NCBI RefSeq assembly: GCF_002797685.1
Contig: NZ_PGFH01000001.1
Span: 868,001-932,000 of the forward strand
Source of the DNA: Salinibacterium amurskyense
GTDB taxonomy: Bacteria; Actinomycetota; Actinomycetes; Actinomycetales; Microbacteriaceae
DNA: 64,000 bases
Direction of reading: 5' to 3'
The notes under the pieces were generated by a model that worked only from the letters and a program-made list of their open reading frames with translations, made no database searches and had not been told where the DNA came from. A program made the position numbers and the translations under genes. Shown piece after piece: positions 1 to 64,000 of this stretch (its first letter is position 1; the number at the start of each line of letters is the position of its first letter).

Positions 1-1242
1 ATCGCTGCGGTGCTCGCTCAAGAGCTCGACCGCCAGCGCAATACGCTTGAGATGATCGCGAGTGAGAACTTTGTTCCGCGCGCTGTTCTCGAGGCGCAGG
101 GCTCGGTTCTCACCAACAAGTACGCCGAGGGTTACCCGGGGCGTCGCTACTACGGTGGATGCGAATTCGTTGACGTTGCAGAGAAGCTCGCTATCGAGCG
201 CGCCAAGAGCCTGTTCGGCTCGGCGTACGCCAACGTTCAGCCTCACTCGGGAGCCTCGGCTAACGCTGCAGTGCTGTCGGCTATCGCTCAGCCCGGCGAC
301 CGCATCCTCGGCCTCTCGCTCGACCACGGTGGACACCTCACGCACGGCATGCGTTTGAACTTCTCGGGCAAGCTCTACGAAGCTCACGCGTACGGGGTGA
401 ACGAAGAGACCGGCGTTCTTGACATGGCGGATGTTCGTGCCAAGGCCCTCGAGGTCAAGCCTCACGTCATCATCGCTGGCTGGTCGGCGTACACCCGCCA
501 GCTCGACTTCGCCGAGTTCCGCTCGATCGCTGACGAGGTCGGAGCCGTGCTCTGGGTTGACATGGCGCACTTCGCCGGACTCGTTGCCGCAGGCCTGCAC
601 CCCAACCCCGTTCCCTTTGCGGATGTCGTGTCGTCGACCGTTCACAAGACCATCGGTGGTCCTCGCTCGGGCTTCATCCTCACCAACAACGTTGACATCG
701 CTAAGAAGATCAACTCCAACGTGTTCCCCGGTCAACAGGGTGGACCACTCATGCACGTGATCGCCGCCAAGGCGACCGCGTTCATGCTCGCGGCATCCGA
801 CGACTTCAAGGACCGCCAGGAGCGCACCCTTCGTGGCGCCAAGCTTCTCGCTGAGCGTCTTGTTCAAGACGACATGACCTCGCTCGGCGTAGACGTTCTC
901 ACGGGTGGCACCGACGTGCACCTCGTGCTCGTTGACCTGCGCAAGTCGGAGATCAACGGTCAAGAGGGTGAAGATCTGCTGCACTCTGTGGGTATCACTG
1001 TGAACCGCAACTCGGTTCCCGCTGACCCGCGCCCGCCCATGACCACCTCGGGGCTCCGCATCGGTACGCCGGCGCTCGCCACTCGTGGTTTCGGCGATGT
1101 TGAATTCACCGAGGTTGCCGACATCATCGCCGAGGCCCTCAAGCCCGGTGCCGACACGGCCGCGCTCAGCGCCCGCGTTCGCGCGCTCGCCGACGCCTTC
1201 CCGCTCTACGAAGGTCTCGAAAGCCCCGGTAGCTGGGCCTAA
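1..1242 (+). CDS. glyA: Serine hydroxymethyltransferase (5' end outside window)
   Basis: PLP enzyme that converts serine and tetrahydrofolate to glycine and 5,10-methylene-THF, the main cytosolic source of one-carbon units. The open frame runs in from base 1, so the annotated start lies upstream and 413 residues are visible, close to the family's usual 420-430. The N-terminal segment with [10 protein letters not shown] and the YPGRRYYGG motif are typical, as is [14 protein letters not shown], which carries the PLP lysine (the commoner form is THKTLRGPRGG; the GGPRSG version is seen in actinobacteria). It is followed by a terminator-like hairpin and then folD, the next enzyme acting on the same folate pool, so the two are functionally coupled neighbours. 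Confidence 0.97.
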
Positions 1243-1277
1243 AGAACCCAGAACCGGGCTGAAACAGCCTGAAGCTC

Positions 1278-1315
1278 AAGAGCCCATCACCGTGTGAACA
1301 CGGAGGTGGGCTCTT
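1278..1315 (+). terminator. Hairpin after glyA
   Basis: An 18-bp interrupted stem (arms start AAGAGCCCA and end TGGGCTCTT) with a 2-base loop follows the glyA stop by about 35 bases. The downstream T tract is short, so it could terminate glyA only partly and let some transcripts continue into folD. Confidence 0.65.
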
Positions 1316-1385
1316 TAGCGTTTAATGGAGATGGCAGTTGTGTAGGTGGCCGATCAGCGCATGGGCCCGATTCGAACGGAAAACG

Positions 1386-2261
1386 ATGACCGCAGTAAAG
1401 CTTGATGGTGTCGCTACGGCCACCGCCGTAAAGAACGAACTGCGCGAGCGCGTGGATGCCCTGAAGGCTCGCGGCATCACTCCGGGGCTCGGCACCCTTC
1501 TCGTGGGCGATGACCCCGGAAGTCGTTCCTACGTAGCAGGCAAGCACCGTGACTGCGCCGAAGTGGGCATTGAATCTATTCGGGTCGATCTGCCAGCCAC
1601 GGCATCCGCAGACGATGTTCGGGATGCCATTGTGGCGTTGAACGAGAACCCTGCCGTTACCGGCTACATCATTCAGCTGCCGCTGCCGGCCGGTCTCGAT
1701 GAGAACGCGATGCTCGAACTCATGGACCCCGCTAAAGATGCGGATGGCTTGCACCCCACCAACCTCGGCCGCCTCGTGCTGGGCGTGGGCACGAAGCTCG
1801 ATTCGCCGCTGCCCTGCACCCCGGCCGGAATCGTCGAGATGCTGGAACGCTATGACGTTCCCATCGCAGGTAAGCACGTTGTTGTTGTCGGTCGCGGCCT
1901 GACGGTCGGTCGCCCGATCGGGCTGCTCCTCACGAATAAGGGACTGGATGCCACAGTCACCCTCACCCATTCCCGCACCACCCAGCTAGAGACTCACGTT
2001 CGCCAGGCAGACATCGTGGTTGCCGCTGTCGGCTCCGCCGCGCTGATTCGCCCCGAGTGGATCAAGCCGGGCGCTGCCGTGCTCGATGTCGGAATCACTC
2101 GCGTGATCGACGAGGCAACTGGCAAGGGCCGTCTCGTCGGAGACGTCGACCCCGCGGTTGCCGAGATTGCCGGTTACCTCTCGCCGATGCCCGGTGGCGT
2201 TGGCCCCATGACGCGCGCGATGCTCGTGAAGAACGTCGTCGACGCGGCCGAGCGGCTCTAA
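1386..2261 (+). CDS. folD: Bifunctional methylenetetrahydrofolate dehydrogenase/cyclohydrolase
   Basis: Interconverts 5,10-methylene-THF, methenyl-THF and 10-formyl-THF using NADP, downstream of GlyA. 291 aa from ATG 1386 (MTAVKLDG); an in-frame extension to 1338 exists but its residues are not FolD-like. Visible signatures are [17 protein letters not shown] with the catalytic lysine region, the PLPAGLDE loop, [11 protein letters not shown], and the Rossmann motif [14 protein letters not shown], ending in [15 protein letters not shown] 59-codon membrane-protein gene starts 2 bases after its stop, suggesting co-transcription. Confidence 0.97.
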
Positions 2262-2263
2262 GA

Positions 2264-2443
2264 GTGGCCGAGGAGTCGGCGCAGAAGCCTTCCGCGCCCA
2301 AGCTGCAGCACGTTTCGCGACCGCAGGGTGTGCAGCGCAAACCGCGCAAGCGTCGCTTTCCGTGGCCCCGCGTGTGGGTCTGGGCAGGCGTGATCGTTGG
2401 TGCTGCGTTTGCCGTTGCGCTCGTTCTGAAGCTGGCCGGATAG
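2264..2443 (+). CDS. Small single-span membrane protein
   Basis: 59 aa from GTG 2264, only two bases after the folD stop, so it is probably translated from the same mRNA. The N-terminal 35 residues are rich in Lys, Arg and Pro; one hydrophobic helix follows (WVWAGVIVGAAFAVALVLKL, about residues 38-57). The positive-inside rule places the tail in the cytoplasm. No family recognised. A longer in-frame reading from 2057 overlaps folD and is rejected because that part is a shadow of folD. Confidence 0.6.
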   Translation: MAEESAQKPSAPKLQHVSRPQGVQRKPRKRRFPWPRVWVWAGVIVGAAFAVALVLKLAG

Positions 2444-2455
2444 CTGCTGACTGAA

Positions 2456-2490
2456 GCTTGCCGCTTGCCGCTTGCCGCTAGCCGCTAGCG
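2456..2490. repeat. 7-bp tandem repeat at the galK-like 3' end
   Basis: Five consecutive heptamers: GCTTGCC three times, then GCTAGCC and GCTAGCG. The last unit contains the stop codon (minus strand) of the galactokinase-like gene, so copy-number change here would alter only the 3' end of that gene. Confidence 0.8.
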
Positions 2491-3501
2491 GTCGCGCAGA
2501 GCGCCCATCGACGGAGACACTGCAGTGACGGTGGGCTGGCCCCACGCGTGCTCGGCGAAGGCTCCATCGAGAGCTACCCGCACTCGGGATGCCGTGTCGG
2601 TGTCGACGAGAGCGACGGCCACTCCGCTGAAGGGGCGGCCGAGCATCCGCGCGCCTAAAGCACCGGCGGCCAGAGCTGTTTCGACGGCGAGGTCAATCTC
2701 CGTGGTCGAGATTCCGTAGTCGTCGCGCAGGCTCGCGTGTGAGGCATCGAGCAGGGCGCCGAGCAGTCGAGGGGTTTCGTCGCGAATAGCGAGAGCCGCG
2801 TCGCGCACCCGCTGGTTTTCGGTGACGGTGTGGAGTGTGCGGCGCACTTCGTCATCCGCGATCGCAGTGTCGAGCGCATCGGCGGTGGGGGCGTCGGTGT
2901 CAATCACAAGAAGTTCGAGGCCGGCGGTCTGCCAGTCGAGGGGGAGTGGCTCGGGGCGCGTTTCACCCTCCAAGCGCACGAGGGCGTGGTCGTCGAGAGC
3001 GAAGACGCTCGCGGCAACGTCAGGGTGCTCGGCAAGGTGAGCGGTGTGCTCGCCGAGGTTCCAGAGATCGCTGAGAGCGAGTGCCAAGGCCGCCTCGAGT
3101 GCGGCCGATGAGCCGAGACCAGATCCGACTGGCACGGTGGTGTCGATGAACACGTCGACGCCGGTGAGCGACGCCGCCGTGTCGGATGCCTCCAGCACCT
3201 CCTGCACGATACCGAGCGCGATGCGACTCCAGCCCTGCACCTCGGTGGACGCCAGCTCGTCGAGCTCGATCGTGACGAGTTCATCCACGAGGGCACTCGC
3301 GATGCGCACGGTGCGGTCGGAGCGAGTGGATGCCGCCAACACCGTACGGCGGTTGATGGCCACGGCCAGTTCGGCATCCGTCTCGGGGCTATCGGCAGTG
3401 CCGAGCAGAGTGAGGCGGCCGGGAGCCGACCAGACCCCGGCGGCGGGGTGACCGAACACGGCCTCGAAGTCGTAAAGAACGTCATCGCGAATATCTGACA
3501 T
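2485..3501 (-). CDS. Galactokinase-like GHMP-fold protein with degenerate active site
   Basis: 338 aa, shorter than the roughly 380-400 aa usual for GalK. It aligns with galactokinase at APGRLTLLG (residues 26-34), the ATP-binding loop VPVGSGLGSSAA (123-134) and a C-terminal GARMLGRPFSG that corresponds to GARMTGGGFGG. The sugar-binding GEHTDYN signature is replaced by GTADSPETD, and the segment that should hold the CGxMDQ motif with the catalytic Asp appears deleted around residues 145-170. The reading frame is intact throughout. It is divergent from an aldose-1-epimerase gene, which supports a galactose-related origin. It may be a non-catalytic or re-purposed paralogue; annotation as active galactokinase is not supported. 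Confidence 0.75.
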   Translation of the reverse strand: MSDIRDDVLYDFEAVFGHPAAGVWSAPGRLTLLGTADSPETDAELAVAINRRTVLAASTRSDRTVRIASALVDELVTIELDELASTEVQGWSRIALGIVQEVLEASDTAASLTGVDVFIDTTVPVGSGLGSSAALEAALALALSDLWNLGEHTAHLAEHPDVAASVFALDDHALVRLEGETRPEPLPLDWQTAGLELLVIDTDAPTADALDTAIADDEVRRTLHTVTENQRVRDAALAIRDETPRLLGALLDASHASLRDDYGISTTEIDLAVETALAAGALGARMLGRPFSGVAVALVDTDTASRVRVALDGAFAEHAWGQPTVTAVSPSMGALRDR

Positions 3502-3545
3502 GGGTGCTTCCTTGGTTGTGGCTGGTGCGCCGGTAGGCTGTTGCG

Positions 3546-4466
3546 GTGAGCACGCCTACAGGAACCCAGTACATCATCACTCGAGCCACTGAGCAGGGTG
3601 AAGCGCGAGCGACCATCACCGAACTTGCCGCCTCGTTGCGAGAGTTCAGCATCGGCGGGGTCGATCTCGTGGAGTCCTACGCTGAATCGGCGATGCCGCC
3701 TTTCGCTGATGGCATCGTGTTGGTGCCCTGGCCGAACCGCATCGAAGACGGAACGTGGATGCTCGATGGCGAGCCGCAGACTCTCGACATCACGGAGCGC
3801 GACCGCAACAACTCCATTCACGGACTGCTGCGCAATACCGGCTACTCCCTGATCGAACGCACGGAAGGCTCGGTCACCCTCGGCGCGACGATCTTCCCGC
3901 AGCACGGTTACCCCTTCCACGTGCACACCACCGTGCGCTACGAACTCGTAGAGGCTGGACTGAGCGTCAGCCACACCGCCACCAACCTCTCGGATGCTGC
4001 AGCCCCGTATGCGCTCGGAACCCACCCGTTCTTCAAGATCGGTGACACTCCCATCGCGGAACTAACTCTCACGATGACCGCCGCCACTCGCTTCGAATCG
4101 AATGAGCGCCTCATCCCGACGGCCGAAGTTGCTGTGCCCGAAACGGACTTTGACTTGAGCGCTGGCCGCCCGGTCGGCGAACTCGACCTCGACATGGCTT
4201 TCGCCGGCGTGGAGGTTATCGATGGTGTTGCTGCTCGACTGACCGCGCCTGATGGCCGCGAAGTGCGCGTGACCGTTGACGAGAATTTCGACTTCGTTCA
4301 GTTGTTCACGCCGCGCAACTTTCCGACCCTCACCGGCATCGGCCAGGTCGTCGCGATCGAGCCTATGACGGCCGCCCCCAACGCGTTCAACACGGGCCGC
4401 GGTCTTTTGTGGCTTGAGCCCGGTGTCGAGTTCGCTGCAACCTGGGGCGTCGAGTTCTCGGCCTAA
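3546..4466 (+). CDS. Aldose 1-epimerase (galactose mutarotase family)
   Basis: 306-aa protein of the galactose-mutarotase fold, expected to interconvert alpha and beta anomers of hexoses in the cytoplasm. The motifs NNSIHGLLRNTGYS and LGTHPFFKIG contain the two histidines that act as acid/base groups in the family, and VAIEPMTAAPNAFNTG near the C-terminus holds the conserved Glu. The GTG start has no Shine-Dalgarno sequence; instead TAGGCT (3534-3539) lies exactly 6 bases upstream with TTGGTT at 3512-3517, the pattern of a leaderless mRNA. Divergent from the degenerate galactokinase-like gene. Confidence 0.88.
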   Translation: MSTPTGTQYIITRATEQGEARATITELAASLREFSIGGVDLVESYAESAMPPFADGIVLVPWPNRIEDGTWMLDGEPQTLDITERDRNNSIHGLLRNTGYSLIERTEGSVTLGATIFPQHGYPFHVHTTVRYELVEAGLSVSHTATNLSDAAAPYALGTHPFFKIGDTPIAELTLTMTAATRFESNERLIPTAEVAVPETDFDLSAGRPVGELDLDMAFAGVEVIDGVAARLTAPDGREVRVTVDENFDFVQLFTPRNFPTLTGIGQVVAIEPMTAAPNAFNTGRGLLWLEPGVEFAATWGVEFSA

Positions 4467-4476
4467 GGAGTCTGTC

Positions 4477-5535
4477 GTGAGTTCAGCACCCCGAGCCCGC
4501 GATGTGCGGCGGTGGCGACGCTACCTTGCCGCCGAACGCGCCGAAGCGGCCGTCTATCGGGATCTGGCATCCCGCCGCACCGGCGAAGAGCGCGAGATCC
4601 TTTTGGCGCTTGCCGCCGCCGAAAAACGCCACGAAGATCACTGGTTGACGTTGCTGGGGGAGCAGGCCGGTCGCCCGCTGCCCACCGACCCGCGAACTCG
4701 GATGCTCGGCTTCCTGGCCCGACGCTTTGGCTCAGTTTTCGTGCTCGCCCTTGCCCAGCGCGCCGAGTCACGGTCGCCTTATCTGGATGACGACGATGCG
4801 ACCGACACGATGGCCGCTGACGAAGCCGTGCACGAGGAGGTCGTTCGCGCGCTCGCTACTCGCGGGCGTCAACGTCTCTCGGGAACGTTCCGCGCCGCCG
4901 TGTTCGGAGCGAACGACGGGCTCGTCTCCAACCTCGCCCTCGTGCTCGGCATGAGTGCTGCCGGGCTCCCTAACGCTGTCGTTCTACTTTCCGGTGTAGC
5001 TGGGCTCCTCGCCGGAGCCCTCTCGATGGCCGCCGGCGAATACGTGTCGGTGCGCTCGCAGCTTGAGCTGGAGAACGCGGCAGCACACGGCCCGGTGGCG
5101 GTGGACTCGGTCACCCACCTCGACGTCGACGAAAACGAGCTGGCGCTCGTCTACCGCGCTCGCGGCATGAGCACACACGAAGCCGAGCTGCACGCCGCCG
5201 AAGTGCTCGCCGGACGCACCACGGAAGCCGCGACGGCGACACCGGAACACAACCCGATCGGTTCGGCTCTGGGGGCTGCGGCATCCAGTTTCTGCTTCTT
5301 TGCGTCAGGCGCGGTTATTCCAGTTCTGCCGTACCTGTTCGGAGCCGAGGGGCTCACTGCGGTAGTGATCGCCTCGGTTCTTGTCGGCATCGCCCTGATC
5401 ATCACAGGCTCAATTGTTGGCCTGCTTTCCGGAGCCTCGCCCCTCAAGCGGGCCCTGCGCCAACTCGCGATTGGCTACGGAGCTGCTGCGGCAACGTACC
5501 TACTAGGGCTACTATTCGGGGTAAGTCTCGGCTAA
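4477..5535 (+). CDS. Ferritin-like domain fused to VIT1/CCC1 iron/manganese transporter
   Basis: 352 aa from GTG 4477, preceded by AAGGAG at 4465-4470. Residues about 1-135 form a rubrerythrin/ferritin-like bundle with regularly spaced carboxylates and His (ERAEAAVYRDLA, AAAEKRHEDHW, ADEAVHEEVV). Residues about 140-352 are the VIT1/CCC1 membrane domain: GANDGLVSNLALVLG, AGALSMAAGEYVSVRSQLE, then C-terminal helices ending IGYGAAAATYLLGLLFG. VIT1-family proteins export Fe(II) or Mn(II); the ferritin-like domain presumably binds the metal on the cytoplasmic side. It starts 10 bases after the epimerase stop, so the two may share a transcript. Confidence 0.9.
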   Translation: MSSAPRARDVRRWRRYLAAERAEAAVYRDLASRRTGEEREILLALAAAEKRHEDHWLTLLGEQAGRPLPTDPRTRMLGFLARRFGSVFVLALAQRAESRSPYLDDDDATDTMAADEAVHEEVVRALATRGRQRLSGTFRAAVFGANDGLVSNLALVLGMSAAGLPNAVVLLSGVAGLLAGALSMAAGEYVSVRSQLELENAAAHGPVAVDSVTHLDVDENELALVYRARGMSTHEAELHAAEVLAGRTTEAATATPEHNPIGSALGAAASSFCFFASGAVIPVLPYLFGAEGLTAVVIASVLVGIALIITGSIVGLLSGASPLKRALRQLAIGYGAAAATYLLGLLFGVSLG

Positions 5536-5550
5536 ACCCCGGAGGTCGCA

Positions 5551-6129
5551 ATGGCTGCAGCACTCATCGTTGTCGATGTACAGCAAGGTTTTGATGATGC
5601 TGCCTACTGGGGGCCTCGCAATAACCCCGACTGCGAATCCAACATTGGAATGCTCATCGGGCATTGGCGCCGCGAAGGCTGGCCCATCGTCTATGTGCGG
5701 CACGATTCCGACGACGAGACCTCACCGCTGCATCCAAGTTCTGCGGGCAACGCCTTCAAAGAGCTGCTGTCGGGCACTCCCGATTTGCTCGTAACCAAGA
5801 GTGTGAACTCGAGTTTTCATGGCAGCCCCGACCTCGACGAGTGGCTGAAAGCATCCGCGATCGAGTCGATTGTCATCTGCGGAATCACCACCAACCACTG
5901 CTGCGAAACCACGGCGCGCGTGGGCGGTAACCTCGGCTATGACGTGACATTTGTGATCGATGCGACGCACACCTTCGACCGGGATGGCCCCTTCGGTGAA
6001 GAAGTGGCCGCCGATGAACTCTCGCGCATCACCGGAGTGAACGTGCACGATGAGTTCGGCAGGGTCGCATTGACCCGCGACTTGGTCGGCCCCGGATCGA
6101 GTGCCGGCTACGGCGGAGTGGTGATCTAG
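5551..6129 (+). CDS. Isochorismatase-family cysteine hydrolase
   Basis: 192-aa alpha/beta hydrolase of the isochorismatase/nicotinamidase superfamily. The triad is visible: Asp in ALIVVDVQQGF (residue 9), Lys in TKSVNSSFHG, and Cys in GITTNHCCETTAR with the preceding cis-peptide TT. The substrate cannot be read from sequence; nicotinamidase, ureidoacrylate-type amidase or isochorismatase-like activity are possible. ATG 5551 lies 15 bases after the VIT gene, with CCGGAGG upstream. Its stop overlaps the stop of the convergent small membrane protein within a shared CTAG. Confidence 0.88.
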   Translation: MAAALIVVDVQQGFDDAAYWGPRNNPDCESNIGMLIGHWRREGWPIVYVRHDSDDETSPLHPSSAGNAFKELLSGTPDLLVTKSVNSSFHGSPDLDEWLKASAIESIVICGITTNHCCETTARVGGNLGYDVTFVIDATHTFDRDGPFGEEVAADELSRITGVNVHDEFGRVALTRDLVGPGSSAGYGGVVI

Positions 6130-6329
6130 AGCAGCGCGCTATTGCGCCCCACGGCGAACCAAATGAGGGATCCGATGAAGGGCGCGATGAGAATCACGAT
6201 GAGCCAGAGCAGCTTGGTGTTCGCAGGCATCGTGGAGCGAAAGACCTGCGACAGCGCAACGACGATTAGCGCGAAGTAACCGACCATGGCAACGATCGCG
6301 ATGACGGTCCAGAGAATCGGTTCTGGCAT
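6126..6329 (-). CDS. PLDc_N-domain small membrane protein
   Basis: 67 aa starting MPEPILW. Two hydrophobic segments, about residues 5-27 and 37-58, separated by SQVFRSTMPANTKLLW; the pattern with LLWLIVILIAPFIGSLIWFAVGR is that of the phospholipase D N-terminal (PLDc_N) membrane domain often found as a stand-alone protein in actinobacteria. Function unknown. An in-frame upstream extension to 6386 was not taken since it lacks hydrophobic or family character. Stop codon overlaps that of the convergent isochorismatase-family gene. Confidence 0.75.
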   Translation of the reverse strand: MPEPILWTVIAIVAMVGYFALIVVALSQVFRSTMPANTKLLWLIVILIAPFIGSLIWFAVGRNSALL

Positions 6330-6486
6330 GACAACCTCTCGCTTAGGCGCCACGAGCGTGGCGGCGAGACCAATTCTATCGAGCATCGCTCAATATTTCA
6401 CGGGGGATCGCGCGTAGGCTGAGCCCGCCAGCCTGCAGCGGGTGCGCGTCGACACCGAAGTCGCCGCTTGGCGGAGAGTGAACCCC

Positions 6487-6777
6487 ATGGCCAAGTTTCT
6501 CTTTCTCTACAAAGGTTTCGAACAGCCCACGCCCGAGATCGGTGCCGCGTGGATGTCGTGGTTCGGCGAAGTTGGGTCAGCAATGGTCGATCCCGGCAAT
6601 CCCCTCAACCCCGGAACAGAGGTCACTCGCGAGGGTGCGACCGACCTTGAGTTTGGGCTCGACGCGCTTACCGGCTACTCAGTGATTGAGGCCGAGAATA
6701 AGGATGCCGCCGTCGCGCTGGCCGCGACGAACCCCATGATCACGAGTGTGCTGGTCTACGAACTCGGCAGCATGTAG
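6487..6777 (+). CDS. YCII-related domain protein
   Basis: 96-aa protein resembling the YCII/DGPF family of small dimeric ferredoxin-like-fold proteins. Begins MAKFLFLYKG and ends with AATNPMITSVLVYELG, matching the family's N- and C-terminal strands. ATG 6487 is preceded by GGAG at 6473-6476. An upstream TAGGCT at 6415-6420 could be the -10 box. Related proteins are sometimes linked to ECF sigma factors, but no sigma gene is adjacent here. Function unknown. Confidence 0.8.
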   Translation: MAKFLFLYKGFEQPTPEIGAAWMSWFGEVGSAMVDPGNPLNPGTEVTREGATDLEFGLDALTGYSVIEAENKDAAVALAATNPMITSVLVYELGSM

Positions 6778-6947
6778 CGCTTCGCGAGAAGTTGCGGCGC
6801 GCGTGCGGGCGCCGATGCGACACATCGGTTCCACTTGGCGCGCGCGAAGCGACCGATTCTCAGTGGTTCGGGCTATTCTCGAAGGAGCTAACGGCATCCG
6901 GTTTCGGATGTTGGGCATTTCAGCCAGGCTCGAACATTGGGGCCACC

Positions 6948-8510
6948 ATGATTGACCATGTTTCTTCTCCCGCCGTAGTCGGTCGCGACGATGTCGTCTT
7001 GCACGATGGACTGCTTGCTCTGAGCAACAGCACCCTCACGCCGCGTGAAGCCGTGCGCGAAGATCTGCTGTTTGTGCGCCGCGTGCTCGACGCCGCTGAG
7101 ATCCCCTTTTTGATGGTGCGCGGTGAAGACGAGACTCCCGTTCTTGCGATTGATACCAAGGACCGCAAGGGGCTGCGCCTCGCGCTCATCGCTGCCTGCC
7201 AGAACGAGCCCTTCTATGTGAAGCCGGCGCGCATCAAGTCGAACGGCAAGCGCGTTCCGTCCGATGAGCGAGACACCCCGGTGCTGGTCGCGGATGGCGT
7301 GCTCGCGCCAGTGATCAAAGCGAAAGCGTTCGTGATTTTCCGACCCCGTGTCGAGCCTGCCGGCCGCCTGCGCTTTGACGAGCCTTTTGGTGTGCGTATC
7401 GAGTTGTGGGAGTACATGCGCAACGAGGTTGTTGCTCCGAACCCGAACGCGCTTATGCGCCGCTGGCTGCCGAGTAACGAAGCCATCAACGACACCGTTG
7501 AGTTGCACGGTGAAAGCTGGCCGACGCTTCGGGGAATGTTTGACCAGCTTGCCCACGACATCCCCTTCGAAATAGACCTCGTGTTCTCGTGGGTCGATGG
7601 CGCTGAAGTGGAATGGCAGAAGGCGCGTGCTGCCCGTATGGCCAATTTCGTGGTCGGCGAGGGTGATGATTCCGAGGCGCGCTTTAGGCAGCTCGACGAG
7701 CTCAAGTACGCCCTGCGCTCGGTGCACCAGTACGCGCCTTGGATTCGCAACATCTACATCGCGACTGACTCGCCGCGACCCAAGTGGCTGGCCGAGCACC
7801 CGCGCGTCACGCTCATGCGCAGCGAAGACTTCTTTGAGCGCCCCGAAGACCTGCCCACGCACAACTCGCACGCGGTCGAAAGCCAGTTGCACAACATCCC
7901 CGGAATCAGCGAGCACTTTCTGTATTCCAACGACGACATGTTCTTTGGTCGTCACGTGAGCCCCTCGATGTTTTACTCGCCGGGCGGCATCTCCAAGTTC
8001 ATCGAGGCACGCACGCGCATCGGTCTTGGCGAGAGCAGCCTGCAACGCTCTGGTTTCGAGAATGCGGCGCGTGTCAACCGTCGCCTGCTGCAGCAGAAGT
8101 TTGGTGCGACCATCACGCGTCACCTCGAGCACGCGGCAACCCCGCTACGCGTGTCGGTGATGCGAGAGCTCGAGGCAGAGTTCCCCGACGACTTCGCACG
8201 CACGAGTGCCAGCGCGTTCCGCCAGGCGACCGACATCTCGGTCACCAACTCGCTGTACCACTACTACGCACTGCTGAGCGGAAAAGCGATCGTGCAAACG
8301 GATGCCAAAGTGAAGTACGTCGACACGACATCCATTGAAGGGCTGCGCAAGATGCGGTCGCTGCTGCGCAAGCGCTCGAGCGACTTCTTCTGCCTGAACG
8401 ATGGCAGCTTCCCCGAAATCTCGGCGGAAGACCGTGCTGCTGCGGTGCGCTCGTTCCTCGATGAGTACTACCCGATTCCGGCGCCGTGGGAGTTGCCCGA
8501 AGCCGAGTAG
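6948..8510 (+). CDS. Stealth-family capsular polysaccharide phosphotransferase
   Basis: 520 aa. Stealth proteins are hexose-1-phosphoryl transferases that join sugars by phosphodiester bonds in surface polysaccharides. Conserved regions appear in order: CR1 IDLVFSWVDG (about residues 208-217), CR2 with RFRQLDELKYALRSVHQYAP, IRNIYIATD and NSHAVESQLHNIPG through LYSNDDMFFGR (about 245-335), CR3 around residues 395-450, and the CR4-like C-terminal part. The first 200 residues are a family-typical but variable N-terminal region. ATG 6948 was chosen because upstream in-frame codons back to 6792 lack family character. No other capsule genes lie nearby. The product probably modifies wall glycopolymers. 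Confidence 0.9.
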   Translation: MIDHVSSPAVVGRDDVVLHDGLLALSNSTLTPREAVREDLLFVRRVLDAAEIPFLMVRGEDETPVLAIDTKDRKGLRLALIAACQNEPFYVKPARIKSNGKRVPSDERDTPVLVADGVLAPVIKAKAFVIFRPRVEPAGRLRFDEPFGVRIELWEYMRNEVVAPNPNALMRRWLPSNEAINDTVELHGESWPTLRGMFDQLAHDIPFEIDLVFSWVDGAEVEWQKARAARMANFVVGEGDDSEARFRQLDELKYALRSVHQYAPWIRNIYIATDSPRPKWLAEHPRVTLMRSEDFFERPEDLPTHNSHAVESQLHNIPGISEHFLYSNDDMFFGRHVSPSMFYSPGGISKFIEARTRIGLGESSLQRSGFENAARVNRRLLQQKFGATITRHLEHAATPLRVSVMRELEAEFPDDFARTSASAFRQATDISVTNSLYHYYALLSGKAIVQTDAKVKYVDTTSIEGLRKMRSLLRKRSSDFFCLNDGSFPEISAEDRAAAVRSFLDEYYPIPAPWELPEAE

Positions 8511-8521
8511 GGCAGCGCGGA

Positions 8522-8549
8522 GCCGCGATTGCTGGTGAGCAGTCGCGGC
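8522..8549. terminator. Hairpin between convergent genes
   Basis: 12-bp stem (GCCGCGATTGCT / AGCAGTCGCGGC, one G-T pair) with GGTG loop, between the Stealth gene and the convergent phosphodiesterase gene. No T tract on either side, so termination is uncertain. Confidence 0.5.
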
Positions 8550-8569
8550 CGTCGGTGCGGTGAGTGAAG

Positions 8570-9487
8570 TTACGCGACCTGCGCGCTGGGAACGACGTGG
8601 GGATTCACGGGTGGTGGAATCGTAATTCCGTCGCGATCGAGAATCGCCGCCGTTTCTTCTGGTGTGACATAGGAGAGGCTCCCGTAGTCGCCGAGAGGAA
8701 CGACCGAGTGCATCACTGTTTCGTCGTAGACGTGCACCAGGTTGAACGACTGGGCGCCATCCCGACCACGGGTGCCGCCGACGGGCACGTTGAGGTCCTG
8801 CGTGTAGCAGGTGGCTGAGGCGACCGACACGGGGATCCCCGCGAAGAGCGCGGTCGTTGAGTAGTGCAGATGACCGGCGATGATGCTGCGGATGTCGCTG
8901 CCGCGGATCACCGCGGCGAGCTCCTTTTGAGAGCGAAGTTCGACGGTCACGGCAAGATCGAGAACCGTGGGCACCGGCGGGTGGTGCATCGCGAGGATGG
9001 TGCCGTGGGGTGCCGGGGTAGCGAGTTCGTTCTGCAACCACAGCAGTTGGGCATCCGAAATATCGCCATGATGTTCGCCGGGAACGGTCGAGTCGAGCGC
9101 AATAATGCGCAACCCGTTGACGTCGATTACGCGGTCGATGGGCGCGGTGGTGGCGGGTTCATCGAGAAGAGTGGTGGTGAAGGTGCTGCGGTCGTCGTGG
9201 TTGCCCATGACCCACACCACTTGCGCTCCGAGGCGATCGGCTACAGGTTCGACGATCTCGCGGAGCGCACGGTAGGCCTCAGCTTCGCCCTTATCAGCGA
9301 GGTCGCCGGTGATGATGATTGCTTCGGGGCGAGAACCGGATGCTTCCAGTTCAGCGAACAATTGCCGCAGCTTGGTCTCGCTGTCGAGGCTGTCGTAGAG
9401 GCGCCGCCCATCGGCCAGAAGGTGCACGTCGCTGAGATGTAACACGTAATGGTCGGGTCGAGGATACTGCGACACGTAGCCGGTCAT
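8570..9487 (-). CDS. Calcineurin-like metallophosphoesterase (CpdA-type cyclic nucleotide phosphodiesterase)
   Basis: 305 aa from the Met of [11 protein letters not shown]. All five metal-binding blocks are present: SDVH (Asp20, His22), [23 protein letters not shown] and AGHLHY. The arrangement and length fit the class III cyclic-nucleotide phosphodiesterases represented by CpdA and mycobacterial Rv0805. The expected role is hydrolysis of cAMP or related phosphodiesters, but substrate specificity cannot be read off. Alternative in-frame starts are at 9511 and 9538; none has a strong ribosome-binding site, and the chosen start gives the best match to the family N-terminus. Confidence 0.85.
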
Positions 9488-9753
9488 AGGCGTAGTCCAG
9501 CACTCGAACATGGACGCGCGGTGAACATCCTGCGGCAAGTTGCGCGCCGTCCCCCGGTTTCTGCGGATCGGGGTCGCCCAGCGTGACCCGGTTTGGGGGC
9601 GTGCTTGGCGTTCGAATGCTCCCTGTGTGCGCCACTCGTCATTTCGTCCGCGGGCGTATCGTGCTCCGTCGCCCGTCTTGGGGGCCGCGGTGCGCTTCGC
9701 AAACGAGATAGCCTCGGTTTGATGGCGCTCGGGGGAGTGCTCATGGGGGAAGA

Positions 9754-10584
9754 ATGACTAACGAAGTTCACGCTGTGCAGCCCGAATCTCCGACGAGGAT
9801 AGCGAGCGATCTGATCGAGCGGCCCGCGGCGTACTCGGTCATCGAAGAGTTGTTCCGGGTTCAAGAAACGATGGAGCCGCAAAACGTTCTTCACCAGTTG
9901 TTTGGATTTCGTCCCGTGCATCCGCACGCTCAAAGCTGGTTTTCGGGGGCGATTGGCGAACGCAAAGTTGGCGATCTCCTTCTGCAGCTCGGCCCGGAGT
10001 GGGCTGTTCTCCATGCAGTTCCAGTCGGCAAGGGCGACAGCGACATCGATCACGTGGTTATTGGCCCAGCCGGTGTCTTCACTATCAACACCAAACGACA
10101 CCCGGGAAAGAAGATCTGGGTCGGTGAGCGAATGCTTATGGTTGCTGGCCAGAAAACAGACCACCTTCGTAACTCTCGTCACGAGGCCAAGCGCGCAGCC
10201 AAATTGCTGACGAAGGCCACAGGTTTCCCTGTCGACGTGCACCCGGTCTTGGCGATTGTCGAGCCGGCATCGTTCACTTTTCGGCAGCGACCACAGGACG
10301 TGAGCGTTATGGATGCTCGCCGGCTGCCCCGTTGGTTGAAACGGCGCAGGGCAGTGTTGGCCCCTGATGAGCTCGCGGCGATTATTGATGCCGCGACTGA
10401 GGTGCGTACTTGGCATCCGACCGCAGATCTCTCGATCGATCCGAGCCATCTCTCGAGATTCCGTGAACTCGAGCGCAAGGATGGGCGGGCTTACTTGGTT
10501 CGGCTCGCATGGGCGCTCGCTTTTGCCGTCGCAGCCGGGCTGGGCTCCATTTCTGTTCTAATGTCATTCACCGCAGGTCTCTAG
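9754..10584 (+). CDS. NERD-domain protein with C-terminal membrane helix
   Basis: 276 aa. The nuclease-related domain (NERD) spans about residues 65-180: [19 protein letters not shown], then [19 protein letters not shown], which contains the Asp and the (E/N)xK-type end of a PD-(D/E)xK-like core. The last 25 residues form a hydrophobic helix ([20 protein letters not shown]), so the protein is probably a membrane anchor with the NERD domain in the cytoplasm. A role in DNA processing is inferred from the fold only. ATG 9754 has GGGGGAAG upstream. The 215 bases before it hold no gene that I can support. Confidence 0.8.
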
Positions 10585-10693
10585 GCTCGACGAGCCCTAT
10601 GGCAAGCGTCTTATGTCGGTAGTAGCCGAGAGATCATGCTCTCGCGCCTCCTGACTATTCGCGCACGACTCCGAGCCCTGGCGTCATAGCGAT

Positions 10694-13600
10694 CTATTCC
10701 GTTCCAAAGAACTCGTAGTCGGCCACCAGTTCGGCAAGTAGTGCGGGTGGCAGCTCCGAGAATTGTGCTGCGCCACCGCTGCCGCGCGGAGTGATCCGGC
10801 GAACAGTGAGCGCCCCGAGTTCGATAGGGATGTTCGTTTCCGGCAAGCTGCTTCCCGAAAATGACAGCACGCCTTCCAACCCGACGGTATCGAACCGCTT
10901 CACGTATTCGAAGAAGGTCACGTCGTCGCCCGTCTCCCCGCGGCTCCACTCCCGCACTTTCGCTCGCGAGCGCAGCCGGAAGGATTCACTCTCCGTGCCT
11001 TCAAGGTTGTCGCGCCGTGACTCCGTTCCTGTGATCGCAATCGGGGTTGCTCCAAATTGGTCAAAGCCGAGCCCGTAGGAGGCTTCACTCGCCCGCCAGG
11101 CCTCAATCGCGGAGGCGTCGAGCGTAGTCGGGTGCGCTATGCTCACACGCGCATCCGGGGTCAGTTCAACAGGCAGACCATCGACGGTTCGTAGGGTGCC
11201 GTCGAGATCAGGGCGAACTGTGATGCCGTCGACGTGCCAGACCAACGCCGCAACGAGAACGCCCATGATCGGATGCTCGAGCAGCCGCTCGCGCCACTCA
11301 GCACCAGTCCACTCTCGTCGCAGGCACATCGCGTCGTAGAGCCGACGGCGTTGCGTGGCGACGACCGCCGTCAGTTCCTTCTTGTTTGCCGTCCATTGCG
11401 TTTTTGCGGCCGCGGCAGCGTCGTCAGCCTTGCGTGGGGCGGGTAGCGCTTTGATTGGCTCTCCCTCGGCGGTTTCGAGGCTCAGCTTAAGGGAGGTGTC
11501 GAATCGAGCTACGAATGAACGAGGGCCATAGTCGAGCACGAACGAACGTGAGCTGTCGAGACCGGCAGTCGGGATCATCCGATCGGCAAGTTCGTCTGTC
11601 GACCACCCTCGCGCTTCGGCGATAGCGTCAACAAGCTCACCAGCTCGTTTCTGGATGCCGGCGGTGCGATACCGCCGTGCCGTCGCTACCAAGAGCTGGG
11701 TCGGTTCTGGATCGCCCGATAGCGACAAGACCACGAGGAGGGCGTCGATCTGCGCCCGCTTCAGATGCTTACGTCTCATGTACTGCCGCACGATTTCGGC
11801 GAGCTCGGCACCGGGAACCAAACTGCAGAGGGAGAGGATGCCGCGGTGTGCTGTCGCGGTGGGCACTTTGCCATATTCCCGCAATCGTTCCCTCTCGAAA
11901 TAGTCCAACTCTCTTGAGTTCGCGAGAGAAAACTCCGGTGGCAAATCTGCATCTACGATGTCGAAGAACAGCAGAGTTTCACGGGTAATTTCCGGATCAT
12001 CCAAGGCGAGCGCCTTCACGATTCCTGAATAGCGGCTAGCCGCTGCGAATGCTTTCTCCATGGAGACGGCGTCGTCTTTTGTCGCGTCGCGCGCGATCCA
12101 CGTCGTCAGCACGAAGCGGCCGAGTTCGCTGGCGCTCTCGGCACTGAGGGTACGAAGGTATAGCGGCAGCAGGCCAGCACCTGCGGGGTCTTTCAGCGTG
12201 AAGCCGAGAACAATCCACCACCGCAGAACGTCGGAGGGCACCTCAGTGCCATCCGCGTAGGCGGCCGTCGGCAGGTCGGCGAAGGGAAACCACTCCATCT
12301 CCTTGGGCAGGCCCTTAGCGAGTCCCTTGGCTGCCTCGGACGCAAGAGCAGATGGCTGCAGATAAACACCGATGTTTCGCCCTAGTCGCTCAAGCGCGGC
12401 GATGATCGTTGCGCGAACTGTCGGGACTGTTTCTTGTTCGAGTTGTTGAGCGAGTGCATCAACCGCCCAGTCGCCGCCGAGCGATCCCACCCAGACCACC
12501 GCTGCAGTGCGAATTTCAGTGTTGCCGACTCGCAGAGATTCCTCGGCGATGCGCTCCGCTAGACCGTGCTTCTGCAGCACCCGCTGAGCTGCTGCGCGAT
12601 TCGACTTTGCAGTGCCGATCGCGAGGTCAGTGACCAGGGGTAAGTAGCGCGCAGCGAGACGGGGAGATGCTTCCAGAATCGGAAGCACATCGGCGCGCAA
12701 ATCATTGCCGGACCAGTGGCCTTCGATCTCGCCGAACTCAAGGCCTAGGACAACATCAAATAGGTGGGGGTTCTCCGCCATGAAGCCCACAAGTTGGGAA
12801 GGCAACAGCGATGGTCCGCTGAAATAGTCGGTGAGCGCTGATCCGAAGACGTGGATGTTGGCACTGTTGACCGTCGACCCCGATTGGATGAGCGCGTGTG
12901 CGATCGAACGAGCGTCGATCTCCCGATGGCTATCGCTGGCTCCACGTCCCCAGTAGGAGGTTCCCGATTGTCGTACCCAGTTGATAGGGGCGAAGCCCAC
13001 GAGGCGATGGCTCACGTGATTCAGCGGGTACAACAAAGTGCGATCGGGTGCCTCGCCGCCGTGGGAAAGGTAGTCGACGATTTGGGGTAGCGCTTTCAGC
13101 GTCGCGTCTGCCTCAACGACGTGCTGCTCATAGGACTCAACTAAGTTGCCTGTGGCGTTGCCCGGGTATTTCTTGAGAAAATCCTCTCGTTCTTTCTTCG
13201 CCGATTCGACCAGGCGGCTCTGTCGTGCGCGGTAGTCAGTGACAGCCGTGCGTATCGATTCGACAGCGGCGTCGTCGAGCACATTCTCGGCGAGTGGCAC
13301 CATCGCGGGTACCTCGATGTGCTCCGGGGCTCCGTACAGCTCGTAAATGGCGAGGCGTTGAATCGCCCGATCGATCTCTACCGTGCCCTTCTTGCCGCGT
13401 GCAAGGGCGCGCTCGAGTACACCCATGGCAGCCGGGATATCTGGCACGTTCTCCAGCGCATAGATGACCCTTTCGCGATGGGCTGCAGACCCCGTTTCGA
13501 GAAGAGTTTCGAGAACGGCGAGTTGGCGGGCAGGGGTGACTCCGCGAAGAACAGCTAGTGAGGGCACCCGCAGCGTCTTGTCGCCGTGAATGGCGAGGGC

Positions 13601-14260
13601 CGCGATGAGCTCTACGTGCATCTCTGCGAGCGGGGGATGGGTGGCGGCGATTCTGACTAATTCGAAGAGCGCTCCGTACGTGAAGTCGGGGAGCAAGTCT
13701 TCAAGCGCGTCGGCGTTCGTGACCAGAAACTCGGCCATGCCGGGGATCGCTCGAAGTCCGGTGGCTCGATAGCGAGCGTAACTGTCTGCACTGCCGATTA
13801 GTTCGGCGATCAACTTTCGGGGGAGATCATTCTCGTTCACCTGCTCGAGTCGCATGAGAGCAGCGATTCTCTCAATCGTTATCGACGTGAACGGAATGTC
13901 GGCAGACCTCCGCCGTCCGTTGCGGCTGAATGCAGACAGTGCATCCATGAGGAGCGCCCACACAGAGCTCGGCATCGTGCCAGGAATATAGAGAGGCTCG
14001 ACTCGTGCCGCCGAGAGAAAACGCCCCCACCGCACGAGGGTCTCATCGTCGGCACGCTCAATGGACTCCAGTTGAAGGTAGAAGTCCGTGCGTGTGAGGG
14101 TATCGATGCTGGAAAACACAGCGCGGTCGTTCTGGCTGAGCCGTGACGGATAGTCGTGATCGCTGCCGTCGAAGACGTAGTCGAGAATGTCGTGACGTAA
14201 GACAGCATCCAATTCCGCCAAAGAATCTGCGAGCAGAATGCGGGGGCCGCTGGATGTCAT
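10694..14260 (-). CDS. DUF4132-domain giant protein with HEAT-like repeats
   Basis: 1188 aa from ATG 14260, which has GTGAGG 6 bases upstream; an alternative GTG at 14272 lies four codons earlier. The central part is helical and repeat-like (TAAVVWVGSLGGDWAVDALA, TVRATIIAALERLGRN). The C-terminal 350 residues carry the DUF4132 pattern: RRRLYDAMCLRREWTGAEW, LLEHPIMGVLVAALVWH, VSIAHPTTLDASAIEAWRAS, and the closing ADYEFF. DUF4132 proteins are related to E. coli MolR/YehI and their function is not established. GC and codon choice are a little more relaxed than in flanking housekeeping genes. It sits between a NERD protein and an immunity-like protein, in what looks like an accessory patch. Confidence 0.85.
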   Translation of the reverse strand: MTSSGPRILLADSLAELDAVLRHDILDYVFDGSDHDYPSRLSQNDRAVFSSIDTLTRTDFYLQLESIERADDETLVRWGRFLSAARVEPLYIPGTMPSSVWALLMDALSAFSRNGRRRSADIPFTSITIERIAALMRLEQVNENDLPRKLIAELIGSADSYARYRATGLRAIPGMAEFLVTNADALEDLLPDFTYGALFELVRIAATHPPLAEMHVELIAALAIHGDKTLRVPSLAVLRGVTPARQLAVLETLLETGSAAHRERVIYALENVPDIPAAMGVLERALARGKKGTVEIDRAIQRLAIYELYGAPEHIEVPAMVPLAENVLDDAAVESIRTAVTDYRARQSRLVESAKKEREDFLKKYPGNATGNLVESYEQHVVEADATLKALPQIVDYLSHGGEAPDRTLLYPLNHVSHRLVGFAPINWVRQSGTSYWGRGASDSHREIDARSIAHALIQSGSTVNSANIHVFGSALTDYFSGPSLLPSQLVGFMAENPHLFDVVLGLEFGEIEGHWSGNDLRADVLPILEASPRLAARYLPLVTDLAIGTAKSNRAAAQRVLQKHGLAERIAEESLRVGNTEIRTAAVVWVGSLGGDWAVDALAQQLEQETVPTVRATIIAALERLGRNIGVYLQPSALASEAAKGLAKGLPKEMEWFPFADLPTAAYADGTEVPSDVLRWWIVLGFTLKDPAGAGLLPLYLRTLSAESASELGRFVLTTWIARDATKDDAVSMEKAFAAASRYSGIVKALALDDPEITRETLLFFDIVDADLPPEFSLANSRELDYFERERLREYGKVPTATAHRGILSLCSLVPGAELAEIVRQYMRRKHLKRAQIDALLVVLSLSGDPEPTQLLVATARRYRTAGIQKRAGELVDAIAEARGWSTDELADRMIPTAGLDSSRSFVLDYGPRSFVARFDTSLKLSLETAEGEPIKALPAPRKADDAAAAAKTQWTANKKELTAVVATQRRRLYDAMCLRREWTGAEWRERLLEHPIMGVLVAALVWHVDGITVRPDLDGTLRTVDGLPVELTPDARVSIAHPTTLDASAIEAWRASEASYGLGFDQFGATPIAITGTESRRDNLEGTESESFRLRSRAKVREWSRGETGDDVTFFEYVKRFDTVGLEGVLSFSGSSLPETNIPIELGALTVRRITPRGSGGAAQFSELPPALLAELVADYEFFGTE

Positions 14261-14401
14261 GTGGATCCTCACCGGGACGCGAACACGGGGTGAGTGAACC
14301 TCACAATGAAATGTTACGGGGCTGGATGCCGGGCCGCTGTCCCCACATAGGGGTGGGTTGAATGGGCAACCGGCGCCTCCGGCAAATGCGTAGCGGGATA
14401 A

Positions 14402-14878
14402 CTAGCCGCGCAGAGGGAACTCCGCGAGCTCCTGCTCCCACGCTGCAACCGCGCGCGTGAGATCACTCGGCGAGATCGTGAGATCCAGGAAGAATTCCCT
14501 CTCACTCGTCACGCTCGGAGGCTGTGACTCGAGCCAAAGGAACACACGGATGACTATCGCAGACGGCTCGAAGCTCACGAGACTGAATCCGAGGTTTGGT
14601 TCGACGAAGTTCAGCGTGGGAAGTAACTCGCTTTGGCCGCTTAGCTCCATCGGCTCAACAAGCCCGCGGGCGGCCCGCAGAAGCCACGTGCCGAGGTTGC
14701 GTGCCTCGTCCACGAGCAGGCAGGGTTCGAGAAAGTTCCACTCTTCGGCGCCCCAACGGGCTCGCCCATCGATCAGGAGCCAGTTGGCGTCGTAAGGATC
14801 GACCCGTACATCCTCAAACTGGTAAGCCATGGGCTCGATGCTGAGATAGTTCGTTCCGCCGGCATCCCATAACTCCAT
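14402..14878 (-). CDS. WapI-type immunity-like protein
   Basis: 158 aa from ATG 14878. The order of features, YQFEDVRVDPYDANWLLIDG, then EEWNFLEPCLLVDEARNLGTWL, then LNFVEPNLGFSLVSFEP, resembles the WapI family of immunity proteins against polymorphic contact-dependent toxins. No toxin gene lies nearby, so it would be an orphan immunity gene. TAGGCT (14886-14891) lies 7 bases before the ATG and there is no Shine-Dalgarno sequence, suggesting a leaderless mRNA. Family assignment is from memory of the motif pattern, so moderately certain. Confidence 0.6.
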   Translation of the reverse strand: MELWDAGGTNYLSIEPMAYQFEDVRVDPYDANWLLIDGRARWGAEEWNFLEPCLLVDEARNLGTWLLRAARGLVEPMELSGQSELLPTLNFVEPNLGFSLVSFEPSAIVIRVFLWLESQPPSVTSEREFFLDLTISPSDLTRAVAAWEQELAEFPLRG

Positions 14879-14956
14879 GGTCAGGAGCCTAATCGCGGCG
14901 CGCTTCGGAGAACGCACAAGAACCACATGAAAACGCCTCGAAGGCGAAGAAAAATG

Positions 14957-15029
14957 TGGGCCCGGCGGGGCTCGAACCCGCGACCCGCGGATTAAAAGTC
15001 CGATGCTCTACCAGCTGAGCTACAGGCCC
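14957..15029 (-). tRNA. tRNA-Lys (anticodon TTT)
   Basis: 73-base cloverleaf on the minus strand: acceptor GGGCCTG pairs with CGGGCCC (one G-U), D stem GCTC/GAGC, anticodon stem TCGGA/TCCGC (imperfect at its base) around loop CTTTTAA, T stem GCGGG/CCCGC with loop TTCGAGC. Discriminator A; CCA is not encoded. The anticodon TTT reads AAA/AAG lysine codons. Confidence 0.95.
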
Positions 15030-15054
15030 TACATGTTAAGCGTACCGTGATCTC

Positions 15055-15684
15055 ATGGCAGAAAATTTCCATAAGCCCACGCAGTACTCGACAGATAAGT
15101 TTGACACATTCGAAGGGGGAGAAGATCCCGCCCAAATAATGCGCGCAGCCCACGATACAGCCCACGCGCTGCTTGAGGGTGCACGCAACTCGGATGACCC
15201 TGCCGTGATCGACAGAATCATCGCTTACACGGATAAAAACGGTATCGATTCGCTCGCCGAGCTCTGGTCGCGATCGAGTGCCGCCAGCCTGCCTGGCGCA
15301 CTCTGGCGTATCTATTTGCTGCGTGCCGTCATCCAACAGGATGCGGTGGGTACGAGCCTTCTCTTTCAGCGTGGCATCGAGACGCTGCCCACAATCGACG
15401 CCGCAGTGACCGGCGCGATCAATCCCACGGGGCCCGAGGAAATCAAGGGTTTGGCCGACCAGATTTTGCGAGGGCTGTTTCGGGGTGACTTCGGTGTTGC
15501 TCTGGATCGTGCTGCATCGTTCAGCCGCATTCTGGCGTCGGGCGCGGGCAGCATCGCCGACGACCAAGAGTTGCTTGATCCCGAGCGGGCTACAGAGCTC
15601 ACCACACGCGCCTCCCGCTACTCCCTCATGGCAGAGGAGCTCACAGGGTGTGCGAAGCGCTATCGCGCCGGGGCTCTTGATTGA
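15055..15684 (+). CDS. Conserved actinobacterial protein of unknown function
   Basis: 209 aa, helical and without membrane segments or cysteine-rich motifs apart from one late Cys. Segments such as KPTQYSTDKFDTFEGGEDP, SLPGALWRIYLLRAVIQQD and ILRGLFRGDFGVALDRAASF look conserved rather than random, and I recall similar proteins across actinobacteria, some misannotated as RNA polymerase subunits. I do not assign a function. TACCGT (15043-15048) lies exactly 6 bases before the ATG with no Shine-Dalgarno, a leaderless pattern. It is divergent from tRNA-Lys. Confidence 0.75.
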   Translation: MAENFHKPTQYSTDKFDTFEGGEDPAQIMRAAHDTAHALLEGARNSDDPAVIDRIIAYTDKNGIDSLAELWSRSSAASLPGALWRIYLLRAVIQQDAVGTSLLFQRGIETLPTIDAAVTGAINPTGPEEIKGLADQILRGLFRGDFGVALDRAASFSRILASGAGSIADDQELLDPERATELTTRASRYSLMAEELTGCAKRYRAGALD

Positions 15685-15720
15685 GTCGCGGATCGAGAAC
15701 TGCGAGGTAGCGGATGCTCG

Positions 15721-16935
15721 TTAGGGAGCGTTCTGCAGAATCCGCTGGAACGCGGTGTTGAAGGTTTGTTCTTCTGAGCTGTCGAGCCCGCGAAACACAT
15801 ACGACCGAGCGAGCATGTCGTCATCCGGAAAAATGAGATTGTTGCTGGCCAGCTCCGGGTCGATGGCGGCGGCCGCTTCCTTGGCGCCCGCTACTGGAGT
15901 GATGTAGTTCACGTACGCGGCAACCTCGGCGGCAACAGCAGGGTCGTAGTAATAGTTGATGAGCTCTTCGACGTTCGATTTCGCGGGGCTACCGATGGGC
16001 ACCATAAAGTTGTCGTTCCAAATCGGGCCGCCGGCCTCAGGAACAGCGAAACCCCACTTGTCGCCGTGCTCTGCGTTGAGTTGAACGATGTCGCCCGACC
16101 ACACAATTGCAGCGAGCGTATCCCCGCTCACTAAGTCTTCTAAGTAAGAGTTGCCGGTGATGTTGAGAATCTGGCCGCTAGAGACGTGCTTAGTCAGCTC
16201 CTCTATCCCCGCATTGAATTGGTCGACGCCCCAGCCGCCCGAGATGTCGACGCCCTGGTCGAGCATGATGAGCCCCATCGTGTCGCGCATCTCTGAGAGC
16301 ACCCCAACGCGACCCTTGAGATCGGGATTCCACAGATCTTGCACTGACCGCAGCCCGGCGGGAAGCATCTCTTTGTTCCAGGCAATCCCGGCAAATCCAC
16401 CCTGATACGGGATGCTCATTTCGCGTCCGGGGTCGAAGTCAACGTCTCGAAGTTCCGGCAGCAAATTCGCAATGTTTGGGATGTTGGCGTGGTCGAGTTT
16501 CTGAATGTAGCCAAACCGGATTAGCCGGGCCACGATCCAGTCGGTGAGGCACACCACATCGGCCCCGATGTCTTGACCGAGCGAGAGTTGGTCGTTGACC
16601 GTCGCGTAATAACTGTTGTTGTCTTCTACGGCCTCTGTGTAGGCCACGTTGATGCCGGTCTGAGCCTCGAAAGCGTCGATCGTGGGGTAGTTGCCCTCAT
16701 CGTCGACATCCACATAGAGGGCCCAGTTATCCCACCGCACCGTGTTGTTCGTCTCGCTCGTGTCTTCCGCGGCGGTGACCCCAATGTTGCTCCCGGTGGA
16801 ACACGCCGCGAGGGCTAAGCCTGTCGCGCCCGCGGCTGCACCGCTCAGAAGGGTACGGCGGCTCAGCGACGATTGCTGCGCGCGTTGAATCAGCGCACGA
16901 ATGAGTGGATCGGCGGGCAGTGGTTTCGGGTGCAT
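15721..16935 (-). CDS. Tat-exported polyamine-type ABC substrate-binding lipoprotein
   Basis: 404 aa. The N-terminus has a twin-arginine motif SRRTLL (residues 25-30) and a lipobox LAAC with Cys45, so the protein is folded before export and anchored to the outer face of the membrane. The rest matches PotD/PotF-type periplasmic binding proteins: NTVRWDNWALYVDVD, DVVCLTDWIVARLIRFGYIQKLD, IPYQGGFAGIAWNKEML, AAIVWSGDIVQLN, ending in FQRILQ. No permease or ATPase gene is adjacent, so its transporter is encoded elsewhere or it pairs with a general one. SD AGGAG precedes the ATG. Confidence 0.88.
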   Translation of the reverse strand: MHPKPLPADPLIRALIQRAQQSSLSRRTLLSGAAAGATGLALAACSTGSNIGVTAAEDTSETNNTVRWDNWALYVDVDDEGNYPTIDAFEAQTGINVAYTEAVEDNNSYYATVNDQLSLGQDIGADVVCLTDWIVARLIRFGYIQKLDHANIPNIANLLPELRDVDFDPGREMSIPYQGGFAGIAWNKEMLPAGLRSVQDLWNPDLKGRVGVLSEMRDTMGLIMLDQGVDISGGWGVDQFNAGIEELTKHVSSGQILNITGNSYLEDLVSGDTLAAIVWSGDIVQLNAEHGDKWGFAVPEAGGPIWNDNFMVPIGSPAKSNVEELINYYYDPAVAAEVAAYVNYITPVAGAKEAAAAIDPELASNNLIFPDDDMLARSYVFRGLDSSEEQTFNTAFQRILQNAP

Positions 16936-17383
16936 CGCGCTCTCCTAGCGACTTCCGCGCTCACGCGCTCAGTCCTGAGTTAGTGTCGAGATTCTCGATA
17001 GTTGCACAAATGGGTAGCCAAATCGAGAGCAGACTTCACGAAAGTTTTCAGAGCGAGCACTCAGGTGAGGTTTTGCTACACTTTTCTTCGCCGGGCCACA
17101 GTAACCCCGGGCTCCAATATTAGCCGCTTCGAGCGGCCCTGCGTCGTGAGGCGTTCTCTGTGGTCCGGCTTTTTAGCGCCCGCTCGCGGCTTTTCAGCCC
17201 CTCGCCGCATGCCGGCGACTCCGCCGATTTCCGGGCAGCTTTCGACCAAACCCTTCTCGCTAGGGCGCCGAATTACTAACCAGTGAAAGCAACTGACGAA
17301 AACCATCGTCGGCCTCGCATCCACTGACTGAAGATTCGCTGCTGAACCACACGAACTGCGATGAAGGAGCACGGGAACCTGTC
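16936..17383. other. 448-bp intergenic region with operator-like palindromes and the sigK promoter
   Basis: Divergent regulatory space between the binding-protein gene and sigK. It holds two short palindromes near the binding-protein start, CTCAGTCCTGAG (16968-16979) and TCGAGATTCTCGA (16986-16998), which could bind a repressor. The SigK-type promoter lies at 17246-17273. I see no supported coding sequence. Confidence 0.6.
17246..17273 (+). promoter_or_regulatory. Predicted SigK-dependent promoter of sigK-rskA
   Basis: CCAAAC (17246-17251) and CCGAAT (17268-17273) separated by 16 bases. The same hexamers at the same spacing occur before the fasciclin gene at 60035-60062, and the base after the -35 block (CCTT) is also shared. 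This supports autoregulation of sigK. Confidence 0.7.
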
Positions 17384-17992
17384 ATGCTTGTCCTTATGTC
17401 TCGTGAAGCTGATGTCGGCGCAACGCCCGAAGAACCGGGTGTGCCTGCCACGAGCCCGCAAGACCTATTAGAGCGTGTCGCCACTGGCGATCAGGCCGCA
17501 TTTAGCGAGCTGTACGACCAACTGGCCCCTCGAGTTTTTGGACTCGTCAAGAGGCTCCTTCGCGACCATTCACAGTCCGAAGAAGTGACGCAAGAGATCT
17601 TCTTGGAGATCTGGCAAACCGCAACCCGATTCGATTCGAATAAGGGTGCAGCGGTGAGTTGGATTCTCACCATGGCTCACCGCCGAACTGTTGACCGTGT
17701 ACGTGCATCGCAGTCGTCCCGCGACCGCGACGTTCGTATCGGCATCCGTGATCACAACCCGGACTACGATCACGTCTCAGAAACCATTGAAGTCCGACTC
17801 GAACACGAAAGGGTAGAGAAGGCCATGTCCCGACTGACTGAACTCCAGCGCCAAGCTGTCTCCCTTGCGTATTACGGCGGCTATAGCCACAGTGAGGTGG
17901 CGACCATGCTTAAGGTTCCTGTCGGCACTGTCAAAACCCGACTACGTGATGGAATGATCCGCTTACGCGACGAAATGGGGGTGGCATCATGA
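17384..17992 (+). CDS. sigK: ECF RNA polymerase sigma factor SigK
   Basis: 202 aa. Region 2 (about residues 30-100) contains LYDQLAPRVFGLVKRLL, EEVTQEIFLEIW and VSWILTMAHRRTVDRVR; region 4 (about 140-195) has LTELQRQAVSLAYYGGYSHSEVATML followed by VGTVKTRLRDGM, the -35 recognition helix. Similarity, plus the overlapping rskA gene, identifies SigK. The start may be ATG 17384 or 17396; neither has a well-spaced SD. It contains no cysteine at all, whereas M. tuberculosis SigK has a regulatory disulfide. It ends in an ATGA overlap with rskA. Predicted targets include itself and the MPT70/83-like lipoprotein at 60 kb. Confidence 0.93.
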   Translation: MLVLMSREADVGATPEEPGVPATSPQDLLERVATGDQAAFSELYDQLAPRVFGLVKRLLRDHSQSEEVTQEIFLEIWQTATRFDSNKGAAVSWILTMAHRRTVDRVRASQSSRDRDVRIGIRDHNPDYDHVSETIEVRLEHERVEKAMSRLTELQRQAVSLAYYGGYSHSEVATMLKVPVGTVKTRLRDGMIRLRDEMGVAS

Positions 17993-18891
17993 ACGACCGC
18001 AACGACGACCTCGCGGCACAGTCTGGCGCCTACGCTCTCAACGCATTAAGCCCCGAAGAGCGCGAGGCTTTCGAGAAGCACTTGGCTGCTTCTGATGAGA
18101 CCCGCACCGAGACCACCGAACTCTCCGACACGGCAGTGGCACTCGGAATGGCCATTGACCCGGTCACTCCGCCTCCTGCCCTCAAGGCCAACCTCATGGC
18201 GATGATTGCGCAAACACCGCAGTTGCCGCGTGAAGCAAATGTCACTGTTACGGCTGACGATGCTTCGAGCAGTGTGGATGCCGCATCCGCGCCGCTCTCG
18301 AACGTCACGCCGCTTGCTGCCTCGGTTGCGCCCGCTGCTGATGCCTCGGCCGAGCAGTCAAGCACTTCGTTGCCTGCCCCGGCGACTCCCGCGGAGACCA
18401 AGGCTCAAGCCCGCTGGTTCACGCGTCCGGCTACTGCTTTGGCGGCTGTCGCCGCAGCAGTGGCGCTCATCGTTGCCGGTGGCGTGGTTGCCGATTCCAT
18501 CGGTCGCACGTCTATCGAGCAGTCGACGTTTGCGGCTCAGCAGGCTGACCAGCTTGCGGCGATCAATGCTGCCAGCGATTCGCAGCGTCTTGTCTCGACG
18601 GTCGCAGGGGGAGCCACGGCTACCTTCGTGTGGTCGGGAGAGCTCGCGTCATCCGCTGTAATTGTGGACGGTCTTGAGCCGCTTCCTGCCGACCAGGTTT
18701 ACGAACTCTGGTACATCGATGAGGCGGGTGCTCGCCCGGCTGGACTCATGAGCGCTGCCGAGGACGGCCCAACGTGGCGCGTGCTCGATGGCGAAATGGG
18801 CGCCGGCGACATCGTGGGAGTCACGATCGAACCCAAGGGCGGCTCGGATGCTCCCACCACCGACCCGATTGTGGTCTTCGAGAGCGCGTAG
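17989..18891 (+). CDS. rskA: Anti-sigma-K factor RskA
   Basis: 300-aa single-span membrane protein. N-terminal cytoplasmic domain (about 1-80: AAQSGAYALNALSPEEREAFEKHL) would bind SigK; a long Ala/Ser/Pro linker follows; one transmembrane helix around residues 143-165 (TALAAVAAAVALIVAGGVVA); and an extracytoplasmic RskA domain (STVAGGATATFVWSGE, LPADQVYELWYID, TIEPKGGSDAPT). RskA proteins are degraded by regulated proteolysis to free SigK. Start codon overlaps the sigK stop (ATGA), giving coupled translation. Confidence 0.93.
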   Translation: MNDRNDDLAAQSGAYALNALSPEEREAFEKHLAASDETRTETTELSDTAVALGMAIDPVTPPPALKANLMAMIAQTPQLPREANVTVTADDASSSVDAASAPLSNVTPLAASVAPAADASAEQSSTSLPAPATPAETKAQARWFTRPATALAAVAAAVALIVAGGVVADSIGRTSIEQSTFAAQQADQLAAINAASDSQRLVSTVAGGATATFVWSGELASSAVIVDGLEPLPADQVYELWYIDEAGARPAGLMSAAEDGPTWRVLDGEMGAGDIVGVTIEPKGGSDAPTTDPIVVFESA

Positions 18892-18914
18892 CGCCGCCTG
18901 ACGTAACTAATGAG

Positions 18915-18948
18915 AAAGCCCCCGGCCGATAAGGCGCGGGGGCTTTTT
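18915..18948. terminator. Terminator after rskA
   Basis: Stem AAAGCCCCCG / CGGGGGCTTT with an inner GCC/GGC pairing and a following run of T. The AAA/TTT ends make it usable from both strands, serving rskA and possibly pstB from the other side. Confidence 0.85.
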
Positions 18949-18986
18949 CGTGCCGCAGGATAGCGACAGCGTGCTCGAGCGGTTCG

Positions 18987-19766
18987 TTACCCGAACTTGC
19001 CCGAGACGTAGTCTTCGGTTGCCTGAACGCTGGGGTTCGAGAAGATCGTGGTGGTGTCGTCGTATTCGATGAGCTTGCCGGGAGCACCGGTTCCGGCGAT
19101 GTTGAAGAAGGCGGTGCGGTCGGAGACGCGCGAGGCCTGCTGCATGTTGTGGGTCACGATCACAATCGTGTACTCCTGCTTGAGTTCCTCGATGAGGTCT
19201 TCAATGGCGAGGGTGGAGATGGGGTCGAGGGCCGAGCAGGGCTCATCCATCAGCACGACGTCAGGCTTCACGGCGATGGCGCGGGCGATGCAGAGTCGCT
19301 GTTGCTGCCCACCCGAGAGACCGGAGCCGGGCTTGTCGAGGCGGTCCTTGACCTCTTGCCACAGGTTGGCACCCACGAGCGATGACTCAACGAGGTCGTC
19401 AGCGTCGTTCTTGGTGATGCGGCTGTTGTTGAGCTTCACTCCGGCCAGCACGTTGTCGCGAATCGACATCGTGGGGAAGGGGTTGGGGCGTTGGAACACC
19501 ATGCCCACCTGGCGACGCACGTTCACGGGGTCGACGCCGGGGCCGTACAGGTTGTTGCCGTCGATGAGAACTTCGCCTTCGACGTAGGCGCCCGGGATGA
19601 CCTCGTGCATGCGGTTGAGCGTGCGGAGGAAGGTCGACTTGCCACAACCGGAGGGGCCGATGAAGGCGGTAACCGTACGGGGCTCAATCGTGAGCGAGAC
19701 ACCTTCTACAGCGCGAAACTTGCTGTAGTAGACGTTGAGATCATTGACTTCGATGCGCTTAGACAC
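18987..19766 (-). CDS. pstB: Phosphate ABC transporter ATP-binding protein
   Basis: 259 aa ATPase that drives high-affinity phosphate import by PstSCAB. Walker [10 protein letters not shown], signature [14 protein letters not shown], Walker [14 protein letters not shown] and the switch His in [10 protein letters not shown] are intact; the PstB-typical [14 protein letters not shown] is present. Last gene of the minus-strand pst series, 17 bases after pstA. Confidence 0.97.
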
Positions 19767-19783
19767 GAATTAGGTTCCTTCGG

Positions 19784-20866
19784 TTATCGACCGGTTTTGG
19801 GGGCGAAGATTTTGGCGATGATGCGGGCCAGCAGGTTGAGCGCCATCACGATCAGGATGAGGGTGAGCGCTCCGGCCCACGCCCGATCGATGTAGGCCTG
19901 AGCATCGGTGCCTTGGGAGATGTACGAGCTGTAGACGAATACCGGCAGGCTTTGCATCCGGTCGCTGAACAGCGAGTAGTTGAAGTTGTTGGTGAAGCCA
20001 GCAGCCACAAGAAGCGGTGCGGTCTCGCCAATGACGCGGGCGATGGAGAGCATCACACCGGTAGTGATTCCGGCGATGGATGTCGGCAGCACAACCTTCA
20101 GAATGGTTAGCCACTTGGGCACGCCGAGTGCAAACGCGGCCTCACGCAGTTCGTTGGGTACAAGTCGCAGCATTTCTTCGCTCGAGCGCACGACGACGGG
20201 GATCATCAGCACCGACAGGGCGAGGGCTCCGGCGATTCCGACGCGTACGCCGGGGCCGAAGAACAGCACGATGAGGGAGTAGGCGAAGAGGCCGGCGACG
20301 ATCGAGGGGATGCCGGTCATGACATCCACGAAGAAGGTGATGGCCTGGGCGAGACGGCCGCGACCGTATTCGACGAGGTAGATCGAGGTCATGAGCCCGA
20401 TGGGCACCGAAATCACGGTGGCCGCCAACGTCATCTGCAACGTACCGATGATGGCGTGAGCCGCACCGCCACCCTCGCCGACGACGTTGCGCAGCGAGAG
20501 CGTGAAGAAGTCGAGGTCGAAGCGAGCCGCACCGTTGATCGCCACGGTGTAGAGAAGCGAGATGAGCGGCAGGAGCGCCACAACGAAGGCGAGGGTCACC
20601 AGGGTCGTCACGAGGCGGTCTACGGCGCGACGGTGGCCTTCAACGAGCCGTGAGACGGTCACGAGCACAACGCCGTAGAGAACGACTCCGAAGAGAATCG
20701 CTGCGACGATGTTGAATTCGCCGTCGACCTGGCCGGCCTGAATGAACAGGAAGATCAGGATGAACGTGACGAGGCTGCTGATCAGGATGAGCAGGGGAGC
20801 CCAGCGAGGTAGCTGGCCGGCGGCGTACGCGTTCTGGATGGGGCGCGCTGGTGTGGTGGTAGTCAT
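19784..20866 (-). CDS. pstA: Phosphate ABC transporter permease PstA
   Basis: 360-aa membrane protein, one of two PstSCAB channel subunits. It is longer than E. coli PstA (about 300 aa) because of an extra N-terminal region with two hydrophobic helices (WAPLLILISSLVTFILIFLF and ILFGVVLYGVVLVTVS), which is common in actinobacteria. The core carries the BPD_transp_1 EAA-like loop (LRLVPNELREAAFALGVPKW). Its ATG overlaps the end of pstC. Confidence 0.96.
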   Translation of the reverse strand: MTTTTPARPIQNAYAAGQLPRWAPLLILISSLVTFILIFLFIQAGQVDGEFNIVAAILFGVVLYGVVLVTVSRLVEGHRRAVDRLVTTLVTLAFVVALLPLISLLYTVAINGAARFDLDFFTLSLRNVVGEGGGAAHAIIGTLQMTLAATVISVPIGLMTSIYLVEYGRGRLAQAITFFVDVMTGIPSIVAGLFAYSLIVLFFGPGVRVGIAGALALSVLMIPVVVRSSEEMLRLVPNELREAAFALGVPKWLTILKVVLPTSIAGITTGVMLSIARVIGETAPLLVAAGFTNNFNYSLFSDRMQSLPVFVYSSYISQGTDAQAYIDRAWAGALTLILIVMALNLLARIIAKIFAPKTGR

Positions 20867-21810
20867 CAGTTCGCTCCCGAGAATTCCTTGCGGCGGTTGA
20901 CGATGTAGCGCGCAATCGTGTTGACGACCAGCGTGATGGCGAAGAGGATGAGGCCGGTCGCGATGAGCACGTTCACGTTGAGGCCGTAAGCCTCAGGGAA
21001 GCTCAGCGCGATGTTGGCGGCGATGGTTGACGGGTTCGTCGAGCTGACCACGTTGAACGTGATGACGTTCGAGGCCGAGAGCACCATCGCAACGGCCATG
21101 GTTTCGCCGAGCGCGCGGCCGAGGCCGAGCATGGCGCCGGAGACGATGCCGGCGCGGCCGAAGGGAAGCACAGCAGTCTTGATCATTTCCCAGCGGGTAG
21201 CGCCGAGAGCGAGAGCAGCTTCTTCGTGGAGTACCGGAGTCTGGAGGAAGACTTCGCGGCAGATGGCGGTGATGATCGGCAGGATCATCACGGCGAGCAC
21301 GATCGAAGCGGTGAGAATGGTGCGGCCCGTTCCCGAGGCTGGGCCGGCAAAGAGCGGGATCCAGCCAAAGTTGTCAACGAGCCAGGTGTAGAACGGCTGC
21401 ACTCCCACGGCGAGTACGTTTCCGCCCCAGAGGCCGAAGACTACGGAAGGCACGGCGGCCAGCAAGTCGATGATGTATCCGAGCGTTGCGGCGAGAGGTC
21501 GCGGTGCGTAGTGCGAGATGAAGAGGGCGATACCGATGGCGATCGGCACGGCCATGAGGAGGGCCAATCCGGCCGACCAGAGGGTACCGAACACGAGCGG
21601 GCCAACGTAGGCCCAGAAGTTCGTGCCTTCAAGAAGAGTGGTTTTCTCGGGGTCCGCGGTGATGCCGGGAACACCCTGCAACACGAGGAAGGCCGCGACG
21701 GCGGCGAGGATCGCGAGGATCAGCGCACCAGCGGTGAGGGCTGTACCTGAGAAGAGGCGGTCTCCTGGGCGCTGCTTCGCGCGGATACGGGGGGCCGCAG
21801 TCGAGGTCAT
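20866..21810 (-). CDS. pstC: Phosphate ABC transporter permease PstC
   Basis: 314-aa membrane protein with six predicted helices, starting at ATG 21810. The EAA loop appears as VLHEEAALALGATRWEM, and LIDLLAAVPSVVFGLWG is the PstC-typical segment. Partner of PstA. A 146-base gap with a stable hairpin separates it from pstS, so the permease genes may be made at a lower level than the binding protein. Confidence 0.96.
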   Translation of the reverse strand: MTSTAAPRIRAKQRPGDRLFSGTALTAGALILAILAAVAAFLVLQGVPGITADPEKTTLLEGTNFWAYVGPLVFGTLWSAGLALLMAVPIAIGIALFISHYAPRPLAATLGYIIDLLAAVPSVVFGLWGGNVLAVGVQPFYTWLVDNFGWIPLFAGPASGTGRTILTASIVLAVMILPIITAICREVFLQTPVLHEEAALALGATRWEMIKTAVLPFGRAGIVSGAMLGLGRALGETMAVAMVLSASNVITFNVVSSTNPSTIAANIALSFPEAYGLNVNVLIATGLILFAITLVVNTIARYIVNRRKEFSGAN

Positions 21811-21903
21811 GTGTCGAGTATCCCTTATCCCTGGCGTGGCTTAGTGCGTCGTGTGGTTGTCATGCTGGTTTCTGGGCGAACGAGTTCACGTGACCCAGAG
21901 GAA

Positions 21904-21949
21904 AGTCTGCCCGACCCCGCTGCCAGTAGCAACGGGGTCGAAGCAGACT
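21904..21949. promoter_or_regulatory. Intercistronic hairpin between pstS and pstC
   Basis: Two-part stem: AGTCTGC / GCAGACT and CGACCCCG / CGGGGTCG, with a loop of about 12 bases. No long T tract follows on the minus strand, so it is better explained as an mRNA-stabilising or partially attenuating element that keeps pstS transcripts more abundant than the permease message. Confidence 0.7.
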
Positions 21950-21956
21950 CAAGGTG

Positions 21957-23051
21957 TTACTTGATGGCGTCTACAGCAGCCTGAGCCTTCTCGAACAGAG
22001 CCGAGGAGATCGGTGCTGAACCAGCGGACTCAGCCGCGGTGGCCTGTCCCTCGTCGCTGATGATGTAGCTGAGGTAGCCCTTGACCAGGTCAACGTTGTC
22101 GCTCGAGGCGTACTCGTTGCACGCGATCAAGTAGCTGATCAGAACGACCGGGTAGACACCCGAGGCGTCGGATGCGCGGTCGAGCTCTACAGCGAAGTCG
22201 GTCTCGCCGCGGCCTTCTGCGAAGGGCGATGCGTCAACGATTGCTGCTGCAGCTTCGGGGGAGTACGGAACGTACTCGTCGCCGACCTTGACGGCGACGG
22301 TTCCGAGGTCTCCGGCACGCGATGCGTCGGCGTAACCGATGGTTCCGGTTCCGTTGGTGACGGCGTCAACGAGACCCGAGGTCTGAGGAGCACCCTCGCC
22401 ACCGAACTCGGTGGGCCAGGTTTCGATCGATCCGACGGTCCAGACCGAGGGAGCAGCAGCCGACAGGTAGTCGGTGAAGTTCGCGGTCGTTCCCGAGTCG
22501 TCTGCACGGTGTACGGCGGTGATGCCGAGGTCGGGCAGGTCTACGCCGTCGTTCTGCGAAGCGATAGCGTCGTCGCTCCAGTTGGTGATCTCGCCAGTGA
22601 AGATTCCGGCGATCGTGTCGGCGTCGAGGTTGAGCGAGTCAACACCGTCGAGGTTGAAGATGATCGCGATCGGCGAGATGTAGGCAGGGATCTCGAGGAT
22701 GCCGGTGCCGGGAACGCACGATGCGAAGTTGTCTTCGTCAATTTCTTCGCTCTTGAACGCGCGGTCCGATCCAGCGAACTGGCTTCCGCCACCGATGAAC
22801 GTGTCGCGTCCACCACCGGAACCGATGGGGTCGTACTCGACCGTGACGTTCTCGTTCGCGGTCTGGAATCCAGCAACCCACGCCTCTTGAGCTGACTGCT
22901 GCGACGATGCGCCGGCGCCAACGAGCGTTCCGGTGAGGTCTGAAGCGGATCCTTCATCGCTGCCGTTGTCGGCTGCTGCTGCGCACGATGAGAGGAGGAT
23001 GGTGCCTGCGATAGCAATGGCACCGATGGTGCCAAGACGCTTGAAGTTCAC
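21957..23051 (-). CDS. pstS: Phosphate-binding lipoprotein PstS (proximal copy)
   Basis: 364 aa. Lipobox LLSSC with Cys23 predicts a membrane-anchored receptor on the outer face. Phosphate-binding loops GAGASSQQ, IGSGGGRDTFIGG and HRADDSGTTANFTDYL are present. It is nearly the same as the adjacent distal copy, roughly four of five residues by eye, so the two arose by tandem duplication. A direct-repeat PHO box lies about 90 bp upstream, so this copy and pstCAB should be induced under phosphate limitation. Confidence 0.96.
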   Translation of the reverse strand: MNFKRLGTIGAIAIAGTILLSSCAAAADNGSDEGSASDLTGTLVGAGASSQQSAQEAWVAGFQTANENVTVEYDPIGSGGGRDTFIGGGSQFAGSDRAFKSEEIDEDNFASCVPGTGILEIPAYISPIAIIFNLDGVDSLNLDADTIAGIFTGEITNWSDDAIASQNDGVDLPDLGITAVHRADDSGTTANFTDYLSAAAPSVWTVGSIETWPTEFGGEGAPQTSGLVDAVTNGTGTIGYADASRAGDLGTVAVKVGDEYVPYSPEAAAAIVDASPFAEGRGETDFAVELDRASDASGVYPVVLISYLIACNEYASSDNVDLVKGYLSYIISDEGQATAAESAGSAPISSALFEKAQAAVDAIK

Positions 23052-23140
23052 AGTTTTCCCTTCGGGATGTTGATTTCAGGTTTCAGGCCGGTGCGACCCA
23101 AATAGAAAACCTAGGCAGCGCAGGTAGCCACCTTTACCCG

Positions 23141-23162
23141 GTTAGGTAAACGGGAGGTAAAC
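23141..23162 (-). promoter_or_regulatory. PHO box (RegX3/PhoP direct repeat) upstream of pstS
   Basis: On the minus strand two 11-base units follow each other without a gap, GTTTACCTCCC and GTTTACCTAAC, which fits the actinobacterial PHO-box form of GTTCACC-like units at 11-bp spacing. It ends 90 bp before the proximal pstS start. Confidence 0.8.
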
Positions 23163-23210
23163 GACCCGTCAACACCACGAAGAGCAGTCCCGGAATCCCG
23201 GGGATGTGAG

Positions 23211-24290
23211 CTATTTGATCGCTGCGACGGCAGCGCGAGCTTTCTCATAGAGGGAGTCAGAGATCGGCGCCGAGCCGGCAGAAGCAGCCGCGGCTTGTTG
23301 GCCCTCGGGGCTAATCACGTAGTCGAGGTAGCCACGGATGACATCCACCCGGTCGTTCGACACGTACTCGTTGCAGGCGATGAGGTAGCTGATGAGCACG
23401 ACCGGGTACACGCCGCTGGCGGTGGATGCTCGGTCGATTTCTACCGCGAAGTCGGTCTCACCGCGTCCTTCGCCGAAGGGCGAGACATCAACGATGGCGG
23501 CTGCTGCTTCGGGGGAGTACTCGACGTAGTCGTCGCCGACCTTGACGGCGACGGTGCCGAGGTCGCCAGCGCGGGAGGCGTCGGCGTAACCGATTGTGCC
23601 GGTTCCGTTGGTGACGGCGTCGACGACACCGGAGGTTTGGGGCGCCGCTTCGCCGCCGAATTCCAGCGGCCACTTCTCGATGGATCCGACGGTCCAGGCC
23701 GAGGGCGCTGCCGCGGCGAGGTAATCGGTGAAGTTGGCGGTCGTTCCGGAGTCATCCGCGCGGTGCACCGCGGTGATGTTGCGGCTGGGTAGATCGACGG
23801 AGGGATTCTGGTCGACGATGGCCGCGTCATCCCACTGATCAATCTCGCCGGTGAAGATGCCGGCGATCGTGTCGGCGTCGAGGTTGAGCGAGGTGATGCC
23901 ATCGAGGTTGAAGATGATCGCGATCGGTGAAATATAGGCAGGAATCTCGAGGATGCCGGTGTCGGGAACGCACGAGACGAAGTCGGCTTCAGCGATTTCC
24001 TCGACCTTGTAGGCGCGGTCCGAGGCGGCAAACGCGGCACCGCCACCGATGAAGGTGTCGCGCCCTCCGCCAGACCCGATGGGGTCGTATTCGACCGTCG
24101 CGGCCACGTTCGCTAGCTGGAAGCCGCGAACCCACGCCTCTTGAGCGGCCTGCTGGGAGGACGCACCGGCACCGATAATCGTGCCGGAGGGGCCCGAGAC
24201 GTCACCGACGGGAGCAGGAACGCATCCGGTGAGAGCGAGTGCGCTTGCCATCGCGAGTGCGGTGGCGGTGCCGAGGCGGGTGAACTTCAC
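23211..24290 (-). CDS. Phosphate-binding lipoprotein PstS (distal copy)
   Basis: 359 aa with lipobox LTGC (Cys23) and the same phosphate-binding loops as its neighbour (GAGASSQQ, GSGGGRDTFIGGG, HRADDSGTTANF). Differences concentrate in surface segments, for example AFAASDRAYKVEEIAEADF against the corresponding stretch of the other copy. Its upstream region lacks the direct-repeat PHO box and instead has a perfect 14-bp palindrome 20 bp before the start, so the two copies are probably regulated differently. It lies 104 bp downstream of the mutT1-like gene. Confidence 0.95.
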   Translation of the reverse strand: MKFTRLGTATALAMASALALTGCVPAPVGDVSGPSGTIIGAGASSQQAAQEAWVRGFQLANVAATVEYDPIGSGGGRDTFIGGGAAFAASDRAYKVEEIAEADFVSCVPDTGILEIPAYISPIAIIFNLDGITSLNLDADTIAGIFTGEIDQWDDAAIVDQNPSVDLPSRNITAVHRADDSGTTANFTDYLAAAAPSAWTVGSIEKWPLEFGGEAAPQTSGVVDAVTNGTGTIGYADASRAGDLGTVAVKVGDDYVEYSPEAAAAIVDVSPFGEGRGETDFAVEIDRASTASGVYPVVLISYLIACNEYVSNDRVDVIRGYLDYVISPEGQQAAAASAGSAPISDSLYEKARAAVAAIK

Positions 24291-24309
24291 AGGGATCCCT
24301 TCGAGAAAC

Positions 24310-24323
24310 TGACGTGCACGTCA
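24310..24323. promoter_or_regulatory. 14-bp perfect palindrome upstream of distal pstS
   Basis: TGACGTGCACGTCA, flanked by GAGAA on one side and TTCTC on the other, which extends the dyad. It lies about 20 bp before the pstS start codon, a position that would suit a repressor or a 5'-UTR hairpin. The binding protein is unknown. Confidence 0.6.
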
Positions 24324-24393
24324 TTCTCTCGCGAATTCGGCAGGATTTCACCGCCCGGCAACCTTCGCCGGTCTCAGCGCTCCGGATCCGGCA

Positions 24394-25332
24394 TCAGGAT
24401 TGGTGTGTTTCCACCGCCACTAGGCGCACTTTCTTGGTGTCGCGCGCAAAATGCAGCACCGAAAAATCTCCTGTGCTGAGCATTGCCGCAGCTCGCAAAT
24501 TGGCATCCGGTGTTGTGTGCGAAGCTTCGGCGAGAGCGCCCACAATCTGCGGGAGTACTGGCCCGTGGCTGCACATCACTATTGACTGCTGCTTCTTGAG
24601 GCGCTTAGTGACGAGAGCGGTCACGGCGGCACCGTTGCTGCGGTACGCGTCTTGGCTCAGGTCATCGGTTGCTTTGATCTCAAGCTCGGTGCGTTGCGAC
24701 AGCGGCGTGATCGTGGCGAGGCAGCGGGCAGCGGTGCTGCTCAGGATGCGGTCGGGGGCGAACGCGGCGATGCTGCCGGCGATCGTGGCGGCCTGGTCTG
24801 TTCCGCGGTGCATGAGCGGTCGCGTGGCATCCGGCCCGTCCCAGGTTTCTCCGGGAACGGCTTTACCGTGACGCACGGCAATCATCGCGAAGGTGCGGGC
24901 GTTGCCAGCCTCGTAGATGGCGGCAAAGCGATCGAGAATGTCGATGTCGTGCTCGTAGCTGACCTTTTTGCGGGCCTTGGAGAGTGACAACCATTCGAGC
25001 GATGAGATCTCGTCGTTGGGCGTGAACTTGGCGCGCTCCAGAATGTGGTCGTTCACTTCGGCAGCCCAGTAGTGCACGTACTTGTCGCGGCCGTTACCGA
25101 GTGTGTAGTGAACCTTGCCGAGCGGAACTCCGAGTTCGACGCTTAGGCCGGTCTCTTCGAAAATTTCGCGTACGGCGGTCTCGGGCAGCATTTCACCGGG
25201 ATCGAGTTTGCCTTTGGGCAGCGAGACGTCTTTGTGCACGGTGCGGTGCACCAGCAGCACACGCGGCTTGCCATCGACTACACGCCAGCAGACGATGCCT
25301 GCGGCAAGGACCGGTGTGGTCGCCGCGGTCAC
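24394..25332 (-). CDS. MutT1-like Nudix hydrolase with histidine-phosphatase domain
   Basis: 312 aa, two domains as in mycobacterial MutT1. Residues 1-140 are Nudix, with box [20 protein letters not shown] followed by TGL; residues about 155-312 are a histidine phosphatase with the RHGKAVPGE motif and a late catalytic His in VMCSHGP. In mycobacteria this enzyme hydrolyses 8-oxo-GTP and diadenosine polyphosphates. The gene overlaps the end of ppk (ATGA), placing nucleotide and polyphosphate turnover in one transcript with phosphate uptake. Confidence 0.9.
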
Positions 25333-27509
25333 CGGCGAGCTCCGCCTCGTTTGCGCTGCGTAATTCTCTTCATAAGAACATTCTGTAGGTCTTCAAGCGG
25401 TTCGCCGTCCTCTGAGCGGCCGTGGCGTACCCAATCGCCTTCAGAATCGAGCCACCACGAGGCGGTGGTGTCGGCAACAGCGAGGTCAAACATGTAGTCG
25501 AGTTCCTCGATGTGTTCGGGTTCCACGATGCGCACGAGGGCCTCGACGCGGCGGTCGAGATTGCGGTGCATCATGTCGGAGCTGCCGATGAAAACCTGAG
25601 GGTCGCCGTTGTTGTGGAACGAGAAAACGCGCGAGTGCTCGAGGTAGCGACCGAGCACCGAACGCACCCGAATGTTCTCGCTGAGCCCCGGAACGCCGGC
25701 GCGCAAAGAGCAAATTCCGCGCACCACGATGTCGATCGGAACACCCGCATTGTTGGCGCGGTAGAGAGCGTCGATGATCGCTTCATCCACCATGGAGTTC
25801 AGTTTGATCCGGATGCCCGAGGGCAAGCCAGCGCGAGCGTTCTTGGCTTCGTTCGCAATCTGCTTCACGAGGCCCTTGCGCAAATGACGCGGAGCCACGA
25901 GAAGTCGCTTGAACTTTTTCTCGATGGCATAGCCAGAAAGTTCATTAAAGAGTCGGGTGAGGTCTTTTCCGACCTGGTCGTCGGCAGTCAGCAGCCCGAG
26001 GTCTTCGTACAGGCGGCTGGTCTTGGGGTTGTAGTTTCCCGTGCCGATGTGCGCGTAGTGGCGCAGCTTGCCCTCTTCTTGGCGCACCACGAGCGCGAGC
26101 TTGCAGTGCGTCTTGAGCCCGACGAGGCCATAGACCACGTGCACGCCGGCCTTTTCGAGCTTGCGGGCCCACGAGATGTTCGCAGTCTCATCGAAGCGTG
26201 CCTTGATTTCCACGAGCGCGAGCACGGCTTTACCGGCCTCGGCAGCGTCAATCAGAGCCTCGACAATGGGGCTGTCACCGCTTGTGCGGTACAGCGTCTG
26301 CTTGATCGCCAACACATCGGGGTCGGCGGCAGCCTGTTCCAAGAACGCCTGAACGCTCGTCGAGAACGACTCGTAGGGGTGGTGCAGCAGGATGTCTTTG
26401 CGAGCGATCGCCCGGAAGATGTCCGCCCGCTCGTTGCCCTCGGTGGGCATGAGGCTCGGGCTCGTGATGGGCACGTGGCGCGGGTACTTGAGCGCCGGGC
26501 GATCAATGCGGGTGAGCTGAAAAAGTCCGCCGAGGTTAAGCGGGGCAGGCAAGCGGTACACCTCTTGCTCGGTGATCTTGAGCTCGCGCACGAGAAGGCC
26601 GAGCGTCACCTCATCCATGTCGTCGGTGATTTCGAGGCGGATGGGCGGCCCGAAGCGGCGGTTCAGAATCTGCTTTTCAAGTGACTTGATCAGGTTTTCC
26701 GACTCGTCTTCGTCGACGTTCACATCTTCGTTGCGAGTAACGCGGAACTCGTGGTGCGCCAGAATCTCCATGCCGGGGAAGAGCGCATCGAGGTGGTTGG
26801 AGATCAGATCTTCGAGCGGGATGTAGCGCAGTTGATCGCTACCGTCATCCGGCAATTGAATGAACCGCGGCAACACACTCGGCACCTTCAGGCGCGCGAA
26901 CTCTTCCTTCTGCGTCTTCGGGTTGCGCACCCGAATCGACAGGTTGAGCGAGAGCCCCGAAATGTACGGGAACGGATGCGCGGGGTCGACCGCCAGCGGC
27001 ATGAGCACAGGAAAAATCTGGCTCGAGAAGATTTCGTCGACGCGCTCGCGGTCTTCCGGGCCGAGGTCAGACCACGACTCAATGTGGATGCCCTCAGCAT
27101 CGAGCGCAGGCTTGACGCTGTTGCGGAACTCGGCCGCGTGACGCTCTTGCAGTGCGTGCGCGGCGGCGCTCAACTCTTCGAGAACTTCGGCGGGAGCGCG
27201 CCCCGTGTTCGTCGGTACGGCAAGGCCAGTGTCGATGCGACGCTTGAGGCCGGCAACGCGCACCATAAAAAACTCGTCGAGGTTACTGGCAAAGATGGCC
27301 AAGAAGTTGGCGCGTTCCAGCAGCGGCAGCGACTCATCCTCGGCGAGTTCGAGCACGCGCTGGTTGAACGCGAGCCAGCTCAGCTCGCGGTCGAGGTAGC
27401 GGTCATAAATCAACGTGCCGTCGTCAACGCTCGACGACTCATCGATGTCATATTCATCGAGAGAATCTGTAGCGGAGCTGGGATCGGCGATCGCGCTGTC
27501 GTTGTCCAT
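25329..27509 (-). CDS. ppk: Polyphosphate kinase 1
   Basis: Makes polyphosphate from ATP at the membrane. 726 aa from ATG 27509, which has AGGA at a suitable distance; an in-frame ATG at 27557 lacks an SD. The N domain has [19 protein letters not shown] and [12 protein letters not shown]; the catalytic part has [14 protein letters not shown], and [20 protein letters not shown] contains the His that is autophosphorylated in E. coli [16 protein letters not shown] and [13 protein letters not shown] follow. An acidic 45-residue N-terminal extension precedes the family core. Placed between glnR and mutT1-pstS, linking storage to uptake of phosphate. Confidence 0.96.
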
Positions 27510-27586
27510 CTGATCATCCTGCCACTCAGTGATGAACAACTGATTAACTCGGCCCATGATGGGGAGAAAACCGGTGAGAGTGTGCC

Positions 27587-28336
27587 TTAGACGGCGATGC
27601 TCTCGGGCATGGCGTCGGCAGCGGCATCCGATGCGCTCGCGGCGGGGGCAACAGCTTCAGGCTTGGGGGCCTTCTCCGCCTCTTCGGCGATGTTGAAGCA
27701 GTAGCCCACGTTGCGTACGGTGCCGATGAGCGATTCGAGGTCGCCGAGCTTGGCGCGCAGACGACGAACGTGAACGTCGACGGTGCGGGTGCCTCCGAAG
27801 TAGTCGTAGCCCCACACTTCGCTCAGTAGCTGTTCGCGAGTGAACACGTGCCCGGGGTGCGACGCCAAGAAGCGCAGCAACTCGAACTCTTTGAAGGTGA
27901 GGTCGAGCGAACGGTCACGAGCCTTCGCTGAATAGCTTGCTTCGTCGATCACGATTCCGGATGCGCGAATCTTCGATGCCGAACTCTCACCTTCGCGGCG
28001 CGCCAGGGCCAAGCGGATGCGGGCATCCACTTCGGCGGGGCCCGCGCCAGCAACGAGGAGGTCGTCGATGTGCCACTGGTGATTGACGGCAGCGAGCCCG
28101 CCGTCGGTGACGATCACGAAGAGCGGAACCGAAATGCCGCCGGAATGAAGAACGCCGCACAGCCCTTTGGCTGCGGCAAGATTGGTGGTCGCGTCGACGA
28201 CGATGAGGTCGGTAGTTGGCGCGGCAACGAGGGTTGCGGGCGCGGCGACGACTACCTCCACCGTGTGACTGAGCAAACCCAGGGCGGGTAATGGATCAGC
28301 GTCGGGCGCAGAGCTAAGCATCAAGATGTGTGCCAT
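27587..28336 (-). CDS. glnR: Orphan OmpR-type response regulator, GlnR-like
   Basis: 249 aa from ATG 28336. The N-terminal atypical receiver ([27 protein letters not shown] with Asp48, [19 protein letters not shown]) closely resembles Streptomyces GlnR, the global nitrogen regulator that has no partner kinase. The C-terminal winged helix is [19 protein letters not shown], then [21 protein letters not shown] 30-residue Ala/Pro tail follows. Its place at the head of the ppk-pst block suggests cross-talk between nitrogen and phosphate control, though the winged helix also fits other OmpR types. Longer in-frame starts to 28441 lack receiver similarity. Confidence 0.82.
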
Positions 28337-28429
28337 ATGGCCTCCCCACTGCGTAAAAGTGATTCTACCGTGCGACGCCGCGCGCTCGTGACGGCCCCCG
28401 AATCGTGCTCTTCTCGATACGATGGGGCA

Positions 28430-28684
28430 ATGACTTGGCAAAAGTGGAGCGTCGCGCCCGTGTGGGCCTTGAGCCTCGTAGGCACGGTCATTATCGGCGC
28501 GGTAGCTGCGCCCGAGTCACGGGTCACGTGGTTGGCGATTGTCCTCGCGGCCTGCGTCATCTTTACGTTCGTTGTTCAACTGCTCATTCATCGCAAAGAG
28601 GGCTTCGTGGCGCGCGCAACCGCCAGCATGGTTGGCGCCCTTGTGGTTGTGGCTGCGGCCACAGCGATTTTCGCTTTCATTTAG
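28430..28684 (+). CDS. Small membrane protein, three predicted helices
   Basis: 84 aa from ATG 28430. Hydrophobic segments lie at about residues 9-27, 34-53 and 63-83, with [11 protein letters not shown] between the last two. TACGAT (28418-28423) lies exactly 6 bases before the ATG and there is no SD, a leaderless pattern; this also decides the start against the in-frame codon at 28328. No family recognised. Divergent from glnR. Confidence 0.75.
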
Positions 28685-28717
28685 TGCTGCTGGGCTGCAC
28701 AGGGATAGGATTAGTAC

Positions 28718-28828
28718 ATGCTTCTCGCACTTGAGCTCTTCTTTGTTGGCCTTTTGGGTCTCGCGACGCTGTCGATCGGCTACGTCTCTGTCGTCGTCGT
28801 CTACAACCTCTTTCGCGGCCAGCGCTAA
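28718..28828 (+). CDS. 36-aa single-span membrane microprotein
   Basis: Encodes a 36-residue protein beginning MLLALELFFVGLLGLATLSI and ending VVYNLFRGQR: one long hydrophobic helix with a basic C-terminal tail, so probably inserted with the tail in the cytoplasm. TAGGAT (28706-28711) lies 6 bases before the ATG, matching the leaderless pattern of the neighbours; the AGGA inside it could also act as an SD. The gene ends 9 bases before the FABP gene. Function unknown. Confidence 0.65.
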   Translation: MLLALELFFVGLLGLATLSIGYVSVVVVYNLFRGQR

Positions 28829-28837
28829 CCGCGCGCC

Positions 28838-29437
28838 ATGGTTATTGAGCTCGACGCCTCCGGCCCTGCTGAACTAGCGCCACTTTCCTGGCTCGTTGGC
28901 CTTTGGGAGGGCACGGGCATTGTCGACTACAAGATCGGCGACGAAACGCGCAGTGTTGAGTTCGGCCAGCGCATTAGCTTCACCCACGATGGGCTTCCGC
29001 ACCTCAACTACAACTCGTACACGTGGTTGCTCGATGATGAGCAAACTCCCCATGTAACCGAGACCGGCTACTGGCGCCTTCGCCGAGCCGCCACTGACGG
29101 CGACCCGGGCCCCGGATTGCTACCGGCACTGGGGGAGCGCCCCTTCGGGTCCGCCGAAGAGGTTGAGAAACTGCGCACCCCGAACGGTGGCTTCGAGATC
29201 GAAGCGTCCATCGTGCATCCGGGTGGCATCAACGAGTTTTACATCGGCGAAGTGACGGGCCCCCGCATCGACCTCGCGACCGACGCCGTCATGCGCACGC
29301 AAGGCGCCAAGGAGTACACCGCGGCAACGCGCATGTACGGCCTCGTCGAAAACCACTTGCTCTGGGCGTGGGATATCGCCGCTCTCGGCCAAGATTTGCG
29401 CACGCACGCATCGGGACGGCTCGCTCGTGTCGAATAG
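28838..29437 (+). CDS. FABP/nitrobindin-like heme-binding beta-barrel protein
   Basis: 199 aa of the THAP4/nitrobindin-type beta-barrel family. The diagnostic GLWEGTG lies near the N-terminus (LSWLVGLWEGTGIVDYK), followed by HDGLPHLNYNSYTWLL and ETGYWRLRR; the C-terminal TAATRMYGLVENHLLWAWDIAA completes the barrel. Family members bind heme and react with nitric oxide or peroxynitrite. Overlaps the start of ygfZ by 11 bases, so the two are co-expressed. Confidence 0.9.
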   Translation: MVIELDASGPAELAPLSWLVGLWEGTGIVDYKIGDETRSVEFGQRISFTHDGLPHLNYNSYTWLLDDEQTPHVTETGYWRLRRAATDGDPGPGLLPALGERPFGSAEEVEKLRTPNGGFEIEASIVHPGGINEFYIGEVTGPRIDLATDAVMRTQGAKEYTAATRMYGLVENHLLWAWDIAALGQDLRTHASGRLARVE

Positions 29438-30500
29438 TGTGTTCGCTGCACGCCCCGGTGCCATTGGCGAACCGCCCGAGCACTATGGCAACCCCTTTGG
29501 GGAACAGCGCACGCTCACCGAGGGTCGTTCGGTGGTGGAACTCGCCGACCGTGCCGTTCTCACCATCACTGGTCCCGACCGATTGACCTGGCTCGACTCG
29601 CTCACCACGCAGTCCCTCAAGGGGCTGACTCCCGGCGAGAGCGCCGAAACGCTGCTGCTCAACCCCAATGGCCGCGTCGAGCACGCTATGCGGCTTATTG
29701 ACGATGGCGAGTCCCTCTGGTTGCTCATCGATGGCACCCAGCGCGAACCGCTCGCGGCCTGGCTCAACCGCATGAAGTTCATGCTGCGCGTAGAGATCGC
29801 CGACCGCAGCGATGACTTTGTGACGATCGGCAGCTTTGGCGACGCGCTCGAGGTTCCCGCCGCCACGTCTCAGGATGTACCGCTCGTCTGGGTCGATCCG
29901 TGGTCGTCCGTTGTGCGCGGCGGCCATCAGTACGCCACTTCAGCGACGCACCCCGCCGCGACGTGGAATTACAGCGAAACCCTCGTCGCCGTCGATGCCG
30001 ATCTGTCGGCCTTCGACGCTGCCGGCTCGCTCGCGTTCGACGCCCTGCGCATCGCTGCGTGGCGTCCCCGCTTCAGCTCCGAAGTCGATGACCGCACGAT
30101 TCCGCACGAACTCGACTGGATGCGCTCCGCCGTGCACCTCAACAAGGGCTGTTACCGCGGGCAAGAGACCGTAGCGAAAGTGCACAATCTCGGGCATCCG
30201 CCGCGTCGCCTCGTGATGCTGCACCTCGATGGCTCCGAGGGCGCACTGCCCGAGGTCGGTGCCGAAGTTCGTCTCGGCGAAAAAACCGTCGGCACCGTCA
30301 CCGCATCCGCGCGCCACTTCGAACTTGGCCCAATTGCGCTCGCCGTGATTAAGCGGGGAGTGGATGCCGCAGAAACGTTGGCCGTCACCTCCGACATCGG
30401 GGAGATTGCCGCCGCGCAAGAAGTCATCGTTCCCACCGACGCCGGAGCCGAGGCAAACGTGCCCCGCTTGCCCCGCCTCGGAGCCGTTACTCGCGGCTAG
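29427..30500 (+). CDS. ygfZ: YgfZ/CAF17 folate-binding protein
   Basis: 357-aa GcvT-related folate-binding protein that helps assemble or repair some iron-sulfur enzymes. The family signature KGCYRGQETVAK is present with its conserved Cys, preceded by EVDDRTIPHELDW. N-terminal VLTITGPDRLTWLDSLTTQS is typical. Starts from GTG 29427 inside the FABP gene, implying translational coupling; an oxidant-response role for both is plausible. Confidence 0.93.
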   Translation: MSNSVFAARPGAIGEPPEHYGNPFGEQRTLTEGRSVVELADRAVLTITGPDRLTWLDSLTTQSLKGLTPGESAETLLLNPNGRVEHAMRLIDDGESLWLLIDGTQREPLAAWLNRMKFMLRVEIADRSDDFVTIGSFGDALEVPAATSQDVPLVWVDPWSSVVRGGHQYATSATHPAATWNYSETLVAVDADLSAFDAAGSLAFDALRIAAWRPRFSSEVDDRTIPHELDWMRSAVHLNKGCYRGQETVAKVHNLGHPPRRLVMLHLDGSEGALPEVGAEVRLGEKTVGTVTASARHFELGPIALAVIKRGVDAAETLAVTSDIGEIAAAQEVIVPTDAGAEANVPRLPRLGAVTRG

Positions 30501-30535
30501 CAGCGGCATCCAATCATTCTCGGTACTCTTGAGTT

Positions 30536-31279
30536 ATGACTCACACCCTGATTTTGTTGCGCCACGGCAACTCCGAATGGAACCAAAAGAATCTCTTCAC
30601 CGGATGGGTGGATGTCGGGCTCACCGAGCAAGGTCGCGGCGAGGCCGCCCGTGCCGGCGAGATGATCGCTGCCTTCGACAAGCAGCCTGACGTTCTTTAC
30701 ACGTCGCTGCTCAAGCGCGCGATCCACACCGCCAACATCGCCCTCGAGGTCGCCGACCTCGACTGGCTGCCGGTCAAGCGCTCCTGGCGACTCAACGAGC
30801 GCCACTACGGTGCGCTGCAGGGCAAAGACAAGGCCCAGACCCTCGAAGAGTTCGGCGAAGAGAAGTTCATGACCTGGCGTCGTAGCTTCGACGTGCCGCC
30901 GCCCGAGCTCGCTGATGACGCTGAATACAGCCAGGTACACGAGCGTCGCTACGTCGGTATCGACGGTGAAGTTCCTCGCACCGAGAGCCTCAAGATCGTT
31001 ATCGATCGCATGCTGCCCTACTGGGAATCCGACATCACGAAGGATCTCGCCGCAGGCAAGACCGTGCTCGTCACCGCCCACGGCAACTCGCTGCGCGCGC
31101 TCGTGAAGCACCTCGATGGTATTTCTGACGACGACATCGCGAGCCTCAACATCCCCACGGGTATCCCGCTGGTGTACGAGCTCGACGACAACTTCATGCC
31201 GATCAAGCCCGCGTACTACCTCGACCCCGAAGCTGCCGCTGCCGGCGCTGCTGCGGTCGCATCACAGGGCAAGAAGTAG
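30536..31279 (+). CDS. gpmA: 2,3-bisphosphoglycerate-dependent phosphoglycerate mutase
   Basis: Glycolytic enzyme interconverting 3- and 2-phosphoglycerate. 247 aa with the phosphohistidine motif [18 protein letters not shown], the [11 protein letters not shown] signature and second histidine in [14 protein letters not shown]. Slight Ala-rich C-terminal tail. TACTCT (30524-30529) lies 6 bases before the ATG and no SD is present, indicating a leaderless transcript. A strong bidirectional terminator follows. Confidence 0.97.
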
Positions 31280-31306
31280 CCTTCAGCCCACGCTCGCTTA
31301 ACGCAC

Positions 31307-31341
31307 AAAGCCCCGACGAGATCGAATCTCGTCGGGGCTTT
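31307..31341. terminator. Bidirectional terminator between gpmA and phoU
   Basis: Perfect 16-bp stem (AAAGCCCCGACGAGAT and its complement) with a CGA loop. The A and T flanks make it work for both convergent genes. Confidence 0.92.
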
Positions 31342-31359
31342 GTTACGTGGTGACGGCTA

Positions 31360-32013
31360 TTAGTCGTCGGCGGGAACCCAGTCGCCCGTAGCAAGGTACT
31401 GAACCTTCTTGGCGATGGAGACCGCATGGTCTGCGAAACGCTCGTGGTAGCGCGACGCGAGAGTGGCATCCACAGTATCGACCGCAGCGCCCTTCCAGGT
31501 CTCACCGAGCACCTTGTCGAACACGCTGAGGTGCAGCGCATCGATCTTGTCGTCGTCGTTGCGAATCTCTTCGGCAACGCGCACATCTTCATGCTTGAGC
31601 AACTCAACAAGCTTGTTGGCGACCGCGACATCGAGTGCCCCGAGTTCTGCGAAAGTTGCTCGCAAAGACTTGGGCACGACCTTGTCGGGGAAGCGGTAAC
31701 GAGCGAGCTGAGCGATGTGCTCAGCCATGTCACCCATGCGCTCGAGTGATGCACTGATGCGCAGCGCGCTCACTACAATTCTCAAGTCGCGGGCGACGGG
31801 TTGCTGACGAGCGAGGATGTTAATCGCGAGCTCGTCGAGTTCGGCTGCAGCCGCATCAATCTGGTCATCGTCTGCGATCACTGTTTCGGCCAGTGACACA
31901 TCGGATTCATTGAATGCTTTTGTGGCGTTGTCTATTGAGACAGCCACCAGGCTGGCAATTTCCACGAGGCGATCTTGCACCTCGCGCAGTTCTTGTTGAA
32001 ATACTTCGCGCAC
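31360..32013 (-). CDS. phoU: Phosphate signalling protein PhoU
   Basis: 217 aa from GTG 32013 with AAGGGA upstream. Two PhoU three-helix repeats: LREVQDRLVEIASLVAVSIDNA, then ISASLERMGDMAEHIAQLARY (the E-x(3)-D-x(2)-E-type metal motif) and the second repeat with KLVELLKHEDVRVAEEIRNDDDKID. PhoU damps the phosphate sensor kinase when PstSCAB reports sufficient phosphate. Divergent from senX3-regX3, with a PHO-box half unit in the shared promoter. Confidence 0.95.
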   Translation of the reverse strand: MREVFQQELREVQDRLVEIASLVAVSIDNATKAFNESDVSLAETVIADDDQIDAAAAELDELAINILARQQPVARDLRIVVSALRISASLERMGDMAEHIAQLARYRFPDKVVPKSLRATFAELGALDVAVANKLVELLKHEDVRVAEEIRNDDDKIDALHLSVFDKVLGETWKGAAVDTVDATLASRYHERFADHAVSIAKKVQYLATGDWVPADD

Positions 32014-32076
32014 GCTATCTACGTCCCTTCGATACGGGCATGACGAAGCCCGCACGGCTTAGGCCACCCTGCCCGC

Positions 32077-32098
32077 GTTAGGTTAACAACAGGTGTTG
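32077..32098 (-). promoter_or_regulatory. Putative PHO-box-like element in phoU/senX3 intergenic region
   Basis: On the minus strand the unit GTTAACCTAAC matches the pstS PHO-box unit GTTTACCTAAC at 10 of 11 bases. The adjoining 11 bases, CAACACCTGTT, keep only the ACCT core, so the second half is weak. Suggests feedback of RegX3 on its own operon and phoU. Confidence 0.5.
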
Positions 32099-32180
32099 GC
32101 GGCCTGAACTTTATCTGAAGTGAGCACTCGTCGCGAACTTGCGGCAAGCGGACGCTTCAGATGTAACTAATCTAGTCGGT

Positions 32181-33335
32181 ATGGACTCTGCGTGGCTCGT
32201 GCCTGCCGCCCTCGCTTTTGGCGTATTTCTCGGCGGTGGCATGTCCTTCATCATTTACGCAGCCGCTAAGCGGGGTCAAAGAGCCGCCCACGTGGTCTCT
32301 TCTGCCGTGCCGGATGGCGTAGATCAGGTCATCGATGCGCTGGAATCCGCGGGTATCGTGCTCGATCCCTCGAATAACATCATGAAGGCATCGACGGGGG
32401 CGCTCACCTACGGTCTCGTGTGGAACCACGCGCTCGTGCATCCGGAACTCGTCGAATTTGTTGACCAAGTTCGTCGCACCGGCGAGCCAATTGCCCAAGA
32501 AGTGCACTTATCTCGTGGCCCTTTCGGTGATGCCAACATTTATCTTTTTGTTCGTGTTGCTCGCCTCGGCACGCGATACGTTTTGCTGTTGGCCGAAGAT
32601 CGCACCGAGTCGTACCGCCTCGATGAGGTGCGTCGTGACTTCGTCGCCAACATCAGCCACGAGCTCAAAACCCCGATCGGCGCCGTTGGCTTGCTTGCCG
32701 AAGCCCTCGTGAGTGCTTCGGACGAACCGGATCAGGTGAAGCGGTTCGCTAAGCGCCTCACTAAAGAGTCACACCGTCTCGCTCGCATCACGCAGGAGAT
32801 CATCGAACTCTCGCGATTGCAGTCCGCTGACGGCCTTGCGGAGGCTGCTCTGGTCGACATCGACAATGTCGTGTCTATCGCGATTGACCAGAACCGTGCC
32901 GTCGCTGAGTTCAACAAGGTCACTCTGGCCAGCGGCGGTCTCACGGGCTTCGAGGTGTTCGGCGACGAAACCCTTCTCGTGCTCGCCCTCGACAACCTCA
33001 TCTCGAACGCCGTGCAGTACTCGCCCGAGAACACGCGCGTGGGAATCGGAGTCCGTCACCGTGACGGCGCCATCGAGGTCTCGGTCACCGACCAGGGCGT
33101 CGGAATCCCCGACGACGAACTCGACCGCGTGTTCGAACGCTTCTACCGCAGCGACCCCGCGCGCAGCCGTCACACCGGCGGCAGTGGGCTCGGCCTCAGT
33201 ATCGCCAAGCACGTGGTGCAGAACCACGGCGGCGACATCCGCGTGTGGTCGCAACTCGGCCACGGCTCCACCTTCACGATTCGACTGCCCGAGATCGATC
33301 CCGACGTAACCAACGCAACAGGAGACAAGCAATGA
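32181..33335 (+). CDS. senX3: Phosphate-responsive sensor histidine kinase
   Basis: 384 aa from ATG 32181. A single N-terminal transmembrane helix (about residues 6-27), PAS-like domain (about 45-140), HisKA with H-box FVANISHELKTPIGA (His160), and HATPase with N box DNLISNAVQYS and G boxes GVGIPDDELDRVFERFY and GGSGLGLSI. Partner of RegX3, with PhoU and the Pst transporter as the phosphate signal. No SD; TAATCT (32168-32173) lies 7 bases before the ATG. An in-frame extension to 32139 is rejected. Ends in an ATGA overlap with regX3. Confidence 0.93.
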   Translation: MDSAWLVPAALAFGVFLGGGMSFIIYAAAKRGQRAAHVVSSAVPDGVDQVIDALESAGIVLDPSNNIMKASTGALTYGLVWNHALVHPELVEFVDQVRRTGEPIAQEVHLSRGPFGDANIYLFVRVARLGTRYVLLLAEDRTESYRLDEVRRDFVANISHELKTPIGAVGLLAEALVSASDEPDQVKRFAKRLTKESHRLARITQEIIELSRLQSADGLAEAALVDIDNVVSIAIDQNRAVAEFNKVTLASGGLTGFEVFGDETLLVLALDNLISNAVQYSPENTRVGIGVRHRDGAIEVSVTDQGVGIPDDELDRVFERFYRSDPARSRHTGGSGLGLSIAKHVVQNHGGDIRVWSQLGHGSTFTIRLPEIDPDVTNATGDKQ

Positions 33336-34012
33336 CCCGCATTTTGATCGTCGAAGACGAGGCGTCGTTGAGCGAGCCTCTCGCGTTCCTGCTGGAGCGC
33401 GAAGGCTACGAAACGACTATCGCCGAAGACGGCCTCGCGGGGCTTGCTGAGTTCGACCGCAATGGCGCCGACCTTATCCTGCTGGATCTCATGCTGCCCG
33501 GCCTTGCCGGCACTGAAGTATGCCGCGAGGTTCGCACCCGCTCGAACGTGCCCATCATTATGCTCACGGCCAAAGACAGCGAAGTGGATATCGTGGTCGG
33601 CCTTGAGCTGGGAGCGGATGACTACGTAACGAAGCCCTATTCCACTCGTGAGCTCTTGGCCCGCATCCGCGCAGTTATGCGCCGCCGGGCGGAGGACGTC
33701 GACGAGACCGACTCGGTGCTTGAGGCTGGGGGAGTGCGGATGGATGTTGAGCGCCACACGGTCACGGTTGATGGTGTCGATGTTGGCATGCCGCTGAAGG
33801 AATTTGAACTGCTCGAGCTTCTCTTGCGCAACGGCGGTCGCGTGCTGACGCGCGGTCAGCTGATCGATCGAGTGTGGGGCGCCGACTACTTTGGCGACAC
33901 CAAGACTCTCGACGTTCACATCAAGCGCATCCGCACCAAGATCGAAAAGACTCCATCGCAACCGAAGCTTCTCGTGACCGTGCGCGGGCTCGGGTATCGC
34001 TTCGAAGACTAA
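33332..34012 (+). CDS. regX3: Phosphate response regulator RegX3
   Basis: 226-aa OmpR/PhoB-family regulator. Receiver: ILIVEDE acidic pocket, phosphoacceptor Asp52 in ILLDLMLPG, and Lys in DDYVTKPYS; winged helix: MPLKEFELLELLLRNGGRVL, QLIDRVWGADYFGDTKTLDVHI and the RGLGYRFED end. Start overlaps the senX3 stop, with AGGAG upstream. Expected to act at the pstS PHO box. Confidence 0.95.
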   Translation: MTRILIVEDEASLSEPLAFLLEREGYETTIAEDGLAGLAEFDRNGADLILLDLMLPGLAGTEVCREVRTRSNVPIIMLTAKDSEVDIVVGLELGADDYVTKPYSTRELLARIRAVMRRRAEDVDETDSVLEAGGVRMDVERHTVTVDGVDVGMPLKEFELLELLLRNGGRVLTRGQLIDRVWGADYFGDTKTLDVHIKRIRTKIEKTPSQPKLLVTVRGLGYRFED

Positions 34013-34078
34013 AACGCCGCGGGTGCACGCGGGCTAGCTCGGGTGCACCTGGCTTCGGCGCACCAGTGGGAAGTGAGG

Positions 34079-34588
34079 CTATTCGCTGAGAGCGCTAGCC
34101 GGAGCGAGGTCGGCGTAAATAACGTCGTCGCTCGCCATTACGGGAACCAGCAACTCTTGGCCGCTGTCGTTGCCGAACTGGAAGTAGATGGGGAACAACT
34201 GCCCGGCACGGATGCCTGCATCCGCGATCACGATCATGTCGCCATCGACCTCGGTGCCGTAGCTCTTGACTTCACCAGAGGTGACCGGCTTGGAGATGTC
34301 GATGCGTTCGCCCTCGGCCGACTCGTACTGCATGCGCAGGCTGCCGCTCGAGGAGCTGGTGTTGATGATGGTGACCATCAAGCTGACGGCGGACTCGTCA
34401 TCGTTGCTGATGGCGAGAACGTTGCGTACCTTGACGTCGCCGACTTCGGCGCCGATACCGTCGCTGGGGTCGTAGTGGTTCAACGTCGCGGTAGGCGTAA
34501 TGAACGAACAACCGGCGGTGCCCACGAGGAGGGCTCCGGCGATGAGGGCGGAGGCTGCGGCGCGTGTTGCGCGAGTGCGTACTGTCAC
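34079..34588 (-). CDS. Secreted lipoprotein, LpqE-like
   Basis: 169 aa. Signal peptide with lipobox GTAGC (Cys27) anchors it outside the membrane. The mature part is a beta-rich domain (VRNVLAISNDDESAVSLMV, SGEVKSYGTEVDGDMIVI, RAGQLFPIYFQFG). Its position just before divergent carD matches mycobacterial LpqE, a lipoprotein with a copper-chaperone-like fold; I infer the relationship from synteny and layout. GTG start with TAGGAT (34595-34600) exactly 6 bases upstream and no SD: leaderless. Confidence 0.8.
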   Translation of the reverse strand: MTVRTRATRAAASALIAGALLVGTAGCSFITPTATLNHYDPSDGIGAEVGDVKVRNVLAISNDDESAVSLMVTIINTSSSSGSLRMQYESAEGERIDISKPVTSGEVKSYGTEVDGDMIVIADAGIRAGQLFPIYFQFGNDSGQELLVPVMASDDVIYADLAPASALSE

Positions 34589-34690
34589 AAATCCATCCTA
34601 ATAGATAGCTGCGCCGAGTGCTTTACTTAGGCAACCCTTACCATGTGTTTACTGTGATAAACTGGGTTTTCTTCGAGAGGACCACTATTC

Positions 34691-35173
34691 ATGTTGTTTG
34701 AGGTCGGCGAGACTGTCGTTTATCCCCATCACGGTGCTGCAACCATCACCGAGGTTAAGAAGCGCACCATCAAGGGTGAAGAGAAAATCTATCTCAAGCT
34801 CAATGTAACTCAGGGTGATCTCACCATCGAAGTGCCCGCAGAGAACGTTGATCTCGTGGGCGTTCGCGACGTTATCGGTCGCGAGGGGCTCGACGCTGTG
34901 TTCGAGGTGCTTCGCGCGCCGTTCACTGAAGAGCCCACTAACTGGTCGCGCCGGTACAAGGCCAACCTGGAGAAGCTTGCTTCGGGAGACGTCATCAAGG
35001 TTTCTGAGGTCGTTCGTGACCTCTGGCGCCGTGACCAGGATCGCGGCCTTTCGGCTGGCGAAAAGCGCATGCTTGCGAAGGCACGTCAAATTCTTATCTC
35101 TGAGCTTGCGCTCGCTGAGAAGACTGACGAAGACAAGGCATCTCTGGTTCTCGACGAGGTTCTCGCTTCATAA
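34691..35173 (+). CDS. carD: CarD-family RNA polymerase-binding regulator
   Basis: 160 aa. The N-terminal RNAP-interacting domain, similar to the Mfd RID, starts [19 protein letters not shown]; the C-terminal helical part with basic residues and a Trp ([20 protein letters not shown]) contacts the upstream edge of the open bubble. CarD stabilises open complexes at rRNA and other promoters in actinobacteria. SD GAGAGG lies upstream. A TAAACT at 34658-34663 is a candidate -10 box. First gene of the carD-ispDF-cysS-rlmB block. Confidence 0.97.
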
Positions 35174-35284
35174 CCCATTAGCTCTGACTGTGTATTCACA
35201 GGAGAGCATGGGTAGGCTGATTCGCTACGTCTTTTTGGCGGAGGAGTATTTCCTCGCCCATCGATTTGGAGATACCCGCCTCAT

Positions 35285-36490
35285 ATGAATCCACAGATTA
35301 ATCCCCGCGTCGCCGTGATCCTTCTCGGCGCCGGGAATGGCACCCGCCTCGGTCGCAACGAGCCAAAAGCTTTCGTTCACTTGGCGGGTCGTCCTACTCT
35401 CAGTCGCGCCCTCGAATCCGTTTTCGGAATGGCGGAGCCGACTCAGGTAATCATCACTGTTCCGAAGTCGTATGGCCCCATCGCCAAGCAGCTCGCGCGC
35501 TCGGTCCCCGGCGGCCGTGATCGGGAGCCCGTGATTATCGTGGGCGGTTCCACGCGCCAGGAGTCTGTTGCTGAGGCCCTCAAATTTCTCGAATCGAGCA
35601 TTGACGTAGTTCTCGTGCACGACGCGGCACGTCCGCTCACGCCGAGCCTCGTCTTTGACTCGGTTGCCGCAGAAGTGCGCAGCTCGAACGCTGGTGTCGT
35701 GCCGGGCCTTCCGGTTGCCGACACGATTAAGCGTACGGATGACAACAGTCAGATCGTCGAGACCGTCGACCGTTCCGTGCTCATGGCGGTGCAAACCCCG
35801 CAGGGTTTCCCGCGTGACCAGCTCGTAGCTGCCCACGAGGCCGCTCAAGAAGAGCACACCGACGATTCAGCTTTGGTCGCGGCTGCGGGTTTCCCGGTCT
35901 CCATCATCGCGGGCGACCCCATGGCCTTCAAGATCACTACCGCGTGGGAGCTGCGTCGCGCCGAGCAGCTCTTTACCGAGTCTGCAGCCACCAGCATCCG
36001 AGTCGGTACTGGTACGGATGTGCACGCCTACGACGACACTAAGCCTCTGTGGCTTGCTGGGCTGCACTGGCCGGACGAAGTCGGCCTCCGCGGTCACAGC
36101 GATGGCGATGTTGTCGCTCACGCGATTTGCGATGCCATGCTCTCGGCCGCGAAGCTGGGCGATTTGGGCAGCGTATTCGGCACGAGCGACCCCAAGTTTG
36201 AAGATGCCCATGGTGATGTCTTCTTGCGCGAAACCCTCTTTCTCATGCGGGAAGCCGGCTTCGAAGTGGGCAACGTCTCCGTTCAGCTCATTGGAAACCA
36301 CCCGATGGTCTCGCGCCGTCGCGTAGAGGCTGAAGAGTTCTTGAGCGGGATTCTTGGAGCTTCGGTGAGCATCGCGGGCACGACCTCCGATGCGCTCGGC
36401 TTCACAGGCCGCGGCGAGGGCATGGCGGCAATCGCTACGGCACTCGTACATGCGCGCACGGTCGCCGAGGCCACTCACAACCGCGAGTAG
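35285..36490 (+). CDS. ispDF: Bifunctional IspD/IspF enzyme of the MEP isoprenoid pathway
   Basis: 401 aa fusion. Residues 1-225 are IspD (methylerythritol 4-phosphate cytidylyltransferase): ILLGAGNGTRLGRNEPKAFV, VHDAARPLTP and PVADTIKRT. Residues about 237-401 are IspF (methylerythritol cyclodiphosphate synthase): RVGTGTDVHAYD, LRGHSDGDVVAHAICDAML and GNVSVQLIGNHP. In mycobacteria the two are separate genes. It acts on 2-C-methylerythritol 4-phosphate, the same metabolite that the DRL-family enzyme 3 kb downstream would handle. TAGGCT at 35213-35218 is a candidate -10. Confidence 0.96.
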   Translation: MNPQINPRVAVILLGAGNGTRLGRNEPKAFVHLAGRPTLSRALESVFGMAEPTQVIITVPKSYGPIAKQLARSVPGGRDREPVIIVGGSTRQESVAEALKFLESSIDVVLVHDAARPLTPSLVFDSVAAEVRSSNAGVVPGLPVADTIKRTDDNSQIVETVDRSVLMAVQTPQGFPRDQLVAAHEAAQEEHTDDSALVAAAGFPVSIIAGDPMAFKITTAWELRRAEQLFTESAATSIRVGTGTDVHAYDDTKPLWLAGLHWPDEVGLRGHSDGDVVAHAICDAMLSAAKLGDLGSVFGTSDPKFEDAHGDVFLRETLFLMREAGFEVGNVSVQLIGNHPMVSRRRVEAEEFLSGILGASVSIAGTTSDALGFTGRGEGMAAIATALVHARTVAEATHNRE

Positions 36491-36810
36491 TCGCGTCGGG
36501 CGGTGCCGCGCGATCGCGCGGTTGCCCGGCGATCGACTTTTGCGCACGCCGCTGTGCCTGTTGACGCGCGGTGATTCCGCGTAGCTAATCTCCGCGTTCG
36601 AAACCAGAGCGAACCTGAGCAGTAATTTCTTTCGCTCGTGCCTTGGTCGATTGCTTGCGAGCCTGATATACCTGTTACTACACGACTGTGAGTCCGATGC
36701 TCACAATTGTGCAAATGTAGTACCAGGGTCGATGGGGACACACACCTCACGTCACGCCACCGGCCCTGACAGGCGCCGACAACGAAGTTGCGGCTGGAGA
36801 AAGGTGTGAG
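36491..36810. other. 320-bp intergenic region before the polyol PTS operon
   Basis: No supported gene. Near the ispDF end there is a 16-bp perfect palindrome CCGCGCGATCGCGCGG (36506-36521) that may be its terminator. The second half is less GC-rich and carries operator-like dyads at 36687-36711 before the srlA start at 36811. Confidence 0.6.
36687..36711. promoter_or_regulatory. Candidate operator upstream of the glucitol-type PTS
   Basis: Inverted repeat TGTGAG-N7-CTCACA (36687-36705) overlaps the palindrome CACAATTGTG (36702-36711), about 100 bp before srlA. The half-sites resemble CRP or GntR-type sites, but the spacing differs from the CRP consensus. The binding protein is unknown. Confidence 0.5.
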
Positions 36811-37518
36811 ATGCAATCTGTTCTGGACACGATAATTTGGGCGGCTGATTCGCCGCCAGTACCGGCCAGCGACAACCCGATCATTCAGGCCCTCACCTGG
36901 GGTGCTACGCACTTCATTGGCCTGTTCAACGCATCGGGTGAAGCTCTCGTTGGTCTCGCAACCGGCATCCTGCCGACGCTGATCGTGCTGCTTACGTTTA
37001 TGTACGCGATCACCACCTGGGTGGGCGAAGCACGCATGACCCGCGCAGTACAGTGGTCAGCTCGTTGGGCCATTACTCGCTACACCCTCATGCCCATCAT
37101 CGCGGTCATCGTCTTGACCAACCCGATGGCGTACTCCTTCGGCATCTATCTACCCGAACGACAGAAGCCGGCGTTCTACGACTCTGCAGTGTCATTCGTG
37201 CACCCTGTCACCGCCTTCTTCCCGCACGCTAACGCCGGCGAGATCTTTGTCTGGGCTGGTGTCTCGGCTGGAGTGCTCTCCATCGCTCCCGAAAAGTACC
37301 CGCTGCTCGCGCTGCTGTACTTCGGTACCGGCATCGTCGTTATCTTTATTCGCGGAATCGTCACCGAGTGGATCACCAAGCTGCTCATCCGTCGCCAGGG
37401 TCTCACGGCCGTATTCGACGAGTACGACCGCGAGTTCGCGCGTGCAAGCGAGCGTTTCATCGAGGCAAAGTCGACCAAGAAAACCGGATCCTCGGTTTCC
37501 ACTGAAGGGGCGGTGTGA
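36811..37518 (+). CDS. srlA: PTS glucitol/sorbitol-type IIC subunit
   Basis: 235-aa membrane component of a glucitol-family PTS permease. Family features are VSFVHPVTAFFPHANAGEIFVW in the second half and the three to four hydrophobic helices before it (ILPTLIVLLTFMYAITTWVG). The C-terminal tail is charged and cytoplasmic. SD GAAAGG precedes ATG 36811. It overlaps no gene but srlE follows 2 bases on. No sorbitol-6-phosphate dehydrogenase gene is near, so the substrate may not be sorbitol. Confidence 0.93.
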   Translation: MQSVLDTIIWAADSPPVPASDNPIIQALTWGATHFIGLFNASGEALVGLATGILPTLIVLLTFMYAITTWVGEARMTRAVQWSARWAITRYTLMPIIAVIVLTNPMAYSFGIYLPERQKPAFYDSAVSFVHPVTAFFPHANAGEIFVWAGVSAGVLSIAPEKYPLLALLYFGTGIVVIFIRGIVTEWITKLLIRRQGLTAVFDEYDREFARASERFIEAKSTKKTGSSVSTEGAV

Positions 37519-37520
37519 TC

Positions 37521-38576
37521 ATGAGCGAGAACACCTACAGAAACGTATTCGTCAAGCCCGGTAACGGCGGTTGGGGCAAGGGTCTCCTCCTCGAGCCGAG
37601 CGCAGAAAAGAACGTCGTTCTCTCGGTAACCGGTGGCGGAATCCACCCGGTCGCTGCGCGGATCGCCGAGCTCACTGGTGCAGAAGCTGTTGACGGCTTC
37701 ACCAACAGCATTCCCGAAGAGCGCGTTGTCGCTGTCGTGATCAACTGTGGTGGAACTGCCCGCATCGGCGTCTACCCCAAGAAGCGCATGATGACCGTCG
37801 ACGTCTTCCCCGGAGAGCCCTCGGGCCCCCTCGCGAAGTACATCACCGACGACGTCTTCGTTTCCGCTGTCGGCACTGACAACGTTGAGCTCGTTGATGG
37901 TGAGCACGCCTTCGCGACTCACGCCGCTGAGGCATCCGCTGCATCCGAAGCTGCTATCGGCAGCCCGGCCCCCTCGGGAGCCTTCGGTACGAGCAACGTT
38001 CAGCACTTCACCGCTGAGACGACAACCGGTGGCGGCTTCATCGGCTTCTTCTCGAATACGGCAACGCGCTTCGGTTCGGTTATCGGAAACATCATCAACA
38101 CACTGCTCTCGTCTGGTCGCCAGACGGTTCAGCTCGTGCTGCAGACGATCCTGCCGTTCATGGCCTATGTGAGCCTCTTGATCGGTTTCGTCACCTACTC
38201 GGGACTCTCGGATCTCATTGCGCAAGCAGTGACTCCGTTGGCCTCGAACCCGATCGGACTGATCCTGCTTGGTGTGATCACGGGACTACCGTTCCTGTCG
38301 CCCATTCTGGGACCGGGCGCGGCTATCGCTCAGGTCGTCGGTGTACTCATGGGTACACAGATCGCCGCTGGCGCACTGCCGGTGCAGTACGCACTGCCGA
38401 CGCTGTTCGCCATCAACGGTCAGGTTGGTTGTGACTTCGTTCCCGTGGGCCTCGCCCTGGGAGAAGCCAAGCCGGAGACGGTTGCAGTGGGTGTACCCGC
38501 TGTGCTCTTCTCTCGCCTGATCACGTCACCGCTGGCAGTCTTGATCGCGTGGGGCGCAAGCTTCGCGCTGATCTAA
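37521..38576 (+). CDS. srlE: PTS glucitol/sorbitol-type IIBC subunit
   Basis: 351 aa. The N-terminal IIB domain (to about residue 150) has VTGGGIHPVAARIAELTG and the phosphocysteine candidate Cys76 in AVVINCGGTARIGVYP; after a linker of about 40 residues the membrane domain begins (LQTILPFMAYVSLLIGFVTYSG, GLPFLSPILGPGAAIAQ, GQVGCDFVPVGLALGEAKPE). ATG 37521 is chosen over GTG 37515, which overlaps the srlA stop. Receives phosphate from the IIA subunit and gives it to the incoming polyol. Confidence 0.93.
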   Translation: MSENTYRNVFVKPGNGGWGKGLLLEPSAEKNVVLSVTGGGIHPVAARIAELTGAEAVDGFTNSIPEERVVAVVINCGGTARIGVYPKKRMMTVDVFPGEPSGPLAKYITDDVFVSAVGTDNVELVDGEHAFATHAAEASAASEAAIGSPAPSGAFGTSNVQHFTAETTTGGGFIGFFSNTATRFGSVIGNIINTLLSSGRQTVQLVLQTILPFMAYVSLLIGFVTYSGLSDLIAQAVTPLASNPIGLILLGVITGLPFLSPILGPGAAIAQVVGVLMGTQIAAGALPVQYALPTLFAINGQVGCDFVPVGLALGEAKPETVAVGVPAVLFSRLITSPLAVLIAWGASFALI

Positions 38577-38630
38577 GCACCACCGCCAGTACAACCACCA
38601 CACGCAACAGCAGAGAAAAGCGAGACAGCA

Positions 38631-39005
38631 ATGACTACCTATTACCGCAGCGAGGTCACGTCCATCGGAACGGACGCCACCGAAATGTTCGACGGAGGAG
38701 TGGTGATCTTCTTCGGAGAACCCTGCCCCGCCGAACTGGCTGAGGTAAGTGTCGTTCACACTGTCACGCACCACCACCCGCAGCGCGATCCCCAGCCGGG
38801 AGACGTGCTGCGGGTGGGGGACTCTGAAGTCACCATTACGGAGGTCGGCGAGATTGCGGCCAACAACCTCCGCACGCTCGGCCACTTCGTGGTCTACAGC
38901 GACCCAGAAGACAGCCAGAAGATTCTCCCCGGCGCCATTCACGCGAAGGGCACGCTATCGCTGCCCGACGCCGGCGTCACCATTGAGCTCATCGAAGGTA
39001 GTTGA
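38631..39005 (+). CDS. srlB: PTS glucitol/sorbitol-type IIA subunit
   Basis: 124-aa soluble IIA(Gut)-family protein. The phosphorylated histidine is probably His43 in SVVHTVTHHHPQ. Other family segments are MFDGGVVIFFGEPCP, ITEVGEIAANNLRTLGH and the closing LPDAGVTIELIE. Accepts phosphate from HPr, a gene for which lies 5 kb downstream. Gap of 54 bases after srlE; gutM begins 2 bases after its stop. Confidence 0.93.
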   Translation: MTTYYRSEVTSIGTDATEMFDGGVVIFFGEPCPAELAEVSVVHTVTHHHPQRDPQPGDVLRVGDSEVTITEVGEIAANNLRTLGHFVVYSDPEDSQKILPGAIHAKGTLSLPDAGVTIELIEGS

Positions 39006-39006
39006 C

Positions 39007-39408
39007 ATGGATACCGGCTTCGCACTACTGCTGATCGCAGCGCTCGTTCTGAGCGTTGTGTTTAGCCTCCTCCAACAGCGCACGTACTCGCGTGCCACCA
39101 AGCGACTCGGAACAAGCTTCATCGGCGCGAAAGACCATTTCTTGGTCTCGGGCCGCGGCAAGCACTTCCTCCGCGGCGCCATCGTTCTCCTGGTCGTTGA
39201 TGCCTCAACGAGCCGCATAGTGGCCGCCGAGGCCATGGTCGGCAGCACCGTTCTCGCGCGCTTCAAGCCGCGCCCCGAGCTAATCGGTGATCTCGACACC
39301 GCAACGCTGCGCACCAAAGAGAAGATGATGACCGCAGCCGTGGACTACGCCACCAAGCAGTACTGGGTGACGTACAAGCGCAACGTCGCAGCGGCAGCCC
39401 GCAAGTAG
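39007..39408 (+). CDS. gutM: GutM-family glucitol operon activator
   Basis: 133 aa with an N-terminal membrane helix (ALLLIAALVLSVVFSLLQQR), then the GutM core (ATKRLGTSFIGAKDHFLVSGRG, VVDASTSRIVAAEAM) and a basic C-terminus. GutM activates the glucitol operon in enterobacteria; here its small size and membrane helix suggest a membrane-tethered accessory. Longer in-frame readings overlap srlB and are shadows. Confidence 0.85.
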   Translation: MDTGFALLLIAALVLSVVFSLLQQRTYSRATKRLGTSFIGAKDHFLVSGRGKHFLRGAIVLLVVDASTSRIVAAEAMVGSTVLARFKPRPELIGDLDTATLRTKEKMMTAAVDYATKQYWVTYKRNVAAAARK

Positions 39409-39535
39409 CGACATCACTCGTTCGGGTGTTTCGGCATTCGACATTGCATCGTCGTTCCCGGCGGGGCATACTAAATACACATACTTGATTAACAAGCGCA
39501 CATAAGTGCATCAACGTGGTTTCAAAGGGGTAGTC

Positions 39536-40861
39536 ATGGGTTACACAAACAAACTGCTTGCGCGTCAGCGTGAGGTCGGTCGTCCCGTTCGTATCGGTCT
39601 CGTCGGCGCAGGCCAGATGGGCTCCGGCTTCATCGCCCAGATCGCTCGCCAAAAGGGCGTCGACATCACCGCCGTCGCCGACATTGCAATTGACCGTGCC
39701 GTAGGTGCTCTCGCTAACGCCGGCATCACCGACGTCGACCAGTCAGCAGACCTCGAGACGCTCGCCGCCACGATCGAAGCCGGCGGCCACGTTGTCGTCA
39801 ACGACGCTCTCGCCCTTCCGAAGCTCCCCATCGACATGGTCATCGAGTGCTCGGGTGTTCCCGAGATCGCCGCCAAGGTTGCCCTCGCGTCGCTGCTCGG
39901 TGGCAAGGATGTCGCCCTCATGACCGTAGAAGCTGACGTTACCGTCGGTCTCCTCCTGGCTCGCATCGCCGCTCAGACCGGCAACATCTACACGGTCTGC
40001 CGTGGCGATGAGCCCGTTGAGTGCCTCAAGCTCGTCGAGTACGTCGAAGACATCGGTCTCGACGTTGTTCTCGCCGGTAAGGGCAAGAACAACCCCCTCA
40101 ACGAGACGGCTACCCCCAGCAGCCTCGAAGAAGAAGCAAAGACCAAGGGCATGAACCCGCGGATGCTGTGCAGCTTCGTCGACGGAACCAAGACCATGAT
40201 TGAGATGGCTGCCCTCGCTAACGCGGCCGACCTCGAGCTCACGAAGCGTTCGATGCACGGACCGGCCGCAACGGTGCCGACGCTGCAGGACATCTTCAAG
40301 CCCATCGAAGACGGTGGAATCCTCGACCGCAGCGGTGTTGTCGACTACGCCACTGGCCCGGTTGCGCCCGGTGTGTTCGTTGTTGCTAAGGCAACCGACC
40401 CCGTTGTGCACGAGGAGCTCAGCTACCTCAAGCTCGGTGAAGGCCCCTACTTCGCGTTCTACCGTCCGTACCACCTCGCGAGCGTCGAGGCAGTGCTCTC
40501 GATCGGTGAGGTCATGATCGACCGCCAGCCGTCGCTTGCTCCGATCGCCTGGAACGCAGACGTTTCTGCCATGGCTAAGCGCGACCTCAAGGTCGGCGAA
40601 AAGATTGACGGCATCGGTGGCGAGCACGTCTACGGTGACGCCGTTCCGGCAGCCGAGGCCAAGGCTGGTCGCGAACTGCCCATCGGTCTGGCATCGGCCG
40701 GCACGCTCATCCGCGATGTCGCCAAGGGAACTGCCGTCACGTACGACGACGTGCAGCTCGACGAAACCAAGACCATCGTGATTTTGCGCAAGCTGCAGGA
40801 TGCCCTTCTGGCCGATGGCCAGTTGCAGGTTCCCGCTCTCGCTTCGCTGCTCTCCGCCTAA
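39536..40861 (+). CDS. DXR-II/DRL-family oxidoreductase with SAF domain
   Basis: 441 aa from ATG 39536 (SD AAAGGGG). Rossmann motif GLVGAGQMG (residues 24-29 for GAGQMG), then EADVTVG, RGDEPVECLKLVEYVE, AGKGKNNPLNETATP, SFVDGTKTMIEMAALANA, MHGP, GVVDYATGPVAPGVFVVA and GPYFAFYRPYHLASVEAV; a SAF domain covers about residues 340-425 (LKVGEKIDGIGGEHVYGDA). This set of blocks matches the DRL (DXR type II) family, whose Brucella member reversibly links 1-deoxyxylulose 5-phosphate and methylerythritol 4-phosphate. In this polyol-PTS operon followed by acetoin-type E1 genes, it more likely oxidises a polyol phosphate catabolically. Family identity is strong; substrate is inferred. Confidence 0.85.
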   Translation: MGYTNKLLARQREVGRPVRIGLVGAGQMGSGFIAQIARQKGVDITAVADIAIDRAVGALANAGITDVDQSADLETLAATIEAGGHVVVNDALALPKLPIDMVIECSGVPEIAAKVALASLLGGKDVALMTVEADVTVGLLLARIAAQTGNIYTVCRGDEPVECLKLVEYVEDIGLDVVLAGKGKNNPLNETATPSSLEEEAKTKGMNPRMLCSFVDGTKTMIEMAALANAADLELTKRSMHGPAATVPTLQDIFKPIEDGGILDRSGVVDYATGPVAPGVFVVAKATDPVVHEELSYLKLGEGPYFAFYRPYHLASVEAVLSIGEVMIDRQPSLAPIAWNADVSAMAKRDLKVGEKIDGIGGEHVYGDAVPAAEAKAGRELPIGLASAGTLIRDVAKGTAVTYDDVQLDETKTIVILRKLQDALLADGQLQVPALASLLSA

Positions 40862-40875
40862 GAAAGGTGACAACT

Positions 40876-41850
40876 ATGAATACGCAGATCGTTGCGAACC
40901 GCGAACTCGCGGCAGCCAGCCTCGCCACCATGTGGAAGATCCGCCGCTTCGAAGAAGCAGTGGAAGACCTCTACGGCCGTGGATTGATGCACGGCACGAT
41001 GCACCTCTCGATCGGTCAAGAGGCCGTACCGACCGGTGCATGCCTCGCCCTCAACAAGGACGACTACATCACCTCGACGCACCGTGGCCACGGCCACTGC
41101 ATCGCCAAGGGCGCCGACATGGAGCGCATGATGGCCGAGCTTCTCGCGAAAGAGACTGGCTACTGCCGCGGTCGCGGTGGTTCGATGCACATTGCGGATA
41201 CCGCAACCGGAAACCTCGGTGCCAACGGCATCGTGGCTGGTGGCGTTCCGATCGCTACCGGCGCAGCGCTGTCGGCGAAGATGCGCGGCACCAAGCAGGT
41301 TGCTGTCAGCTTCCACGGCGACGGTGCGATGGGTGAGGGTGCCTGGCACGAGGGCGTTGTGCTCGCGGCAATGTGGCAGCTTCCCGTGGTGTTCCTGTGC
41401 GAAAACAACCTCTACGGCATGTCAATGTCGTCAGAGAAGGCCTTCAATCTCGACCAGCTTTCTGACCGTGCGAAGGGCTACGGCATCCCCGGAGTGACCG
41501 TTGACGGTAACGATGTTCAGGCTGTCTACGACGCCACGAAGGAAGCGGTTGACCGCGCTCGTGCCGGTGGCGGACCGACCTTCATCGAAGCGAAGACGTA
41601 CCGCTGGCGCGGTCACTCGAAGTCGGACAAGAACCTGTACCGCACTCGCGACGAGATCGATGAGTGGCGCGGCAAGGACCCGATTCCGCTGTTCGAAGCT
41701 CAGGCTCTCGCCGCCGGTGGCCTCACGCAGGCTGACATCGATGCCGTTCGCGACAACGTGCGCACCGAACTGCGCAGTGCCGTTCAGCGCGCCAACGCTG
41801 CGCCGGACGCCACCGCTGACGACCTTCTTTCCGCCGTCTACGCAAGGTAA
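40876..41850 (+). CDS. Acetoin-dehydrogenase-type E1 component, alpha subunit
   Basis: 324 aa, thiamine-diphosphate-dependent. The TPP motif is intact: GDG (148-150) through NN (177-178). The blocks [48 protein letters not shown] and [20 protein letters not shown] match AcoA of acetoin dehydrogenases better than pyruvate dehydrogenase E1. Such E1s cleave alpha-hydroxy-methylketones and pass the acetyl group to a lipoyl E2. ATG 40876 is used with SD AAAGG (40863-40867); an earlier GTG at 40867 overlaps that SD. Confidence 0.9.
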
Positions 41851-41855
41851 CGACT

Positions 41856-42890
41856 ATGACTATTGAGACGACCGCGGCACAGACCGCAGCGCCCGCGACG
41901 GGCGAAACCGTAACCATGACCTACTCCGAGGCTGTTCGCGACGCTATGCGTATCGCGATGGCCAAGGACCCTGCCGTCTTCATCATGGGTGAAGACGTCG
42001 GAACGTACGGCGGCGCCTTCGGTGTCACCGGCGAGCTCATCAACGAGATCGGCCCCGACCGCGTTCGCGACACCACCATCAGCGAGCTCGGCATCATGGG
42101 CGCCGGTGTCGGTGCCGCGATGACGGGCATGCGCCCGATCGTCGAGATTCAGTTCTCTGACTTCACGGCTCAGGCCATGGACCAGATCGCTAACCAGGCA
42201 GCGAAGATTCACTTCATGCTCGGTGGCGCAGTGAACGTTCCGATGGTTATCCGCGCGCCGGGTGGTTCGGGAACGGGTGCTGCCGCGCAGCACTCCCAGA
42301 GCCTCGAAGCCTGGTTTGTTCACATCCCCGGTCTCAAGGTTGTTATGCCGGCAACGGCGGATGACGCCAAGGGCTTGCTGCTCTCGGCCATCGACGATCC
42401 CAACCCCGTCATGGTCATCGAGCACAAGCTGCTCTACAAGACCTCGGGCGAGGTTCGCACGGGCGACATCCGCACGCCGCTTGGCGTCGCTGCGGTTCCC
42501 CGCGAAGGCAAGGACCTCACGATCATCGCCACGGGTGTTGAAGTGAGCCGCGCGCTCGAAGCAGCTGAGATTCTTGCGGCCGACGGCATCGAAGCGACCG
42601 TGGTCGACCCGCGCACGCTCAAGCCGCTCGACAGCGACACCATCCTGCGCACCGTCAAGGCCACGGGCCGCGTTCTGCTCGTGCAGGAAGCGGTGCGTAC
42701 ACTCGGCTTCATGTCTGAAGTGTCTGCCATCATTTCCGAATCGGATGCCTTCGGCTACCTTCGCGCGCCGATCAAGCGTCTTGCTGGCCTCGACATCCCG
42801 ATCCCGTACGCTCCCAAGCTCGAGCGCGCTTCGGTGCCGCAGGTCGAAGACATCGTTGCGGCGGCCACTGATCTCGTTCGGAAGTGGTGA
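41856..42890 (+). CDS. Acetoin-dehydrogenase-type E1 component, beta subunit
   Basis: 344 aa. Transketolase-like pyrimidine domain with [14 protein letters not shown], then [20 protein letters not shown] and [14 protein letters not shown]-terminal domain with [19 protein letters not shown] and [14 protein letters not shown]. Pairs with the alpha subunit 5 bases upstream to form the TPP site. First 20 residues are a short Thr/Ala tail that precedes the family core. Confidence 0.9.
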
Positions 42891-42891
42891 C

Positions 42892-44178
42892 ATGTCTGAG
42901 CTGCCTCTGACAATGCCCAAGATGTCCATGACCATGGAAGAGGGCACCATGGTCGCGTGGCTCAAGCAGGAGGGTGACTCGGTTCGTTCCGGGGAACCAA
43001 TCTGTGAGGTCGCGACCGACAAGGTTGACATGGAAGTGGAGTCGCCCTTCGACGGCGTACTCGCTCGCATCATCGCCCAGCCCGATGAGGTGTACGCGGT
43101 GGGAGACACCATCGCTTTCATCACGACAGAGGCCGATGACCTGCTCGGTGGACTCTTTGACGAGCCCGCCGCTGACGCTCCCGCTGCTGCTCCGGCCGCT
43201 GCGGAAGTAGCTCCGGCTGCCGTTCCTGCCCCCATCGAGACCGGGTGGATCCCCGCTGTTCCGGCCGCTCGCGGTGCCGCCGCCGAACACGGCGTTGACC
43301 TCTCGTCGGTCACGCCGACCGGGCCGGACAACACCGTTCGTTTGTCGGATGTTGAAGCAGCTGCTGCAGGAACCTCCGCAGCGTCTGCTGCTGTTCCGGT
43401 CGCGGCTCCTGCTGCACCGGCCGCGCCTGCTGCTCCTGCTGCGGTAGCGCCTGCTGCTCCTGCAGCTGCCGCTGCCGCTCCTGCTCCCGCTGCCGCTGCA
43501 CCGGCCAAGGCAGTTGACCCGGTAGAAGCTCGCCGCCTGCGCACCCGCAAGCAAGTTGCCAAGGTGATGACGGCATCCGCTCTCGTTCCGCAGTTCACTG
43601 CCTATGTTGACCTTGACCTGTCAGCCTTGGCTGCCGTGCGCAAAACCACACTCGGTGGCGCTAGCTGGACCGCACTCTTTGTGCGGGCTCAAGCGATCGC
43701 TCTGGCCGAGAACGCTGCGCTCAATGGCACCTGGACTGATGAGGGAGTCGTCGCCAACGAGCACATCGGGATCGCCCTCGCGATCGATTCGCCATCGGGG
43801 CTGCTCGCGCCGGTGCTGAAGAACTCGCACGAGGGAACACTTGCTGAGCTGGTCGCTGAGATCGCCGGTGTCGTAGACGAGACGCGCAAGGGCACTCTGC
43901 CGCCCGCGCGACTCGGCGGCGGAACAAGCGTATTCTCGAACCTGGGCGGATTCGGCGTGGAATCGTTCAACGCACTATTGACCCCACCGCAGTCGACGGC
44001 TCTGTCGTCGGGCGCCGTCAAGCCACGCATGCGCGTGTTCGACGACGAGACCTTCGGTGTGCGGTTGAGCTGCACGATCGGTCTCACCGTCGATCACCGT
44101 GTAGCGGATGGTGCTGATGCCGCACGCATGCTCGCGACCATCACGAACCTCGTCGCGAATCCGGAGCGTTTGCTCTAG
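42892..44178 (+). CDS. Lipoyl-bearing E2 acyltransferase
   Basis: 428 aa. Lipoyl domain at 1-80 with acceptor Lys44 in EVATDKVDMEVES; peripheral subunit-binding domain at about 112-150 (IPAVPAARGAAAEHGVDLSS); a long Ala/Pro linker at about 155-205; and the catalytic domain from about 215 with DHRVADGADAARM (His402, Asp406). The active-site DHR-x(2)-DG signature is kept (V to A at one place). Takes the acyl group from E1 and gives it to CoA. No E3 (lipoamide dehydrogenase) gene follows, so E3 must come from elsewhere. ATG directly follows the E1 beta stop by one base. Confidence 0.9.
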   Translation: MSELPLTMPKMSMTMEEGTMVAWLKQEGDSVRSGEPICEVATDKVDMEVESPFDGVLARIIAQPDEVYAVGDTIAFITTEADDLLGGLFDEPAADAPAAAPAAAEVAPAAVPAPIETGWIPAVPAARGAAAEHGVDLSSVTPTGPDNTVRLSDVEAAAAGTSAASAAVPVAAPAAPAAPAAPAAVAPAAPAAAAAAPAPAAAAPAKAVDPVEARRLRTRKQVAKVMTASALVPQFTAYVDLDLSALAAVRKTTLGGASWTALFVRAQAIALAENAALNGTWTDEGVVANEHIGIALAIDSPSGLLAPVLKNSHEGTLAELVAEIAGVVDETRKGTLPPARLGGGTSVFSNLGGFGVESFNALLTPPQSTALSSGAVKPRMRVFDDETFGVRLSCTIGLTVDHRVADGADAARMLATITNLVANPERLL

Positions 44179-44256
44179 AGCCGCAACCCGCCCGCGGGTT
44201 CTCCTAGCCGCGTTCCTCAAGGGGCGCAGTCCACCACGTTTCGAAACAGGTACACA

Positions 44257-44514
44257 ATGTCAGAACGCACAGCCACAATCGTTTCCCCCTCGGGCCTTCA
44301 CGCTCGCCCCGCTGCACTCTTCACGCAGGCGGTCAGCAAGAGCGGCTTGAAGATCACCGTTGCTAAGGATGGCAAGGCTGTTAACGCCGCCAGCATCCTC
44401 GCCGTGATTTCGCTCGGAGTCTCTCAGGGCGAAACCGTCACGCTGGCTTCCGACGATGAGGGCGCTGACACTGTGCTCGACGAGCTCGCAGAACTGCTCG
44501 CTACCGTCGAATAG
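44257..44514 (+). CDS. ptsH: HPr phosphocarrier protein
   Basis: 85 aa. Phosphorylation site His15 in SPSGLHARPAALF and the regulatory Ser46 in AASILAVISLG are both conserved. Supplies phosphate to the IIA subunits of the two PTS systems in this region. Enzyme I is not in the window. Located at the end of the E1/E2 genes and followed by a hairpin. Confidence 0.95.
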   Translation: MSERTATIVSPSGLHARPAALFTQAVSKSGLKITVAKDGKAVNAASILAVISLGVSQGETVTLASDDEGADTVLDELAELLATVE

Positions 44515-44524
44515 TAATCACCGC

Positions 44525-44556
44525 AGAAGGCCCGCACCGATTGGTGCGGGCCTTCT
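44525..44556 (+). terminator. Terminator after HPr
   Basis: Perfect 14-bp stem (AGAAGGCCCGCACC and complement) with GATT loop; the T tract is short. Confidence 0.75.
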
Positions 44557-44570
44557 GTGCGTTAACTTGC

Positions 44571-44667
44571 GGGATGCTGCGGGCGGGATGCTGCGGGCGG
44601 GATGCGGGTGGCGTTGCAGTTGCAGTCGCCGCCCTAACTTCAGCAGCCCCAACGTCAGCCCCAACGT
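44571..44667. repeat. Short tandem repeats
   Basis: Two exact copies of the 14-mer GGGATGCTGCGGGC (44571-44584, 44585-44598) with a third partial copy, then two exact copies of the 12-mer CAGCCCCAACGT (44644-44655, 44656-44667). Both arrays lie outside genes. Confidence 0.85.
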
Positions 44668-44815
44668 CAGCCGCTGCCGCAGCCCTACCCCCAGCCCCAG
44701 CCGTGTGGTGCAGCGGCTCGCTGACGAGCCCTGTGCGCTGTTCTGAGCGCCGAATGTAGCCGTCACTAGCCCGATGGCGGTCTAGGGGTTCGTTCGCGCG
44801 TCTTCGACGCGCACA

Positions 44816-44849
44816 AAAGCCCCGCTCCTTCCTGGGGGAGCGGGGCTTT
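44816..44849. terminator. Terminator of the galactitol-type IIC gene
   Basis: 13-bp stem AAAGCCCCGCTCC and its complement with a 7-base loop, just after the stop of the minus-strand gene; also usable from the plus strand. Confidence 0.85.
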
Positions 44850-44870
44850 CGGCGGCGAAGCTAGACCTGG

Positions 44871-46307
44871 TTAGGCCTTAGCTGCTTCTTCGTCGGATGC
44901 TGCTGCGGCATCCGCTTCGACCTGAGCACGCACGATGTCGCGCTTCTTTTCGAGGCGGCTCACCCAGTAGGCGAATCCGAGGGAGAGCACGGCGAGGACC
45001 GCGATGGTCCAGCCGCCGAGGTTTGCTACTCCGAAGAACAGACCGGTGAGGGGGTTTGCTCCGTCAACGAGCGACGAGATGAGCTGCGAACCCTGCGTGT
45101 CGCTGAAGCCCGAGGCTTCGGCGATGGCCGTGAACTGCGGTGCGGTTGCGGTGGCGATGAAGAGGCCGATCGCAATAACTATGGCGCCACCGATGACGGA
45201 GCGCACGATGTTTCCGCGGAAGATTGGAACCATCATGGCCACGATGAACGGCAGCGTGGCGAGGTCAACGAGCGGCAGCACCTGGTTGCCGAGCGGAGCA
45301 AGGGCAATAGCGATCAGCACGGTAACCGGAACCAGTACGAGCGACGTCGCGAGCACAGCGGGCTGTCCTACTGCGATCGCGGTGTCGAGACCGATGTAGA
45401 ACTTGCGACCGGGGAAACGCTTCTGAACGAACTCGCGAGCGGAGTCGGAGACCGGGATGAGGCCTTCCATGAGGATCGAGACCATGCGCGGCAGAAGCAG
45501 CAGTACGGCAGCGAGGCTGATGGCGAGGACGAGGATCGCGATGGAGTCTTCGCGCGGGTTGTCGAAACCGAAGCCGGCGAGACCGATGATGATTCCGAGT
45601 ACGAGACCCAAGATCATCGATTCACCGAAGACACCGAAGCGCTTCTCGATGGTCTGCGGGTCTGCCTTCAGGTTGCGGAAGCCGGGGATGCGGTCGAAGA
45701 CCCAGTTGAAGGGGATCGCGAACAGAATGTACGGCGCGCTGGTTCCGTGGGGGAACGAGATGTCGGGGAAGTTGAAGTACTTCTGAATCATCGGTGCCGA
45801 GAGGTCGGCGAGAGCCAGAACGATCACCATGTGCACGGCGGCCGCGGCGATACCGATCCAGAAGTTATCGGTGACGGCTCCGACAAGAGCGCCAACGAGG
45901 GCGAAGTGCCAGAAGTTCCACAGGTCAATGTTGAACGTGCGGGTGAGGCCCGACCACAGCAGCAACATGTTGACGAGGATGCCGACAGGAATAATCACCG
46001 CCCCGATGGTGGATCCAAAGGCGATGGCCGCGCTCGCGGGCCAGCCCACATCGAGAACCGTGAGGTTCACGCCGAGGTTCACGGCGAGGGCCTGAGCGGC
46101 GGGACCAACGGTGCCGGCCATGAGCCCGATCACGAGGTTGATACCGATGAAGCCAATACCGATCAGCACACCAGCACGCAGTGCCTGGCTGAACTTTTGG
46201 CCAAGGATCATGCCGAAGATCGTGATGAGGATCGGCAGGGTAACGGAGGCTCCGAGAGCCGTGAGGTAGCTGGTGATATTTGTCAAAATATCTTCAATAA
46301 TGTTCAA
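44871..46307 (-). CDS. gatC: PTS galactitol-type IIC subunit
   Basis: 478-aa polytopic permease of the GatC family: VTLPILITIFGMILGQKFSQAL, ALRAGVLIGIGFIGINLVIGLM, GWPASAAIAFGSTIGAVIIPVG and the loop NIDLWNFWHFALVGALVG. It lies 129 bases after the IIB gene on the same strand, with an imperfect hairpin at 46351-46379 in between. Its real substrate may be another polyol. The C-terminal tail is Ala/Glu-rich and charged. Confidence 0.9.
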   Translation of the reverse strand: MNIIEDILTNITSYLTALGASVTLPILITIFGMILGQKFSQALRAGVLIGIGFIGINLVIGLMAGTVGPAAQALAVNLGVNLTVLDVGWPASAAIAFGSTIGAVIIPVGILVNMLLLWSGLTRTFNIDLWNFWHFALVGALVGAVTDNFWIGIAAAAVHMVIVLALADLSAPMIQKYFNFPDISFPHGTSAPYILFAIPFNWVFDRIPGFRNLKADPQTIEKRFGVFGESMILGLVLGIIIGLAGFGFDNPREDSIAILVLAISLAAVLLLLPRMVSILMEGLIPVSDSAREFVQKRFPGRKFYIGLDTAIAVGQPAVLATSLVLVPVTVLIAIALAPLGNQVLPLVDLATLPFIVAMMVPIFRGNIVRSVIGGAIVIAIGLFIATATAPQFTAIAEASGFSDTQGSQLISSLVDGANPLTGLFFGVANLGGWTIAVLAVLSLGFAYWVSRLEKKRDIVRAQVEADAAAASDEEAAKA

Positions 46308-46436
46308 CGCTGAACGTCCAATTCTCTGAGGTTTGTCGAGGCTGGGGCATGAGCGCGCGGCAGTACTGCGCGCGTGCTCGTCAAGCTGATGATGCGGCGG
46401 GCCACGTGCGGTGCGCGGGCCACTCAGTGTCGCGGG

Positions 46437-46718
46437 TTAGGCGAACTGCTGCTCGATTTCGGCGAATACCTTGTCGAGGCCCATTCCGGTGAGGAAGGGG
46501 AGCCCGGCGATGACCGGGATGCCGACGGAATCGGGCACTTGGGTGGTGGCCACGATGAAGTCTGCGTCGAGGTTGCCGCGCAGAGTGTCGGCTACTTTGC
46601 CCTGAGTGATCTTGGCGTCGAGTCCTTTGGATTCGCAGAAAGTGCGAATCTTAGTGACGACCACAGTGGATGTTGCGACTCCAGTGCCGCAGATCACGAG
46701 GATGCGTTTTGTGGCCAT
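46437..46718 (-). CDS. gatB: PTS galactitol/lactose-type IIB subunit
   Basis: 93 aa from ATG 46718. P-loop-like phosphocysteine motif ILVICGTGVATSTVV, with Cys9 or so as the phosphoacceptor. DADFIVATTQVPDSVGIPV and GLPFLTGMG are family segments. Longer in-frame extension to 46865 would overlap the divergent IIA start and is a shadow. Confidence 0.88.
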   Translation of the reverse strand: MATKRILVICGTGVATSTVVVTKIRTFCESKGLDAKITQGKVADTLRGNLDADFIVATTQVPDSVGIPVIAGLPFLTGMGLDKVFAEIEQQFA

Positions 46719-46767
46719 TTTCAATACTCCAATGTATTCGCGGGGCGATAGCTTCGTGACAATTATG

Positions 46768-46788
46768 CACCTTTGATATACAAATGTG
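46768..46788. promoter_or_regulatory. Candidate operator between divergent galactitol-type PTS genes
   Basis: Inverted repeat CACCTTTG-ATATA-CAAATGTG (one mismatch in the arms) in the 122-bp region between IIB and IIA. AT-rich for this genome, with TTTTTTTGAC nearby. The SorC-family regulator encoded 0.6 kb away is the obvious candidate to bind it. Confidence 0.55.
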
Positions 46789-46840
46789 TACACGGCAACA
46801 TTTTTTTGACTAACACCTGCGCCCAGAAGGACGAGAAACC

Positions 46841-47329
46841 ATGAGTGAGACCCCCACAGCAGCACCCGTCGTGCCCCGCGCCGACCTCAGCATTGTGGGG
46901 CTTGTGGCAGGCAACAGCACCGAAGTGCTCTCCGCTTTCGCACAGCAGGCTCTCGCGGTTGGTGCCGTGCACCCCAGTTACGAGGCAGCGCTTCTTGAGC
47001 GCGAACTCGCCTTCCCCACTGGTCTACCCACGGTCATCCCGGTGGCAATTCCCCATGCTGATGTCGAGCACGCCATCGAATCAGGGCTCGGAATCGCCAC
47101 CCTCGCGCAGCCCGTCGAATTCGGTGAAATGGGCGGAGCGGACTCGACCGTGGCTGCTCGCGTGGCCGTTCTCATCCTCGTGACTGAACCGCATGCGCAA
47201 GCAGAAATGCTGTCGCAACTCATCGGGGTCTTCCAGCTCGACGGCTGGCACGACACTCTAAGCGCCGCGACAACGCCAGAAGAGCTCGCGGCAACCTTCG
47301 CCGACCTTCTCGCTTCCGCCGCCGAGTAG
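46841..47329 (+). CDS. PTS sugar transporter IIA subunit (fructose/galactitol-type)
   Basis: 162 aa. The phosphohistidine is likely His72 in VAIPHADVEHA; VAVLILVTEPHAQAEMLSQL and the repeat of AATFADLL at the end are EIIA(Fru/Mtl/Gat)-like. SD AGAAGGACGAG precedes the ATG. It is divergent from the IIB-IIC pair but belongs to the same PTS. Confidence 0.88.
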   Translation: MSETPTAAPVVPRADLSIVGLVAGNSTEVLSAFAQQALAVGAVHPSYEAALLERELAFPTGLPTVIPVAIPHADVEHAIESGLGIATLAQPVEFGEMGGADSTVAARVAVLILVTEPHAQAEMLSQLIGVFQLDGWHDTLSAATTPEELAATFADLLASAAE

Positions 47330-47393
47330 TTAGCTCGGCGTCAGCTCAAGCCGTAGTCACTCAAAACGCGACATCTGCGCGACGCCCGGTGGG

Positions 47394-48320
47394 CTAGCGC
47401 TGGTCGAGCAGGGCTAGTGCGAGATCAGAGTCAACGACGAGCACGTCAAAGAGCCCGCCGGTGAGCGCCGCGTGTGTACCTTCAAGCTTGTGCGCTCCCG
47501 CAGCAACGCCCACCACGGTGGGAATGCTTCCGAGTTCGTCAAGGTCGATCGCGATCACACGGTCATTGACGACAGACTCCACAAGTTTTCCCTCGTGGTC
47601 GAAGAAGCGCGTGCAGCAGTCACCCACTGCTCCGGATGCTGCGAACTCGCTGCGTTCGGTGCGGCTGAGGTTCATCGACTCGATGATGGCGCTTGACGCG
47701 CCCTTGCCCACGTTTCCGACTCCGACGATCGCAATCTTCGCGCGCCGAGAAGCATTGAGCACGCCCGTAATCGAGGGCTCCCGCAGGAACGCCTCGCGGG
47801 ATTCGAGCGATTCGACAACTGCGGGCGCGTACAGACGGCGGTGTTGGGCTCCGAGCTTGGTGGCCAAAAGGCGCACCAAAACGTTGCCGTCGCGAGCGGA
47901 GTCCACGATGGAAAGCCCGCCCACGAGGGGGAGTACTTCGATGTTCTCGTGGGAGGCGTCATCCGGAATCTCGTCGACGACAGCCTGAACGCTGGAGCCC
48001 CAGGAGAGAGCCACGCCACCATCGCGGGGCAAGTTGTCGATGAGCCACTGCGCGCCGAGCGCGCCGACGCGGGAAAGCTGGTTGTCAGATCCGGTGCTGG
48101 GGGCAACGCGGCATTCGCGCAGTCCGTAGCGAGCAACGAGCTGTGCTTCGAGGTCTTGAGCGCGACCGAAGGGGTCGTTGATGCGGATTTCAACAATGCC
48201 GTTCTTGCGGGCATCAGCGAGAACGCGAGACACGTTCGATCGCGAGACGCCGATCTCTTGAGCGACTTCGGCTTGTGATTTGCCCTCGAGGTAATAGAGA
48301 GTGGCTGCTTTCACAAGCAT
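47394..48320 (-). CDS. SorC-family sugar-binding transcriptional regulator
   Basis: 308 aa. N-terminal helix-turn-helix: LYYLEGKSQAEVAQEIGVSR then SNVSRVLADARKNGIVEIRI; the sugar-binding domain has ALSWGSSVQAVVDEIP, VLPLVGG, APAVVES and AIVGVGNVGKGASS. Reading back from ATG 48320 there are only 13 more codons before an in-frame stop and no SD, so the start is fixed. Probably responds to a sugar phosphate and controls the PTS genes and the divergent dehydrogenase. Confidence 0.9.
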   Translation of the reverse strand: MLVKAATLYYLEGKSQAEVAQEIGVSRSNVSRVLADARKNGIVEIRINDPFGRAQDLEAQLVARYGLRECRVAPSTGSDNQLSRVGALGAQWLIDNLPRDGGVALSWGSSVQAVVDEIPDDASHENIEVLPLVGGLSIVDSARDGNVLVRLLATKLGAQHRRLYAPAVVESLESREAFLREPSITGVLNASRRAKIAIVGVGNVGKGASSAIIESMNLSRTERSEFAASGAVGDCCTRFFDHEGKLVESVVNDRVIAIDLDELGSIPTVVGVAAGAHKLEGTHAALTGGLFDVLVVDSDLALALLDQR

Positions 48321-48399
48321 GGCTTGGTTGCGTGGACTGGGTATGGGTCCATCCCTCTCTCATGCTTCGTTGCTGATTTGCACTCATTCTACGGCCGTC

Positions 48400-48417
48400 T
48401 ACACACTCGTGCGTGTA
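48400..48417. promoter_or_regulatory. Candidate operator between the SorC regulator and the dehydrogenase
   Basis: TACAC-N8-GTGTA dyad, with further matches in the centre, in the 218-bp divergent intergenic region. The half-site GTGTA also occurs next to the IIB/IIA dyad (ATGTGTACAC). Confidence 0.4.
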
Positions 48418-48538
48418 ACTTCCAGCGTTTACAAGGATTCAGCGTTTCGCGCTGCGCGGAAAACCCAGTCAAGACACAGTTCGCAGGCGTATGTTCAGAG
48501 GAGCGGTCGATCACCGCACCTGAGAGAAAGAAGGCGCA

Positions 48539-49399
48539 ATGACAAACATTCAGCGTGTAACAGTTTTGGGCACAGGCGTGCTCGGATCACAGATTGCTTT
48601 CCAAACGGCGTACAGCGGTTTCGACGTTGTCGCCTACGACATTAACGATGACGCTCTCGATAAGGCTCGCGAGCGTTTCAACGGACTTGTCGACACCTAC
48701 ATTGCCGACGGAGTAGACGGCGCAGCCGATGGCAAAGCGAAGGACGCACTCACTCGCGTGCGCTTCTCGGCTGACCTCGGCGATGCTGTTGCCGAAGCAG
48801 ACCTCGTGATCGAGGCGATCCCCGAAATTCTCGACCTCAAGAAGTCCACCTACGCCGAGCTGGGAAAGCTCGCCCCCGAACACACGATTTTCGCCACGAA
48901 CTCCTCCACTCTGTTGCCGAGCGACATGAAGGAATCGACCGGTCGCGTCGATAAGTTCCTGGCGCTTCACTTCGCTAACCAGATCTGGAAGTTCAACACT
49001 GCCGAGATCATGGGTACGAGTGACACCGACCCCGCCGTCTTTGATGCGGTCGTGGAATTCTCGAAGGCCATTGGCATGGTGGCGATCCCGATTCACAAGG
49101 AGAAGGCCGGCTACGTTCTCAATTCGCTGCTCGTGCCGTTCCTTAACGCGGCAGCCGAGCTCGGTGCCGAGGGCTACGCAGAACCTGCTGACGTGGACAA
49201 CACCTGGCGCATTGCGACTGGCGCTCCCATGGGGCCGTTCCAGATCTTCGACGTGATCGGTCTCACGACCCCGTACAACATCATGTCTCACGGTGACGAG
49301 AAGACGCAGAAGTTTGCCGAATGGCTCAAGACCGAATACATCGACAAGGGCTACCTCGGAGTCGCATCCGGGCGTGGTTTCTACACCTACACGAAGTAA
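48539..49399 (+). CDS. 3-hydroxyacyl-CoA dehydrogenase-like NAD-dependent enzyme
   Basis: 286 aa. N-terminal NAD-binding domain with GTGVLGSQIAFQTA (GxGxxG), the catalytic region NSSTLLPSDM and His in ALHFANQIWKF; C-terminal domain with EKAGYVLNSLLVPFLNAA and GAPMGPFQIFDVIGL. The family includes L-3-hydroxybutyryl-CoA dehydrogenases and L-gulonate 3-dehydrogenase, so a polyol or aldonate substrate is also possible in this context. SD GAGAAAGAAGG lies before the ATG. Divergent from the SorC regulator. No thiolase or crotonase is near. Confidence 0.85.
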   Translation: MTNIQRVTVLGTGVLGSQIAFQTAYSGFDVVAYDINDDALDKARERFNGLVDTYIADGVDGAADGKAKDALTRVRFSADLGDAVAEADLVIEAIPEILDLKKSTYAELGKLAPEHTIFATNSSTLLPSDMKESTGRVDKFLALHFANQIWKFNTAEIMGTSDTDPAVFDAVVEFSKAIGMVAIPIHKEKAGYVLNSLLVPFLNAAAELGAEGYAEPADVDNTWRIATGAPMGPFQIFDVIGLTTPYNIMSHGDEKTQKFAEWLKTEYIDKGYLGVASGRGFYTYTK

Positions 49400-49479
49400 T
49401 CGTCTGCAGCGCGGGGCTCTCAAGCCCCGTGCTTGCCGTCAACCGTGTAATACCCAGCGGCGGTCGCTAAACTTGCTTA

Positions 49480-50910
49480 GTGACTATTCGCCTGTATGAC
49501 ACCCGTAGCGCCAGCCTCGTCGACCTTGAACCCCGCGAACCGGGCAAGGTGGGAATGTACGTGTGCGGCCCCACGGTGCAGTCGGCCCCGCACATTGGTC
49601 ACTTGCGTTCAGCGCTCGTCTACGACATTTGGCGCCGCTGGCTCACCTACCGCGGTCTCGATGTCACTCTCGTGCGCAACGTCACCGACATTGACGACAA
49701 GATTCTGAGCAAGGCAGCGGATGCCGCAGCCGAGGGCTCGACGGAACAGTGGTGGGCTCTGGCCTACCGAATCGAACTCGACTTCACTGCGGGCTACAAC
49801 GAGCTGGGCATCCTCCCGCCGAGCTATGAGCCGCGCGCGACAGCCAACATCTCCGAAATGCGCGACCTGATTGCGCTGCTCATCGAGCGCGGTCACGCCT
49901 ATGCCGCCACCGATGGCTCGGGCGATGTCTACTTCGACACCCAGTCGTGGCCCTCCTACGGTGAGCTCACCCGTCAGAAGCTCGACGATATGGTTGCTGC
50001 CGCGGATGCCGATCCGCGCGCCAAGCGCGATGCTCGCGATTTTGCGCTCTGGAAGGGCAGCAAGCCCACCGAGCCCGCTTCGGCATCCTGGTCATCGCCG
50101 TGGGGCGATGGTCGCCCCGGCTGGCACATTGAGTGCTCCGCCATGTCGCGCCGCTATTTGGGCGGTGCGTTCGACATCCACGGTGGGGGGCTCGACCTGC
50201 GGTTCCCGCACCATGAGAACGAGCTTGCCCAGTCAACAGCGCTCGGCGATGAGTTTGCACGGCACTGGGTGCACAACGGAATGGTCAACGTCAACGGCCA
50301 GAAGATGTCAAAATCACTCGGCAATTCGGTGTTTGCCCGCGACCTTTTGGATGCGGCTCGACCCATAGTGGTGCGCTATTTGCTCGGTGCTGCACATTAC
50401 CGCTCCACAATCGACTACACTGACACGTCGCTTGCAGAAGCTGAGGCCGCCTTTGAGCGCCTTGAGGTGTTCATCGAGCGGGCGTCGCGCCGACTGCGTG
50501 ACACTCGCTTTGATACTGCGAACACCAACGAGGTGCCCGAGGCATTTGGCGAAGCGATGGATGACGACCTTGCGGTGCCGCAAGCGCTCGCGGTAGTGCA
50601 CGAAACGATTCGTTCGGGCAATGCCGCCCTCGACGATGGGGATCTTGCAACGGTCGCTACGGCGCGTTCGCAAGTGATCGCTATGGCACAGGTTTTGGGT
50701 ATCAACCCACTTGATCCACGATGGGGTTCTGATCGTTCAGAACCGGCTGTTGCTGCATTATCAGCACTGGTTGACACGCTCATTGAGGATCGTAATACGG
50801 CCCGCGCGGCGAAAGACTTCGCTGTTGCAGACCGAATCCGTGATGAACTATCAGCGGCGGGCATCACTCTAGAAGATGACTCGACCGGATCGCATTGGAG
50901 CTTGCCGTGA
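49480..50910 (+). CDS. cysS: Cysteinyl-tRNA synthetase
   Basis: 476 aa. HIGH-type motif GPTVQSAPHIGHLRS, zinc ligands around GWHIECSAMS and FPHHENELAQS, and KMSKS loop NGQKMSKSLGNS. GTG start with TAAACT (49468-49473) exactly 6 bases upstream and no SD, a leaderless pattern. Next in the conserved block after ispDF in mycobacteria, here separated from it by the polyol island. Confidence 0.97.
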   Translation: MTIRLYDTRSASLVDLEPREPGKVGMYVCGPTVQSAPHIGHLRSALVYDIWRRWLTYRGLDVTLVRNVTDIDDKILSKAADAAAEGSTEQWWALAYRIELDFTAGYNELGILPPSYEPRATANISEMRDLIALLIERGHAYAATDGSGDVYFDTQSWPSYGELTRQKLDDMVAAADADPRAKRDARDFALWKGSKPTEPASASWSSPWGDGRPGWHIECSAMSRRYLGGAFDIHGGGLDLRFPHHENELAQSTALGDEFARHWVHNGMVNVNGQKMSKSLGNSVFARDLLDAARPIVVRYLLGAAHYRSTIDYTDTSLAEAEAAFERLEVFIERASRRLRDTRFDTANTNEVPEAFGEAMDDDLAVPQALAVVHETIRSGNAALDDGDLATVATARSQVIAMAQVLGINPLDPRWGSDRSEPAVAALSALVDTLIEDRNTARAAKDFAVADRIRDELSAAGITLEDDSTGSHWSLP

Positions 50911-50941
50911 CTGATCGGCGCTTCCGACAGGAGCAACACTC

Positions 50942-51979
50942 GTGAAAAACCCAGGTAACACACCCCGCGCAGGAGCGGTACGCAAGGGCCGCAAGGGCCC
51001 CCAGGTCGGCTCGGGAGGCCAGGGACGTCAGGCTCTCGAAGGCCGCAAGCCCACCCCTAAAGCAGAAGATCGTCCGTACCACCCCGCGGGCAAGCGCAAG
51101 GCTGCCGCCGAGCGCTACGAAGCTGCCGGCGGAACGCGTCGCTCGGGCGGAAAGCCGTCGGGCGCTCCGCAGCAGCCCTCAAACCGTGGTGGACAGTCGC
51201 GCGTAGCGAAGTCGGCGGACGAGTCGGAGATGGTCACCGGCCGTAACTCCGTGCTCGAGGCCCTGCGTGCCAAGATTCCTGCTCACACTCTCTACATGGC
51301 AGCGCGCATCGAGTTCGATGACCGCGTCAAGGAGATCTTGAAGCTCGCTACCGCGCGCGGCATTGCTGTGCTCGAAGTGATGCGTCCAGAACTCGACCGC
51401 CTCGCCGGATTCGACTCCGTGCACCAGGGCGTTGCTCTCAAGGTGCCGCCGTACGAGTATGCGCACCCGATGGAACTTCTCGACAAGGTCGAGTCGCGCG
51501 GCCAAGTTCCGCTGCTCGTCGCTCTCGACGGCATCACTGACCCCCGCAACCTCGGCGCCATCGTGCGTTCGGTTGCCGCGTTTGGCGGCCAGGGTGTCAT
51601 CGTTCCGCAGCGTCGCTCGGTCGGTATGACGGCATCCGCGTGGAAGACCTCGGCCGGTGCTGCTGCTCGTACGCCCGTTGCGATGGCGAACAACCTCACG
51701 CAAATGATCAAGGAATACAAGAAGCGCGGCGTCTTCGTGCTCGGTCTCGATGGAGACGGCGACCTGTCGCTTCCATCGTTGCCGCTGGCGAAAGAGCCCG
51801 TGCTGATCGTCGTGGGTAGCGAAGGTAAGGGCCTTTCGCGGCTCGTTACCGAGAACTGCGACGCCATTGTCTCGATCCCGATCAGCGCCTCCACCGAGTC
51901 GCTGAATGCCGGTATCGCAGCCAGTGTCACGCTCTACGAAATCTCGAAGCTGCGTGCTGCTGCTCGCAAAAAGAAGTAG
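50942..51979 (+). CDS. rlmB: SpoU-family 23S rRNA (guanosine-2'-O)-methyltransferase
   Basis: 345 aa. The first 95 residues are a basic, Gly/Ala-rich extension; then the substrate-binding domain (VTGRNSVLEALRAKIPAHTLYM) and the SPOUT knot: LVALDGITDPRNLGAIVRSV, VIVPQRRSVGM, LIVVGSEGKGLSRLV and SIPISASTESLNAGIAASV. Methylates G2251 of 23S rRNA. Follows cysS by 31 bases. Confidence 0.93.
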   Translation: MKNPGNTPRAGAVRKGRKGPQVGSGGQGRQALEGRKPTPKAEDRPYHPAGKRKAAAERYEAAGGTRRSGGKPSGAPQQPSNRGGQSRVAKSADESEMVTGRNSVLEALRAKIPAHTLYMAARIEFDDRVKEILKLATARGIAVLEVMRPELDRLAGFDSVHQGVALKVPPYEYAHPMELLDKVESRGQVPLLVALDGITDPRNLGAIVRSVAAFGGQGVIVPQRRSVGMTASAWKTSAGAAARTPVAMANNLTQMIKEYKKRGVFVLGLDGDGDLSLPSLPLAKEPVLIVVGSEGKGLSRLVTENCDAIVSIPISASTESLNAGIAASVTLYEISKLRAAARKKK

Positions 51980-52006
51980 CACCGTCTCAAGAAGTAGCAC
52001 CGTCTC
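51971..52006. repeat. 18-bp tandem duplication at the rlmB stop
   Basis: AAGAAGTAGCACCGTCTC occurs twice in succession (51971-51988, 51989-52006). The unit contains the last two Lys codons and stop of rlmB, so the copy downstream duplicates the stop. Confidence 0.9.
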
Positions 52007-52030
52007 AGGCCCAGCCTGAGCTACACAGCC

Positions 52031-52066
52031 GAAGAGCCGCTGCCCCCTCGGGGACAGCGGCTCTTC
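52031..52066. terminator. Bidirectional terminator between rlmB and the PLP enzyme gene
   Basis: 16-bp stem (GAAGAGCCGCTG and complement plus CCC/GGG) with small loop, between two convergent genes. T tract weak. Confidence 0.75.
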
Positions 52067-52084
52067 GCGTTACAGCGAGTGACG

Positions 52085-53269
52085 CTAGTTGCTGGTGACG
52101 GCGTCGAGGGCTGCCGTGATGTCGTTCATCAGGTCATCAACGTGCTCAAGGCCGACCGAGAGCCGAACAATGCCAGCGCCGGGCTTCGCCTCGGAGGCGA
52201 CGGGGCGGTGTGTGAGCGATGCCGGATGCTGCACGAGCGTGTCGATGCCGCCCAGTGAGACAGCGTGGGTGATGAGCTTCACTGCCTCGGTGAACTTCGC
52301 CGCCGCGTCGTAGCCGCCGGCAAGGTCGAGCGCGATGAGCGAGCCAGCGCCAGCGGACTGCGTGCCGATGAGGCCAGCGGGGTCTTGGCCGGGCAGACCG
52401 GGGTAGAGAACGCGTGCGAGTGCGGGGTGGCCGTCGAGGCGGCGAGCGAGTTCGCCGGCCGTCTCTTGCTGGGCGCGGACGCGCAGGGGCAGAGTGCGCA
52501 GGCCACGGTGCAGCAGGTACGCCGCGAAGGGGTGAAGGACTCCGCCGGTGAGTGCGCGAACGTTACGCAGGGCCTTGGCGTGCTCTTCGCTCGTGGCGAT
52601 GACGCCGCCCATGACATCCCCGTGACCGCCGAGGTACTTGGTGGCGCTGTGCAGCACCATTGCAGCGCCGAGTTCAATCGGGCGCTGCAGCACGGGAGTC
52701 GCGAAGGTGTTGTCGACAAGAACGGGCACGGCACCTGCGGCGGCAACGACCTTCTTGATGTCGACGAGTTCGAGGGTGGGGTTAGCGGGGGACTCGATGA
52801 TGATGAGGCCGGTGTTGGGCTGAATGGCGTTGACGATCGAGTCGGCATCGGCCCACGTCACGGTCGTACCGAGAAGTCCGTTGTCGAGTACGTGGTCGGT
52901 TCCGCCGTAGAGCGGGCGAACGCCCACAACGTGCGGTCGACCGGCCGAGGCGATGGCAATCAGCACGGCAGAGAGCGCTGCCATTCCGCTGGCGTACGCC
53001 ACGGCTGCTTCTGCGCCTTCAAGAGCGGCGAGGCCGTCTTCGAAGCGAGCAACGCCGGGCTGCCAGAGTCGCTGGTACACCGCGGAGTGACCGTCGATGA
53101 TGGGGTTTCCCGTGGCGAGGTTCTCGTAGGAGTCACCGCCGACTTCAACGCTGGGTAGCGGGTTTGTCGTCGAGAGGTCGATAGAGGGAACGTGGGCACC
53201 AGATTCCTGCACGCCCTCCATTCCCGCGTGAACAGCAAGGGTTTCGAGATGGATGTCGTGAGGCAGCAT
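52085..53269 (-). CDS. Trans-sulfuration PLP enzyme (Cys/Met metabolism family)
   Basis: 394 aa. Cys/Met-metabolism PLP fold: ALEGAEAAVAYASGMAALS, RPLYGGTDHVL, PLP Lys211 in HSATKYLGGHGDVMGG and SLGGIDTLVQHPASLTH. Candidates are cystathionine gamma-synthase, gamma-lyase or methionine gamma-lyase. A divergent Lrp/AsnC regulator suggests an amino-acid-responsive degradative role, such as methionine gamma-lyase, but this is not proven. A terminator shared with rlmB follows. Confidence 0.9.
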   Translation of the reverse strand: MLPHDIHLETLAVHAGMEGVQESGAHVPSIDLSTTNPLPSVEVGGDSYENLATGNPIIDGHSAVYQRLWQPGVARFEDGLAALEGAEAAVAYASGMAALSAVLIAIASAGRPHVVGVRPLYGGTDHVLDNGLLGTTVTWADADSIVNAIQPNTGLIIIESPANPTLELVDIKKVVAAAGAVPVLVDNTFATPVLQRPIELGAAMVLHSATKYLGGHGDVMGGVIATSEEHAKALRNVRALTGGVLHPFAAYLLHRGLRTLPLRVRAQQETAGELARRLDGHPALARVLYPGLPGQDPAGLIGTQSAGAGSLIALDLAGGYDAAAKFTEAVKLITHAVSLGGIDTLVQHPASLTHRPVASEAKPGAGIVRLSVGLEHVDDLMNDITAALDAVTSN

Positions 53270-53369
53270 GACTAGATAACAACAGAAAGTGCGCCTCTAA
53301 TCAACTCCCGTTGCAGGTTCTTCACGAAATGTGACATTTTTCGCATAAGCTGCGACGAAGGAGGCTCCC

Positions 53370-53855
53370 GTGACCGAACCCAACAGCTTGCCCATTGACT
53401 CTGTTGACCGCGCGATTCTGGCCAGTTTGGCCACCAACGCGCGCCGCTCAGGTTCGGCGCTCGCCGCCGACGCCGGCGTCTCGGAATCTACTGTCTCCCA
53501 GCGACTGCGCCGCCTTCACGACGAAGGCTACTTGCGCGGTTTTCACGCCGATATCGATGTCGCCAAGCTCGGTATGAGCGTGCAAGCGCTCATCTCGATC
53601 AAGCTCGTTAAGCACGTGCGGGAAGACGTGGATGCGTTCCGCAGTGCCGCGCCCCGCTGGCCCGGCGTCCTTGCCTTCTTCCACACCGGCGGCGGAGACG
53701 ATTACCTGTTGCACGTCGCGGCGCGCAGTGCGGCAGAGCTCAGAGACTTCATGTTGACCTACTTGGCCAGTCATCCGGCTGTCGCCCACACCGAGACCAA
53801 TCTCGTGTTTGAACACGTGACCGGTCGCGGGCTGGAACAACTGCTGTCCGACTAA
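53370..53855 (+). CDS. Lrp/AsnC-family regulator
   Basis: 161 aa: N-terminal winged HTH (DRAILASLATNARRSGSALA, ESTVSQRLRRLHDEGYLRGF) and RAM ligand-binding domain (VQALISIKLVKHVREDV, LAFFHTGGGDDYLLHVAARS). GTG 53370 with SD AAGGAGG. Divergent from the PLP enzyme gene across 100 bp, which it most likely controls in response to a sulfur or branched-chain amino acid. Confidence 0.92.
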   Translation: MTEPNSLPIDSVDRAILASLATNARRSGSALAADAGVSESTVSQRLRRLHDEGYLRGFHADIDVAKLGMSVQALISIKLVKHVREDVDAFRSAAPRWPGVLAFFHTGGGDDYLLHVAARSAAELRDFMLTYLASHPAVAHTETNLVFEHVTGRGLEQLLSD

Positions 53856-53888
53856 CAGTCGCCGCGGCGGTCGCCCGCTGGAGGCTAG

Positions 53889-55199
53889 CTAGACCTTGAG
53901 TCGCCAGTCTTCGCCGTCGTCGTCGCCGTCGAGTTCGCTCTCGCCATCGCCGGGCAGCGTAATCGGCATCGTGAATGCACCCGTGGGCGGGTTGATCATG
54001 GTGGCTTCGTCGCGACGGAACTGCAGAACGTTCTCGACGTAGCTGCTCACTGCCTCGGCAAGCGGGATGTCGTGGCCGGAATCCTGTGCCAGTTGACGAC
54101 GGTGGTCGAGCAGCTGGTGGAAGGCTTCGGCGGGCTCGAGCTTGCCGCGCAGTTCTTTGGGGATAGCCCGGATGACCGGCTCAAAAACGCGCGCCGCCCA
54201 CTCGTGAGCCAGCATCTCTTCGTCCATGTCTTGCTTGTCGAACGCGGCGCGGTACGAATCCATGTCGTTGAGCAAACGGCGGGCCTGGTTCTCCTGGGCA
54301 TCGAGCCCGGTGAGGCGCAGCAGGCGGCGAGAGTGGTGTCCGGCATCCACAACCTTGGGCTGGATGCGCACGCGTGTGCCCGAATCTTCGGTCTTGATCG
54401 CGAGTTCTTCGATGTCGAACCCGAGCGCATTGAGGCGTTCAACGCGCTGGTTGATGCGCCAGCGTTCGGAGTGATCGAAGCGCTCGGAACCCGTGAGTTC
54501 TTTCCAGAGCGTGCGGTATTGAGCGACGATTCCGTTGCTGATTTCGACGGGATCGATGTCTTCTTCGAGACGCCCGCCCGCCTGCAGGTCGAGGAGTTCA
54601 CCGGCGATATTGACACGACCGATCTCGAGGTCGTTCTCACGCTGGCCGTTGGAGAGACGGTCGTAGAGCTGACCGGTTTCGGCATCCACCAGATAGGCGG
54701 CAAAGGCGCCAGCATCGCGGCGGAAGAGAGTGTTGGAGAGCGACACATCGCCCCAGAAGAAGCCAACGATGTGCAGGCGCACGAGCAACACCGCGAGGGC
54801 GTCGACAAGGCGGCGCGCGGTCTCGGGGCGCAGGCTCTGTGAGTACACAGCCCGGTAGGGGAGGGAGAATTTGAGGTGGCGAGTAACGAGCACAGACTTG
54901 AGCTCTTCACCGTCGGCCGCGGTGCGGTTCGTCACAATCGCGAGCGGATCGACGCAGGGCACATCGAGCTTCTGCAGCGTGCGCAGCATCTCGTACTCGC
55001 GCTTAGCGAGCTCGCTGGAGGTCTCCTTAATCGCAACGACGAAGCCGCTGAGATTGGCGAAGCGCACGAGGTGGCGCGAAATGCCCTTGGGAAGAGTGGC
55101 GATTGCATCGTCGGGCCACAGCTCAAGCGGCAACGACCAGGGCAGGTCGAGGAGGGCCGGATCAGCGGTCGCAGCGGTGATGTTGACGGAACCAGTCAT
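53889..55199 (-). CDS. DUF4032 protein, atypical kinase-like
   Basis: 436 aa. A lipopolysaccharide-kinase-like segment is seen: FVVAIKETSSELAKREYEML with the ATP-binding Lys, and HIVGFFWGDVSLSNTLFRRD resembling an HxDxxxxN catalytic loop; AAYLVDAETGQL contains a DxE corresponding to DFG. The C-terminal DUF4032 domain starts near residue 230. Acidic tail at the end. Actinobacteria-typical; substrate unknown. SD AAGGA precedes the ATG. Confidence 0.8.
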   Translation of the reverse strand: MTGSVNITAATADPALLDLPWSLPLELWPDDAIATLPKGISRHLVRFANLSGFVVAIKETSSELAKREYEMLRTLQKLDVPCVDPLAIVTNRTAADGEELKSVLVTRHLKFSLPYRAVYSQSLRPETARRLVDALAVLLVRLHIVGFFWGDVSLSNTLFRRDAGAFAAYLVDAETGQLYDRLSNGQRENDLEIGRVNIAGELLDLQAGGRLEEDIDPVEISNGIVAQYRTLWKELTGSERFDHSERWRINQRVERLNALGFDIEELAIKTEDSGTRVRIQPKVVDAGHHSRRLLRLTGLDAQENQARRLLNDMDSYRAAFDKQDMDEEMLAHEWAARVFEPVIRAIPKELRGKLEPAEAFHQLLDHRRQLAQDSGHDIPLAEAVSSYVENVLQFRRDEATMINPPTGAFTMPITLPGDGESELDGDDDGEDWRLKV

Positions 55200-55281
55200 T
55201 CACGTGTCCTTGAAAAAAGAAGGAGCCCGCCGAACATCCGAACTGGGTTCGACGTCGACGGGCTCGATCGTAAAGCGGAAG

Positions 55282-56382
<1,101 letters not shown>

Positions 56383-56627
56383 TGTTCTATTTTTCTCCTT
56401 CACCGGCAGGTACGTGCCGGACGATCCGTTGTGATGGACAGCGGTCGAAACCGCGTTGCGTCATTATTGCACCTTTTGGGGGTCAGCCGACCGAGTGGTC
56501 CACCCCAGAACAGTGGCGAACTTGGTATTCAGTTGGGCAATTCCCAGAGATTCCTCCTAGAATTCGACGGGTGCGCCGTCGTTTCTGGGCGCCCAACACA
56601 GCGATTCATACGGCAAAAGAGGTTCGA

Positions 56628-57548
56628 TTGAGCAACGGCAACTCCGGCGACAGCCGACTCACTAAGAATGAGCGTCGCGAAGCGGCGCGGGAAAAAGCTC
56701 GCATTCAGCGTGACGAACAGAAGAAGAAGGACCGCCGTACCAAGTGGATTCTTCAGGGCAGCGTCGGCCTCGCACTCGTTGCGATTGTTGCCGTCATCGC
56801 TCTCGTTTTGGTGAACTCGAACCAGCCCGCCGGCCCCGGCCCGCGCAACTTCGCTAGTGACGGCATCCAGCTCAATCAGGGATTCATTGCAACTCCCGCC
56901 GAAGCTCATGCCTCCGACGCAGAGCCGACACCGAACGTTCGTGACGAAGAGTCCGGCGTTCTCGACATCCAGATGTACGTCGACTACCTCTGCCCCATCT
57001 GTGGTGCCTTCGAGCAGACCAACGCTGAATACATTGAGAGCCTCGTCGAGAACGGCGCGGCAACTCTTGAGATTCACCCCATCACGATTCTCGACCGTCT
57101 CGCTCAGGGCCAGCGCTACTCATCGCGTGCCGCTAACGCTGTTGCGTGCGTCGCTGACACCTCGCCCAACGACTTCTACAGCTACCACAACCTGCTGCTG
57201 TCCGAAGGTATCCAGCCAGAAGAAAACACCACTGGCCTCAGCAACGTTGATCTGATCGAACTTCTCGATATCGCCGGAGTCGAAAACACCGACGCCATCG
57301 CCGAGTGCATCGACGACGAGACCTTCAAGACCTGGGTCAAGAACTCCACCGCACGCGCTCTGACCGAAGACATCCCCAACTCTGATGTTGGCCCGGTTAC
57401 CGGAACCCCCACGGTTCTCGTGAACGGTGTGAAGTACGAGGGTGCAGTCAACGACCTCGCTAGCTTCCAGGCTTTCGTTATTCAGGTCGCCGGAGACAAC
57501 TTCAACGAGAACTCAACGCCGACACCGACTCCCACCCCGGAGCCGTAA
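56628..57548 (+). CDS. Membrane-anchored DsbA-family thioredoxin-fold protein
   Basis: 306 aa from TTG 56628, preceded by AGAGG. The first 45 residues are basic and charged (ERREAAREKARIQRDEQKKK), followed by one membrane helix (LQGSVGLALVAIVAVIALVLV) and an extracytoplasmic DsbA-like domain with active-site CPIC in YVDYLCPICGAFEQ and the cis-Pro region TGTPTVLVNGV. Ends in a Thr/Pro tail. Probably oxidises or reduces exported proteins. An upstream in-frame extension to 56334 has no homology. It lies next to dipZ, another thiol-redox gene, on the opposite strand. Confidence 0.88.
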   Translation: MSNGNSGDSRLTKNERREAAREKARIQRDEQKKKDRRTKWILQGSVGLALVAIVAVIALVLVNSNQPAGPGPRNFASDGIQLNQGFIATPAEAHASDAEPTPNVRDEESGVLDIQMYVDYLCPICGAFEQTNAEYIESLVENGAATLEIHPITILDRLAQGQRYSSRAANAVACVADTSPNDFYSYHNLLLSEGIQPEENTTGLSNVDLIELLDIAGVENTDAIAECIDDETFKTWVKNSTARALTEDIPNSDVGPVTGTPTVLVNGVKYEGAVNDLASFQAFVIQVAGDNFNENSTPTPTPTPEP

Positions 57549-57574
57549 AGCGCCTTAGTTCTTCACGAGCATCG

Positions 57575-57659
57575 CCTCGTAGCGAGATACACCTCATAGC
57601 GAGACACGCCTCATAACGGGATTCCCCTCGCAACGAGGTTCCTCTCGTAACGAAAGGGC
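57575..57659. repeat. Five 17-bp degenerate tandem repeats
   Basis: Five consecutive 17-mers at 57575, 57592, 57609, 57626 and 57643, sharing the core CTCRTARCGRG. Each has CTCG and CGAG-like dyads (for example CTCGTAGCGAG), so every unit can form a small hairpin. Ends in the terminator at 57653. Located between two convergent redox genes. Confidence 0.85.
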
Positions 57660-57686
57660 CCCGATCCAATTGGATCGGGGCCCTTT
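57653..57686. terminator. Bidirectional terminator, perfect 34-bp palindrome
   Basis: 17-bp arms with no unpaired loop in DNA (AAAGGGCCCCGATCCAA and its complement), flanked by T residues. Terminates both convergent genes. Confidence 0.9.
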
Positions 57687-57708
57687 GTGTTGTGCAGAGG
57701 AGTGCTGG

Positions 57709-59526
57709 TTAGCCGAAGGTGTACGAGTACGCTTCAACGCCCTCGCTCACGGTCACCTCCAGCGTGCCGGTCTCGATCGTGTCGCCCTTGGGGATGATCG
57801 AGTAGGAGTTCGGCGTACCCGAGACCTTGATGGTCTCCGTCTTGCCATCGCGCTTCACGGTGATCGTGCCTTCTCCACCGAGAACCATGCGAACTTCACT
57901 GGCGGTGTAGTTCAGCTTGATCGAGCCCTCGCCATTGCGGGGAGTCGCGTTCTGGAAGGTGAGCTCCCAGTCGCCTTTGAGAGCGAAGCTGTTGTCGGCA
58001 AGCTTCGACGGGAAGCTGTAGGTGTTGGTGCTCGATGAGTACTTCTCGTCGCCGCCATAGTTCACTACCTTGCCGAGGCTGAGGTACGTCTCGGGGGTGG
58101 TGGTTCCAGCTTCGGGAGTGTCATCGCTGACCTCGGTTGCTGGCGGCAACTGAACGTCAGGGTTGGCATCCACGAGCAGTTCACGGATGAGCTTCTCGGT
58201 GGTCTGGTAGCTACCTTCACCGAACTTGATGTGACGAACAACGCCCTCAGCGTCGACGAGGTAATGTGCCGGCCAGAAGCGGTTGCGGTAGTTGGTCCAG
58301 GTGCTGAGGTTGTTATCGAGAGCAACCGGGTATTCGATCGCGTAGTTCTCGGCGCCAGCCTTGACGTTGGCGGGAACCTTCTCAAAGGCGTACTCGGGGG
58401 AGTGGACGCCGATGACGTTCAAACCGAGATCCTTGTAAGCGTCGTACCAGCTGTTGATGTGCGGAACTGCGCGCTGGCAGTTGATGCAGGAGTACGCCCA
58501 GAAGTCGATCAAAACGACTTCGCCGCGGAGCTCATCCAGAGTGATTTCTTCGTTGTTCTCGGTGTTGAACCACTCTTGGATGCCCTGAATATCAGGAGCG
58601 ATACCGCAGCTCTCGAGCTCGGTGCCGCCGTTGCTGCACTGGTCGAGATCCTTGTTCTGCTCGTTGACGAGGCCACCAAGGTTGAGCTGTTCTGCGATCT
58701 GTTCTGAGTTGCTGAACTGGTCTTGCAATGCGCTCGTGTAGTCAGGAACGAGACGCTGAAGTGCCTGCGGCAGGTTGAACACGAGGCCGATAGCGAGAGC
58801 GATCATCAGAACGCCACCCGTGACGCGAATCTTCTGCTGGTGCTTGCGGAAAGTCTTGACGCGCTCGGCGACGCGGCGGCCGGCGAGAGCGAAGATCAGC
58901 AGCGGAAGAGCGGCACCGATAGCGAAGGTGATCGTGAGCACGATGGTTTCCGGCCCGATGCGTCCGGTTGAGCCAGCGACCGTGATAGCCGCCAAAACTG
59001 GTCCTGCACAGGGCACGTAGACGGCACCGAGAGCCAGGCCGAGCACGAAGCCGCCCTTGTCTGTTCCGACATTCTTCTGCGGGATCCACGAGAAAGGCTT
59101 CTCCAGAATGTGCTGGAACGCGGGAATGATGAGGCCAAGGCCGATCAAGACGAGAACGACGATGCCGGCCCAGCGCAGGAAGTCCTGGGGGAGGTTGAGC
59201 AGCGCGAGAATGAGCGAACCGATGAGCGTGAAGACGCTGAACGCGACAACGAGGCCGGCGATAACGAAGTAGGGGCGCCACGGTGAAACCTTGGGGGCGG
59301 CATCCTTCTCAGCGGTTGCTGTTGCGGTAGCGCTGTCGCTGATGGCGGCGGCATCGGATGCGGTGGGCATCGTGCGGCGAGCGAAGCGACGCTTCTTGGT
59401 TTCCCCTTCGCCACGGGCGCTCATGGCACCACCAGACAAGAAGATGACCGGCAGAACCGGCAAGATACACGGGGATATACCCGTGATGATGCCTCCTAGG
59501 AAGCCGATAAGGGCGAGACTGAGCAT
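57709..59526 (-). CDS. dipZ: DipZ: CcdA-like membrane domain fused to a thioredoxin-like domain
   Basis: 605 aa from ATG 59526, which has GGAGG just upstream; in-frame codons to 59739 overlap the preceding gene and lack similarity. N-terminal CcdA-type membrane domain (about 1-290) with the GISPCILPVLPVIFLSGG motif (Cys20) and GAVYVPCAGPVLAAI carries electrons across the membrane. Extracytoplasmic redoxin domain (about 370-500) with CINC in WAYSCINCQRAVPHI; C-terminal beta domain. In M. tuberculosis dipZ is a SigK-regulated neighbour of mpt70/mpt83, as here. Confidence 0.93.
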   Translation of the reverse strand: MLSLALIGFLGGIITGISPCILPVLPVIFLSGGAMSARGEGETKKRRFARRTMPTASDAAAISDSATATATAEKDAAPKVSPWRPYFVIAGLVVAFSVFTLIGSLILALLNLPQDFLRWAGIVVLVLIGLGLIIPAFQHILEKPFSWIPQKNVGTDKGGFVLGLALGAVYVPCAGPVLAAITVAGSTGRIGPETIVLTITFAIGAALPLLIFALAGRRVAERVKTFRKHQQKIRVTGGVLMIALAIGLVFNLPQALQRLVPDYTSALQDQFSNSEQIAEQLNLGGLVNEQNKDLDQCSNGGTELESCGIAPDIQGIQEWFNTENNEEITLDELRGEVVLIDFWAYSCINCQRAVPHINSWYDAYKDLGLNVIGVHSPEYAFEKVPANVKAGAENYAIEYPVALDNNLSTWTNYRNRFWPAHYLVDAEGVVRHIKFGEGSYQTTEKLIRELLVDANPDVQLPPATEVSDDTPEAGTTTPETYLSLGKVVNYGGDEKYSSSTNTYSFPSKLADNSFALKGDWELTFQNATPRNGEGSIKLNYTASEVRMVLGGEGTITVKRDGKTETIKVSGTPNSYSIIPKGDTIETGTLEVTVSEGVEAYSYTFG

Positions 59527-59626
59527 GAGGTTCCTCCACAGAACTGTGTGACGCCCGGGAGCCCGGGCGGCTGCACTGAAGTTCGGAACCGTGGCCCGTA
59601 AGGGTTGGTCTGAGGTTGCTGCGTCT

Positions 59627-59911
59627 TTACTGGCGGTCGTCTGCTGCGGGCTTCGGATGCCGTCTGAAGCGCCGCCCGAAGCGCCACGCCAGAACGCTTC
59701 CGCCGACGGCGATGGCCAGCGCCAGAAGCGCGACGCCAAGGTATCGCCACTCTGAAGCGGGGGAGTAGGGGAACGTATCTGACCAGTCGAGCCCGAGCCG
59801 CACGACGACGGCGCCCAGCATCCAACTCAGGATCACGCCGCCGAGGGTGGTGAAGACGGAGGCGGGCGTTGGTCGAGGTCGTGTCGAGCCTCGAGTCGCA
59901 CGTCGGGTCAT
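59627..59911 (-). CDS. Small membrane protein upstream of dipZ
   Basis: 94 aa with a basic N-terminus and two hydrophobic segments (about residues 20-40 and 58-77), ending in a basic tail (RFGRRFRRHPKPAADD). 100 bases before dipZ on the same strand. No SD visible. No family recognised. It may be co-transcribed with dipZ. Confidence 0.55.
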   Translation of the reverse strand: MTRRATRGSTRPRPTPASVFTTLGGVILSWMLGAVVVRLGLDWSDTFPYSPASEWRYLGVALLALAIAVGGSVLAWRFGRRFRRHPKPAADDRQ

Positions 59912-60034
59912 GAGGGTGCTGCTTTCGGATCGGTGAGGTAGTCGGCGAGGGGAGAACGATCGCTGCGAGCCTACGCGGCAGAAATCTTTACCTCCCTATA
60001 GGCAAAAGCCGTTTCAAAAAACTTCGAAAAACTT

Positions 60035-60062
60035 CCAAACCCTTTTCGGGGGTGCCCCGAAT
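60035..60062 (+). promoter_or_regulatory. Predicted SigK-dependent promoter of the fasciclin gene
   Basis: CCAAAC (60035-60040) and CCGAAT (60057-60062) with 16 bases between, the same as at sigK (17246-17273). The start codon is 75 bp downstream with AAGGAG before it. Supports SigK control. Confidence 0.75.
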
Positions 60063-60137
60063 AGTCCTGTGTAAGCCGGCAGCGAGTCGGTAAACAGGGT
60101 CCATCGGGGGCCACACACTTTCACCAAGGAGATTCAC

Positions 60138-60785
60138 ATGCGATCCATTAAGCGCAACACCATCGCCGCCCTCACGTTCGCTGCAGTAGCAATGGTCGGC
60201 CTCGCCGGTTGTTCCACTGGCGCAGCAGACGACACCGCAGCACCGGCTCCTGAAGAGAGCTCGCCGTCGATGGAGATGGACTACACGACAGACCTCGTCG
60301 GCGCCGGCTGCGCTGCTTACGCCGAGACCGTTCCGGATGGAAGCGGCTCGATCGTCGGAATGGCTCAGGACCCGGTAGCAGTAGCTGCGTCGAACAACCC
60401 GCTGCTCACCACCCTCACCGCAGCAGTTTCGGGTGGCCTGAACCCAGACGTCAACCTCGTTGACACGCTCAACGGTTCAGAATTCACCGTCTTCGCTCCG
60501 GTTGACGACGCTTTCGCAGCGCTTCCTGCCGAGACCGTAGAGGCTCTCATGCAGCCCGAGAACGCTGAACTGCTCACGAGCATCCTCACGTACCACGTTG
60601 TTCCTGGCCAGATCCTCCCGGATGACATTGCTGGCGAGCTCACCACTGTCAACGGTGAAATGGTCACCGTTGCTGGTAGCGGCGACAGCATCACCGTCAA
60701 CGGCGCCAACGTCATCTGTGGTGGCGTTCACACGGCCAACGCAACCGTTTACCTCATTGATGGTGTACTCACCCCCGGTGCGTAA
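60138..60785 (+). CDS. MPT70/MPT83-like fasciclin-domain lipoprotein
   Basis: 215 aa. Signal peptide with lipobox LAGC (Cys25), so anchored like MPT83. After a Glu/Pro/Ser-rich linker the FAS1 domain begins: [60 protein letters not shown] and the C-terminal [20 protein letters not shown]. These blocks closely follow mycobacterial MPT70/MPT83, including the two cysteines that form a disulfide there. Divergent from dipZ, with a SigK-type promoter upstream. SD AAGGAG. Confidence 0.93.
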
Positions 60786-60800
60786 TTTGTAGCAAAACTC

Positions 60801-60835
60801 ACGGGGATCCGCGCCTAGCGCGGGTCCCCGTTTTT
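60801..60835 (+). terminator. Terminator after the fasciclin gene
   Basis: Stem ACGGGGA/TCCCCGT with an inner CCGCGC/GCGCGG, followed by five T. Strong rho-independent type. Confidence 0.9.
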
Positions 60836-60936
60836 GCGTTTCCCGGCCCGTGATTCCGGGGTTGTTGGCGCGGAATTGCGGGGTAGACGAAGGCCTCTAG
60901 AGCGTCGCTTGCGATGCGCTTTCGTTACTTCATGGC

Positions 60937-60966
60937 TTGACTTTCTTCCCTTGGCAGAGTTATTTT
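60937..60966 (+). promoter_or_regulatory. Promoter of the ROK gene
   Basis: TTGACT (60937-60942), 18-base spacer, TATTTT (60961-60966), 6 bases before the GTG start: a leaderless transcript with a good -35. Confidence 0.65.
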
Positions 60967-60972
60967 CTCTAA

Positions 60973-62142
60973 GTGAGCAATGAAGCCCTAAGCCGATTCG
61001 ACGAAGCCACCTCCGTGCGTGCACAGGTGCTGACGATGCTGCGCGACCACGGTCCGCTGCCCCGCATCGAACTCGCTCGGCGTGCTCATCTCAGCCCCAC
61101 CACCATCACCCGCGCCGTAGCCCAACTGGCTGACGAAGGCGTGATCGTCGAGGGCAACTCGATCTCGCCGACCAAACTCGGCCGGCCCGCAACCGAGATC
61201 TCGATCGTGCGCGACGCTTTCGTTGTCGTGGGTGTGCAGGTCGGTGTCGGCTTCGTGCAGCTCGGCCTCATCGATCTTCTCGGAGGCACGGTGGCCTCGA
61301 GCTCGCTCAGCTACGACATCGCTACTCCCGCCGCCGACGTCATGGTCGACGCCGCTGCGGCAATCAACGAACTTATTGCGGCTTCGGAATATGACCAGTC
61401 AATGGTTATCGGAGTGGGCGTCGCTGTGCCCGGCCCCGTCGACGTCGCCGGCCGCAGCATCCTTCTCCCCATCAACCTCGACTGGCGCGACGTTCCCGTC
61501 GCCGACATTCTTGAACCACTGACCGGGCTGCCCGTCACGGTCGAGCACAACGTGCGCTCGATGGCCCTAGCCGAATCTCGCTTTGGCGCCGCGAAAGACC
61601 TCGGCAGTGTCGCCTTCATCTACCTGCGCACTGGCCTCGGTGCCGGCCTCGTCGTCGAGGGCCAGCCCTTTGCCGGCGGTGTTCGCGGAGCAATTGAACT
61701 TGGCCACCTGCATGTCATCGACAACGGCATCGCCTGCGTCTGCGGCGGAAACGGATGCCTCGAAACCCTCGTGAGTGAAGGCGCCCTGCAGCGCCAGCTC
61801 GCCGAAGCCGGCCTCTCGTCCAACGGCGGGGGAGCGCTCACCGCGCTCTACGCCGCCGCCGACACGAACGACGTGGCCCGGGCATCCATCGACGCCATCA
61901 TCACGCAGCTCGCCACCGCCATGTCGGCGATCGTGAACCTGCTGAACCCCGACGTGATTCTGCTCGGCGGCGCGCTCGCCGAGGTGCCCGAAGCGTTCTT
62001 CGAGCGCCTGACGGAGCAGACCCGCCAACAAGTCTTTCCGCTCATCCGCCCCCTCGTTCGTATCGAGCCATCGTCGCTTGGCATGTACGCGGGAGTGCTG
62101 GGTGGCGGAACCGCAGCCCTCGAACGCTACTTCTACATCTAA
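60973..62142 (+). CDS. ROK-family transcriptional regulator
   Basis: 389 aa. N-terminal winged HTH ([42 protein letters not shown]) and C-terminal ROK sugar-kinase-like domain ([59 protein letters not shown] with the zinc-binding CxCGxxGC motif). A repressor of sugar or aminosugar genes, perhaps of the transporter downstream (59 bases to the next start). Leaderless start. Confidence 0.9.
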
Positions 62143-62178
62143 GCCATCACTTACCTACCCAACGAAGAGGATCAGACA

Positions 62179-62205
62179 ATGACGTCGAACAGGAACGCGA
62201 CATGA
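62179..62205 (+). CDS. Putative 8-codon leader peptide
   Basis: ATG 62179 with AGAGGA about 6 bases upstream reads MTSNRNAT and stops with a TGA that overlaps the permease ATG at 62202 (ATGA). This is the arrangement of a coupled leader ORF. It may only be chance, or a wrongly chosen start for the permease. Confidence 0.35.
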
Positions 62206-63026
62206 GTGAACGACAGGTCGAACCAGAGGCCCTAACCATGGCAACACCGACAGCCGTCGCAGAGGACACCGAAAAGGGCGAGCGTTCTCTCAAGGGACTG
62301 TATGTGATCACGTTCTTCCTCGGGATCGGGATCTGGACGCTGAGCGCGGTACTCTCGCGCAATGCGTTGATCCCGACCCCGATCGACGTCATCGCGAGCT
62401 TCGGTGAACTCATCGCCAACGGCACCCTCTGGGGCCACACGGTAACGAGTCTCACCCGAGTCACGACTGGCTTCCTGCTCGGAGTTGCGTTGGCCATTCC
62501 GGCCGGCTTCCTCATGGGCTGGTACTGGCTTGCTCGCGGCTTGCTCGAGCCGTGGATTCAGTTCTTCCGCACGATCCCGCCGCTGGCGCTCATCCCGCTG
62601 GTCATCGTGATTCTCGGAATCGGTGAGACCGCCAAGATCTTCGTGATCTTCCTCGCTGCGTTCCTCTCCTGCGTACTCGCTACCTTCCAGGGTGTGAGAA
62701 ACGTGGATGTCACGCTCATCAACGCCGCGCGAGTGCTGGGTGCTAAAGACCTCACGATCTTCACTCGCGTCGTTATTCCCGCATCCACCCCGTTCATCTT
62801 CGTGGGTATGCGCGTCGCTCTCGGAGCATCGTGGGCCACCCTCGTGGCCTCGGAGTTGATCGCAGCCCCCACCGGCCTTGGTCGAATGATGCAGCAGGCT
62901 GCGCAGTTCCTCCAAACCGACCGCATCGTTGTCGGCATCATCATGATCGGTGCTCTCGGATTCATCATGGACCGTTTGCTTCTTCTCGCCGAACGGCGAC
63001 TTACTCGCTGGCAGGAGACTCGCTAA
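62202..63026 (+). CDS. ABC transporter permease, SsuC/TauC-like
   Basis: 274-aa membrane protein with about six helices, of the nitrate/sulfonate/taurine/thiamine-precursor permease family: [41 protein letters not shown], and the EAA-like loop [20 protein letters not shown]. Forms an importer with the ATPase and binding protein that follow. ATPase start overlaps its stop (TAATG). Substrate not evident. Confidence 0.92.
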
Positions 63027-63784
63027 TGGCTCTCATCTCGATCAAAGACGTCACCAAGATCTACAATACGGAGCGTGGCCGCACGGTCAGCCTCGACAAC
63101 GTCAGCCTTGACGTTGAACAGGGCGAGTTCATCACTCTTGTCGGCCCCAGCGGTTGCGGCAAGTCCACGATGCTGAACCTGGTGGGTGGCTTGCTTATGC
63201 CGACCTCGGGCCAGGTGCTCGTGAACGATGAGCCCGTCAAGGGCCCCGGTCCCGACCGCGGCGTGATCTTTCAGCAGTACGCCCTGTTCCCGTGGCTGAC
63301 CGCTCAAGAGAACGTTGAGTTCGGGCTTCGGTTGCAGAACGTTCCCAAGAAGGAGCGCGCCGAACGGGCCATGCATTACTTGAGCCTCGTTGGTCTACAG
63401 GACTTCGCCAACGCTCTACCCAAGGAGCTCTCGGGCGGTATGAAGCAGCGTGCGGCAATCGCGCGGGCGTATGCCGTGCATCCGTCGGTATTGCTGATGG
63501 ATGAGCCCTTCGGCGCCCTCGATGCGCTCACCCGGGTGCAGATGCAGGATGACCTGCTCGAGACCTGGGAAAAGGAAAAGCGCACCGTCGTCTTCATCAC
63601 CCACGACGTGGACGAGGCCGTGTACCTCGCCAGCCGCGTTGTTGTGATGAGCCCCCGCCCCGGTCGCATCAGCGAAATTATCGACGTTCCCCTCGCGTAC
63701 CCCCGCGGGGAGGAGATTCGGCTCTCTCCCGAGTTTGCCGAGATCCGTGCCAGAGTCTGGCGCGGAGTGCACCACCACGAATGA
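63026..63784 (+). CDS. ABC transporter ATPase, SsuB/TauB-like
   Basis: 252 aa from ATG 63026, overlapping the permease stop. Walker [10 protein letters not shown], signature LSGGMKQRAAIARA, Walker B VLLMDEPFGALDALTR and the SsuB/TauB-type VFITHDVDEAVYLASRVVVM are intact. Upstream in-frame codons from 62831 lie within the permease gene and are a shadow. Confidence 0.94.
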   Translation: MALISIKDVTKIYNTERGRTVSLDNVSLDVEQGEFITLVGPSGCGKSTMLNLVGGLLMPTSGQVLVNDEPVKGPGPDRGVIFQQYALFPWLTAQENVEFGLRLQNVPKKERAERAMHYLSLVGLQDFANALPKELSGGMKQRAAIARAYAVHPSVLLMDEPFGALDALTRVQMQDDLLETWEKEKRTVVFITHDVDEAVYLASRVVVMSPRPGRISEIIDVPLAYPRGEEIRLSPEFAEIRARVWRGVHHHE

Positions 63785-63822
63785 ACCAACCACTCATTAC
63801 CAATCACAGGCAAGGACGCCCC

Positions 63823-64000
63823 ATGAAGAAGAAAATGCTCGGCGCGGCAGCAGTCGCCGCAACATTTGCTCTCGCATTGACCGGTTGCACGACAGACTCC
63901 GGCAGCACTGACAGCAGCGGCGAGGACCTCATCGCCATCAACGTTGGCTACATCGACACCAGCATCAACGGCGTAGGCATTATTGCCGTCGCCAACGATC
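63823..64000 (+). CDS. ABC substrate-binding lipoprotein (3' end outside window)
   Basis: First 59 codons only. Signal peptide MKKKMLGAAAVAATFALALT and lipobox Cys22, then a Ser/Thr/Asp-rich linker and INVGYIDTSINGVGIIAVAN, which is the first strand of an NMT1/SsuA-like binding protein. ATG 63823 follows the ATPase by 38 bases with CAAGGACG upstream. It completes the transporter operon. Confidence 0.9.
   Translation, partial: MKKKMLGAAAVAATFALALTGCTTDSGSTDSSGEDLIAINVGYIDTSINGVGIIAVAND

Follow-up and report, generated by a model that had tools for sequence, protein, structure and literature searches.

A gene unit of Salinibacterium amurskyense joining a glucitol-type PTS, a DXR-II/DRL oxidoreductase and a pyruvate dehydrogenase-like complex: a probable route for 2-C-methylerythritol catabolism

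Why does a glucitol-type PTS adjoin an oxidoreductase of the DXR-II/DRL family and a complex resembling pyruvate dehydrogenase (PDH)? The question is raised by the window, i.e., the 64,000 nucleotides of Salinibacterium amurskyense DNA that were analysed, in which nine intact open reading frames (ORFs) lie on the same strand between 36811 and 44514 with intergenic gaps of 1 to 127 bases, as the single direction and short gaps of the preliminary description had implied. The unit encodes a glucitol-type PTS, a DXR-II/DRL enzyme, a PDH-like E1 and E2 and HPr, and it begins 320 bases downstream of a fused ispDF gene that the earlier finding did not include. The genes of the unit and its surroundings are:

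35285..36490, + strand, ispDF fusion, enzymes consuming methylerythritol 4-phosphate (MEP) (IspD 195.8 bits, YgbB 167.7 bits)
36811..37518, + strand, srlA-like PTS glucitol-family IIC (EII-GUT 210.6 bits; NF049923 above cut-off)
37521..38576, + strand, srlE-like PTS IIBC (EIIBC-GUT_N, EIIBC-GUT_C; NF049924 above cut-off)
38631..39005, + strand, srlB-like PTS IIA (PTSIIA_gutA 90.9 bits; NCBIfam gutA matches below cut-off)
39007..39408, + strand, GutM (GutM 50 bits; ATG at 39007)
39536..40861, + strand, DRL/DXR-II oxidoreductase, proposed to convert MEP with NAD(P)+ to 1-deoxyxylulose 5-phosphate (DXP) (DRL_cat 215 bits, cut-off 27)
40876..41850, + strand, E1 alpha of the PDH-like complex, proposed TPP-dependent cleavage of DXP (E1_dh 298.6 bits)
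41856..42890, + strand, E1 beta (Transket_pyr and Transketolase_C; DRL-linked E1b group)
42892..44178, + strand, E2 (Biotin_lipoyl, E3_binding, 2-oxoacid_dh)
44257..44514, + strand, HPr, final gene of the unit (PTS-HPr 86.8 bits)
44871..46307, - strand, galactitol-type PTS IIC (EIIC-GAT 445 bits, below the cut-off of 542)
46437..46865, - strand, presumed PTS IIB of a second arm (ORF; true start probably further in)
46841..47329, + strand, presumed PTS IIA of the second arm (ORF)
47394..48320, - strand, SorC/DeoR-type sugar-binding regulator (NF053881 206 bits, below the cut-off of 420)

The starts judged likely from the sequence are 37521 for srlE, 39007 for GutM, 39536 for DRL, 40876 for E1 alpha and 42892 for E2; for srlE the junction sequence makes ATG 37521 likelier than the listed ORF start, GTG 37515. 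The set of IIC, IIBC, IIA and GutM that had been described was recovered by Pfam matches for all four, the three Gut-family PTS proteins lying above the Pfam cut-off and the NCBIfam srlA and srlE equivalogs above theirs. In E. coli the glucitol/sorbitol PTS operon includes srlAEB and gutM. These four components are common to both, whereas the unit in the window has DRL and E1/E2, a SorC-type regulator nearby and, in agreement with the preliminary description, no sorbitol-6-phosphate dehydrogenase among the ten proteins scanned.

The reading that we favour, with a probability of roughly 0.64, is that the cluster serves to break down 2-C-methyl-D-erythritol, or else a near stereoisomer of it, via MEP and DXP to acetyl-CoA and glyceraldehyde 3-phosphate; comparative genomics supports this reading well. 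The glucitol-type PTS, whose substrate is not fixed by sequence, would import and phosphorylate the polyol forming MEP, and DRL would oxidise and rearrange MEP to DXP with NAD(P)+ in the reverse direction of isoprenoid synthesis. Thereafter, the TPP-dependent E1 would split DXP at C2-C3, freeing glyceraldehyde 3-phosphate, the two-carbon unit would pass to the lipoyl-E2 and on to acetyl-CoA, and an E3 (dihydrolipoyl dehydrogenase) encoded elsewhere would restore lipoate with NAD+. The equilibrium between MEP and DXP favours MEP, and the irreversible final step would pull MEP oxidation. The route looks to be undescribed; the terms “PTS”, “transport” and “catabol” were not found in the main text of the DXR-II survey of 2013 (PMC3847144). 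According to another report, 2-methyltetrols were found in forest air and some isomers are plant products (PMC11868990).

The assignment of the oxidoreductase to the DRL/DXR-II family, made from the letters alone at first, is borne out by the DRL_cat match of 215 bits and by alignment of residues 12–439 to the Brucella DRL structures 3upl/3upy (E 2e-101); with about 40% identity to solved DRL its fold is beyond doubt. Identity to most alphaproteobacterial DXR-II rows in the comparison is 39–43%. In a tree in which the DLO rows came from one bacterial family and published reference sequences were left out, the enzyme lies inside the DXR-II clade, 94 rows being separated from nine DLO rows with a branch support of 100. 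Thr229, absolutely conserved across the published DXR-II set, is present in the window enzyme, in 88 of 95 DXR-II rows and in none of the nine DLO rows; in these trees and residue counts some rows represent one genome twice (L046/L093, L047/L095). Lys191, Lys193 and Arg320 are kept in the window enzyme and in 95/95 DXR-II rows but also in 9/9 DLO rows and are therefore undiagnostic here. Position 121, which the literature singled out among the radical sites peculiar to DXR-II (Gly121), is alanine in the window enzyme, glycine in 73 and alanine in 22 of the 95 DXR-II rows, and since all nine DLO rows have glycine it fails to separate the sets as printed. Next to Gly121 to Ala, the window enzyme departs from the DXR-II consensus by Glu174 to Lys and Phe178 to Tyr. 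DRL is missing from at least two genomes of the same genus.

The activity class of DXR-II/DRL was shown in print for relatives by complementation (PMC3847144). With the DXR-II/DRL enzymes of Brucella and Chloroflexus from this survey the window enzyme shares clade, family, catalytic lysines and the equivalents of Thr229 and Arg320, and it differs from them in adjoining a PTS and E1/E2 and in the proposed catabolic direction from MEP to DXP. For Chloroflexus aurantiacus, to which only the mevalonate route is ascribed, the DXR-II is reported to rescue DXR-deficient E. coli (PMC3847144). The module is present at a C. aurantiacus locus (L203), and the DXR-II tested in print appears to sit in this module, as judged by best-hit scores, the motif GKGKNN and Thr229; a paralogue (L206) has a long branch and an unsure place in the tree with full ORFs. 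Three genomes of this order, C. aurantiacus among them, carry the module, and IspG was found in none of the three.

The preliminary description had let its proposal depend on conserved co-occurrence, and this is what was observed across bacteria. From at least 570 DRL loci the 80 best-scoring were picked by likeness to the window DRL, and the 51 with at least 5 kb on each side were counted, the 29 with less than 5 kb on one side being dropped; 31 loci of the related DLO enzymes, all from one bacterial family and some sharing a genome, served as control. A Gut-PTS lies near DRL in 41/51 loci compared to 0/31 DLO loci, and E1 alpha together with E1 beta in 38/51 compared to 1/31; both PTS and E1 occur in 36 and either in 43 of the DRL loci. 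Moreover, an IspD/IspF-family gene, counting any IspD- or IspF-like flank match, canonical or otherwise, was found within about 10 kb in 24/51 DRL loci and 0/31 DLO loci, pointing to MEP as metabolite. The Fisher values (6e-14 for PTS, 5e-11 for E1, 8e-7 for IspD/IspF) overstate independence because many loci are mutual relatives. The module shows variable gene order and extends over at least five phyla. Eight of the 51 loci have neither PTS nor E1, seven of them alphaproteobacterial; in two of these seven (L140, L149) IspG is present yet DXR-I absent, so that DRL is probably biosynthetic there.

This leads to isoprenoid synthesis as an explanation for the whole module, with DRL as a second DXR or with the PTS salvaging methylerythritol as MEP for IspD. 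The adjoining ispDF, the IspD/IspF flanks at 24/51 loci and the 12/45 genomes in which DRL is the sole candidate DXR found speak for it, and salvage could coexist with catabolism. Isoprenoid genes were searched in 45 DRL genomes hand-picked from the loci, several of which are metagenome bins, making single gene absences weak. DXR-I was found in 24, IspG in 36 and neither in nine; IspG without DXR-I occurs in 12, in which DRL is thus the sole candidate DXR found. The nine genomes without DXR-I and IspG have the Gut-PTS in 9/9 and E1 in 6/9 cases, and their IspD matches are short and weak or lacking, leaving DRL without evident isoprenoid role there; in one of them, Terrimesophilobacter (L095), the gene order is as in the window. 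HMG-CoA synthase passes the cut-off in five of the nine and falls short of it in one, and three gave no match, so that their isoprenoid route is only partly shown. These nine genomes, the module in C. aurantiacus and its order next to missing IspG, and an E1/E2 that has no role in synthesis make the isoprenoid explanation very unlikely, and as the module's general role it was rejected. The host itself encodes canonical DXR, DXS and IspG, which, together with the nine genomes, supports the catabolic rather than biosynthetic role proposed before.

As to the identity of the metabolite, ten in-cluster IspD-like proteins, taken from the roughly 30 loci that gave a match of this kind, all scored best to ispD (140–188 bits; two pass its cut-off of 181.3) and far lower to ribitol-5-phosphate cytidylyltransferase (70–103 bits; none passes the cut-off), and ribitol 5-phosphate was rejected as metabolite. 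Action of DRL on MEP/DXP is supported by the complementation with the Chloroflexus relative (PMC3847144), by the genomes having DRL as only candidate DXR found and by the IspD/IspF neighbours.

The complex had been described as an AcoAB-type E1 with a lipoyl E2. Its parts are present, i.e., E1 alpha and beta and an E2 with lipoyl, E3-binding and catalytic domains, all PDH-like; the acetoin dehydrogenase type did not hold in the E1b trees, in which three true acetoin-operon E1b (L174, L175, L177) fall outside the DRL-linked rows, and a true acetoin dehydrogenase was rejected. The AU test does not reject a single clade of the 60 DRL-linked E1b rows and L169 (p 0.68), nor one of the DRL-linked rows alone (p 0.28); free trees did not recover the DRL-linked rows as one clade. 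In the first tree the host sequences L008/L009 fall among the DRL-linked members, with a very long branch that leaves an unsupported fork; the second tree left out L008, L009, L010 and L048. DRL lies no more than 10 kb away in 33 of the 34 plasmid records ranked highest for E1b (58–63% identity). On sequence grounds, the E1 is a separate, mostly DRL-linked group distinct from acetoin dehydrogenase. Its E1 alpha carries the signature Thr44 and Ser251-Lys252-Ser253 (numbered from the GTG at 40867), and our guess is that Lys252 might bind phosphate.

That a standard pyruvate or acetoin dehydrogenase lies here as a mere chance neighbour is most improbable: the nearest solved relatives of the E1 are indeed PDH E1, but the linkage to DRL (38/51 compared to 1/31 loci), the separation from true acetoin E1b and the group-specific residues argue against it. 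With AcoABC and pyruvate dehydrogenase the complex has in common E1 alpha, E1 beta, a lipoyl E2, a separate E3 and TPP/acetyl-unit chemistry; from AcoABC it differs in tree position, other channel-near residues and the proposed sugar-phosphate substrate. DXP synthase (DXS) acts on the same bond in the opposite direction, by decarboxylative synthesis from pyruvate, whereas the proposed E1/E2 reaction would be an oxidative cleavage to acetyl-CoA; E1b matches DXS structures. According to one report, E. coli PDH E1 mutants can serve as a source of DXP, and 1-deoxyxylulose is formed by purified PDH (PMC3424233). E3 is not encoded in the cluster; the host genome has Lpd-family proteins, the best with 37% identity to Priestia LpdA.

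Several loci deviate from this composition. In Priestia (L081) an RbtT/DalT-type MFS transporter and an FGGY kinase take the place of the PTS. Among variants lacking E1/E2, five (L049, L050, L105, L107, L116) have a class II aldolase and a TIM-like protein, one (L083) has FSA and transketolase, and one (L082) has neither set; what becomes of the DRL product thus differs among clusters, and this product need not be DXP in every case. Homologues of class II aldolase were also found near 7/31 DLO loci, so that the aldolase may be unrelated to DRL.

Such variants bear on the possibility that DRL is a plain pentitol-phosphate dehydrogenase, a pentitol entering via the Gut-PTS and yielding a pentulose 5-phosphate for transketolase or for E1/E2 cleavage to glycolyl-CoA and glyceraldehyde 3-phosphate. 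Gut-PTS and RbtT/DalT-type MFS proteins are pentitol/hexitol transporter families and one variant has transketolase with FSA; we nevertheless regard this as unlikely, since a DXR mutant is complemented by members of DXR-II (PMC3847144), 12/45 genomes would be left DXR-less, IspD/IspF are neighbours and a dedicated PDH-like complex would presumably be needless for a normal pentulose phosphate. Another branched polyol such as apiitol, with CH2OH for CH3, would undergo the identical rearrangement to xylulose 5-phosphate, which fits the transketolase variant L083. It is quite unlikely given that relatives accept DXP in the printed complementation, the in-cluster IspD-like proteins resemble MEP cytidylyltransferase and an E1/E2 yielding acyl-CoA would be most sensible for an acetyl unit.

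Beyond methylerythritol catabolism at this locus, a wider reading, which we hold tentatively and at somewhat less than even odds, is that of a widespread undescribed pathway with a PDH-like complex cleaving DXP, two PTS arms (one for methylerythritol, passing through DRL, the other for deoxyxylulose, which would enter directly), a DXR-II that was primarily catabolic and then recruited, and a wider, so far overlooked set of E1/E2 complexes acting on other sugars (Shinella, Clostridioides). The common role of DXR-II, and possibly its first one, might be catabolism, with biosynthesis taking over the enzyme in lineages without canonical DXR. If true, this would explain what DXR-II is for where bacteria have canonical DXR or lack the MEP pathway altogether, an oddity left open for Finegoldia and Chloroflexus by the 2013 survey (PMC3847144). 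It would also add a carbon-cleaving reaction, a lipoyl complex acting on a sugar phosphate, and connect the methylerythritol and methyltetrols that come from plants and isoprene chemistry with bacteria living in soil and water or associated with plants. Annotation alone would then be no basis for calling DXR-II or IspD-like genes isoprenoid.

At the borders of the unit, a promoter scan gave no promoter-like match upstream of srlA. An inverted repeat there (36671–36682/36716–36727) resembled a regulator site, but a pattern search gave 3 matches compared to 1.25 expected and the pair was not found conserved upstream of srlA in 14 relatives. By eye, a long G+C hairpin lies 3' of HPr at about 44525–44556, absent from the terminator-scan output.

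The galactitol-type PTS next to the unit may feed the same E1, and, as a weaker suggestion, it could deliver 1-deoxyxylulose, a ketose, directly to it. A gatC-like gene flanks 11/80 DRL loci (9/51 with full flanks), and homologues of the presumed IIB and IIA were found together with gatC. The SorC/DeoR-type gene at 47394..48320 is the candidate regulator of the module, a SorC-type gene occurring in the flanks of 56/80 DRL loci. In AI-2 catabolism (LsrK, LsrG, LsrF) a C5 methyl compound is phosphorylated and split to acetyl-CoA and triose phosphate. LsrF is not a lipoyl complex and DXR chemistry is absent from the AI-2 route, but the proposed logic is similar, and among the models matched by the window regulator an LsrR-like one ranks second.

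A catabolic role of the module at 36811-44514 is very probable, and that its DRL acts on MEP/DXP is hardly less so. It is likely that the E1/E2 complex acts on DXP, and somewhat less likely that the PTS takes up methylerythritol. For the whole route, in which methylerythritol would be converted via MEP and DXP to acetyl-CoA and glyceraldehyde 3-phosphate, we estimate a probability of roughly 0.64, a figure that follows from the individual steps standing or falling jointly. The gene families of the module are known; as far as we are aware, the route appears to be new, as does the reaction proposed for E1. In searches of the open-access literature no catabolism of methylerythritol or deoxyxylulose was found, which agrees with the preliminary description of the route as undescribed; subscription papers lay mostly outside this coverage, hence this is no proof. 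For the E1 step a precedent exists in the reverse direction: in E. coli, mutants of the PDH E1 supply DXP, and 1-deoxyxylulose is a product of the purified PDH (PMC3424233). 2-Methyltetrols are emitted from forests and formed from isoprene, and some isomers are plant products (PMC11868990).

In the 2.78 Mb host genome (genus Salinibacterium) the genes from the PTS through HPr were confirmed to run in a single direction with short gaps. The cluster, its surroundings and one further host gene are:

35285-36490: ispDF, 5' border of the cluster
36811-44514, + strand: srlA, srlE, srlB, gutM, DRL, E1a, E1b, E2 and HPr, with intergenic gaps of 1-127 bases
3' of HPr: G+C hairpin closing the cluster
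44871-48320: galactitol-type (Gat) PTS with SorC/DeoR-type regulator, past the hairpin
L010 292-2493, host genome away from the window: fused E1 alpha-beta gene, 734 aa

The DRL of Salinibacterium sp. SWN167 (L089) is 100% identical (tblastn). Upstream of srlA, an inverted repeat (CCTGTTACTACA / TGTAGTACCAGG; 36671-36727) is a possible regulator site; its conservation as a pair was checked and not found. A 3-hydroxyacyl-CoA dehydrogenase-like gene (48539-49399) follows the regulator, and L043 and L044 have a homologue in the corresponding position.

DRL_cat was present in 52 of 249 sampled genomes of the host's family. From this family 40 neighbourhoods were compared, nine DXR-II-like (at least 46% identical to the window DRL, rounded) and 31 with DLO, related enzymes serving as controls. 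The glucitol-type (Gut) PTS adjoins the DXR-II-like gene in eight of the nine, the contig ending at the ninth, and E1a/E1b/E2 occur in seven. Among the best 80 of at least 570 DRL loci from a scan of named genomes, 55 have a PTS, 51 have E1a and E1b, and 63 have either. The preliminary description had proposed a search for conserved co-occurrence, and this was found: of the 51 DRL loci with at least 5 kb on both sides, 41 have a PTS, 38 an E1, 36 both and 43 either, versus a PTS in 0/31 and E1a with E1b in 1/31 DLO loci.

The gene order is PTS-DRL-E1 in the window and E1-SorC-PTS-DRL in L041, L042, L112 and L128; the PTS is inverted in L093 and E1 is divergent in L130 and L168. Since gene orders vary between loci, the linkage has outlasted rearrangement. 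A Priestia plasmid carries an RbtT/DalT-type MFS transporter and an FGGY kinase in place of the PTS, together with E3, and plasmids of Rhizobium and Pseudoroseomonas combine Gut-PTS, DRL, E1a, E1b and E2 with enzyme I and a second PTS. A DRL-E1a-E1b-E2 set lacking the PTS occurs in Aminobacter, and records of Listeria innocua, Ligilactobacillus and Phyllobacterium hold DRL without E1. In the tree of the DXR-II clade, PTS or E1 contexts occur throughout, with at least eight context changes; this spread fits a catabolic origin of DXR-II without proving it. Downstream of the Rhizobium module (L084 15789-19263) lie thiC, FAD oxidoreductase, thiS and thiazole synthase genes. DXP is a thiazole precursor as well, and TPP is needed by E1.

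Two solved Brucella DRL structures align with the window DRL across almost its full length. The window DRL falls within the DXR-II clade, and a branch with full support divides that clade from nine DLO sequences taken from the family of the host. Thr229, absolutely conserved in DXR-II according to a 2013 survey (PMC3847144), is present in the window DRL, in 88 of 95 DXR-II rows and in none of the nine DLO rows; position 121 (Gly121) is Ala in the window DRL and in 22 of the 95. Canonical DXR, DXS and IspG were all found in the host genome, so that by gene content isoprenoid synthesis in the host would not require DRL. The DXR equilibrium favours MEP. IspD- or IspF-like matches lie within flanks of about 10 kb at 24/51 DRL loci versus 0/31 controls, some of them being ordinary ispDF genes. 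All ten in-cluster IspD-like proteins that we selected match ispD best, and the bins G270 and G273, both actinobacterial, have no strong IspD other than the in-cluster one.

Markers of the MEP pathway were tested in 45 DRL-bearing genomes of our selection, some of which are incomplete bins. Canonical DXR (DXR-I) and IspG both occur in 24. IspG without DXR-I was found in 12 (seven actinobacterial bins, two Bacillota, three alphaproteobacteria), in which DRL is the candidate DXR. In two actinobacterial bins (L117, L120) an IspD-like gene follows DRL and an IspF-like gene faces it; canonical DXR was not found in these genomes, and DXR-II-based MEP synthesis is probable there. Neither DXR-I nor IspG was found in nine of the 45, some of them incomplete bins, and IspD matches in these nine were short and weak, or none. 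All nine have Gut-PTS with DRL, six also E1, and a mevalonate marker was above cut-off in five. One of them, Terrimesophilobacter mesophilus (L095), has the gene order of the window and a DRL of 74% identity. MEP would have no evident isoprenoid use in these nine genomes, incomplete bins included.

In the genome inferred to be that of Chloroflexus aurantiacus (order of Chloroflexi bacterium OHK40), DRL lies with SorC, E1a, E1b, E2, srlA, srlE, srlB and an enzyme I-like gene. This module DRL is the genome's top match for 15/15 DXR-II queries by a margin above 50 bits, and it is the only one of the three homologues in which the motif GKGKNN and Thr229 are retained. Gut-PTS, DRL, E1a, E1b and E2 also occur in two more DXR-II-bearing genomes of the order (L204, L205); IspG was searched in all three genomes and not found. 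The DXR-II of C. aurantiacus is reported to rescue E. coli deficient in DXR, and the same paper counts the species among the mevalonate-only ones (PMC3847144). We infer that the gene tested was the module DRL; if so, DXR activity comes from within the module, in an organism without synthetic use for it. A divergent C. aurantiacus DRL-like protein without DXR-II motifs (L206; G317:C1:1699801-1701900) sits on a long branch near DXR-II.

Besides the module E1b the host has two more E1b genes (42-43% identical), the fused E1 alpha-beta, two transketolases and 2-oxoglutarate dehydrogenase. The earlier designation of the module E1 as AcoAB-type proved only roughly right: in trees, the DRL-linked group excludes the E1b sequences from three genuine acetoin operons (L174, L175, L177). 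The 60 DRL-linked E1b rows do not form one clade in free trees; constraining them to one was not rejected (AU p 0.28), and when L169, a C. difficile plasmid locus, was added to the constraint, the likelihood exceeded that of the unconstrained search (AU p 0.68). In E1a the DRL-linked group has Thr44 versus Phe in acetoin enzymes and Ser251-Lys252-Ser253 versus Phe-Glu-Gly, Lys252 being present in 92% of 61 DRL-linked rows. From the human PDH alignment we take Ser251 to be the regulatory serine located where the channel opens, and our guess from this position is that Lys252 could contact the substrate phosphate.

Among the top 34 plasmid records for E1b (58-63% identical), DRL lies within 10 kb in 33 and within 2.5 kb in 32. 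The other, a Rhizobium plasmid (L216 1-11312; no DRL in the 17 kb compared), carries a Gat-type PTS, enzyme I, SorC, E1a, E1b and E2. The C. difficile plasmid (L169 8008-18586; no DRL found in the 19 kb compared) carries SorC, E1a, E1b, E2, E3 and a Gat-type PTS. Both E1 complexes are apparently fed by another sugar PTS. The pairing of Gat-type PTS and E1 without DRL suggests that the Gat arm supplies a ketose phosphate ready for E1, and the window too may use its Gat arm for E1. DRL clusters without E1 (L049 13116-14726, L105, L107, L116) contain genes for a class II aldolase and for a protein resembling triose-phosphate isomerase (TIM-like), and an FSA-type aldolase lies near PTS and DRL in L083 13913-16572 (with transketolase), L146 and L148. 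Replacement of E1 by either set, class II aldolase with TIM-like gene or FSA with transketolase, would suggest another product fate; class II aldolase homologues also occur near 7/31 DLO loci.

On a Sinorhizobium meliloti plasmid (L170 1970-6954; no DRL within the 7 kb compared) an ABC transporter, E1a, E1b and an FGGY-type kinase lie together. A Shinella plasmid (L217 2033-12972) holds E1a, E1b, transaldolase-family, E2, LpdA, class II aldolase, HAD and TIM-like genes, which by their content would form another sugar-linked E1 complex.
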